From Bifidobacteriaceae bacterium (GTDB lineage: Bacteria; Actinomycetota; Actinomycetes; Actinomycetales; Bifidobacteriaceae): a stretch of DNA of 42,542 bases. The notes under the pieces are model-generated. The model saw only the letters and a list, made by a program, of their open reading frames with translations, made no database searches and was not told the origin of the DNA. The DNA lies in assembly GCA_022649925.1 (NCBI GenBank), contig JALCOX010000008.1, forward strand, positions 1-42,542, written 5' to 3'. The stretch's first letter is position 1, and each line of letters opens with the position of its first letter. The position numbers and the translations under genes are program-made. Of the stretch, positions 1-42,542 are shown in pieces.

Positions 1-2
1 TG

Positions 3-260
3 CCCGTGATCGGTGTTCCGGTACAGTCCCACGCCCTCAACGGACTCGATTCGCTGCTCTCCATTGTTCAGATGCCCGGTGGAATTCCCGTGGCGACGAC
101 AGCGATCGGGCGATCAGGTGCCGTCAATGCGGGATTGCTGGCCGTGTCGATTCTTTCGACCGGAGAGGATTCGTTCGCCTCAGGCCTTGCCACGGCATTG
201 GACGAATACAGGAATTCTTTGAAGAAGAAGGTCGAGGAATCAAATGCCCAGCTTGTCTGA
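3..260 (+). CDS. purE: N5-carboxyaminoimidazole ribonucleotide mutase (PurE), C-terminal part, truncated by window start
   Basis: Reads [43 protein letters not shown], the conserved PurE C-terminal region; overlaps the start of purK. Confidence 0.93.
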
Positions 261-1404
261 AAGTACGCATGGTGCGGTGTCGCAGTTGATGCCGGGCTCA
301 GTGATTGGAATCGTGGGCGGCGGACAGTTGGGACGTATGATGGCGCTCTCGGCCAAATACATGGGTTTCCGCATTGGTGTTCTGGATCCCACGCCAGATT
401 GCCCGACCGCTCAGGTTGCCGATTTTCAGGTGACTGCAGACTACGATGACCGCGAGGCGATTGCCGAGCTCGCACGCCGCTCCGACGTGCTGACGTACGA
501 GTTCGAGAACGTGGACGCCGATGCGCTGGATGCCATCTCGGATGTCGTTGCTATTCCGCAGGGGACTGATCTGTTGCGCGTGACGCAAGACCGCATTCAC
601 GAGAAGACGTTTATCAATGAGCATGGGATCGACACCGCTCCGTGGCGTGCGATTTCCTCATATGAAGATCTCGTCGCTGCGTTGGAGCCTGGCGAGATCG
701 GATACCCGTCCGTACTAAAGACGGATACTGGTGGTTACGACGGGCATGGGCAAGTGGTGTTGCATTCGGCCGCGGATCTTGACGCCATTGATGCCGCTGA
801 TTTTCCGCCCTCGATTCTTGAGGGCTTCGTTGATTTCGCGTTCGAGGCGTCGATTCTCGTGTCAGGAGACGGTGCGAACTACGTGACATTTCCAATTGTT
901 CAGAATATTCATAAGAACAATATTCTGCATGTGACGCTTGCGCCGGCCCTGATTTCCACTGAGACTGCTCGCGTGGCGACGGATTTGGCGCTGCGCCTGG
1001 CCGATGGGTTCAAGCTTGCAGGGACTTTAGCCATTGAGTTGTTCGTTCTGCGCGATGGCTCTGTCTTGGTGAATGAGCTTGCGCCGCGTCCCCATAACTC
1101 AGGGCATTACACCATTGAGGCGTGCAGCATCGATCAATTTGATGCGCACATTCGTGGCATTGCGGGTTGGCCGTTGCCTGCGCCCGTGTTGCTGAGCCCC
1201 GCCGTGATGGTGAACGTGCTGGGGCAACACGTGAAAGGCACGCGCGCCGCTATTGCTGCGCATCCCTCGTGGAATTTCCACGATTATGGAAAGGCCGAGG
1301 CCAAGCACAATCGCAAGATGGGGCATATTACGATTCTCGGACCAGACCCGGTCGCCCTCGCTCGCGAAGTAGATTCAACCGGAATCTGGGACGACCTCAA
1401 GTAA
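244..1404 (+). CDS. purK: 5-(carboxyamino)imidazole ribonucleotide synthase
   Basis: ATP-grasp protein with N-terminal [21 protein letters not shown] and [17 protein letters not shown] motifs; follows purE with a 17-nt overlap. Confidence 0.95.
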
Positions 1405-1450
1405 TTATTTTCTTTTCCATCTCTCTCTTCCTTCCCGCGCTCGCTCCTTC

Positions 1451-1621
1451 GTTTGTGCGGACATCTGGAGGTTTGTGCGGACAGCATTTCTCAACGCGCC
1501 CCTCAAATGGATCATTTCGGAGTCATATCACGAAGATTCTCACTGAAATGAAGGATTGTGGGTGGAATTCTCCGCACAAATCTCTAGTTCTCCGCACAAA
1601 CCCCTAGATGTCCGCACAAAC
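1451..1621. repeat. Inverted array of 20-nt-period units (element A): two direct units on the left, three inverted units on the right
   Basis: Left arm 1451-1481 GTTTGTGCGGACATCTGGAGGTTTGTGCGGA; right arm 1591-1621 is its reverse complement with 2 mismatches; a further TCCGCACAAA lies at 1571. TCCGCACAAA copies start at 1571, 1591 and 1611, and TTTGTGCGG copies at 1452 and 1472, exactly 20 nt apart. Confidence 0.85.
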
Positions 1622-1692
1622 GGGACAGGGACAGGGAAGGGGGAAGAGGAAAAGAAGAGGATAAGGAAGAGAAGGAGAAGAGAGAAGAAAAA

Positions 1693-2958
1693 TTAGTTGA
1701 GGGCCTTTGCTCCGATGTCGTGACGGTAGAACAACCCTTCTGTGGGCAGCTCATCGAGGAGGCCGTATACGGAGTCTTGTGCCTCCTGGAGTGTGGGACG
1801 GGTTGCCTCCACAAGCAGAACGCGGCCAGATGAAGAAACCATGCCGACGTGTGAGTTTGCGACTCCCGCATAATAGGTATGAAGGCCCTCACCGTCGGGA
1901 ATGTCGGGGATAATCGCTCCCTTGATCACGTGATCGGGGTAGCCTTCCGAGGCGAGCACTACGCCGAGCGTGGCCCCCTCGTGATTCCACGTGAACTCGG
2001 GTTCAGACCCATTGAGAATTGCAGTGATTCCAGCGGCAAAGTCTGAGGTCAATCGTGGCAGCACCACCTGCGTCTCGGGGTCACCGAAGCGCGCGTTGAA
2101 TTCGATGGTCTTCGGGCCATCTTCGGTGGCGATCAAGCCCGCGTACAGCACACCGGTAAACGGTGTTCCTTCCTCTGCCATTGCCACTGCAGTCGGCTTC
2201 ACGATGGTTTCGAGCGCTTCCTGCACAACCGAAGAAGGAATCTGGGGAACAGGGGAGTACGCGCCCATACCGCCAGTGTTGGGACCAAGGTCACCGTCGA
2301 AGGCGCGCTTGTGATCCTGGGCGATGGGCATCGGCCACACATCGCGGCCGCGCACAAAGCTCATGAGTGAGAATTCTTGCCCCTCAAGAAACTCCTCGAT
2401 GACCACTCGCGCGCCCGCCTGACCAAATCGATTCTCGATGAAAATATCATCGAGCGCCTTCATTGCCTCCTCGAGCGTGAGGGCAACGGTGACGCCCTTT
2501 CCGGCAGCGAGCCCATCCGCTTTGATGACGATGGGAACACCCTGGTTGCGCACATATGCCTGTGCGGCCTCTTCCTGGTCAAAGGTCTGATACGCGGCAG
2601 TCGGAATATCATGCCGCACCATGAGTCGCTTGGCGAAATCCTTGGATCCTTCGATTTGGGCGGCAGCCTTCGAAGGACCGAACGCGGGAATACCCGCTGC
2701 CTCGAAGTCGTCCACGATGCCCTCGATGAGCGGAACTTCAGGACCTACGAAAACCCAATCCACGTTGTTGGATTGTGCGAACGAAATCAGTGCGGCGTGG
2801 TTTGACTGCGCCAAATCGACGATGTGAATGCCGTCTCTACTCATGCCGGGATTACCGGGGGCACAATAGACTTCCTCGACGTTCGGAGAGCGCTTGAGTG
2901 AATATGAAACAGCGTGTTCGCGACCGCCCGAACCGATCACAAGAATCTTCAGACCCAT
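1693..2958 (-). CDS. purD: Phosphoribosylamine-glycine ligase
   Basis: MGLKILVIGSGGREHAVSYSLKRSPNVEEVYCAPGNPG, KADGLAAGKGV, ARFGDPETQ motifs; start moved to ATG 2958 (GGAAGG upstream) from the ORF-track start 3039. Confidence 0.95.
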   Translation of the reverse strand: MGLKILVIGSGGREHAVSYSLKRSPNVEEVYCAPGNPGMSRDGIHIVDLAQSNHAALISFAQSNNVDWVFVGPEVPLIEGIVDDFEAAGIPAFGPSKAAAQIEGSKDFAKRLMVRHDIPTAAYQTFDQEEAAQAYVRNQGVPIVIKADGLAAGKGVTVALTLEEAMKALDDIFIENRFGQAGARVVIEEFLEGQEFSLMSFVRGRDVWPMPIAQDHKRAFDGDLGPNTGGMGAYSPVPQIPSSVVQEALETIVKPTAVAMAEEGTPFTGVLYAGLIATEDGPKTIEFNARFGDPETQVVLPRLTSDFAAGITAILNGSEPEFTWNHEGATLGVVLASEGYPDHVIKGAIIPDIPDGEGLHTYYAGVANSHVGMVSSSGRVLLVEATRPTLQEAQDSVYGLLDELPTEGLFYRHDIGAKALN

Positions 2959-2978
2959 GATTGAATTCCTTCCAGACT

Positions 2979-4019
2979 TCAGACTAGTTGCACGCCAGCG
3001 GCCTCGTCGCGAGCGGTGACAACCTCGCCGATCACCCATGCCTTCTGCTCAGCGTCGGCCAAAAGCGCCATCGCGCGATCTGCATCCGCTGCCCCCACCG
3101 CAAGAACCATGCCCACTCCCATGTTAAACACGTTGTACATTTCTTCGTGCTTAACCGAGCCACACCGCTCGATGAGTCCGAAAATAGCCGGTTCCTCCCA
3201 CGAACCGAGCCGCACCGAGGCCGTCAGACCTGAGGGCATCATGCGCGGAACGTTTTCGATAAACCCGCCGCCGGTAATATGCGAAACGCCGTGGATGAGT
3301 CCGGCAGCAATGAGCGGCTTGAGAGCAGAAACATAGATGGCAGTAGGAGTCAGCAGCACCTCTCCCACGGAGGCACCGCCCAGAACGTCCGGCGCGGAGT
3401 CAACGCTCAGCCCGCCGTCCTCGAACAGAGCCTTCCGCACCAGCGAGAATCCGTTGGAATGCACGCCTGTGGACGCCAGCCCGATCAAAACGTCACCGTC
3501 GCCAATTGAAGAACCGTCGATAATCCGGCTCTTTTCCACGACTCCCACGGTGAATCCCGCGAGATCGTACTCATCTGCGTCGTACATGCCCGGCATCTCG
3601 GCCGTCTCGCCTCCGATGAGCCCAGCGCCGGCGGCCACGCAACCGTCCGCCACGCCTGCGACGACCTGCTCGAGCAGCGCCGGATCGTTCTTGCCGCACG
3701 CGATGTAGTCAAGGAAGAATAACGGTTCCGCGCCCTGTGCCACGATGTCGTTGACGCACATGGCCACGCAGTCGATGCCGATGGTGTCGTGCTTGCCGGC
3801 GGCCTTCGCTACCAGTAGCTTGGTGCCCACGCCGTCGGTTCCCGAAATCAGCACGGGCTCCTTGTATCCCAACGACGCCAGGTCAAAGAGGCCACCAAAC
3901 CCGCCAATGCCTCCCATGATGCCAGGGCGCGACGTGCGTGCAACGTGCGAACCGATGCGTTTGACCACTTCATAGCCGGCTTCGATGTTGACGCCTGCGG
4001 AATCGTATGCAGAGGGCAT
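2979..4019 (-). CDS. purM: Phosphoribosylformylglycinamidine cyclo-ligase
   Basis: [42 protein letters not shown] motifs. Confidence 0.96.
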
Positions 4020-5545
4020 TAGGCCACCTTTTCCTGAGTGTGTTCCGTGTCGTAATACGTGAACTCGTTGCCGTTGTAGGCGCTGGAATTGCTGGCGTAA
4101 TGGGCCACGCGCTCGCGCTCGGCGGGGGAGAGTGAATCGAGGAACTGCTGTTCATAGTCGCCCAGACTGGTGGGGTAGTCGCCGTTGAAGTAGGCCACGC
4201 ACAGGCCCCCGTAAGGGGCGTCGGCGTGCAGGCCGACGGATTCGACGAGGCCGTCCACGGAGAGGAAGGCCAGAGAATCGGCGCCGAGGTAATCGCAGAT
4301 TTCGTCAGTCGTCTTGTGTGCGGCGATGAGCTCCGATGTGCGCTGGATGTCGATGCCGTAGTAGCAGGGGAAACGCAGTGGCGGCGAGGCGATGCGGACG
4401 TGGACCTCAGCGGCTCCGGCTTCGCGCAGCAACGTGACGATGCGCCGCGACGTGGTGCCACGCACGATGGAGTCGTCGACGATGACCACGCGCTTGCCCT
4501 CCACGACGCCGCGCACGGCGGAGAGCTTCATGCGCACGCCTTGCTCGCGCAGCTCCTGGGTAGGCTGGATGAAAGTGCGGGCGACGTACTGGTTTTTTAT
4601 CAGACCCATCTCGTTGGGCAACCCGCTCGCCTCCGCATACCCCGAGGCTGCGGAGAGGGAGGAGTTGGGCACGCCGATCACCATGTCGGCCTCGGCGGGT
4701 GACTCAGCGGCGAGCCGCTTTCCCATGCGCTTCCTGGCGGAATGGACGTTAACTCCGTAAATGCTGGAATCGGGGCGGGCGAAATAGATGAACTCCATGG
4801 AGCAGATGGCCTGTTGCACGTCGGCGGTGTAGCGCTCGATGTGGTAGCCCTCGTCGTTGACGATGACGATTTCACCGGGCTTGATGTCGCGCACGAACTC
4901 GGCGCCGACGGTTTCGAGCGCGCAGGTCTCGGAGGCCAAAACGTACGCGCCGTTGGTCATGCGGCCAATTGACAAAGGCCGGAAACCGTTGGGGTCGAGG
5001 GCCCCGATCATCGCGTCGGGGGTCATCAGCAGGTAGGCGAAGCCGCCGTGCACCTGGTTGAGAGCGTCCTTGAGACGGTCGACAAAAGTGCTCGCCGCCG
5101 AGCGCCTGATGAGGTGCATGAGCACCTCGGTGTCGGAGTTGGAGTGGAAAATTGCTCCCTGATTTTCGAGGCGCTCCTTGATGCTGGGGCAGTTGGTGAG
5201 GTTGCCGTTGTGGGCGAGCGCGCACTGGCCGTCGTGGAAGTTGAAGAGGAAGGGCTGGATGTTGTCGATCGAACCGGATCCTGTAGTAGCGTAGCGCACG
5301 TGGCCGATGGCCTTGGTGCCCACGAGCTGGGTGAGGGTTTCCTCGCGCTTGAACACCTGGGTGAGGAGTCCGAGACCGCGGTATCCGTCGAGTACACCGT
5401 CGTTGTTGACGACGATTCCCGCGCCTTCCTGGCCGCGGTGTTGCAGGGCGTGGAGGCCAAAGTAGGTGAGTCTGGCAGCATCGGGGTGACCCCAAACGCC
5501 GAAGACCCCGCACTCCTCGTGCAAACCTTCTAGTTCAGCAGGCAT
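4019..5545 (-). CDS. purF: Amidophosphoribosyltransferase
   Basis: [37 protein letters not shown]-terminal region and PRPP motif [18 protein letters not shown]. Confidence 0.96.
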
Positions 5546-7854
5546 GCCAGTGACTCCTTCCAGACCTTCTTTGCGCTCATGGTGGCAACGCGAATGCCGT
5601 CGCCGTTCGTCAGGATGTTCAGCATTCCGTCGTCGCTCACGTGGCCGAGAAGCGTGGCGGCAGCCTCGGGACTGGTGGCGGCGACGCTCGCTTCAAATTG
5701 TTCGACCTTGCCTGCCGGGACCGAGACTACAAAGGATCCCACCGTCTCCGCGAAAAGCAGTGGGTCGTCGAGGTCGAGGGTGACGTCGACGCCGAGAACT
5801 TCCGCCTGTGGATTTTCGCGGCCGTCACCGGAGGCGGAGTCGAAACCGAACGCGGACTCGGCGAGCGCTACGGCCACGCCGCCCTCACTCACGTCGTGTG
5901 CGGAGGCGACGAATCCCGCTCGGATCGCCGTCAGCAGCGCTCGCTGAGTCGCTGCAATGGCGTCGAGATCTACGTCCGCGAGAACTCCACCGATGGAACC
6001 GGTCGTGAGCTTCTGCACCTCGGAGCCCGCGAAATCAGGACGGATTCCCTGTGGTCCGGTGAGGAGGTAGATGGCGTCGCCGGGATTTTTGAAGGCCTGG
6101 GTGGTGATGTGGTCGGTGTGTTCGAGGAGCCCCACCATTCCGATCATGGGTGTGGGGTACACGGCCTCGTGGCTGGTCTCGTTGTAGAGGCTCACGTTGC
6201 CGGAGATCACGGGGGTCTCGAAAGTGCGGCAGGCGGCCGAGATGCCGGCTGCGGAACGCTTGAGATCGTACATGACCTCGGGGTTTTCGGGGGAGCCGTA
6301 GTTGAGGCAGTCGGTGATGGCCAGAGGGGTGGCGCCCGATGCCACGATGTTGCTGGCGGCCTCGGCGACGGCGATCTTGCCGCCGATCTCGGGGTCGAGG
6401 TAGATGTAGCGGCCGTTGCAGTCCGTGGTCATGGCCAGAGCGGTGTCCGTGTCGCGCACGCGGATGACGGCGGCGTCGGAACCCGGGCGAATGACCGTGT
6501 TGGTGAGGACCTGTGAATCGTAGGTGTGCCAGATGTGTTCCTTGGACGCCACTGTGGGGCTTGCCAGCAGGTCGAGGAAGGTTTCGGAGGGATTCGTGAT
6601 CTTCAGTGAGGCGGCACTTGCGTCCACTGCGCGCAGGCCTTTCAGACGCGCTGGCTCGGAATCGGGAAGGTGGTACTCCGGTGCGTCGTCAGTTAGGGCC
6701 CGCACGGGGATGTCGGCCACCACCGCGCCCTTGTGCTCGAGCGTGTACTGACCGTCGTCGGTGACGCGGCCGATGGTGACGGCGTCGAGGCCGTAGGCGG
6801 TGAAGATCTTCTTGATCTCATCTTCGTGACCTGCGCGCACGCACAGCAGCATGCGCTCCTGAGATTCGGAGAGCATCATTTCGTAGGGCGTCATGTTGGT
6901 CTCGCGCTGGGGGACGTCGTCGAGCTTGAGGTACAGGCCCGTGCCGGCCTTTGAAGCCATCTCAGCTGAGGAGCTGACCAGGCCTGCGGCACCCATGTCT
7001 TGAATTCCCACGAGGATGTCGTTGTGGTTGTGAATCACGTCGAGGCAGGCTTCAACGAGCTGTTTCTCCATGAAGGGGTCGCCCACCTGTACTGCCGAGC
7101 GCTGTGTCTCGTTGCCTTCTCCGAACTCCTCCGACGCGAAGGTGGCGCCGTGGATTCCGTCGCGTCCGGTGGTGGCACCCACGTACATGATGGAGTTGCC
7201 GGCACCGGCGGCACGACCTTTTTGAATGTCCTTGACGTCGATGAGGCCTACGCACATCACATTGACGAGGGGGTTGCCCTCGTAGCAACTGTCAAATTCA
7301 GTCTCGCCGCCCACGGTGGGCACGCCGATGCAGTTGCCGTAGCTGGAGATGCCCGCCACCACTTGGTCGACGAGGAACTTGTTGCGGTCCACATCCTTGG
7401 CGTGGGCGGCGGTGAGCTCACCGAACCGGAGCGAATCGAGCACAGCCACAGGGCGGGCCCCCATCGAGAAGATGTCGCGCAGGATGCCGCCCACTCCCGT
7501 TGCGGCACCCTCAAAGGGTTCAACCGCAGAGGGGTGATTGTGGCTCTCGGCCTTGAAGACGACGGCCTTGCCGTTGCCGATGTCGACGATTCCAGCACCC
7601 TCTCCAGGGCCTTGGAGAACACGCGGCCCTGTGGTGGGGAAGCTCTTGAGAATGGGGGTGGAGGACTTGTAGCAGCAGTGTTCTGACCACATCACCGCGA
7701 AGAGCCCGGCCTCTGTGTAGTTGGGGAGTCGGCCCAGCATGCCCACGGCGCGCTCATACTCGGCGTCGGTCATGCTCCAGCCGAGATAAATCTTGGTGTC
7801 GCGGACTTCTTCGGCGGTAGGTTCTGCGGTGGTTTTTACGGCTGTCTCGCTCAC
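5530..7854 (-). CDS. purL: Phosphoribosylformylglycinamidine synthase, small PurL type
   Basis: [53 protein letters not shown] motifs; likely GTG start at 7854 (VSETAVK) rather than the TTG at 7881. Confidence 0.95.
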
Positions 7855-7896
7855 TTCTTCTGCCTTTCGTAACCGATTCAAGTGTGTGCGGGCTCG

Positions 7897-8574
7897 CTAT
7901 GCGGCGAGCGAGTCGATGAGTGATGCAAAGAACGGCAGGCCATCGTCGCTTCCCAGGAGCGTCTCTACGGCGCGCTCGGGGTGAGGCATCATGCCCAGCA
8001 CGTTGCCGGCCTTGTTGGTCACCCCCGCGATGTCATCTACCGAGCCGTTGGGGTTGTGACCCTTTGCGTAACGGAAGGCGATCTGGTTGTTGGCCTTGAG
8101 CTGTTCCAACTCTTCGGCGGTGACGGTGTAGCGTCCCTCGGCATGGGCCACGGGGAGGCGGAGCAACTGATCGGGGTCGTACTTGCTCGTGAAGCGCGTG
8201 GCATTGTTGGCGACCTCGATTTGAGCCGTTTCGCAGACAAAGCGCAGGGAGGTGTTCCTCAGCAGGGCGCCGGGCAGCAGCCCCGCCTCGCAGAGGATCT
8301 GGAAGCCGTTGCAAGTTCCGAAGACCGGCTTGCCCTCGTCCGCAAAGCGGCGCACCTCGTTCATGACAGGGCTGAATCGAGCGATGGCGCCGCAGCGCAA
8401 GTAGTCACCGTAGGAGAATCCTCCGGGGATGAGCACAGCGTCAAAACCGGAGAGGTCCGTGGCGTCGTGGCGCACGAATTCCGCGTTCATTCCGGCTATG
8501 TTCTTGATGCCCCAGAGCAGGTCCTTGTCACAGTTGGAACCGGGGAACACGATGACGGCGAAGCGCGGGCTCAT
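7897..8574 (-). CDS. purQ: Phosphoribosylformylglycinamidine synthase, glutamine amidotransferase subunit
   Basis: [49 protein letters not shown]. Confidence 0.96.
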
Positions 8575-8840
8575 GCCTGAGCCTCAGCGATCTCGTAGCG
8601 ATAGGTCTCCATGTTGGGGTTCGCCAGCAACTTGTCGCAGATGGCGTCGATGGTCTCTTCGAGCGTGGTGCCATCACTCGGATGCGCCATGATCTCGAAG
8701 TACTTGCCGATGCGCACCGAATCGATGCCCTCGTAACCCATGCGGGAGATGGCTCCCTTGACGGCCTGACCCTGTGGGTCGAGCACTGATTCCTTATACG
8801 TCACGTACACCGTGACCTTGTAGTTTTTTGAAGATGTCAT
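8571..8840 (-). CDS. purS: Phosphoribosylformylglycinamidine synthase subunit PurS
   Basis: Small protein [37 protein letters not shown]; 4-nt overlap with purQ. Confidence 0.93.
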
Positions 8841-8890
8841 TTTGTCCCCTTCATGCTTGCCAAGTTCACGATGTCCGTTTTCCGCATTTG

Positions 8891-9646
8891 TCAGTGGCTG
8901 GCGGCCAAGGCCTCGAGGCGACCCAGAATTTCGTGGTACGCCGGAAGGATGCTTCCTAAGTCCTTTCGGAAGATGTCTTTGTCGAGTCGCTCGATGTTCC
9001 CGTCGGCGACGGCACCGTCAGCACCGGAATCCTTGAGATCCCAGAGGCGGCAGGTATCCGGAGTGATTTCGTCGGCCAGGAGGATTTGACCGTCGGACGT
9101 GGTGCCCATCTCGATCTTGAAATCGACGAGTTTCACATCGATGGACTTAAACAGGGCGGTGAGTTTTGTGTTGATTGTACGGGCGAGAGTTGCAATTTGG
9201 GCGAGTTCTTCGCGGCTGGCCAACCCGAGGGCCACAGCGTCATCGTCATTGATGAACGGATCGTTGAGTGGGTCTGACTTGAAATAATATTCGAGAACTG
9301 GAGCCTTGAGTTCCGTTCCCTCCTCAACCCCTAGCCGCTTGGAGAAGCTGCCGGCCGCCACGTTTCGCTGCACGATTTCGAGGGGGAACATCGTCATCTT
9401 TCGCACCAATTGATCGGTGGGAGAAATCTGTTTGACAAGATGACTGTCGATTCCGACTCGTTTGAGTTCATCGAAGATCAGTGTCGTGATGCGGTTGTTG
9501 AGCTCCGCTTTCCCGGCTATCTGCTCTTTCTTGGCCCCATTACCGGCTGTTGCCTGGTTGAGGTATTCGACCCACAGAACTTCGGGATCTTCCGTTGCGT
9601 ACAGTTTCTTTGCCTTGCCCTGGTAGAGCAGACCCAACTTCTCCAT
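8891..9646 (-). CDS. purC: Phosphoribosylaminoimidazole-succinocarboxamide synthase
   Basis: [45 protein letters not shown]; start placed at the internal ATG (about 9646) rather than TTG 9703. Confidence 0.95.
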
Positions 9647-9737
9647 GTTCGCCTTTCGTTTGCGTTTTTTGAAGAGATAGGGGAATTCCGTAACAGTTAA
9701 CAAGCTAGCAATTCAGCGTTACAAAGAAACGCCCAAT

Positions 9738-10985
9738 TCAGCTGAGCTGTGTTTCGAGGCTGTTAACAATTTCTTGCGTCCGTGCGCGCGCCTCTGCCTG
9801 CGTATTTCCGCTCGCCAGAGCGAGGCCAAGACGACGGTGCCCGCGAATCTCGGGCTTGCCAAAGAGGCGAAGATCTGCGGTGGGAACGCTCAGTGCTGTG
9901 TTAACTCCTGTGATCTCCGGGCGACCGTACCCCGCAACTATGAGGGGACGCGACGCCCACGTCGTCGCTTCTCGACGAAGCCCGAGCGTCTCGGCGGTGA
10001 CGGGAACTCCCAACAGTGCGCGTGCGTGAAGGGCAAATTCACTGAAATTCTGGGAGGCCAGAGTCACCATGCCGGTGTCGTGGGGACGGGGAGAGACCTC
10101 GTTGAAGAGCACGCGCCCGTCGGTGAGGACGAAGAGTTCCACGCCGAAGACGCCCCTGCACTCCTCCTCATTTTGTGCGGCCTGAGCCGCTAATCCCTTC
10201 ACGCACGTCACGGCGATTTCGCGCGCCGTCTGCAGCGTTTCCTCGGGCACCGCTGCCGGCTGCCACGATTCGCGGTAGTCGCCGTCTTCCTGCCGCTGTC
10301 CGATGGGCGCGCAGCATTCGATGCCCGCCGTCGAACTGACAGTCAGCACCGTGAGCTCATAGTCGAGTGGCGCAAAGGCTTCGACGATGACACGGGAGAC
10401 GTCTCCTTCGGTGGCGACCCGTCGCTCGTTCTGCGCGATTTCCCAAGCGTCCGCCACCACGGTTGCGTCGGGATAGTGGATCACTGACTGCCCGTGCCCT
10501 GAGGAGCTCATGACGGGTTTGATCACGCACGGGGTCCCTACCGTGTTTACGGCCGCTTGCATTTCCTGGAGGTTTCCGGCGAAGCGATAGGGGGTGGTGG
10601 GCAATCCGAGCTCCTCGGCGGCCAAGGTTCGCAGGCGCTCGCGGTCCATGCAAATTTCTATCGCCCGCGAGCTCGCGGCGACGGTGATGCCTGCGGCGGC
10701 TGCTTGGGCAAGGACTCCTGTGGCGATTGCTTCGATTTCAGGGACGATGATGTTCGGTTGAACCTCGTCGATGACTTGCGTCAGTCTGTTTCCGTCTGCC
10801 ATGTCGAAGACGCGGGCCTCGTCGGAAACGCTTGCGGCGGGTGCGTTTGCGTACGAGTCGGCTGCGCACACCCAGGCGCCCAGCCGCGAGAATTCTATGG
10901 CGACTTCCTTCCCTAGCTCTCCCGAGCCGAGGAGAAGGACGCGCGTGTTGTCAGGTTTACTTGGATTTCCAAGAAGGGTGACCAT
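9738..10985 (-). CDS. purT: Formate-dependent phosphoribosylglycinamide formyltransferase
   Basis: ATP-grasp protein with VLLLGSGELGKEVAIEFSRLGAWVCAADSYANAPA, KPVMSSSGHGQSVI, NEVSPRPHDTGMVTL; start moved to ATG 10985. Confidence 0.94.
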   Translation of the reverse strand: MVTLLGNPSKPDNTRVLLLGSGELGKEVAIEFSRLGAWVCAADSYANAPAASVSDEARVFDMADGNRLTQVIDEVQPNIIVPEIEAIATGVLAQAAAAGITVAASSRAIEICMDRERLRTLAAEELGLPTTPYRFAGNLQEMQAAVNTVGTPCVIKPVMSSSGHGQSVIHYPDATVVADAWEIAQNERRVATEGDVSRVIVEAFAPLDYELTVLTVSSTAGIECCAPIGQRQEDGDYRESWQPAAVPEETLQTAREIAVTCVKGLAAQAAQNEEECRGVFGVELFVLTDGRVLFNEVSPRPHDTGMVTLASQNFSEFALHARALLGVPVTAETLGLRREATTWASRPLIVAGYGRPEITGVNTALSVPTADLRLFGKPEIRGHRRLGLALASGNTQAEARARTQEIVNSLETQLS

Positions 10986-11037
10986 GACTTCATTCTGACA
11001 TCGCTGCGGGTCGAGAATGTTTCCTTCTGTGTTTACG

Positions 11038-12330
11038 ATGGAACTCATGACTGAGGAAACCGTGCCCAAGGAAGCTGTGTGCCCTGACGGCAAACCACTC
11101 ACCATTGCCATGGTGATGGACACCATCGGGACCCAAGGAAACGGAACATCAAATTCGGCATTGCAATACGCGACGGAACTCGAGGCACGAGGGCACACCG
11201 TCAGGATCGTCGGGGTGGGAGCGCCTCTCTACCGGGCGCGAGTGCACCACATTCCCTTTGTGACGTGGATCGCCAGCAAACAGTACATGTCTTTTGCCCA
11301 GCCCAGTCCGGAGCTTTTCGATCAGGCCTTCAAGGGCGTCGATGTCGTGCACATCTATCTACCCTTTAAATTCGGGCGAGAGGCGCTCAAGGCGGCGCGG
11401 TACCGGCACATTCCGGTGACTGCCGCCTTCCATCTCCAGCCTGAAAACATCACTTACTCGGCGGGTGTGCGCTATGTTCCCGGGATTCCACGCTTCCTCT
11501 ATTGGCTTTTTAAAAAGTGGCTGTACAAGCGCGTCACCCATATTCATGTGCCCACTCAATTGGGGGCGCGCCTGTTGGAGGAACACGGGTATCACAACAT
11601 CATCCATGTGATTTCCAACGGTTATCGCCCCATCTTCGCGCCCAGCAAGCAGACCCGCGCAGAGCGCGAGGTTCGTGCTCTCGAGCTAAACGATGATTTT
11701 CGGGACTTGCGCAAGCAGCTCAGCGTCATCGGCGACGATGAGAATCCGACCGATGTGGCAGTCCATCTGCCGCTGCGTTTCAGGATTTTAGCGTCGGGGC
11801 GACTCGCCAACGAGAAGGATCAGATGACCTTGCTCAGGGCGGTGTCTTTGAGCAAGTACAACGATCAGATCGACGTGCTCATCGCAGGCACGGGGCCGCT
11901 GCGGCATCGACTGAGGCGACGGGCCAAGAAGCTGCTGGCCAACCCCGTCTCCATTGACTTCCACGCCAACGCTGGGATGCCGGCGTTCCTGCGTTCTGGC
12001 GACCTGTTTGTGCACCCCTCGATCGCCGACCTCGAGTCGGTGAGCGTCATCGAGGCAATGGCGACGGGACTCGTGCCAGTGATCGCAGATTCGCCGCTCT
12101 CCGCCGCCGGACAATTCTCTCTGTGTGAGGAGTCGTCGTTCCCCGTCGGCGATGCTGAGACGCTGGCGCAGCGCATCGACTGGTGGATTGAACACCCGGT
12201 CGAGCGTGCTCAGTGGAGCCGTACATATGCGGATCATACCTTCGAGCATTATTCGATTCATGTCAGCGTGCGCAAATTTGTGCAGATGGAGCGCGAAGCG
12301 ATAGCGGATGAGGGTGACGCAATCATCTGA
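11038..12330 (+). CDS. Glycosyltransferase family 4
   Basis: GT4 pattern TIAMVMDTIGTQGNGTSN..ELEARGHTVRIVG, LASGRLANEKDQMTLLRAVS, FVHPSIADLESVSVIEAMATGLVPV; start could be 11017, 11038 or 11047. Confidence 0.85.
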   Translation: MELMTEETVPKEAVCPDGKPLTIAMVMDTIGTQGNGTSNSALQYATELEARGHTVRIVGVGAPLYRARVHHIPFVTWIASKQYMSFAQPSPELFDQAFKGVDVVHIYLPFKFGREALKAARYRHIPVTAAFHLQPENITYSAGVRYVPGIPRFLYWLFKKWLYKRVTHIHVPTQLGARLLEEHGYHNIIHVISNGYRPIFAPSKQTRAEREVRALELNDDFRDLRKQLSVIGDDENPTDVAVHLPLRFRILASGRLANEKDQMTLLRAVSLSKYNDQIDVLIAGTGPLRHRLRRRAKKLLANPVSIDFHANAGMPAFLRSGDLFVHPSIADLESVSVIEAMATGLVPVIADSPLSAAGQFSLCEESSFPVGDAETLAQRIDWWIEHPVERAQWSRTYADHTFEHYSIHVSVRKFVQMEREAIADEGDAII

Positions 12331-12468
12331 TGTGCGGATTTCGCATCTGATGTGCGGAAGTTTTTGAAGAATGCTCGAACTCTCACGTCGGAGCCTAGGA
12401 AAAGTGTGCTTATACGAGGCTTTTCCGGGAGAATCTGCACATCAGATGAGAAATCTGCACATCAGATG
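12324..12468. repeat. Inverted array of 20-nt-period units (element B): two direct units left, two inverted units right
   Basis: CATCTGATGTGCGGA at 12324-12338 and 12344-12358; TCTGCACATCAGATG at 12434-12448 and 12454-12468; both pairs have exact 20-nt spacing and the arms are inverted; central GGAAAAG/CTTTTCC hairpin at 12398-12426. Confidence 0.9.
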
Positions 12469-12535
12469 CATGCGCGCCTTATTAGGGTACCGATTTTCCC
12501 GGCTCGAGTGCTCGCGGGTTTGAGGGCTCGAAGGA

Positions 12536-12856
12536 TCACTCGCCGCTGGTGACCTTGATTCCCACGATGGCGACGATGAGCAATGCGATGAAAACCCACG
12601 TCCACGGCGCGATCTGGTCTTTGAAAACGAGTGCGCCGATCAGGACTGAGCCCACCGCTCCGATTCCCGTCCAAATGGGGTAGGCGAGGCTGAGGGAGAG
12701 TTGTTTAGTCGCCAGGGCCAGCAACCCCACGCTCAAGGCCATCGTTGCAAACGTTGCGAGCGTCCAGCTGAGACGACTGAAGCCGTCGCTCATTTTCATA
12801 CAGGTGGCCCACACGAACTCGAAGAGTCCTGCTGCGATAAGTTCGATCCATGCCAT
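12536..12856 (-). CDS. Small multidrug resistance family exporter, SugE/Gdx-like (guanidinium exporter subgroup likely)
   Basis: MAWIELIAAGLFEFVWATCMKMSDGFSRL..LAYPIWTGIGAVGSVLIGALVFKDQ, four TM segments; start moved to ATG 12856. Confidence 0.85.
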   Translation of the reverse strand: MAWIELIAAGLFEFVWATCMKMSDGFSRLSWTLATFATMALSVGLLALATKQLSLSLAYPIWTGIGAVGSVLIGALVFKDQIAPWTWVFIALLIVAIVGIKVTSGE

Positions 12857-12913
12857 GATGAGTGTCCTTTTCTGTTTGTGCGTTTCGCGTTTCAATTCCC
12901 GCGGAATGGGCAT

Positions 12914-13044
12914 AAAAAAAGACATCTTCGATTTCTTCTCATGACCTAACGAAATCGAACATGTCTTCAGTCGGCGCGGGTACCAGCAGTTATCGGTATG
13001 CGCCCACGTGTGCGGCGACGTGCTGATATGTGCCAACGTCGCAC
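12914..13044 (-). promoter_or_regulatory. Structured 5' leader of the SMR exporter with three hairpins, the last an intrinsic terminator (candidate riboswitch/attenuator)
   Basis: On the minus strand: H1 13044-13010 (GTGCGACGT/ACGTC-GCC-GCAC), H2 13004-12973 (GGCGC-A-TACC/GGTA-CCC-GCGCC), H3 12966-12920 (AGACAT-G-TTCGATTTC/GAAATCGAA-G-ATGTCT) followed by a U-run (A 12914-12920 on +). Confidence 0.7.
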
Positions 13045-13132
13045 CCACCCGGTGGCGAGTGCGAAGATTGTATTCAGTTGTTCTTCAGAAGGTAGCACAC
13101 TTGATTCATTTGGTGTGGCTTACAATCCACTC

Positions 13133-13732
13133 ATGGTGAAAATGACGAGGTCGAGCGGTGAGGTCGCGAATCGGAGCGTCCAAATCCGGACTGCGCGTCC
13201 CGACGATGCGCGAGAGTTGTTGGCTGTCTATGCGCCCTACATTCTCGGCACGACCATCACCTTTGAAGAAACCGTGCCGAGCGTCGAGGAGTTTCGTGCG
13301 CGCATTGAGACGACCTTGGAACGGTATCCGTATCTCGTGGCAGAAGAAGTGCTTCCTTCCGCTGGATCGGCCAAGATTCTAGGCTATGCCTACGCGGATG
13401 CCTACAGTTCGCGCGTGGCCTACGACTGGTCTGTTGAGACGGCGATCTATATTTCGCGTGAGGCGGGTGGCCGCGGCGTGGGATCTGCGCTTTATCGGGA
13501 GCTCGAGCGTGTGCTCGCGCGCCAGCACGTGGTGAATCTCGGCGCGTGTATCACTACTGAGAACGAGGGGAGTCTCGGGTTCCATCGCCATCTCGGCTAC
13601 GAGAAAGTGGCCGAGTTCAAGCATTTTGGTTTTAAGTTCGGCCGGTGGCTCGATGTGACGTGGATGGAGAAGACGTTGGGGGAGCTCCCGGTTCAGCCCG
13701 AGCCCTTCGTGCCGTTTGGTGAACTTTCGTGA
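13133..13732 (+). CDS. GNAT family N-acetyltransferase, phosphinothricin acetyltransferase-like
   Basis: VQIRTARPDDARELLAVYAPYILGTTITFEETVPS, GRGVGSALYRELE, LGYEKVAEFKHFGFKFGRWLDVTWMEK; ATG 13133 preferred over upstream 12998. Confidence 0.88.
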   Translation: MVKMTRSSGEVANRSVQIRTARPDDARELLAVYAPYILGTTITFEETVPSVEEFRARIETTLERYPYLVAEEVLPSAGSAKILGYAYADAYSSRVAYDWSVETAIYISREAGGRGVGSALYRELERVLARQHVVNLGACITTENEGSLGFHRHLGYEKVAEFKHFGFKFGRWLDVTWMEKTLGELPVQPEPFVPFGELS

Positions 13733-13884
13733 GGCTTGGGCAGTCTTCCTGCGCGTTTGAGCGACTCACGGATGATGTACTCCATTTGCCCGTTGACGGA
13801 TCTCAACTCGTCGGAGGACCATTGCTCGACGGCCTTCCACAGCTCGGGGTCGACGCGGAGGGGATATTGCTTTTTCGCTGCCAT
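13693..13884 (-). CDS. Small ribbon-helix-helix (Arc-like) DNA-binding protein
   Basis: MAAKKQYPLRVDPELWKAVEQWSSDELRSVNGQMEYIIRESLKRAGR, Arc/MetJ-like; 3' end overlaps the convergent acetyltransferase gene by 40 nt. Confidence 0.8.
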   Translation of the reverse strand: MAAKKQYPLRVDPELWKAVEQWSSDELRSVNGQMEYIIRESLKRAGRLPKPHESSPNGTKGSG

Positions 13885-13983
13885 GTCGGCCCCTTTGTGT
13901 GAATTCGTACAGATACTTTCGGCCAGTGTAATCGCTGGCGGCCACGTTGTGCGTGAGCTCAGTTATTGAGCTCGGTACAGTGC

Positions 13984-15012
13984 TCAGTTATACAGCGAGC
14001 CCGTGTTGATGACCGGCTGCGCGTCGTTATCCGCGCAGAGCACCACCATGAGGTTGGAAACCATCGTCGCCTTGCGTTCGTCGTCGAGGCTGATATCGGT
14101 GTCTTTGTCCAGCTCCTTGATGGCCATGTCGACCATGGAAACCGCTCCCTGCACGATCTTGGTGCGCGCAGAGATGATGGCCTCGGCCTGTTGACGTCGC
14201 AACATCACCTGCGCGATCTCGGGTGCGTAGGCGAGATGCGTGAGGCGTGCGTCCTCGACGGTGATTCCAGCAGGTGCGAGGCGCTCGCTGAGTTCCCTGC
14301 GCAGGGCCTGGGACACCTCGATGATGTTGGAGCGCAGTGTGATCTGATCGGATGAATCGTCCTCGTTGTTGTCGTAGGCGTAGAGACTGGCGACGTGGCG
14401 CAACGCAGTTTCGGACTGAGTGGATACGTACTGCTCGTAGTTGTCGACATCGAAGACGGCCTTGGCGGTGTTGACGACGCGCCACACGATAACGTTGGCA
14501 ATCTCGACGGGGTTTCCGTTCTTGTCGTTGACTTTGAGCTTGGGTCCGTTGAGGGTGCGTTGGCGTAGCGACACTTTGGCCTTGACGGTCTTGGTGGTCG
14601 CATCGTCATCGTCGTCGCCCTTTTTCTTGGAAGAGGTGAGATCGATCTCCGTTTGGAGTGCGCGCGAATAGAAGGGATTGGCCCAGTAGAAGCCGGTCTC
14701 TTTGATGGTGCCCTTGTAATTTCCGAAGAGGACCATGACGCGGGCCTCGTTGGGTTGAAGGGTGAAGAAACCGCAGGCGAGGATGGCGCCGATGAGGAAG
14801 ATGACGATGCTGACGGCCAGGAGTGGTGCGGCGGCCGACTGATGCAGAGTGAGACTGAAAGCGAACAGCGCGATGGAGATGGCCAGAATTATCGCCACGG
14901 TGGCGAGCATCGGAGCGCCTTTGCTTGCGCGGCCCGGGATCTCGGCGACGGTTCGTTGTGTCGGGGTACCTGCAAGTGCTGGCTTACTTGTTGATTCTTT
15001 CGGTTCTGACAT
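13984..15012 (-). CDS. SPFH/Band 7 domain membrane protein
   Basis: N-terminal TM segments, GFFTLQPNEARVMVLFGNYKGTIKETGFYWANPF, AEAIISARTKIVQGAVSMVDMAI. Confidence 0.88.
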   Translation of the reverse strand: MSEPKESTSKPALAGTPTQRTVAEIPGRASKGAPMLATVAIILAISIALFAFSLTLHQSAAAPLLAVSIVIFLIGAILACGFFTLQPNEARVMVLFGNYKGTIKETGFYWANPFYSRALQTEIDLTSSKKKGDDDDDATTKTVKAKVSLRQRTLNGPKLKVNDKNGNPVEIANVIVWRVVNTAKAVFDVDNYEQYVSTQSETALRHVASLYAYDNNEDDSSDQITLRSNIIEVSQALRRELSERLAPAGITVEDARLTHLAYAPEIAQVMLRRQQAEAIISARTKIVQGAVSMVDMAIKELDKDTDISLDDERKATMVSNLMVVLCADNDAQPVINTGSLYN

Positions 15013-15028
15013 GGGAATACCTTTCTTG

Positions 15029-15173
15029 GACTGACTGATATAGATATGATATCACTTTGATGTCAGTCTTTGATTGTCTGTGGTGAGTCAGGGTGATTTC
15101 TCGTGTCTCGCTCGACACACCCTTAACCGGATCGGTCAAAGGGCTAAAGTGTCCATCGTTGACCGATTCGGTC
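15029..15173. promoter_or_regulatory. Putative operator cluster upstream of the SPFH gene
   Basis: Nested inverted repeats GACTGAC 15029-15035 / GTCAGTC 15062-15068 and TGATAT 15036-15041 / ATATCA 15049-15054, plus ACCGGATCGGTCAA 15126-15139 and TTGACCGATTCGGTC 15159-15173 (GACCGA-T-TCGGTC palindrome). Confidence 0.55.
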
Positions 15174-15275
15174 AGTGTGGACGTGGCCCGAAAAATTGTG
15201 GCACGGATAAAACTATGACGAGAAAAGACTACACATTAAACTGCGATGTCATACCGGCCAGGTAAACGCTACCCC

Positions 15276-16955
15276 TCACGCCATGTCGAGCAGCCCCTGA
15301 ATCCCCTTGGCGCGCAGCGTATCTCGGTACGGAGTCGCTTCGTCTGCGATGAGCGCGTCGATGGCCTTCATGCCCAGTACCTCGACGGGTGCGTGGTCGT
15401 CGGTGAGAACGAGCGAAGGATCGAAATCCGCCGCGTTCGCAGTCGTGGCCACCGCCGCGACCGTCGACATCACGCTGCTGAGCTCGTAGCTTCCGGTGCG
15501 GGCGTAAGCGGTTTCGGAGGCAGAATTGAGAGCGCCGGTAATCGTGCCAGATTTTTTGACGAACAGCTCGCGGTTCGTGGTGCCCTCGACGTCAGCGGTG
15601 GCGACCTGCGAATCCGAGAACGTGTGTGCAATGGTCGCCTCGAGTGCCTCGTTGATGGATCCCTTACCGTCCGAGTGCATGTTCATGTTGACAACCATGA
15701 CGCCGCCGGGGTTGAGGTGTGAGCGCACCAGCGAAAAGAACTCCTGCGAACTCATCTGGAACGGAATGGTGATGTCTTGATAGGCATCCACCATGATCAC
15801 GTCATAGTGGGCATTACCCGCTGCTGCCAGCCATGCGCGCCCGTCGTAGGTGCTCACGGGAATGTCGGCAGGCTCGTCGAAATACTGGTCCGCCAAGGAC
15901 GTAATCTTGTCGTCAATTTCAACGCCCGTGATTTTCATTTTCGGATAGTATTGCCGCAACTGGCGCGCATACGTGCCAGTTCCCATGCCAAGAATCAGAG
16001 CACTCTTGGCAGAAGTGGCGAGAGCGGGTGCCGCCAAGGCCGTGTCGTAGTAGAGGCCGGTGAGACCGCCCTGCTTCATTGCCACCGACTGCACGCCGAA
16101 GAGCACGTTCGTGGAAAGAATCGTGCGGTCGGAGAGTGACTTGACCTGCAGATAGTTGTAGACCGATTCGCCCTCGAAGGCGACGTTCTTCTCCCAGAAG
16201 GCGAAGCCCGTCAGCGGCGACACCGCCGCGGAGCCTGCAAAAACAATCACAGAGATGACGCTGGCGATCAGGCGTATGCGCGCGGCGATGAAGTACACCA
16301 ACGGCAGCACCAGCAGGATTCCTGAGAAAATGAGGAACGTCACGAAGGTTCCGACCGCCGGAATGGTGACGAAGGTGGGCAGGAACGTTCCAAGAATTGA
16401 GCCGATAGTGTTGGCGGCGCCCAGGCGGCCCACCACCGAGGCGTTGTCGTCGAGCGAGTCCATGGTGAATTTGGCGAGACTCGGAGTGACCGTTCCCAAC
16501 AAAAACAGCGGCGGCACGAAGATGATCATGCAGCTGGCAAAGGCTGCGATGATGAGGAAATTCGTTGACACAGTAACGATCAGTGCGCCCGAGATTCCGA
16601 GAATCACGTACTTACCGACCAAGGGAATCAGCGCGATCCACACGGCCGCGATGAGGATGCGCATGTACAGCTTGTCGGGGTTAGGATCCTTGTCGGCGCG
16701 CCGCCCGCCCCACACGTTCCCCAGCGCCATGGCGATCATGATGGTGCCGATGATGATGGTCCACACGATCTGCGAACTGGAGAAATACGGAGCGAGAAGG
16801 CGCGAAGCACCGAGTTCCGCCGCCATCACCGCCATGCCCGCGAAGAATTCGGTGGCGTAGAGGTAGAGGCGGTTCTTCAGCAGTGGTCGAGTGTGAGCGG
16901 TGACGCTCGCTGCGGATTCGTGGCTTTGCGCAGCGTTTGGACTAACGGTGGTCAT
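15276..16955 (-). CDS. Membrane-fused spermidine synthase-like (polyamine aminopropyltransferase-type) protein
   Basis: Many N-terminal TM segments (FFAGMAVMAAELGASRLLAPYFSSSQIVWTIIIGTIMIAMALGN) followed by SALILGMGTGTYARQLRQYYPKMKITGVEIDDKI and YDVIMVDAYQ methyltransferase-like fold. Confidence 0.88.
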   Translation of the reverse strand: MTTVSPNAAQSHESAASVTAHTRPLLKNRLYLYATEFFAGMAVMAAELGASRLLAPYFSSSQIVWTIIIGTIMIAMALGNVWGGRRADKDPNPDKLYMRILIAAVWIALIPLVGKYVILGISGALIVTVSTNFLIIAAFASCMIIFVPPLFLLGTVTPSLAKFTMDSLDDNASVVGRLGAANTIGSILGTFLPTFVTIPAVGTFVTFLIFSGILLVLPLVYFIAARIRLIASVISVIVFAGSAAVSPLTGFAFWEKNVAFEGESVYNYLQVKSLSDRTILSTNVLFGVQSVAMKQGGLTGLYYDTALAAPALATSAKSALILGMGTGTYARQLRQYYPKMKITGVEIDDKITSLADQYFDEPADIPVSTYDGRAWLAAAGNAHYDVIMVDAYQDITIPFQMSSQEFFSLVRSHLNPGGVMVVNMNMHSDGKGSINEALEATIAHTFSDSQVATADVEGTTNRELFVKKSGTITGALNSASETAYARTGSYELSSVMSTVAAVATTANAADFDPSLVLTDDHAPVEVLGMKAIDALIADEATPYRDTLRAKGIQGLLDMA

Positions 16956-17032
16956 GCATCACAGCCTATCGCGTGAAGTGCGCCGAGTATGGTCGAAGAT
17001 GACTTCAATGAGAAAGAGATGATGCATCAGAT

Positions 17033-17626
17033 ATGGGATCTGACAAAGTTGCGGGTGTGAATAAGAACCAGACCTCGGAGTATTTTGCGCCGGTGGACTC
17101 GTTGCTGCGCAACGCCGACGACGCCACGGTTGCCGAAATCATGGATCGCGATCCTTACGTGTGCCACGTTGACGACACCGTTGGGCAGGTGGCCGATCGG
17201 TTGATCGCTCTCAAAGTGAGCAGTCTTCCCGTCGTTGAGGGTAGCGGTGAGAAGGATTCCACCATTGTGGGATTCATCAGCGACGGAGACATTATGCGCG
17301 CCATCGCCTCCTACGAGCCACAGGCGATTTTCACTGGAGGACAGTCCTCCATGGTGTACTTCGACGACGAGCCGCTGCCCCAAAAGGTGCAAAAACTAAG
17401 TGGGCAGAACATCATGGACATCGCCACCAGCAAGGTGGTGTGTGTCCGTTCCGATCAGAGTGTCGGTCGGGTTGCGCGCATCCTCGCCAAGAAGCAATTC
17501 AAAAAGATGCCGGTGGTCGACGGAGACGGCGCTTTGGTGGGTGTGATTCGGCGCAAGAGCATCATCAAATTCGCCTTCCTCAACATCTTCCACAACGGCT
17601 CCGACGCGCCGCGTTCGGACCGGTAA
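17033..17626 (+). CDS. CBS domain pair protein
   Basis: Two CBS repeats: VAEIMDRDPYVCHVDDTVGQVADRLIALKVSSLPVVEG..GFISDGDIMRAI and IMDIATSKVVCVRSDQSVGRVARILAKKQFKKMPVVDGDGALVGVIRRKSII. Confidence 0.88.
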   Translation: MGSDKVAGVNKNQTSEYFAPVDSLLRNADDATVAEIMDRDPYVCHVDDTVGQVADRLIALKVSSLPVVEGSGEKDSTIVGFISDGDIMRAIASYEPQAIFTGGQSSMVYFDDEPLPQKVQKLSGQNIMDIATSKVVCVRSDQSVGRVARILAKKQFKKMPVVDGDGALVGVIRRKSIIKFAFLNIFHNGSDAPRSDR

Positions 17627-17642
17627 CTGCCAACCGCCGGGA

Positions 17643-17948
17643 TCAGGCCTCGAGGTTGCTCTGCGTCCCAGCCTGGGCTCCGGCGTTTGCCTGCTGTTGC
17701 TGGGCGGCGTCGAGCTTGCCGCGCACCTCGTCGAGGAGCGCCTGAGCGCGTTGTGCCAGAGCCTCGCCGATTTCCCATTGCCGCATGGAGGCGTCGAGAT
17801 CGAGTCCGCCGGCTTCCAGGGCCTGGACGGCCTGGACGAGCTGGTCGCGCGCCTGCTCATAGTTGAGTTTGGAGATCTGGTCGCGTTCCTTGTCGGTGAG
17901 GCTGGAGACGACGGCCGGAGTGGATTCGTTCTTCTTTGCAGTTGCCAT
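17643..17948 (-). CDS. xseB: Exodeoxyribonuclease VII small subunit
   Basis: LNYEQARDQLVQAVQALEAGGLDLDASMRQWEIGEALAQRAQALLDEVRGKLD; next to xseA. Confidence 0.93.
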   Translation of the reverse strand: MATAKKNESTPAVVSSLTDKERDQISKLNYEQARDQLVQAVQALEAGGLDLDASMRQWEIGEALAQRAQALLDEVRGKLDAAQQQQANAGAQAGTQSNLEA

Positions 17949-17965
17949 GATGATGTTCCTTATAT

Positions 17966-19306
17966 TTAGTGTGTTTCTGGGACGGTCTGTGTTTCCGTGA
18001 CGGTTGCGGCGATGCTGCCCGACTTGAGCGTCACGCCGATGCGATCCTCAGGGGAGAGGTCCGCGGCGGTCGAGATGACGTGGCCCTGCGAGTCTTGGAC
18101 GACGGCGTAACCGCGATCGAGCGTTGACTGTGGGCTGAGCGCTGTCAGGCTCGAGTGCAGTTTCTCGACGGTGAGCGAGGCGTCGTCGACGATTCTGCGC
18201 AGACCGATGTCGAGATGTTGGCGAGCATCGTCGATGAGGCGCTGTGGCCGTTCGAGCATGGTGAGCGGCTGAGTGAGGCTGGGACGGTTTGCGTAACCCT
18301 CGATGAAACGGGTTTCGGAATCGATCCGAGATTGCAGCCTCAAGGTGATGCGTTCGCGCGCTTCGGCGACGAGGGCGAGTTGTTCCACCACGTCGGGGAC
18401 GCTGCGCTTGGCGGCGTCGGTGGGGGTGGAGGCGCGCAGGTCGGAGGCCAGATCGATGAGGGTCCAGTCGTCTTCGTGCCCGATGGCGGAGACTATGGGC
18501 GTCTGGCAGGCGGCCGTCGCGCGGACGACCCCTTCATCAGAGAATCCGATGAGATCCTCGAAGGAGCCACCGCCTCGAGCCACGATGATGACATCCACGC
18601 TGGGGTCGGCGTCGAGCTTCTGAATGGCGGCGATGACCTCGGGAGGGCATTGAGGCCCTTGCACGTGCACGTGTTCCACGGTGAAGTCGATGGTCGGCCA
18701 GCGCAGGTGTGCGTTCGTCATGACGTCACCTTCGGCGCGAGCCTGAGGTGCGCAGATGAGTCCGATGCGCTGAGGAAATTGCGGAAGGGGAATCTTGTTG
18801 TCATCGTCAAAGAGCCCCTCGCCCTTGAGTCGCTTGCGGAGCTCCTCAATCTGGGCCATGAGATCGCCTTTGCCGACGCGACGAATGTCGTCTCCCATGA
18901 AGCTCAGTCGTGTCTGCTTGATCCAGATGTCGGCGCGACCGTGAACTACCACGCGGTCGCCCTGGCGGAAGTCGCGTGCCATTCCCGCGAAACGACCGAA
19001 GCCCATCACCTGAATGGACACCTCTTCGGTGTTGTCGCGCAAAGTGATGTAAGCGGAACCGGAACGACGGGTGTTGATCTCTGAGATTTGCCCCTCGATC
19101 CACGCCCCCGGCCACTTTTCGACGGTCTGGTGGAATACCTGCGCGATGTGACTCACCGGCCACGGATTGTCCGCGGTGGTCTCGCGTGCCAGGCGTGGGA
19201 AGGGCTCGGCGGCAGCGGGAGCCGTGGTCTCGCCAATCCCCACGAGGTGGGCTTGCGCATCTGTGCCCGAGGAATTCGATGCGCCGTTTGTCTGATAAGA
19301 ACTCAT
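17966..19306 (-). CDS. xseA: Exodeoxyribonuclease VII large subunit
   Basis: PWPVSHIAQVFHQTVEKWPGAWIEGQISEI, IIVARGGGSFEDLIGFSDEGVVRA, VSAIGHEDDWTLIDLASDLRASTPTDAA. Confidence 0.95.
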   Translation of the reverse strand: MSSYQTNGASNSSGTDAQAHLVGIGETTAPAAAEPFPRLARETTADNPWPVSHIAQVFHQTVEKWPGAWIEGQISEINTRRSGSAYITLRDNTEEVSIQVMGFGRFAGMARDFRQGDRVVVHGRADIWIKQTRLSFMGDDIRRVGKGDLMAQIEELRKRLKGEGLFDDDNKIPLPQFPQRIGLICAPQARAEGDVMTNAHLRWPTIDFTVEHVHVQGPQCPPEVIAAIQKLDADPSVDVIIVARGGGSFEDLIGFSDEGVVRATAACQTPIVSAIGHEDDWTLIDLASDLRASTPTDAAKRSVPDVVEQLALVAEARERITLRLQSRIDSETRFIEGYANRPSLTQPLTMLERPQRLIDDARQHLDIGLRRIVDDASLTVEKLHSSLTALSPQSTLDRGYAVVQDSQGHVISTAADLSPEDRIGVTLKSGSIAATVTETQTVPETH

Positions 19307-19546
19307 TCCTCAACACTGAGCCAGAGTCGGGACATTTGCAAGCGAATTCCACCCCTGTGGTCGAAGGTGAATTTGCGCTGAGAAATCAATCATTTCAAGG
19401 GATTTTGCACAGGCTTGACAAGGAGGAGCGGGGGAGAATTTACACGAAAGATGAAGGCGTCTTCGGCTGTACAAACTCGCCGTAACCGTCCGAGAAACAC
19501 CACCCTTACCGGGGTTGGTAACCGTTGCCTAGTAAATTAATGAAGC

Positions 19547-22500
19547 ATGGCGGACGAGAAAACACAGATGAAGATGGCGAAGCAGCACGCTCTGAGAGTT
19601 GGTCTCGATATTGGATCCACCACAGTCAAGGCTGTGGTCCTCGAAGACGTGGCGCCGAATTCCGACGAGCAGCACGAGCAGCAGAAGCCCGTCGCACCGG
19701 AGATCATCTTCTCCGATTACCGTCGTCACCACGCCAACGTTCGCGCAACTGTAGCCGGCCTCATCCAAGACATTCATAAGCTCCTGCTGTCCCAAGATCG
19801 CGGTGACATTCCGATTCACTTCGCAATCACCGGTTCCGGTGGACTCGGTCTGGCCGACAGTCTTCACAGCCAGTTCATCCAAGAGGTCATCGCCGAGACC
19901 GAGGCAATCCAGACGGATTACCCGCAGGCGGACGTCATTATTGAGTTGGGTGGCGAAGACGCCAAGATCACGTATTTGAAGCCAACGCCTGAACAGCGGA
20001 TGAACGGTTCGTGCGCCGGCGGAACCGGAGCGTTTATCGACCAGATGGCGACGCTTCTCAACACGGACGCCGCCGGTCTCAACGAGTACGCAAAGCACTC
20101 CACTACCTTGTATCCCATCGCGTCGCGGTGCGGAGTTTTCGCGAAGTCCGACCTTCAGCCGCTCATCAACGACGGTGCCGCCAAGGAAGATCTTGCCGCC
20201 TCCATCTTCAACGCGGTGTCGACACAGACGATTGCGGGTCTCGCCTGCGGTCGCCCCGTCAAGGGCAACGTCGTATTCCTCGGCGGTCCGCTCTTCTTCA
20301 TGTCGGAATTGCGTGAGGCTTTCCGACACACGCTGGAGGGCGTGACGGACACCTTCATCACCCCCAAGGACGCGCACCTCGCCGTCGCCTACGGTGCCGC
20401 TCTCCTCGCCGGTTCCGACGAGGGCGAAAACGCCGACAACGCCGAGGCGGTCACCTGCGCCGAGCTCCTCACCGAGCTGCAGGTCCTTTCGACCGTCAAG
20501 GCGAATATCGCCTCGATGCGTCCTCTTTTTAAGGATAAGAACGAGCGCGAGAGCTTCGATGAGCGCCACGGTCGCGAACAGGTCACGGTCGGCACTCTCG
20601 ACGGCGCGAGCGGGCCGCACTTCCTGGGTATTGACGCCGGCTCGACCACGATCAAGGCTGCGCTTGTCAACGACGATCAGGAGATCGTCTGGTCCTCATA
20701 CGCGACCAATCAGGGCAGTCCGCTGATTGGCGCCGCGGAAATCGTCAAGAAGATCACAGCCGAACTTCCCGCCGACGCCTACATCGCGCGCAGTTGCGCG
20801 ACAGGGTACGGCGAGGGTCTCATCACGGCGGGACTGCATCTGGACGAGGGCGAAGTCGAAACGATGGCGCACTACCGGGGCGCAGAGGTCGTGAGCCCGG
20901 GCGTCACGTCGGTGATCGACATCGGCGGTCAGGACATGAAGTATCTCGCCGTCACCGATGGCGTTATCGACTCCATCGCCGTCAACGAGGCGTGCTCTTC
21001 TGGTTGCGGCTCCTTCCTGCAGACGTTTGCACAGTCCATGGGATTGAGCATCGAGGAGTTCACCCAGGCGGCGCTCAACTCCACCAGTCCAGTGGATCTC
21101 GGCTCTCGCTGCACGGTGTTCATGAATTCTTCGGTCAAGCAGGCGCAGAAAGAGGGCGCCACGATTGAAGACATCGCGGCCGGCCTGTGTTACTCAGTGG
21201 TGAGGAACGCGCTGTACAAGGTCATCAAGCTGCGCGACTCGGGCGATCTCGGCTCCACTGTGGTGGTTCAGGGCGGAACGTTCTTGAACGACGCCGTGCT
21301 GCGCGCCTTCGAGCTGCTGACGAACCTCGAGGTCACCAGGCCCAACATCGCGGGTCTCATGGGTGCCTACGGCGCGGCCCTCACCGCGCGAATGCACTTC
21401 GGCAATCTCGAAGAAGAAGACGAGGCACAGAGCGAGAAGACGACCGGCGCCGAATTCCGCCGCACGTCTTCGGTTCTCACGGGTGAGGCGCTCGACCATC
21501 TCTCCATGACGTCCGAGCGTGACATCTGCAAGCTGTGCCAGAATCATTGCAAGCTCACGATCACCACGTTTGAGGACGGCACGCGCTACGTGACGGGCAA
21601 CCGCTGCGAACGCGGAGGCGACCGCAACAAGAAGAAATCCACGCTGCCCAACCTGTACGACTACAAGTACAAGCGCGCCTTTGGCTACCGTCGCCTCACC
21701 GAGAAGAAGGCAACCCGCGGCGACATTGGCATTCCGCGCGTGCTCAACATGTATGAGAACTACCCGTTCTGGTTCACGCTGCTCACCAAGCTCGGCTTCC
21801 GCGTCATGATCTCGAAGCGCTCGAGCCACGAGGTGTTCGAGAAGGGCATCGACACCATCGCCTCCGAGAACATCTGCTACCCGGCAAAGATGGTGCACGG
21901 ACACATTCGCACGTTGCTCGAGAAGGGTGTGAAGACGATCTTCTACCCCTGCGTCTCGTACGAAGAAGATTTCACGGACGATTCCGACAACAACTACAAC
22001 TGCCCCATCGTGGCCAACTATCCCATGGTCATCGGTGCCAACATGCCAGATCTGCGCGAGCCCGGCATCCGCTACATGCACCCCTACTTCAACATGGCGA
22101 ACCACGAGCTCATGGTGGATCGCATCGTCGAGGAGTTCAAGTGGGCAGACGTGGGGCACGACGAGGCCGCGGCAGCGGTTCAGGCCGCCTACGCTGAGTC
22201 CAAGCTCTTCCGCAAGGACGTGCAACAGGAGGGTCTGCGCGCGCTGACGTATATGCGCGAACACAACGTTCGCGGCATCGTGCTCGCGGGGCGTCCCTAC
22301 CACATCGATCCTGAGGTCAACCACGGAATCCCTGAGACCATCAACACGCTGGGAATGGCGGTGCTTTCCGAGGATGCAATCGCCGAGCTGGCACCCAAGG
22401 AAATGCCCAACCTCACCGATTTCGTGCCCAGCGGCGAACTTCCTTCCCGCGACAAGGATGCTGAGGGCTTCCGCAAGACGGCGGGCACCGACGCGGCAGG

Positions 22501-24262
22501 CAAGAAGCGGCTGCCGTTGCGCGTCATGAATCAGTGGGCATATCACTCCAGGCTCTACGCCGCCGCGCGCTTCGTGGCGGAATATCCAGGACTGGAACTG
22601 GTTCAGCTCAATTCCTTCGGCTGCGGTCTCGACGCCATCACCACCGACCAGGTGCAGGAGATCCTGGCCGACAAGGAGGACGTGTATACCCAGCTCAAGA
22701 TCGACGAGGTCACCAACCTCGGCGCGGCCAAGATTCGTCTGCGCTCGCTCAAGGCTGCGGTCGAAGAGCGGGAGCGCGCCGCGAAGGCTGCCAAGGTCTA
22801 CAGCGCCGTCAGCAACATCAGTGCGATGGCGGACGTGCGCGAGGGGCTCGAATCCGGCGCTCCGAGCGGGCGCGGCCACGCGGGTGAGCACGGTGCCTCC
22901 GAGCACACCACGTCCACGCTGAGCAAGTACGCCCATCCGGCAACCTTCACCAAGCAGATGCAGAAGGACGGCTACACGATTCTGGCTCCCCAGATGTCGC
23001 CGATCCACTTCTCACTGCTCAAGGCGGTGTTCGAGTCCGGTGGTTACAAATTCGACCTGCTTGAGCACGCGAGCCGCGACGACGTAGAATCCGGGCTTAA
23101 ATTCGTCAACAACGACGCCTGCTATCCGGCCATCATGGTGGTCGGTCAGCTGGTGCACGCCTTTGTCGACGGCTCTCACGATCCCGACAAGTGCGCTGTC
23201 ATCATTACGCAGACCGGTGGCATGTGCCGCGCCACGAACTACGTGGGTCTTCTGCGCAAGGGCCTGGCGGACGCGGGATATCCGCAGGTCCCGGTGATCG
23301 CGCTGAGCACGCAGGGATTCGAGTCCAACCCGGGCCTCCAGATCACGCCGGCGCTGCTGCACCGTGCCGTCAAGGCCTTCCTGCTGGGTGACCTTATGCT
23401 CAAGTGCCTCCTGCGCGTGCGGCCTTACGAAGTGGAGAAGGGCTCTGCGGATCGCCTCTACCACCAGTGGGACGCGATCGTGCGCGAGACCATCGAACAT
23501 CACGGGCGTTCGGCCACTGCCAAGCGGACGGCGGGTAAGTCTTTCTACTCCTACAGCTCACTGGCAAAGGCCATCGTCACCAGCTTCGACACGTTCCCGC
23601 TGCAAAATATTGCGCGCAAGCCGCGTGTGGGAGTGGTGGGGGAGATCCTCGTCAAGTTCCACCCCGACGCCAACAACCATGTGATCGACGTCATCGAGTC
23701 GCAGGGTTGCGAGGCCGTGATGCCCGGCATCACTGAGTTCATGGTGCAAAACCTCTATGTGTCTGAATGGAACAAGCAGAATCTCGGCACGGGTGGCAAC
23801 CTCAAGGTCAAGGGGCTCATGAAGGACGTCGTGGACCTCTACGAGAAGCCGATTCGCAACGCCATCGACCTGGCGCACGGGAAGTTCACCCAGGATCTTC
23901 CGATGGATCAGTTGGTCGAGAAGGCACGCTCGGTTACCTCGGTGGGTGTTCAGGCCGGTGAGGGCTGGCTGCTGACCGGCGAGATCATGGAGCTGATCGA
24001 CTCTGGCACGCCCAACGTGGTGTGCGCACAGCCCTTCGCCTGCCTGCCCAACCACGTGACCGGTCGAGGCATGTTCCAAGAGATTCGTCGTCAGCGCGGC
24101 GAGGCGAACATCGTGTCGATTGATTACGACCCCGGGTCCTCGGAAGCCAACCAGCTCAATCGTATCAAGCTGATGATTTCCGCTGCGAAGAAGGCGTATG
24201 CGAAGGCGGAGGAAGAGGCGGCACGTGAGCCTGCTTCACCTCAGCTGGAGCCCGCCTCCTGA
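19547..24262 (+). CDS. Large acyl-CoA dehydratase activase fusion (BadF/HgdC-type ASKHA ATPase x2 plus DUF2229/HgdB-like regions)
   Basis: Two ASKHA phosphate-1 motifs (VGLDIGSTTVKAVVLED; FLGIDAGSTTIKAALVND), NEACSSGCGSFLQTFAQSMG, ICKLCQNHCKLTITTFEDGTRYVTGNRCERGG, C-terminal dehydratase-like region. Confidence 0.9.
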   Translation: MADEKTQMKMAKQHALRVGLDIGSTTVKAVVLEDVAPNSDEQHEQQKPVAPEIIFSDYRRHHANVRATVAGLIQDIHKLLLSQDRGDIPIHFAITGSGGLGLADSLHSQFIQEVIAETEAIQTDYPQADVIIELGGEDAKITYLKPTPEQRMNGSCAGGTGAFIDQMATLLNTDAAGLNEYAKHSTTLYPIASRCGVFAKSDLQPLINDGAAKEDLAASIFNAVSTQTIAGLACGRPVKGNVVFLGGPLFFMSELREAFRHTLEGVTDTFITPKDAHLAVAYGAALLAGSDEGENADNAEAVTCAELLTELQVLSTVKANIASMRPLFKDKNERESFDERHGREQVTVGTLDGASGPHFLGIDAGSTTIKAALVNDDQEIVWSSYATNQGSPLIGAAEIVKKITAELPADAYIARSCATGYGEGLITAGLHLDEGEVETMAHYRGAEVVSPGVTSVIDIGGQDMKYLAVTDGVIDSIAVNEACSSGCGSFLQTFAQSMGLSIEEFTQAALNSTSPVDLGSRCTVFMNSSVKQAQKEGATIEDIAAGLCYSVVRNALYKVIKLRDSGDLGSTVVVQGGTFLNDAVLRAFELLTNLEVTRPNIAGLMGAYGAALTARMHFGNLEEEDEAQSEKTTGAEFRRTSSVLTGEALDHLSMTSERDICKLCQNHCKLTITTFEDGTRYVTGNRCERGGDRNKKKSTLPNLYDYKYKRAFGYRRLTEKKATRGDIGIPRVLNMYENYPFWFTLLTKLGFRVMISKRSSHEVFEKGIDTIASENICYPAKMVHGHIRTLLEKGVKTIFYPCVSYEEDFTDDSDNNYNCPIVANYPMVIGANMPDLREPGIRYMHPYFNMANHELMVDRIVEEFKWADVGHDEAAAAVQAAYAESKLFRKDVQQEGLRALTYMREHNVRGIVLAGRPYHIDPEVNHGIPETINTLGMAVLSEDAIAELAPKEMPNLTDFVPSGELPSRDKDAEGFRKTAGTDAAGKKRLPLRVMNQWAYHSRLYAAARFVAEYPGLELVQLNSFGCGLDAITTDQVQEILADKEDVYTQLKIDEVTNLGAAKIRLRSLKAAVEERERAAKAAKVYSAVSNISAMADVREGLESGAPSGRGHAGEHGASEHTTSTLSKYAHPATFTKQMQKDGYTILAPQMSPIHFSLLKAVFESGGYKFDLLEHASRDDVESGLKFVNNDACYPAIMVVGQLVHAFVDGSHDPDKCAVIITQTGGMCRATNYVGLLRKGLADAGYPQVPVIALSTQGFESNPGLQITPALLHRAVKAFLLGDLMLKCLLRVRPYEVEKGSADRLYHQWDAIVRETIEHHGRSATAKRTAGKSFYSYSSLAKAIVTSFDTFPLQNIARKPRVGVVGEILVKFHPDANNHVIDVIESQGCEAVMPGITEFMVQNLYVSEWNKQNLGTGGNLKVKGLMKDVVDLYEKPIRNAIDLAHGKFTQDLPMDQLVEKARSVTSVGVQAGEGWLLTGEIMELIDSGTPNVVCAQPFACLPNHVTGRGMFQEIRRQRGEANIVSIDYDPGSSEANQLNRIKLMISAAKKAYAKAEEEAAREPASPQLEPAS

Positions 24263-24286
24263 AGACGCGATGTTTCGGAGGTGAAC

Positions 24287-24322
24287 ACCCCGGCGAAAGC
24301 TGGGGTTTTCCTTATTTTTGCA
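24287..24322 (+). terminator. Intrinsic terminator downstream of the activase gene
   Basis: ACCCCGGC-GAAA-GCTGGGGT stem-loop (24287-24306, one G-U pair) followed by TTTTCCTTATTTTTG. Confidence 0.85.
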
Positions 24323-24542
24323 ACGAAATTGACGCTTCTGTTGACCACTTTTGGCTGTATTTTGCGCTGTGTTAAATACCCCCGGCGTGTCGATTTGAGA
24401 CCGCTCTCAGTGGTGTGGTTATATACGGGTGGTTACGGAAAGTGCGTGGGGTATTTCAATAATTGAAGGCGCTTTCCCTCTCAGTTTTATTTTTACGACG
24501 TGGCGCGTCTCAGAATGCGCCGCCTCAATCTCAGGAGAAATG

Positions 24543-25124
24543 ATGAACAGTAAATTCAGTGTGGCTTCAGGTGCTCTTCTCACAGGTCTCGCCGTTATTG
24601 CGCTTGCGGTTCCGAACACCGCGTACGCAGCCGATGCTGGCTCCTCTGCAGACAGCAACACGACGCTGAACGTCACCGCCGGGACACTGGATTTGGCGGG
24701 AACAACAGACGGCGACTTTGGTGAGACCTCCGTCTCGACGATCCACAACTCCGGTTTCACGAGCTCGATTTCCGAGGCTCCCGTTGTCACTGACTACCGA
24801 GGTGGCGACGGCGCCTGGGTCCTCAGCGTGAAGTCCAACGGCACTTTCGCTTCCCAGCTCGGCGCGACGCTGAGCGTCCGTGATAACGGAAGTGCGGCCG
24901 ATTCCTCGGCGAGCGGCGCGACGCTGACGAAGCCAAGTGCGACGACCATCACGACGGCAGACTCCGCAGTGACGACCGCTTCGGCCGCCAATGGCAAAAA
25001 CGATCTGAAATACTCGGTCGGTCTGAATATTGCTCAGGGTACTAACGTGAAGGCTCAGAGCTACACGGACACCCTGACGTGGACGCTGGGTACCGCGGTT
25101 GAGCAGGGCGAGGGCAGCAACTGA
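24543..25124 (+). CDS. Small secreted WxL-domain-like surface protein
   Basis: Signal peptide MNSKFSVASGALLTGLAVIALAVPNTAYA; proximal GAWVLSVKSN and distal YTDTLTWTLGTA WxL motifs; AGGAG at 24533-24537; ATG at 24540 is also possible. Confidence 0.8.
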   Translation: MNSKFSVASGALLTGLAVIALAVPNTAYAADAGSSADSNTTLNVTAGTLDLAGTTDGDFGETSVSTIHNSGFTSSISEAPVVTDYRGGDGAWVLSVKSNGTFASQLGATLSVRDNGSAADSSASGATLTKPSATTITTADSAVTTASAANGKNDLKYSVGLNIAQGTNVKAQSYTDTLTWTLGTAVEQGEGSN

Positions 25125-25193
25125 GCTGGACTTGGGACGTACGCCGCTGAACCAATGGTCAGCGGCAAGTGAAGTAGCGGCGGAGGTGACGCA

Positions 25194-26387
25194 GTGCGAA
25201 TGACGAACGGAATCGGAAGAGCGAGTGCGATAGTAGCGAGCTGCGTCGCAGCGCTCCTGGTGGCAGGTGCGCTCTGCGTTCCCGCGCATGCAGCGGGGTT
25301 CGGACTGTCGGTGAATCCGGTGTTGCCTCAAGAGCAGAGATCCACCACGACGTCGTATTTCGACGTGGCAGCGGCCCCGGGGCGGGTGAGCACCCTCAAG
25401 GTCGACCTCGTCAACAAGACCTCCAAGGCGATGAAGGTGTCGGCCGCGGTGGTACCGGCCAGTACCAGTGATTCAGGAAGCGTCGCTTACGATGCGACTT
25501 CTGCGGCGACCACTTCAGTGGCGTCAACCGCGCACAAGCTTCCAGACCTGGTGTCTGTCAAGAACCAGACGTTGCAAATCCCAGCGAACTCTACACGCAT
25601 CTTCACCACGAAACTCACCATGCCCGCGCAGTCCTTCGAGGGTGTGGTCGCGGGCGGCATCGTCGTGGAGCAATTGGGGCAGAACGCCGAGAAAACCTCA
25701 CACAACGGGGGAGTGGGTATCGGTATCTCCTCCAAATATCGGTATGTGATTGCCGTTCTGGCGCGTAACAGTGAGAAGACCGTTACCTCCGACCTCTCCT
25801 TTGGCAAGGCCAGTGCCCGTCAGGTCAGCAAGAAAAATCAGATCGCGTTAAAGCTGGAGAATGCTCGCCCTACGTTCCTCAACCAGCTTGAGGTCAGTGC
25901 CACGGCAACTCTGGCGTCTGATTCCTCGAAGAGTTATAAGCAGTCGGCGAGCGGCATGCAGATGGCACCGAACTCGTCGTTTTCGTACGCAATCTCCCTG
26001 CCCGACGACGTGAGCCCGGGGACGTACGACGTTTCTGCCGCGGCGTATTACGTGCAAGATTCCAAGGGTCCCTACACAGGTGCGGACGCCCAGAAATACA
26101 AGTACCGCAAAACTTTTAAGGGCAAGGTCACCGTGAGCGCTGCCACGGCGAAGAAGTTCTCGGATTCCATCAGCTCGGTGCGGGACGCGCCGGGCATTGC
26201 ATGGTGGGTTTATGTGATCGTCATCGTGGTGTTGCTGCTCCTGATTTTGCTGGTGCTGGCCTACGTCGTGTACCGCAGGAAGCAGCTGGAAATGAAACGC
26301 CTCCGGACGCAACTTGCGAACGCACAGGGCGAAGTTGCTCCCAGGATCATTGCACGGACGGGGCGCGGAGGTGCCCACCGAGTATGA
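25194..26387 (+). CDS. WxL-interacting protein-like (DUF916/DUF3324-type) membrane-anchored surface protein
   Basis: Signal peptide, GFGLSVNPVLPQEQRSTTTSYFDVAAAPGRVSTLKVDLVNKT, middle region with VAGGIVVEQLG, C-terminal TM (IAWWVYVIVIVVLLLLILLVLAYVVYRRKQ) with a basic tail; GTG start with GGAGG upstream. Confidence 0.8.
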   Translation: MRMTNGIGRASAIVASCVAALLVAGALCVPAHAAGFGLSVNPVLPQEQRSTTTSYFDVAAAPGRVSTLKVDLVNKTSKAMKVSAAVVPASTSDSGSVAYDATSAATTSVASTAHKLPDLVSVKNQTLQIPANSTRIFTTKLTMPAQSFEGVVAGGIVVEQLGQNAEKTSHNGGVGIGISSKYRYVIAVLARNSEKTVTSDLSFGKASARQVSKKNQIALKLENARPTFLNQLEVSATATLASDSSKSYKQSASGMQMAPNSSFSYAISLPDDVSPGTYDVSAAAYYVQDSKGPYTGADAQKYKYRKTFKGKVTVSAATAKKFSDSISSVRDAPGIAWWVYVIVIVVLLLLILLVLAYVVYRRKQLEMKRLRTQLANAQGEVAPRIIARTGRGGAHRV

Positions 26388-28297
26388 GTCCGACCGACGC
26401 AACGCCGGATCTGAGGCACCACCCTCGACGTGGAATATTCGACATAGTGATCATTTTGATGGTGATCACTGGCCTGTGCGGTGGTGTTTCTTCCGCATCG
26501 GTGCCTCCTGTGTCAGCCGCCGAGGCGACGTATCCCGCCACCACGGTGGTGTCATATGGCATTCCTGGGGACGTTGTGCAGGTCATCTGTGATAACTCCC
26601 GCATGGCTGACGGGAAGGCACCCTGCGATGACGGCATCACCGCTGCCACCATGACGCTCGCCGACGTCGCGCAGATGACGGTCTTCAGCGTGGCGAACCG
26701 CACGAAGTCGACGGACGCTGACGACGTCGCAAGCTCTACTCCCAACGCGACAGTTGCGACATGGGCGAAAGACGTCGTCGATCGCGCCGCCGCAACCTGG
26801 GTGAAAAACGCCACCAATGCTCAGCGTGTGGTGACCGACGATGAGAGCCGTGTGAAATCCGATGCCGTGCTGCGCTACGACCTGTGGACGGATGCGTCTG
26901 TATCCCAGAAGATTCTGACGGACGGCGTGCCAAAATATTCAGGAGGCTTGGGCGCGGCCAACTCGTGGAACACACCAACTCCGGTCTTTAACGTGCTCAT
27001 GGCGCTGGCCAATAGTGCAACGAATGCCACCACCATCGATCTGACAGGGTTGCTGTCGAAGGTTGACCTCAGCGCCACCACCTACCCCGGTGTGCGTTTG
27101 AAACTGCTGTCGTTGTTGCAGGGAAAGTCTCTCGCCAAGCTCACCACGCTGAAGCTGGGATACAACGGCATTGGGATTGATTCCCAGGCCTGTGCCAACA
27201 GCGGTTCCGTGGACGACTGCACTGATTCTGCCGAGAACTGGTTCCGCTCGGGTCCTCTCGCCGCGCCCAGCCTCGATGCGTTGTATCTGGACAACAACGA
27301 CATCCACGCCATCGATGCCACCATGCTTTCCGACGCTGCGCAGACAGTCACAAAGCTCTATCTCAGTGGCAACGACCTCAGCACTCTCAACTACAACAAC
27401 GGCCAGTTCTTCCAAAGCATTCTGAACAACCCGGACTCGGTGCTCGATCTGTCTGGCAACCTTTCCATCAACGAGGAAGACAAGAACACACTCTTCGTGC
27501 TGGAAAAGGCCATCGAGACGAACGGTGCCGCGATCACCATTGAACAGTCGGTGCTCTCGGCGACGCTCATCGCCGCTATCGCGGACACTACATGGTGCGG
27601 AACTCTGAGCGTAAAGGGCCTTGAGTCGGTGGCGGATCGCATCGATACGTCAGTGCTGTCCGCGTGGCTGGCATATTCGGCGGATCCCACCAACAAATGC
27701 GCTCCGCTGACGCCCACGACCGAGATTCTCGACGCCATCATGGAGAAAAGCACGGCCTCGGTGGAAGGCTTGAGTGAGCAAGACAAGAAAAATCTACAGA
27801 CGATGATTGATTCCACTACCGATGCAGGCGTCAAAGAGGCTCTGGAAAGAATGCTCGAGATCGCGAATTCCGCCTCTGCGAGTTCGATCGAGGTTTCCGG
27901 GACGCTCGATTTCGGCAGCGTGAGCATCGAGGACCTCTATGCGGGCGCGCCGGTGGAATCGGCGTCCACCCTCACCATGAAGGGCACGTTGGAAGCGAAT
28001 CAGAAGCTCACGGTGGAGGAGTCGCCCTGGGTGAGCGCGAGTGGAACAAGCTTTACGCCGGAGCTATCACTTCAGCTGAGCGGTGTCTTTGGCGCCCTCA
28101 CGGTGAATTCCACTGTTGATCTGACGTCTCATTCTCCCGTCGACGTTGTGCCCGTTTCCAGCAGTTCTGCGGTGAATTCCGGCACGCGCGACTTCGATCT
28201 GAGTGTGGACAAGGCCGCGCTGACCGGTTTGCCGGCCACCCTCACGGCGGGTCAATACACGGGGAGTCTCACGTGGAGTCTCGTCGCTGGGCCGTGA
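26384..28297 (+). CDS. Secreted leucine-rich-repeat protein with C-terminal WxL-like region
   Basis: Signal peptide; LRR-like LTTLKLGYNGIGID, LDALYLDNNDIHAI, VTKLYLSGNDLSTL, VLDLSGNLSI; C-terminal YTGSLTWSLVAGP; start ATG 26384 overlaps the upstream TGA (ATGA), with GGAGG upstream. Confidence 0.8.
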   Translation: MSPTDATPDLRHHPRRGIFDIVIILMVITGLCGGVSSASVPPVSAAEATYPATTVVSYGIPGDVVQVICDNSRMADGKAPCDDGITAATMTLADVAQMTVFSVANRTKSTDADDVASSTPNATVATWAKDVVDRAAATWVKNATNAQRVVTDDESRVKSDAVLRYDLWTDASVSQKILTDGVPKYSGGLGAANSWNTPTPVFNVLMALANSATNATTIDLTGLLSKVDLSATTYPGVRLKLLSLLQGKSLAKLTTLKLGYNGIGIDSQACANSGSVDDCTDSAENWFRSGPLAAPSLDALYLDNNDIHAIDATMLSDAAQTVTKLYLSGNDLSTLNYNNGQFFQSILNNPDSVLDLSGNLSINEEDKNTLFVLEKAIETNGAAITIEQSVLSATLIAAIADTTWCGTLSVKGLESVADRIDTSVLSAWLAYSADPTNKCAPLTPTTEILDAIMEKSTASVEGLSEQDKKNLQTMIDSTTDAGVKEALERMLEIANSASASSIEVSGTLDFGSVSIEDLYAGAPVESASTLTMKGTLEANQKLTVEESPWVSASGTSFTPELSLQLSGVFGALTVNSTVDLTSHSPVDVVPVSSSSAVNSGTRDFDLSVDKAALTGLPATLTAGQYTGSLTWSLVAGP

Positions 28298-28406
28298 CGG
28301 AAGCGTGCCGGGTCATGTCCAGCCATCCCGCCGACCGCTGCCGACTTCTGTTGATCTTGACTGTCGGCGTGCTTGCCGTATGAGGATGAAGGTTTAGGGT
28401 AAAAGT

Positions 28407-29495
28407 ATGCAAAACAGTGAACACATTGTTCCCATTTCGGAGCTCGATTATGCGCACACTATGGATACGGTGGTGCTGCCGGCGCTCGCCCGTGCTCGCC
28501 ATGACGACTGGTATGCGGTGGAGCGTGATTCAGAGCCGCTCAACGTGCCCGAAACTGTCAGCATTGAGGTCCCGCAGGGGATTCACTCGCAGTTTTATTC
28601 TGTGCGGCAATTTGCGCAAGCCGACGCTGAGGGCGGTGATGCATCCTCATCTGAGACCCTTGGAACCGTTGTGATTTCGCATGGTTTCACGGAGGGGGCG
28701 GTGAAGTATTCTGAGCTCTCATGGTATTTCCTGTCGGCGGGATTCAACGTTCTCATTGTGGAACACCGCGGGCACGGGGCGTCGTTGCGAGAAAACTCTG
28801 ATCCCTACATCGTGAGCATCCATGACTGGCGGCATTACATCACCGATTTCGTGGGCGCTGTGGCGCAGGCGAGCGAGAAGTACCGCCTAAACGAGCAGGG
28901 GCCGTTATTCCTCTTCGCACATTCTCTGGGTGGTGCCATTGGTGCGGGAGTGATGGAGTCGCATCCCGACCTGTTCGCGCGAGCCGTGCTGAGCTCGCCG
29001 ATGTTCATGCCTCAGGTCGGCATGCCCCTAGGAGTGGCGTATGCGTTGGCGTCGGCGGCGGAGGCCGCAGGGCACGGCGCCCAGAAGGTTCCCACGTTGC
29101 CGATCTTTTCAGAGGACTTGGGGAAGAACAAGACGGGCGGGCGCTCGCAGGCGCGCGTGGACTGGTATTTCCACCAGCGGATTGACGACTGGCGGTATCG
29201 CACGTCGGCGCCGAGTCTCGATTGGGTCAAGGCTGCACTGGACTTGGACACCGCTGTGTTGGCCCCCTCTGCCATTGCCGCGATTCGCACGCCCATTCTG
29301 ATGTTTCAGGCCGGGGACGATCATTGGGTGAGACCCAGCGCGCAGAACCTCTTTGTGCGCCGCGCCCGTCGCGCCGACGTTCCGTTGCGTTTTTTGAACG
29401 CTGCGGATTCCACGCACGAAATCTTCTCCGAACCCAACTCTGTTCTGGAGCCGTATCTCAACGAAATACTGAGGTTCTATCGAGCAGATAGGTGA
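28407..29495 (+). CDS. Alpha/beta hydrolase (lysophospholipase/monoacylglycerol lipase-like)
   Basis: VVISHGFTEGAVKYSELSWYFLSAGFNVLIVEHRGHGAS; nucleophile elbow FAHSLGGAIGAG; ILMFQAGDDHWV. Confidence 0.88.
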   Translation: MQNSEHIVPISELDYAHTMDTVVLPALARARHDDWYAVERDSEPLNVPETVSIEVPQGIHSQFYSVRQFAQADAEGGDASSSETLGTVVISHGFTEGAVKYSELSWYFLSAGFNVLIVEHRGHGASLRENSDPYIVSIHDWRHYITDFVGAVAQASEKYRLNEQGPLFLFAHSLGGAIGAGVMESHPDLFARAVLSSPMFMPQVGMPLGVAYALASAAEAAGHGAQKVPTLPIFSEDLGKNKTGGRSQARVDWYFHQRIDDWRYRTSAPSLDWVKAALDLDTAVLAPSAIAAIRTPILMFQAGDDHWVRPSAQNLFVRRARRADVPLRFLNAADSTHEIFSEPNSVLEPYLNEILRFYRADR

Positions 29496-29668
29496 GATAT
29501 CGTGCGCTTCTGACGGGAACTAGATTCGCGTGCAGCGTCGATTCTTGCACAAGTACAAATCGGTTTATAGGTGTTCTTCTTGCTTGGCAGATAACAATCA
29601 AGAGGAACAAGAGATAATTCGTGTAATCCGTGATACGGAATTTGTAATCGGGGACATTGGACGGATCT

Positions 29669-30082
29669 TCACGATTTTATTTTCTCCAATAAATCCTCTG
29701 CTTCGACGCGAGGAATAATACTGTCTACATAGGCGCTCTTGTCGGCAGAAACAATATAATCCGCCTCCCACGACTCGGCACAGGCGCGAATAATGCCGTC
29801 TTCGTAGTCGCGTTCTTCTGAGATCAAAGCGTGAGAACAAAGTTCTGCGGTGAGTGGAATGACTTCGTAGAAACTGAGGAACGCCTGGATGAAGCCGGTT
29901 CTCAGCTCTTTAGAGATGTCTCTGGAAATGTAGTCGAAATCCATGAGTGAATGTGGACTGATTGCAGACTGAAAAGCTTCCCGCTGTAGTATGCCAGCAA
30001 GCTCAATGGCAGACTGATGCCGCTTCCGTTCTTCATTGGCACAATCGAGGAGGAAGTTGGTGTCGAGAAAGATTTTATACAT
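29669..30082 (-). CDS. PIN domain ribonuclease toxin
   Basis: IFLDTNFLLDCANEERKRH..; RDYEDGIIRACAESWEADYIVSADKSAY, conserved PIN acidic residues. Confidence 0.85.
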   Translation of the reverse strand: MYKIFLDTNFLLDCANEERKRHQSAIELAGILQREAFQSAISPHSLMDFDYISRDISKELRTGFIQAFLSFYEVIPLTAELCSHALISEERDYEDGIIRACAESWEADYIVSADKSAYVDSIIPRVEAEDLLEKIKS

Positions 30083-30374
30083 GTTTGCTGCCTAGATCTT
30101 TCTTGATGTCCTCTGGACTGTAATGAGCCCAGGGAAGGCCTCGCGGAACTTTGGAGGCCAACTCGCGTAGCCTTTGTGTTGCGCGCCGTGCTTTTTCCTC
30201 GTCAATCTGCTGACGCAGTGGCGTCGTGCGTGGGGAAGCTGTTTGAAGTGTTGTCATGGGTGATGCCTCTTCATTGGATGACGATGTGAATTTTGCCTGA
30301 GCTGCGTCTTCGTTGTTCTCGCTGGCAGTGGAATCCTTGGGATTCTCATTATTTTCCATAGTCATGGACATCAC
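30075..30374 (-). CDS. Putative antitoxin partner of the PIN toxin
   Basis: Directly upstream and overlapping the PIN gene by 8 nt; charged C-terminal region EEKARRATQRLRELASKVPRGLPWAHYSPEDIKKDLGSKHV; exact start uncertain. Confidence 0.65.
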   Translation of the reverse strand: MMSMTMENNENPKDSTASENNEDAAQAKFTSSSNEEASPMTTLQTASPRTTPLRQQIDEEKARRATQRLRELASKVPRGLPWAHYSPEDIKKDLGSKHV

Positions 30375-30618
30375 CTCTCGTGGTGATCAAGCAATTCGAC
30401 GATCAAATTAATTTGTTATCTCTGTAGCTGCTCAGTTACGATTTTTGCATGCGTGAGGGACGTTGAAGATACAATTTCGTCGAACGCAAAGAATGCTCAT
30501 ATCTCGGTACATGTGTGCTTGCCTCCTCCACCGCGGTGCGTACCTGCTCGGAAGGAAGAGCCGACCAGGAACATCGTTTCTCGCCAGTCTTCCTGCCAAG
30601 CACGGTACGCTTTCTTCG

Positions 30619-31239
30619 TCAGTCGAGCTCGAGGAACACTCCTGTGTCACTGAGATCGGTGAAGAACTGTTGGACTGTCTCGGTTCTGTTCCAGTCGCGC
30701 TGTAGCTCGCAGGCAATCTGGGCATAACTCGTCGGCTGTGCGCCGGCCTGTTCGACCCTGCGTAGTGCAGTCTCGTGTGCGAGGACACTCGTGCCGCCCA
30801 CGGCGTCAACCACGGGGTACACTTCGTAGCCCTCAGCGAGTGCGTCGAGTGCAGGGAAGGTAAGGCAGGCCTCTGTCCACAGTGCCACGATGACGATTTT
30901 CTTGCGCCCGGTTGCCTTGAGGGCGGCCTTGTATTCCACATCTTCCCAGGCGTTGATGGACGTACGGTCATAGCTGGGGACGTCTTGTAGGACTTCCTTC
31001 AGCTGCGGAACAGTGTCCCGGTTGCGCCCGGTTGTCACGTTCACGGTTGAAAGGATCGTCGGTACTTTGTAGTCTCTCATCAGCTTGGTGAGGGCCACTA
31101 CATTTTCGATGAGTTGGAACCTGCGCATGGACTCAATGGACTCGATTTGCGTTGGCTGATAATCGATGATTGTGTATACGCAGTTTTCTGGTGTTAGCAA
31201 GTGATCTTCGAGTGGAGATCGCCGTGTTTCACTTGTCAT
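30619..31239 (-). CDS. Isochorismatase-family cysteine hydrolase (YcaC-like)
   Basis: NCVYTIIDYQPTQIESIESMRRFQLIENV..; KIVIVALWTEACLTFPALDALAEGYEVYPVVDAVGGTS; strong GGAGGTGAT upstream. Confidence 0.87.
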   Translation of the reverse strand: MTSETRRSPLEDHLLTPENCVYTIIDYQPTQIESIESMRRFQLIENVVALTKLMRDYKVPTILSTVNVTTGRNRDTVPQLKEVLQDVPSYDRTSINAWEDVEYKAALKATGRKKIVIVALWTEACLTFPALDALAEGYEVYPVVDAVGGTSVLAHETALRRVEQAGAQPTSYAQIACELQRDWNRTETVQQFFTDLSDTGVFLELD

Positions 31240-31333
31240 TTTGCATCACCTCCATGTGATTAATGTGGAGTTTAGTTCTGTGCGTGAGGTGACGGGAAGA
31301 GTTTTCTTTGAGCGTTTTGTGAACGCGGCGCCC

Positions 31334-32092
31334 TCAGGCGGTCCGCCGGTGAATGAGCAGACGTGCGATGATGGCGAAAACAACGAGGATTGCCACGCAC
31401 CAACCCAGTGCAGTCCAGATATCTCCAGACACTGGGGTCCCCAGAAACAGGTTGCGAAGGGTGTTAACAATGGACGTCACCGGTTGGTACTGAGCGAACC
31501 AGCGCACGGGTCCCGGCATGGTGGCGGTGGGTACGAAGGCTGAGCTGATGAACGGCAGGAAGATGAGAGGGTAGGAGAACGCCGTCGCCCCATCGACCGA
31601 TTTTGCCGCAAGTCCAGCGACGACGGCCACCCAGGTGAGGGCGAGCGTAAAGAGCAGCATGATTCCAATGACGGCAAGCCATCTACCCGCGGAGGCCCCT
31701 GTCCTGAAACCGATGACGAGAGCAAGTCCGATCACCAGTATCAAAGACACAACGTTGGCCACAATCGAAGTAAGCACGTGTGACCACATGAATGCGGTGC
31801 GCGAGATCGGCATTGTTTGGAAGCGTTCGAAAATTCCACCGCTCATGTCCTCGAAGAGGCGCATGGCAGTGTAGGCGATTCCCGAGGCCACGGTGATGAG
31901 CAGAATGCCTGGGAGTGTGTAGGTGACGTAGGGCACGGATCCGGTGTTGGTGGCACCGCCGAAGACGTAGACGAAAAGCAGCATTATGGCAATCGGCATC
32001 GCGGCCGTGGTGATGATGGTGTCGGGGCTGCGCACGATGTGGCGCATGAGGCGTGTGAAGAGAACGCCGGTGTCGCTGAGGAATCTTTTCAT
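31334..32092 (-). CDS. ABC-2 type transporter permease (DrrB-like)
   Basis: Hydrophobic TM-rich protein; LMRHIVRSPDTIITTAAMPIAIMLLFVYVFGGAT; follows the ATPase gene with overlap. Confidence 0.87.
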   Translation of the reverse strand: MKRFLSDTGVLFTRLMRHIVRSPDTIITTAAMPIAIMLLFVYVFGGATNTGSVPYVTYTLPGILLITVASGIAYTAMRLFEDMSGGIFERFQTMPISRTAFMWSHVLTSIVANVVSLILVIGLALVIGFRTGASAGRWLAVIGIMLLFTLALTWVAVVAGLAAKSVDGATAFSYPLIFLPFISSAFVPTATMPGPVRWFAQYQPVTSIVNTLRNLFLGTPVSGDIWTALGWCVAILVVFAIIARLLIHRRTA

Positions 32093-32877
32093 TTCGAGCT
32101 CTTCTTTCCTTCCGTGAGCGCGAGGAAGATGTCTTCCAAAGTGGGTTTCTTCTCCACGTATTCGACCTTTTTTGGCGGGAGCAAGTGTTCGAGCTCACCG
32201 AGCGTCCCCTCGGCCTGAATGGTGCCTTCGTGCAGGATGGAGATGCGATCGGCGAGTTTTTCTGCTTCATCGAGGTATTGGGTTGTGAGGAGCACGGTGG
32301 TGCCGCGCTCTCGCAGCTGCGTCACAGCGTCCCACACTTCGAGCCGTGCGCTAGGGTCAAGCCCTGTGGTCGGTTCGTCGAGGAATACGACCTTCGGGTT
32401 ACCGATGAGGCTCATGGCGATGTCGAGGCGCCTGGCCATGCCTCCGGAGTATTGAGCAGTGCGACGGCCTGCGGCGTCGGCGAGCGAGAAGCGTTCCAGC
32501 AGATCGCGTGCGATCTGTTGTGGGTGGCTGAGGTGACGCAGGCGAGCGATGAGTTCGAGATTTTCTTGGCCGGTAAGGATGCCGTCCACTGCGCTGAATT
32601 GACCGGTGAGACTGATGGATTCGCGCACCCTCTGTGCTTGCGCTGCCACGTCGTAGCCTGCAACGCTTGCGCTTCCGCCGGTGGGCTTTATGAGGGTGGT
32701 GAGAATCTTGATGAGCGTTGTTTTCCCTGCGCCGTTTGCGCCGAGAAGTGCGTGGATGGAACCCGGAGCCACCTCGAGATCGACGCCGCGCAGCACAAGG
32801 TGCTCGCCGAAGGACTTGGTGATGGAGGTGGCGATGATGGCCGCTTGCTTCCGCGGTGTTGTCTCAGGCGAGCTCAC
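32089..32877 (-). CDS. ABC transporter ATP-binding protein (DrrA-like)
   Basis: Walker A LLGANGAGKTTLIK, signature YSGGMARRLDIAM, Walker B VVFLDEPTTGLDP; likely GTG start 32877 overlapping the upstream stop. Confidence 0.93.
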   Translation of the reverse strand: MSSPETTPRKQAAIIATSITKSFGEHLVLRGVDLEVAPGSIHALLGANGAGKTTLIKILTTLIKPTGGSASVAGYDVAAQAQRVRESISLTGQFSAVDGILTGQENLELIARLRHLSHPQQIARDLLERFSLADAAGRRTAQYSGGMARRLDIAMSLIGNPKVVFLDEPTTGLDPSARLEVWDAVTQLRERGTTVLLTTQYLDEAEKLADRISILHEGTIQAEGTLGELEHLLPPKKVEYVEKKPTLEDIFLALTEGKKSSK

Positions 32878-33239
32878 TGGTATTCCTCTGAAACCACGTG
32901 ATCGACGGTGGTGCGGAGGCGTTCGCGCTCCTTGTTGATCCACTGGCCTTCCGTGTAATTGGAGAGGAAGTCCTCGGCGAAGGCAACAGGATCCTCGCCC
33001 ACGACGGTGCGAATCGGAGTGCCATCTGCAGCGGCCTGCTCGAAGAGGTCGACGAGATCTTCGCTCATCTGGACGTAGAGTGTTCCGTCAGAGATGGGGG
33101 CGAAATAGGTGCAGTAGCGCTCGATGGCTTCGACGGTTGTGCGGTAATCGCCCGGTAGCTGCTTGACCCGGTTGTTGGCCTGCTTCCAGCGGCGCTTGTC
33201 GTCGAGACTGCCGGTGAATTTTTCGATGAAGGATGTCAT
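32874..33239 (-). CDS. DUF1048-family protein
   Basis: FIEKFTGSLDDKRRWKQANNRVKQLPGDYRTTVEAIERYCTYF; located between padR and the ABC transporter genes. Confidence 0.8.
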   Translation of the reverse strand: MTSFIEKFTGSLDDKRRWKQANNRVKQLPGDYRTTVEAIERYCTYFAPISDGTLYVQMSEDLVDLFEQAAADGTPIRTVVGEDPVAFAEDFLSNYTEGQWINKERERLRTTVDHVVSEEYQ

Positions 33240-33616
33240 TGTTCTGAGCTTTCTGGTGAAGTGGATGAGGGGGTTGATTCCGAGTGCTCTTGCGTTTGGT
33301 GGCGGAGATGGTCGAGCCTGGAGGAGAGGAAATCCCAGACCTCCCAGAACTCTGCGAGGTATTCCTCTCCCTTGGGGTTGAGAGAATATACCTTGCGTGG
33401 CGGTCCCTTTTGTGAGGGGACTTTGGTAACGTCGACGAGTTTGTGCTGCTCAATGCGCACGAGAAGCGCATAGATGGTGCCCTCCGCGATGTCGGTGAAG
33501 CCGTTTTCCTGCAGGCCGGCACGAATTTCGTAGCCGTAGGACGGTTTGGTTTTGAGAATCGACAGGATGATGCCTTCGAGTGTGCCCTTCAACATTTCCG
33601 TCATTTGCTTGGCCAT
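33236..33616 (-). CDS. PadR family transcriptional regulator
   Basis: MLKGTLEGIILSILKTKPSYGYEIRAGLQENGFTDIAEGTIYALLVRIEQHKLV..KGPPRKVYSLNPKGEEYL. Confidence 0.92.
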   Translation of the reverse strand: MAKQMTEMLKGTLEGIILSILKTKPSYGYEIRAGLQENGFTDIAEGTIYALLVRIEQHKLVDVTKVPSQKGPPRKVYSLNPKGEEYLAEFWEVWDFLSSRLDHLRHQTQEHSESTPSSTSPESSEQ

Positions 33617-33632
33617 TAGATACCTCCTTCAA

Positions 33633-33676
33633 GTACTTAGCAATACTGATTACTGGTACACAATATAGCTAAGTAC
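33633..33676 (-). promoter_or_regulatory. Putative PadR operator over the padR operon promoter
   Basis: Perfect 9-bp inverted repeat GTACTTAGC (33633-33641) / GCTAAGTAC (33668-33676), immediately upstream of the padR Shine-Dalgarno. Confidence 0.55.
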
Positions 33677-33739
33677 CTGAGGATGCAAGTGGATCAGCGT
33701 GCATGAGATTCAGCTGAGGGTGTCGCGGCGCAGGTGTTA

Positions 33740-34008
33740 AGATGGCGCCCAGAAGTTGGCAGCGATCCGTTATCAGCGGGGAGCCTCCGGAAGAACAGTT
33801 TTAACGGTGCCTGAGTCTCAGTCTTCCACACTGAGCACAGGTTCGTTCGAACTTATTAGACCCGGCGGGTAAGGCCCGAATAGCCGGTTTTGAGCGGCTG
33901 GTAGGTGAGCGCGGGAGCGCGAGCAGATCAGTAAGCGGGGTGGTACCGCGGTAGGTGCGAACAGCGCCCGTCGTCCTCGTAGATGAAAGACCATCACGAG
34001 GAGATACA
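33740..34008 (+). promoter_or_regulatory. T-box leader of ileS, translational (Shine-Dalgarno sequestering) type
   Basis: T-box bulge sequence TGGTACCGCGG at 33941-33951; GTCCTCGT (33973-33980) can pair with ACGAGGA (33996-34002), which contains the SD; located in front of ileS; upstream limit approximate. Confidence 0.85.
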
Positions 34009-37000
34009 GTGAGCGATACTCCAGTTTCCGAAAACGGCAACGACCATGCGTCCGTGTACCCCAAGGCGGCGGTGAGTGCCGAGGCGGCAACGGTCAACCC
34101 AAGTCCAAACTTCCCAAAGGAAGAGGAGAACATCCTCGGCTACTGGGATGGCGACGACACATTCAAGAAGTCCATCGAGCGTCGACCTTCCGGCGACCAC
34201 GCCAGCAACGAATTCGTGTTCTTCGATGGTCCGCCCTTCGCCAACGGTCTTCCTCATTACGGCCATCTTCTCACTGGCTATGCCAAGGATGTGATCCCTC
34301 GCTATCAGACCATGAAGGGGCATCGCGTCGACCGCGTCTTCGGCTGGGATACCCACGGTCTGCCTGCGGAGCTCGAGGCGGAAAAGGAACTCGGCATCGA
34401 GAACAAGTCGGAAATCGACGATATGGGCATCGCAGAGTTCAACGACGCCTGCCGCCGCTCCGTCATGAAGTACTCGGGAGAGTGGAAGTCCTACGTGCAC
34501 CGTCAGGCGCGCTGGGTCGACTTCGACCGCGGCTACAAGACGATGAACCTGAGCTACATGGAGTCCGTCATCTGGGCCTTCAAGCAGCTCTACGATAAGG
34601 GTCTTGCCTATCAGGGCTACCGCGTGCTGCCGTACTGCCCCAAGGATGAAACGCCACTGAGCAACCACGAGCTGCGCATGGACGCTGACGTGTATCAAGA
34701 CCGCCAGGACACCACGGTGTCGATGGCCGTCAAGCTCAAGGATGAGGACGACGCCTACGCCGTCTTCTGGACCACCACTCCCTGGACCGTTCCTACCAAC
34801 TTCGCCATCGTGGTGGGCCCCGACATCGACTACGTCGAAGTTCGCCCCACGGAAGGCAAGTTCGCCGGCAAGAAATTCTACTTTGCAAAGGCCCTCGTCG
34901 GTTCCTATTCCAAGGAACTGGGCGAGAACTACGAGGTCGTGCGCGAACTCAAGGGCTCCGAAATGGAGGGCTGGCGCTACTGGCCGGTATTCCCGTACTT
35001 CGCAGATGAGAAGGCGCTCGCAGAGGGTGGCATGCCTGGCCCCAACGCCTATCAGATTTTCACTGCCGACTACGTCGACACCGTCGAGGGCTCGGGCTTG
35101 GTCCACCAGGCTCCCTATGGCGAAGACGATATGAACACGCTGAAAGCCAAAAAGATCAATGCGGCGGACGTCCTCGACGCATCCGCGACCTTCACCTCGC
35201 TCGTCCCCGACTATGAGGGTTTGCAAGTCTTCGACGCCAACATGCCCATCATCAGGAACCTGCGCGCCGGCGACGGGCCGCTCGCCCAGGTCCCCGAAGA
35301 GCACCGTGCAATCCTGTTCCAGGAGAAGTCGTACGTGCACAGCTACCCGCATTGCTGGCGCTGTGGCACCCCGCTGATCTATAAGCCGGTCTCCAGCTGG
35401 TTCATCCGCGTCACCGAGTTCAAGGACAAGATGCTCGATCTCAACGAGCAGATCAACTGGATTCCCGAGAACGTCAAGGAAGGGCAGTTCGGCAAGTGGC
35501 TCGCCAACGCGCGCGACTGGTCGGTCTCCCGCAATCGTTACTGGGGTTCGCCCATTCCGGTGTGGGTCTCCGACGATCCAAAGTATCCGCGCATCGACGT
35601 CTACGGCTCGCTCGACGAGCTGAAGGCCGACTTCGGCAAGTATCCAACGGATAAGGACGGCAACGTCAATCTGCACCGTCCCTGGATTGACGAGCTGAGC
35701 CGCCCCAACCCCGACGACCCCACCGGCAAGTCTCAGATGCACCGCATCTCCGACATCTTCGACGTGTGGTTCGATTCGGGCTCCATGCCGTTTGCTCAGG
35801 CCCACTATCCCTTTGAGAATAAGGAATGGTTCGAGACGCACTACCCGGCCGACTACGTGGTCGAGTACATCGGTCAGACCCGCGGTTGGTTCTACGTTCA
35901 GCACGTGCTGGGAACTGCCCTGTTTGGCAAGCCCGTCTTCAAGAACGTCATGTGCCATGGCATTGTGCTGGGCGATGACGGCGAGAAGATGAGCAAGCAC
36001 CTGCACAACTATCCGGACGTGCGTTTCGTCTTCGACAAGTATGGTTCTGACGCCATGCGGTGGTTCCTCATGAGCTCGCCGGTTCTGCGGGGAGGCAACC
36101 TCGTCGTGACCGAGAACGCAATTCGCGACACGGTGCGCCAGGTGTTGCTACCGGTGTGGTCCAGCTACTACTTCTTCACGCTCTACGCCAACGCAGCTCG
36201 AAAGGGTGCCGGTTTCGACGCCCGTCACCTGCGTGCCGACGAGGTGGCAGGGTTGCCGAACATGGACCGATACCTGCTCGCGCGACTCAACCGACTGGTG
36301 AAAACGGTCGAGAAGGACCTGGACGCCTATGCCATCGCCGACGCATGCGCTGCGGCCAGCGACTTCATTGACGTGCTGACGAACTGGTACATTCGCAATA
36401 CTCGAGACCGCTTCTGGCAGGAGGACGAGAAGGCATTCAACACGCTGTACACTGCGCTCGAGGTGTTCGCGCGCACGGTGGCACCGCTGATGCCGATGGA
36501 GGCCGAGACCATGTGGCGTGGGCTCACCGGCGGTGAGTCGGTGCACTTGGCCGATTGGCCGTTCCTCTCCGCTGAAAACTCCGGCGAGCCGACCGATCTT
36601 GGTCGCGTCGTCGTGGATGATCCCGTTCTGGTGGAGTCCATGGAGAAGGTGCGTGAGGTCGTTTCCGGCGCGCTCTCGCTGCGCAAGAACGAACAGATTC
36701 GTGTGCGCCAGCCGCTGTCCAAGCTCACCGTGGTGGTCGAGGACGTCGAGGGCGTGCGCGAGTACACTGAGCTGCTCAAGAACGAGCTCAACGTGAAGGA
36801 CATCGAGTTCTCCACGCTGGAGGACGCTCGTAAGCACGGCCTCGAGTTGGTGTCCGAACTGCGCGTGAACGCGCGTGCAGCAGGGCCACGCCTTGGCAAG
36901 AACGTTCAGTTCGTGATCAAGGCGTCGAAGTCGGGGCAGTGGAGTCAGGATGCTTCAGGGGCTGTCGTTGTGTCGACACCTTCCGGGGATTTGTCTCTGG

Positions 37001-37359
37001 AGCCTGGTGAGTACGAGGTGAAGCACAGCGTGCGTGAGTCGGATTCTACGGAAGCCGCTAACACCGCATCCAACGCGCTGCCGACTGGAGGCTTCGTCTT
37101 GCTCGACACCGAGCTCACCGCGGACTTGTTGGCTGAAGGGTGGGCTCGCGATGCAATTCGCGCCGTCCAGGATGCCCGTAAGGACGCAGGTCTGGATATT
37201 TCGGACCGGATTGAGCTCTCCCTGGCAGTTCCCGCGGAGGATGTTGCGGCGGCCGAGCAGTTCCGTGATCTGATTTCCTCGGAGACCTTGGCCAGTAGCC
37301 TCAAGATCGAAGATGCCGGTAACGCACCCGAGCTGGGCTTGAGCCTGAACAAGGCGTAA
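34009..37359 (+). CDS. ileS: Isoleucine-tRNA ligase
   Basis: FFDGPPFANGLPHYGHLLTGYAKDVIPRYQTMKGHRVDRVFGWDTHGLP (HIGH region), GDDGEKMSKHLHNYPD (KMSKS region); GTG start at 34009 preferred over the track start 33955 inside the T-box. Confidence 0.96.
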   Translation: MSDTPVSENGNDHASVYPKAAVSAEAATVNPSPNFPKEEENILGYWDGDDTFKKSIERRPSGDHASNEFVFFDGPPFANGLPHYGHLLTGYAKDVIPRYQTMKGHRVDRVFGWDTHGLPAELEAEKELGIENKSEIDDMGIAEFNDACRRSVMKYSGEWKSYVHRQARWVDFDRGYKTMNLSYMESVIWAFKQLYDKGLAYQGYRVLPYCPKDETPLSNHELRMDADVYQDRQDTTVSMAVKLKDEDDAYAVFWTTTPWTVPTNFAIVVGPDIDYVEVRPTEGKFAGKKFYFAKALVGSYSKELGENYEVVRELKGSEMEGWRYWPVFPYFADEKALAEGGMPGPNAYQIFTADYVDTVEGSGLVHQAPYGEDDMNTLKAKKINAADVLDASATFTSLVPDYEGLQVFDANMPIIRNLRAGDGPLAQVPEEHRAILFQEKSYVHSYPHCWRCGTPLIYKPVSSWFIRVTEFKDKMLDLNEQINWIPENVKEGQFGKWLANARDWSVSRNRYWGSPIPVWVSDDPKYPRIDVYGSLDELKADFGKYPTDKDGNVNLHRPWIDELSRPNPDDPTGKSQMHRISDIFDVWFDSGSMPFAQAHYPFENKEWFETHYPADYVVEYIGQTRGWFYVQHVLGTALFGKPVFKNVMCHGIVLGDDGEKMSKHLHNYPDVRFVFDKYGSDAMRWFLMSSPVLRGGNLVVTENAIRDTVRQVLLPVWSSYYFFTLYANAARKGAGFDARHLRADEVAGLPNMDRYLLARLNRLVKTVEKDLDAYAIADACAAASDFIDVLTNWYIRNTRDRFWQEDEKAFNTLYTALEVFARTVAPLMPMEAETMWRGLTGGESVHLADWPFLSAENSGEPTDLGRVVVDDPVLVESMEKVREVVSGALSLRKNEQIRVRQPLSKLTVVVEDVEGVREYTELLKNELNVKDIEFSTLEDARKHGLELVSELRVNARAAGPRLGKNVQFVIKASKSGQWSQDASGAVVVSTPSGDLSLEPGEYEVKHSVRESDSTEAANTASNALPTGGFVLLDTELTADLLAEGWARDAIRAVQDARKDAGLDISDRIELSLAVPAEDVAAAEQFRDLISSETLASSLKIEDAGNAPELGLSLNKA

Positions 37360-37380
37360 CTTCCCAGCTCTTGCCTGCTG

Positions 37381-37420
37381 ACAGATATTGGCAGATATTG
37401 ACAGATATTGACAGACATTG
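37381..37420. repeat. Four tandem copies of a 10-bp unit ACAGATATTG
   Basis: ACAGATATTG GCAGATATTG ACAGATATTG ACAGACATTG between the ileS stop and its terminator. Confidence 0.9.
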
Positions 37421-37466
37421 GCTGCGGCTCCCGAAATTATTTTGGGGCCGCGGCCTTTCTGTTTAT
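37420..37466 (+). terminator. Intrinsic terminator downstream of ileS
   Basis: GGCTGCGGCTCC (37420-37431) / GGGGCCGCGGCC (37444-37455) 12-bp stem with two G-U pairs, followed by TTTCTGTTTATTCTT. Confidence 0.85.
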
Positions 37467-37556
37467 TCTTCTATTCTTGATTTCCGCGTGGGATATAACG
37501 ATGTAATCAATGATTAGGTGCATCTTCAATGGCATTGTGTGGGCAACATTGGGCTG

Positions 37557-37613
37557 TCACCATCACAGACGCATGACGCAAGTTGAGCAGCGGGTCTTTC
37601 ACTGTGATGGTGA
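37557..37613. repeat. Perfect 12-bp inverted repeat
   Basis: TCACCATCACAG 37557-37568 / CTGTGATGGTGA 37602-37613. Confidence 0.8.
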
Positions 37614-37686
37614 GTACACGCTAGTGAGTCGGCTGTAGCGCCAGTGTGTGGAATCCGTCAATTTGGGCATCGAAATCCATCAAAAG

Positions 37687-37742
37687 TGAAGGTTTGCACA
37701 CGCCCACGGTGCAACAGCGGCGCCAGCGTGTGCAAACCTTCA
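37687..37742. repeat. Perfect 17-bp inverted repeat (22-nt loop) upstream of dapF
   Basis: TGAAGGTTTGCACACGC 37687-37703 / GCGTGTGCAAACCTTCA 37726-37742. Confidence 0.92.
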
Positions 37743-37864
37743 TACGCCGCCTGCGCCTTGGGTGATGCCGATAACTTTGAGGACAGTTTCGGGACTACCC
37801 GAGAAGGTGTTGGGATAATTCAGCTGATACGAGCTCGGTATAGACCCGGCGTAAAGTAATGCGC

Positions 37865-38797
37865 ATGACTTTGCCATCGATCCTGACCAAGGGCCACGCC
37901 ACCGCGAACGATTTTGTCATCTTCGCTGATCCGACGGGCTCTTTCGACCCCACGCCCGAAGAGGTAGCGGCCATTTGCGACCGGCATCGCGGCATCGGTG
38001 GTGATGGACTTATTCGCCTCACCCGCCCCGAGTATGTGGCCGATCTCAGTGTGATTCAGAAGAACATGTTGCGTGGTCAGGGAGCCGAGTGGTTCATGGA
38101 CTATCGCAATGCGGACGGCAGCCTTGCCGAGATGTGTGGCAACGGCACGCGCCTCACCGCTCGCTTCGCACAGTCACTGGGCGAGATGGGTACCGAAATT
38201 GGCTCCGAATTCAAGCTCGCGACTCGGGCGGGCGTCAAGACGTTGATCTTCCGTGGCGAGGACTCAGAACTTGGTAAAGATGTTTTTACCGTTCGCATGG
38301 GTGGATGGTCGGCCGGGGAGATCGGAGAATACTCCGTTACCATCCCCGGTGTTGAGGGAGTCGCTGCGGCGACATTCGCCGATCTTGGTAATCCTCATGT
38401 GGTGAGCGTTGTCGGAGATCGCACGGGGCAATTTTCCGAAAGAATCCCGAGCTCGTCTTTGCCTGACGTCGAGGACCTTGACCTTTCACGGACCCCGGTT
38501 GTGAGCCCGCGGCTTGAGAGCGGTCAGAACGCTGAGTTCGTGCGCATCGACACGGCCAGTGCGATCGACATTGCGGGCACCGCCACCATGCGCGTTAACG
38601 AGCGCGGCGTGGGGGAGACGTTGTCGTGCGGAACGGGCCTGTGCGCCACCGCCATCGTCCTGCGAAAACTGACCGGAATCGATAACTGGACGATTACGGT
38701 ACGCGGCGGCATCCTCCGCGTTGAGGTCAGCGACTCCGACGTTTCGCTCACGGGTGCAAGCAGGCTCGTCGGAGCGGTATCACTTATCAAAAAGTAG
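37865..38797 (+). CDS. dapF: Diaminopimelate epimerase
   Basis: GNGTRLTARFAQSLG, GNPHVVSVVGD, GVGETLSCGTGLCATAIVLRK motifs; start ATG 37865 or 37859. Confidence 0.94.
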   Translation: MTLPSILTKGHATANDFVIFADPTGSFDPTPEEVAAICDRHRGIGGDGLIRLTRPEYVADLSVIQKNMLRGQGAEWFMDYRNADGSLAEMCGNGTRLTARFAQSLGEMGTEIGSEFKLATRAGVKTLIFRGEDSELGKDVFTVRMGGWSAGEIGEYSVTIPGVEGVAAATFADLGNPHVVSVVGDRTGQFSERIPSSSLPDVEDLDLSRTPVVSPRLESGQNAEFVRIDTASAIDIAGTATMRVNERGVGETLSCGTGLCATAIVLRKLTGIDNWTITVRGGILRVEVSDSDVSLTGASRLVGAVSLIKK

Positions 38798-38851
38798 AAG
38801 AGGGGCACGCAGGAGCGCGAGATTGCAGGATCCGCGCTGATCCCCGCGTGT

Positions 38852-39550
38852 TTAGAAGATCGCTGCGCCGTCTTTGATGAGGATCATCGCGATGAGAACA
38901 GCGATCCACAGCACATCGATCATGAGATCAATGTTTGGACGGTAGTAACCATCCATGAATCTGCGAAGCCCGGCGCACCGGCCGTCCTCCTTCGGAAGTC
39001 TCTGGACGGTCACCGTGGCATGTGTCAACGCCATGAACTGAATGGTGGTGGCGAACATAAGGCCGAGGCACCAAGGGCACAGAGCGTTGATGACGAACAG
39101 TGATTGCGAGAAGAGCCAGTAGGCGTAGGCGAGGGCCGCGAGTCCACCGAACCAGGTGGCAGTGGCAAACCAGCGGGGAACCGCGATGCGCGCGAGTCCG
39201 ATGACGGCGATGGTGACGAAGACGGCTTCCGCAGCGATGCCAAAGAAGGCATTAGGGAAGCTCAGTCCGGCGAACTTGATGAATTCCGCTTGCCACGACT
39301 GCGCAACACTAGAGCACGAGAGCACGGCGTTGATGTCGCACCCCAAGGCCTGCTGCGGGTGGCGCGCCAATTGCAGAGTTTCGGCGGCGAGCATAAAAGA
39401 GACGTAGAGGGCCGCCACTGAAGCGACCAGCATCACCGTGTAAAGCCAGGTTGCCTGATGCCGCCACTTGCTGTGGAAGGTGTCTGGAGCACCGCCTTCT
39501 GGTGCGTTGTCAGCGCTGGTGAGTGTGTTCTCTTCTGTAGTGGTACTCAT
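38852..39550 (-). CDS. Vitamin K epoxide reductase (VKOR) family membrane protein
   Basis: TM-rich, ALGCDINAVLSCSSVAQSWQAEFIKFAGLSFPNAFFG and FVINALCPWCLGLMFATTIQFM (CPWC motif). Confidence 0.92.
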   Translation of the reverse strand: MSTTTEENTLTSADNAPEGGAPDTFHSKWRHQATWLYTVMLVASVAALYVSFMLAAETLQLARHPQQALGCDINAVLSCSSVAQSWQAEFIKFAGLSFPNAFFGIAAEAVFVTIAVIGLARIAVPRWFATATWFGGLAALAYAYWLFSQSLFVINALCPWCLGLMFATTIQFMALTHATVTVQRLPKEDGRCAGLRRFMDGYYRPNIDLMIDVLWIAVLIAMILIKDGAAIF

Positions 39551-39593
39551 GGTTCTCCTCGTGTCAGTCCGCCTTTAGTCTACGATGGAATTT

Positions 39594-40550
39594 ATGAATG
39601 CATCCATCCCTCGCGAAGAAATATCGTCGAGCGCGTCTGCCCGTCATGGGCATTCTCGCGACTGCGACGCTGTCCAGGGAAATGCGCAACGGGGTTGGGA
39701 TCTACATTGTCATACCGTCTATTCGGATGGAACCTTGAGTCCACGAGACCTCGTTGATCTCGGAGAGGAAAAGGGACTCGGCGGAGTCGCCATCACAGAC
39801 CACGACACCACCGCAGGCTGGGCGGACGCAGGCGTAGCCGCGCGAGCGTGCCACTATCCCGTGATGCGGGGCTCGGAAATCACGGCGGATCATCACGGCA
39901 TCTCCGTTCACATGCTCGCCTATCTCTATATTCCTGACAACCCGGTGCTCCAGGCGCTCTTCGCCGCCACGAGAGCGCGTCGCATCGAACGGACGAAGTG
40001 CATGGTGGAGCGTCTCTCACACGACTTTCCCATCACCTGGGACGACGTCGTCGCCCAAACCAAGGAGGGCGAGGACACGACCATCGGACGTCCTCACATC
40101 GCCGATGCCCTCGTTGCGGCAGGTGTGTACCCAGATCGTTCTGCGGCCTTCGCGGCTGCCGTGGGGGGTAAGAGTAAGTATTTCATCCCCGTCACGTCGC
40201 CGCGGGTGGAGAGCGTCATCCAAGCTGTCAAAACTGCGGGAGGCGTTGTCTTTATTGCCCATCCAGGGGCGAGCTCACGGAACAGGCATCTCCTCAGCGA
40301 TGAGGATTTTCATGCATTTGCGGATTTGGGCCTCGACGGTCTCGAGGTGCACCATCGTGATAATTCCCCCGAGCAACAGGCCCGCCTCACTCGAATCGCC
40401 ACTGAATACAACCTCTTGCGCAGCGGTGGATCAGATTGGCATGGAGCGGGCAAGCCCAATGTTCTCGGGGAAAATACGACCGATCCGCAGACGGTCGCCG
40501 AGATTGTCCGACGAGGAACAATCGAGCTCGTCGGAACGCATTTAAATTAA
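39594..40550 (+). CDS. PHP domain phosphoesterase (TrpH/RNase AM-like)
   Basis: WDLHCHTVYSDGTLSPRDLVDLGEEKGLGGVAITDHDTTAGW, GSEITADHHGISVHMLAY, FIAHPGASSR, SGGSDWHG. Confidence 0.9.
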   Translation: MNASIPREEISSSASARHGHSRDCDAVQGNAQRGWDLHCHTVYSDGTLSPRDLVDLGEEKGLGGVAITDHDTTAGWADAGVAARACHYPVMRGSEITADHHGISVHMLAYLYIPDNPVLQALFAATRARRIERTKCMVERLSHDFPITWDDVVAQTKEGEDTTIGRPHIADALVAAGVYPDRSAAFAAAVGGKSKYFIPVTSPRVESVIQAVKTAGGVVFIAHPGASSRNRHLLSDEDFHAFADLGLDGLEVHHRDNSPEQQARLTRIATEYNLLRSGGSDWHGAGKPNVLGENTTDPQTVAEIVRRGTIELVGTHLN

Positions 40551-40566
40551 CTGTATTTAAATGAAC

Positions 40567-40794
40567 TCAGTCGAGCGCGCCGAATCCGACCGGGTGCGCC
40601 GTTTCAGAACCCACGATTGCGTAGCCGAGCGTTGCTCCGGGAATCAAAATGTGGCGGCCCTTGGAATCGACGATGTCGGCATTCTTGCCGCTGTCGACGG
40701 CGTCGTTGATGGCCGAGACGATTTCGTCCGCAGACTTGTCGGTGGTGAAGGTCACCGTGCGTGCAATGTGCTGAATTCCGATTTCAACGTCCAT
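40567..40794 (-). CDS. DUF3107 family protein
   Basis: VEIGIQHIARTVTFTTDKSADEIVSAINDAVDSG..DSKGRHILIPGATLGYAIVGSETAHPVGFG; conserved actinobacterial small protein. Confidence 0.85.
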   Translation of the reverse strand: MDVEIGIQHIARTVTFTTDKSADEIVSAINDAVDSGKNADIVDSKGRHILIPGATLGYAIVGSETAHPVGFGALD

Positions 40795-40955
40795 GATTCT
40801 CCTTGTGTGGGGTGTGCGGCGAATCGCACTGTCACTAGTGTTCGATGGTAGTCGCCGGCGGATGTGTGCCCACCGAGTTTCGCTGGAAGCCTGAGAGGCG
40901 GGGGCTACCAGGAACGCGAGGTCTCAGTGTTGCAGTGTTTCAGGCGTCACTGGAT

Positions 40956-42314
40956 TCAGTCGTCAGCGCTGGGGGATTCCGAGCTGTTGTCCTCGTCCTC
41001 ATCTTCGTCGAGCGAGACGTAACCGGGCTTGTCGCTCAGCCCTCGCAATCCTTGCAGGCCTTCTGCGTGTGCCTGAGTTTCAGTTTCGTGTGTCTCTTCG
41101 GCATCGTGGGCGAGATGACGGTCAAACGCTTCAGTTTTTGCGGCACGCAGCTCTTCCAATTCCGGGTCGACCACACTTCCGTCGGTCCCGTTTTCGGCAC
41201 TGTTTTGTGCACTGGGGACGGGAATTGGATCGTGATGGGGAGCAGGCGCCGGGGTGTGCTCCGCCGAATTCTGTTCGCTTGCCACGGGGCTGTCGGAGGA
41301 TTCTGACAGCAGCGTTCCGACGGTGATAGTCGAGCTCGCCTCGTCGTGAGGAGATTCTGCGGAAGGGGCCTTGGGCGTCACCGGGATGACGGGATTGAGG
41401 AGGGCGGCAAGTTTTTCCACGCGGGCGCGCGCAGCACGAATCCATGTGCGGTCCGCGGCGTCGAGCGCGCGGAGCAGGTCGCGCACAATGTCCATTTGGC
41501 GCCACAGGCGTGCTCTAGGGACAATGCGGGCGTCCATGTGCGATCCCATCATGCGTCCGTAGGCGGAAAGGAGCGCATCGCGTTGCTGATCTGTCATCCA
41601 ATCCTCATAGGCCCACGCGAAATCGCGTGCCGGGTCGCTGACTTGAATATTCTCCCAATTGCGCATGGCCCGAACCGAGTCGTCGCGGAACAAAATGTCG
41701 TTGGGGGAGAAGTCACCATGAAGAGTGCGCGGTGTGAATTGCCACAGTGCATCGATGCCAGCGAGCTGTTCCCAACGTTCGACGATGGCCTGTGGGACTT
41801 CAGGGCTCTGCTTGAGGCGGGCAATCCATGCGGTGAGATCCGCGCGGATCCCCTCCGCGGTGAAGCGCGGGTAACCGGCGTCGAGAAGGAAATCGGTGTC
41901 CACCAAGTGCACAGAGGCGATAGCGGTCCCCAGAGATGTGCACTGTGCAAGGCTGAGTTGGTCGAAGGGGAGGGGTGTCCCCTCGAGGTGGCGTGTGAGG
42001 GTGACGGGATGGCCCTCAACGTCGCCCGTGGCGATTGCCTTCTCAAGGCGAATCGTCAGTCGTGAGACTTCCGTCGAGCGTTCCATCAGCTTGGCGGCGA
42101 GCGCGCGTTTGCGCAAAATCTTGCCGGCGGTTGAGCTGTCAGCGACAGCGACGTCGTATTCGGCGCCCTGCGTGTCGAGGGCGACAGCGATTTCGATGTC
42201 ACCTCGAATTCCAGTTTCACTGAGATTTTGGGCGTCGTGGACCGCCACCACGCTCAAATCGGGAGCAACTGCGGACGCCATGGCGGCGAGAAGATAGGGA
42301 GTGCGTTTCGTCAC
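40956..42314 (-). CDS. Phosphotransferase (APH/macrolide phosphotransferase-like fold) with acidic, low-complexity C-terminus
   Basis: TPRTLHGDFSPNDILFRDDSVRAMRNWENIQVSDPARDFAWAYEDW; C-terminal Ala/Glu/Asp-rich tail. Confidence 0.85.
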   Translation of the reverse strand: MTKRTPYLLAAMASAVAPDLSVVAVHDAQNLSETGIRGDIEIAVALDTQGAEYDVAVADSSTAGKILRKRALAAKLMERSTEVSRLTIRLEKAIATGDVEGHPVTLTRHLEGTPLPFDQLSLAQCTSLGTAIASVHLVDTDFLLDAGYPRFTAEGIRADLTAWIARLKQSPEVPQAIVERWEQLAGIDALWQFTPRTLHGDFSPNDILFRDDSVRAMRNWENIQVSDPARDFAWAYEDWMTDQQRDALLSAYGRMMGSHMDARIVPRARLWRQMDIVRDLLRALDAADRTWIRAARARVEKLAALLNPVIPVTPKAPSAESPHDEASSTITVGTLLSESSDSPVASEQNSAEHTPAPAPHHDPIPVPSAQNSAENGTDGSVVDPELEELRAAKTEAFDRHLAHDAEETHETETQAHAEGLQGLRGLSDKPGYVSLDEDEDEDNSSESPSADD

Positions 42315-42363
42315 ATTCCCACACTAATACATACAAAGTCCATATTTTTGCGACAATAGGGGT

Positions 42364-42542
42364 GTGCCTCGTGATGCAGCATTTCTTTTGACCGATCTTG
42401 ACGACGCCCAGCGGCGTGCCGCCAGTGCCCTCGACGGGCCTGTGCGCATTACCGCAGTCGCAGGAGCGGGTAAAACTCGTACCATTACACGCCGCATTGC
42501 TTACGGGTGTGCGAGCGGAAAGTGGGATCCCGAAAAAACCGT
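42364..42542 (+). CDS. UvrD/Rep-family ATP-dependent DNA helicase, N-terminal fragment cut by window end
   Basis: VPRDAAFLLTDLDDAQRRAASALDGPVRITAVAGAGKTRTITRRIAYG: Q motif and Walker A; GTG start. Confidence 0.85.
   Translation, partial: MPRDAAFLLTDLDDAQRRAASALDGPVRITAVAGAGKTRTITRRIAYGCASGKWDPEKT

Follow-up and report, generated by a model that had tools for sequence, protein, structure and literature searches.

A lactobacillus-type WxL surface-protein gene cluster, very probably acquired horizontally, in one genus of Bifidobacteriaceae

Introduction

More than 91% of known WxL sequences are found in Firmicutes (PMC9772566), in agreement with an initial annotation of the DNA studied here, which had described WxL systems as belonging mainly to low-GC Firmicutes. 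The canonical WxL cluster, exemplified by csc of Lactiplantibacillus and loci A-C of Enterococcus faecium (PMC10599100, PMC9772566), combines one WxL-interacting protein (WxLIP) with two WxL proteins. The three-gene cluster described here (the trio) fits this composition if its divergent LRR protein is counted as a WxL protein. It shares with the canonical cluster the gene set, the signal peptides, the PGBD-HBD-TM arrangement of the WxLIP, the dual motif of the small WxL protein and a large protein that ends in a WxL domain. It differs in its bifidobacterial host and 59% GC, in a large protein whose proximal motif is degenerate and in the lack of an LPXTG gene.

The elrA-E cluster of Enterococcus faecalis also encodes a large LRR protein with a C-terminal WxL domain, a DUF916 TM protein and a small WxL protein (PMC4522977), all three of which have counterparts in the trio. 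The elr cluster differs in having five genes in another order, among them one for an LPXTG protein and two for additional WxL proteins, whereas the trio is without elrB and a second small WxL gene.

Gene content and domain architecture

The 42,542-nucleotide stretch of DNA analysed here (the window) carries, between positions 24,543 and 28,297, consecutive genes on the same strand for a small WxL protein, a WxLIP and an LRR-containing large WxL protein, which with their surroundings are as follows:

19547..24262, + strand, left flank: BcrAD/BadFG-DUF2229 acyl-CoA dehydratase activase-like gene (1571 aa; Pfam)
24287..24306, + strand, terminator-like hairpin between the activase gene and the trio (8-bp stem, 6 GC pairs, T-rich tail)
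24543..25124, + strand, small WxL protein (193 aa, or 194 from the ATG at 24540; signal peptide ending ...NTAYA, followed by ADA; WxL domain)
25194..26387, + strand, WxLIP (397 aa, GTG start; PF06030 and PF11797, solved EfmWxLIP1, enterococcal alignment)
26384..28297, + strand, large WxL protein (637 aa; ATGA overlap, LRR profile, WxL profile comparison)
28407..29495, + strand, right flank: S33-type alpha/beta hydrolase (Pfam, synteny)

The trio is a canonical small-WxL/WxLIP/large-WxL cluster, of a known kind. An open reading frame check placed its three genes where the initial annotation had them, with the WxLIP stop and the LRR-protein ATG at 26384 overlapping in ATGA as described, and the high-GC actinobacterium proposed as host belongs to Bifidobacteriaceae. 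The reading of the trio as a complete WxL module in such a host is supported by the domain assignments: the small protein and the WxLIP match the Pfam WxL, DUF916 and DUF3324 profiles above cutoffs, whereas the LRR protein, also claimed as a WxL protein, has no PF13731 match and joins the family through profile-profile comparison and its distal motif. NCBIfam called nothing useful for the trio, no sigma-70-like promoter was found upstream of it, and Rfam gave zero matches across the window. The hairpin at 24287..24306 is only suggestive of an intrinsic terminator, similar sites being about equally frequent in shuffled sequence.

The small WxL gene starts at ATG 24540 or 24543, downstream of the Shine-Dalgarno sequence AGGAG, and ends at 25124. 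Its product matches PF13731 with 32.8 bits (curated cutoff 25, E 9e-8) and has both W-x-L motifs, the proximal VTDYRGGDGAWVLSV and the distal YTDTLTWTL, which conforms to the C-terminal Y..[LIV]TWxL pattern. W93-x-L95 and W181-x-L183 are conserved without exception in 17 homologues, of which 15 belong to Bacillota. Chance seldom yields the distal motif Y-x3-[LIV]-T-W-x-L, which arose in 15 of 200,000 shuffles of the protein. The AlphaFold model built from 17 sequences is unreliable (pLDDT 40).

The WxLIP consists of a signal peptide, a PGBD (DUF916, residues 39-159), an HBD (DUF3324, residues 175-322), a TM helix at about 337-360 and a basic tail, in the PGBD-then-HBD order expected of the family; its signal peptide and this helix were judged by eye from the sequence. 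Both domains score far above cutoff (PF06030, 96.9 bits, E 1e-27; PF11797, 102.3 bits, E 3e-29) and the solved EfmWxLIP1 (9i1y/9i25) matches with a phmmer E of 2e-21, bearing out the description of a DUF916-like protein. In alignment with enterococcal WxLIPs, YFD is retained and the NQIDK segment of the PGBD strand is replaced by EQRST.

The large protein comprises a signal peptide, a conserved N-terminal module (YGIPxxVVQV), LRRs at about 215-340, a helical region and a divergent WxL domain at about 500-637. LRR_8 scores under the Pfam cutoff, and the protein's profile matches solved LRR proteins with a best E of 1e-8. PF13731 does not match it at E 1, nor its lactobacillus homologues at E 0.01. 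Of the two W-x-L motifs it has the distal one alone, with the TWSL of YTGSLTWSL; the proximal PWVSASG contains WVS, and this site is just as degenerate in the lactobacillus homologues; the distal pattern arises in 18 of 60,000 shuffles. The C-terminus is assigned to the WxL family on the basis of the conserved distal Y...TWSL and of profile-profile comparison, in which hhalign aligned it with the small WxL protein over 119 columns (probability 93%, pairwise E 3e-7) and with a wider WxL set over the distal 31 columns alone (probability 92%). AlphaFold predicts C-terminal beta-strands (pLDDT about 80), and a Foldseek search of the model against the PDB gave no match with E below 0.001. The comparison with ElrA drawn in the initial annotation holds at the level of architecture (LRRs and a C-terminal WxL domain; PMC4522977); the sequence homologues found here are Secundilactobacillus and Lacticaseibacillus proteins.

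Distribution and probable horizontal acquisition

The trio is very probably a Lactobacillaceae-type block that an ancestor of some members of one genus of Bifidobacteriaceae took up horizontally from Lactobacillaceae-like donors, and that works as a surface or adhesion complex attached non-covalently to the wall. It is present in 2 of 189 Bifidobacteriaceae genomes, both of the window's genus and the only two with a WxL match, and PF06030 in three, the third of which has a PGBD-only protein of the native type. PF11797 exceeds its cutoff in a single genome, the window's own, both among the 298 sampled across the phylum and among the 297 across the order, and none of about 600 other sampled actinobacterial genomes has an HBD above cutoff. 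The reading as a complete module stands, but the implied view of the trio as the phylum's own system finds no support, the HBD type being essentially absent from the phylum. A non-exhaustive genome scan with two WxLIP peptide patterns returned 49 loci, of which the same-genus MAG alone was actinobacterial by title.

The activase-like gene is common to all three genomes of the genus, with 91% identity in congener G001 and 88% in congener G002. G001 (JALCQD01, MAG UW_DM_BIF1_1), a sister species, has the trio between the same flanks, with identities of 63% for the WxLIP, 69% for the large protein and 56% for the small protein. In G002, a third species, the activase and hydrolase genes are adjacent across a gap of 85 bp with no trio, leaving an empty site at a bifidobacterial junction that is otherwise conserved. 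The trio would have entered this junction as one block, between the acyl-CoA dehydratase activase gene and the alpha/beta hydrolase gene.

The three genes also occur together, in this order, in Secundilactobacillus mixtipabuli, Secundilactobacillus silagincola and Lacticaseibacillus parakribbianus, the three genomes from which the LRR-type trio of lactobacilli is known and, among the fetched loci, the only source of LRR-protein homologues outside bifidobacteria. Their large proteins are collinear over the full length at 29-30% identity, and their WxLIPs are the nearest found (36-38%); the flanking genes differ, and the large protein is about 115-120 aa shorter. Identity to the lactobacillus proteins is 30-37%, low enough that the donor is no sampled species and the transfer not recent. 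In the WxLIP tree the bifidobacterial pair is sister to these three lactobacilli (SH-aLRT 100), inside Lactobacillales sequences, and the AU test rejects trees that place it with clostridial WxLIPs (p-AU 0.023 or lower). The root is unsure owing to long, compositionally biased branches, and the direction of transfer is therefore also drawn from domain content, distribution and the empty site.

The GC content of the trio (59-60%) resembles that of its flanks and its GC3 is the same as in the host. Composition therefore lends the transfer no independent support; after transfer the block would have adapted to host composition. Plasmid relatives of the WxLIP reach at best 32% identity and come mostly from enterococci and lactobacilli by named genera, and no LRR-protein relative was found on plasmids, so that no transfer vehicle was found.

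The transfer, if correctly read, means that a whole surface-complex operon of Bacilli can cross into a bifidobacterium and persist through speciation. Its retention predicts that anchoring works in the actinobacterial wall, where the trio offers a natural experiment on the binding target of the WxL domain.

Predicted function

Beyond the observed gene content, order and domains, the binding of WxL domains by WxLIPs, attachment to peptidoglycan and adhesion are taken from the literature on homologues (PMC10599100, PMC4522977, PMC5817068). The best functional reading is that the trio encodes a wall-attached, possibly adhesive surface complex. All three proteins, with signal peptides visible in the sequence, would be exported by Sec. 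The C-terminal helix and basic tail would hold the WxLIP in place, and its PGBD would bind WxL domains. The small WxL protein and, through its C-terminal WxL domain, the LRR protein would bind peptidoglycan non-covalently, and the N-terminal and LRR part of the large protein, together with the HBD, would point outward and bind a surface such as a polysaccharide, matrix or another cell.

It has been proposed that the WxLIP helix inserts into the host membrane (PMC10599100). In the trio's WxLIP the helix is followed by YRRKQ and a basic tail, and the native PGBD proteins of actinobacteria retain the helix although they have no HBD, which favours placement in the bacterium's own membrane.

It is conceivable, if somewhat doubtful, that a genuinely transferred trio now serves as a surface complex for the use of plant polysaccharides, as proposed for the csc clusters of L. 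plantarum, and not as a host or cell adhesin. Such a role would accord with the proposed part of csc clusters in carbohydrate use (PMC1534035), with the dairy-manure-hydrolysate bioreactor from which a sister-genus MAG was obtained (PMC9387265) and with the silage suggested by the name Secundilactobacillus silagincola, but Pfam finds no carbohydrate-active domain in any of the three proteins and the LRR domain points to binding of protein or glycan, not to catalysis.

Native actinobacterial WxL-like proteins and alternative origins

PGBD-only proteins native to Actinomycetota are present in 18% of the sampled genomes of the order (72/396). A search beside their genes with the strict distal-Trp motif gave no match; relaxing the Trp position revealed an upstream partner, and the view of these proteins as stand-alone was rejected. 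At 52 of 61 such loci the upstream gene encodes a protein with a C-terminal WxL-like domain that has L, I, F or V in place of the distal Trp and is often fused to an enzyme (metallophosphoesterase, GDPD or alpha/beta hydrolase) or to HtaA. As in the trio, a TM-anchored PGBD protein is encoded next to a protein ending in a WxL-like domain; the native pair differs in lacking the HBD and in having the WxL-like gene upstream of the PGBD gene, not downstream.

No published description of this pair was found. It is likely that Actinomycetota hold a widespread, apparently undescribed WxL branch of their own, in which a TM-anchored PGBD-only protein is encoded directly after a secreted protein whose WxL-like domain is without the distal Trp, and that the trio is a Bacilli version imported into a family where the native one occurs too. 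The phylum would then be represented by this divergent pair and not, as first implied, by the trio. If so, with the native pair the WxL concept would apply in a second phylum as well, and the tethering of a domain by a membrane-anchored partner would be a principle general to Gram-positives and not confined to a Bacilli adhesin.

The breadth of PF06030 proteins in the order could also mean that the trio is ancestral to actinobacteria and was lost elsewhere, with lactobacilli as recipients, and a single clade of bifidobacterial and native actinobacterial WxLIPs survives the AU test (p-AU 0.396, on the WxLIP sequence alone). This origin is nevertheless improbable, given the lack of an HBD and of the distal Trp in the native pairs, the near-confinement of the HBD, and within the family of the WxL domain, to the genomes that carry the trio, the concentration of diversity in Bacillota and the intact, empty junction of G002.

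Misbinned or chimeric lactobacillus DNA, which might be suspected in a fragmented assembly that is 76.9% complete and in a family that includes MAGs, is scarcely credible and was rejected, since the trio matches its flanks in GC content and is continuous with conserved bifidobacterial genes that are 88-91% identical between species, and the independent assembly of another species has the same arrangement.

The WxL locus and its three proteins

The three open reading frames of the locus were found on the window sequence at the positions given by the initial annotation:

24543-25124 (alternative ATG at 24540): small WxL protein, signal peptide and WxL domain (PF13731, 32.8 bits; Pfam cutoff 25)
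25194-26387: WxL-interacting protein (WxLIP), PF06030 (PGBD, DUF916; 96.9 bits) and PF11797 (HBD, DUF3324; 102.3 bits), both ahead of a hydrophobic helix and a basic tail
26384-28297: leucine-rich repeat (LRR)-large WxL protein, ATGA overlap with the WxLIP gene, LRRs and a C-terminal diverged WxL domain

Judged by its sequence, the second protein is a full WxL-interacting protein, and it matches the solved EfmWxLIP1 (9i1y, 9i25) at E 2e-21 in sequence comparison. The LRRs of the large protein are weak in Pfam, and an alignment profile leads to solved LRR proteins (best E 1e-8). Its C-terminal domain, which Pfam does not detect as WxL, retains only the distal motif YTGSLTWSL, of a type improbable by chance, with WVS at the proximal position; on profile comparison with small WxL proteins (probability 93%, E 3e-7), it is a diverged WxL domain.

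The genes are co-directional, with translational overlap, ribosome-binding sites and export signals, and within the trio only the WxLIP carries a membrane anchor. From homologous systems (PMC5817068, PMC4522977, PMC10599100), the WxL domains of the trio are expected to attach non-covalently to peptidoglycan and to bind the WxLIP. The complex is taken to be a wall-attached surface assembly in which the LRR and HBD parts would bind an external ligand, with plant fibre, host matrix and other cells all as candidates. Insertion of the WxLIP helix into the host membrane has been suggested (PMC10599100), but anchoring in the bacterium's own membrane is inferred here because a basic tail follows the helix.

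Distribution and origin

The window covers one entire contig of an assembly of 1.70 Mb and 76.9% completeness. G001 (JALCQD010000001.1), a genome of the same genus, is the MAG UW_DM_BIF1_1, assigned to Bifidobacteriaceae and obtained from a dairy-manure-hydrolysate bioreactor (PMC9387265), so the host is a bifidobacterial relative, in agreement with the high-GC actinobacterium proposed initially.

The trio is a known Bacilli system that reached an unusual host by transfer. The observation made in the initial annotation is confirmed and its reading of the gene content stands, while its scope was too broad as regards the phylum. PF13731 occurs in 2 of 189 family genomes, both of the window's genus, and in samples of 298 phylum and 297 order genomes PF11797 exceeded its cutoff once each, both times in the window's own genome. 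The order and place of the trio are conserved in G001 (identity 56% for the small protein, 63% for WxLIP and 69% for the large protein). A third genome of the genus, G002, has an 88% identical copy of the activase gene that lies left of the trio, and only 85 bp separate it from the hydrolase gene of the right flank, on an unbroken contig lacking the trio between them, making this junction an empty site. The junction seems genus-specific, since tblastn gave no match to the activase within the 14-15 kb fetched on either side of the hydrolase gene from four further genomes of the family.

Beyond the genus, the WxLIPs of Secundilactobacillus and Lacticaseibacillus come closest (36-38% identity), ahead of those of enterococci and lactococci. 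Among all fetched loci, LRR-protein homologues occur only in two Secundilactobacillus loci and one Lacticaseibacillus locus, which share the window's gene order (small WxL, WxLIP, LRR-WxL) and whose LRR protein is collinear with the window's all the way between the YGIPxxVVQV module and the WxL domain at the C-terminus. The two bifidobacterial proteins are sister to those of these three loci in the WxLIP tree (SH-aLRT 100), inside Lactobacillales. A joint group with native actinobacterial PGBD proteins was not rejected (p-AU 0.396), because the native branches are long and compositionally biased and the root is unsure; the direction of transfer is therefore judged from domain content, distribution and the empty site as well. 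Grouping with Oscillospiraceae or Clostridioides WxLIPs was rejected (p-AU 0.023 and far below). The trio has the composition of its host (GC3 0.70-0.72, flanks 0.70-0.80), so the transfer was not recent.

Other features were observed around the locus in the window and in G001:

19547-24262: activase-like protein (BcrAD/BadFG-DUF2229, 1571 aa), kept within the genus
29669-30374, minus strand, downstream of the hydrolase: toxin-antitoxin-like pair, made up of a PIN-domain gene (PF13470, 39.9 bits) and a small gene that overlaps it upstream and has no Pfam match
L006:9129-9611 (G001 locus), minus strand: additional ORF of 160 aa located upstream of the small WxL gene; it resembles the product of that gene in the signal-peptide region (38% over 74 aa) but has no WxL domain, and is probably a duplicate that has decayed or diverged

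A native actinobacterial pair

At the level of the order, PF06030 was detected in 72 of 396 genomes, and at that of the phylum in 33 of 398; all five native proteins scanned carried PGBD without HBD. No strict distal-Trp motif was found beside the genes for these PGBD-only transmembrane proteins; with the Trp position relaxed, 41 of 61 native loci showed an upstream gene whose product has a WxL-like domain at its end. With half of the loci as training set and the other half as test set, a profile placed such a gene directly upstream on the same strand at 52 of 61, with zero matches in shuffled sequences. Examples among loci L003-L064, outside the window, are:

L009:2-1291
L042:1-1275
L055:2-1240
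L052:2026-3297, minus strand

These domains keep the proximal W in 27 of 33 cases, and the distal Trp position holds L (24), I (4), F (3) or V (2), never W. Their main Pfam match is PF13731 (11 of 33 at E 0.1 or better, best 1.9e-7), and hhalign relates them to Bacillota WxL domains (probability 93%, E 4e-7). Metallophosphatases and DUF916 have been mentioned as neighbours of another family, with a Microbacterium example, the WxL-like domain being undescribed there (PMC12537917). No description of the pair was found in the openly accessible literature searched, and it is a more novel lead than the trio. Several loci encode a metallophosphoesterase, GDPD, HtaA or alpha/beta hydrolase domain with the WxL-like domain on its C-terminal side. 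Within the family, PF06030 occurs in 3 of 189 genomes, the third being G088, whose locus L007 encodes a native-type PGBD-only protein with a WxL-like gene upstream; Bifidobacteriaceae thus hold both types, the native pair in G088 and the trio in the window's genus.
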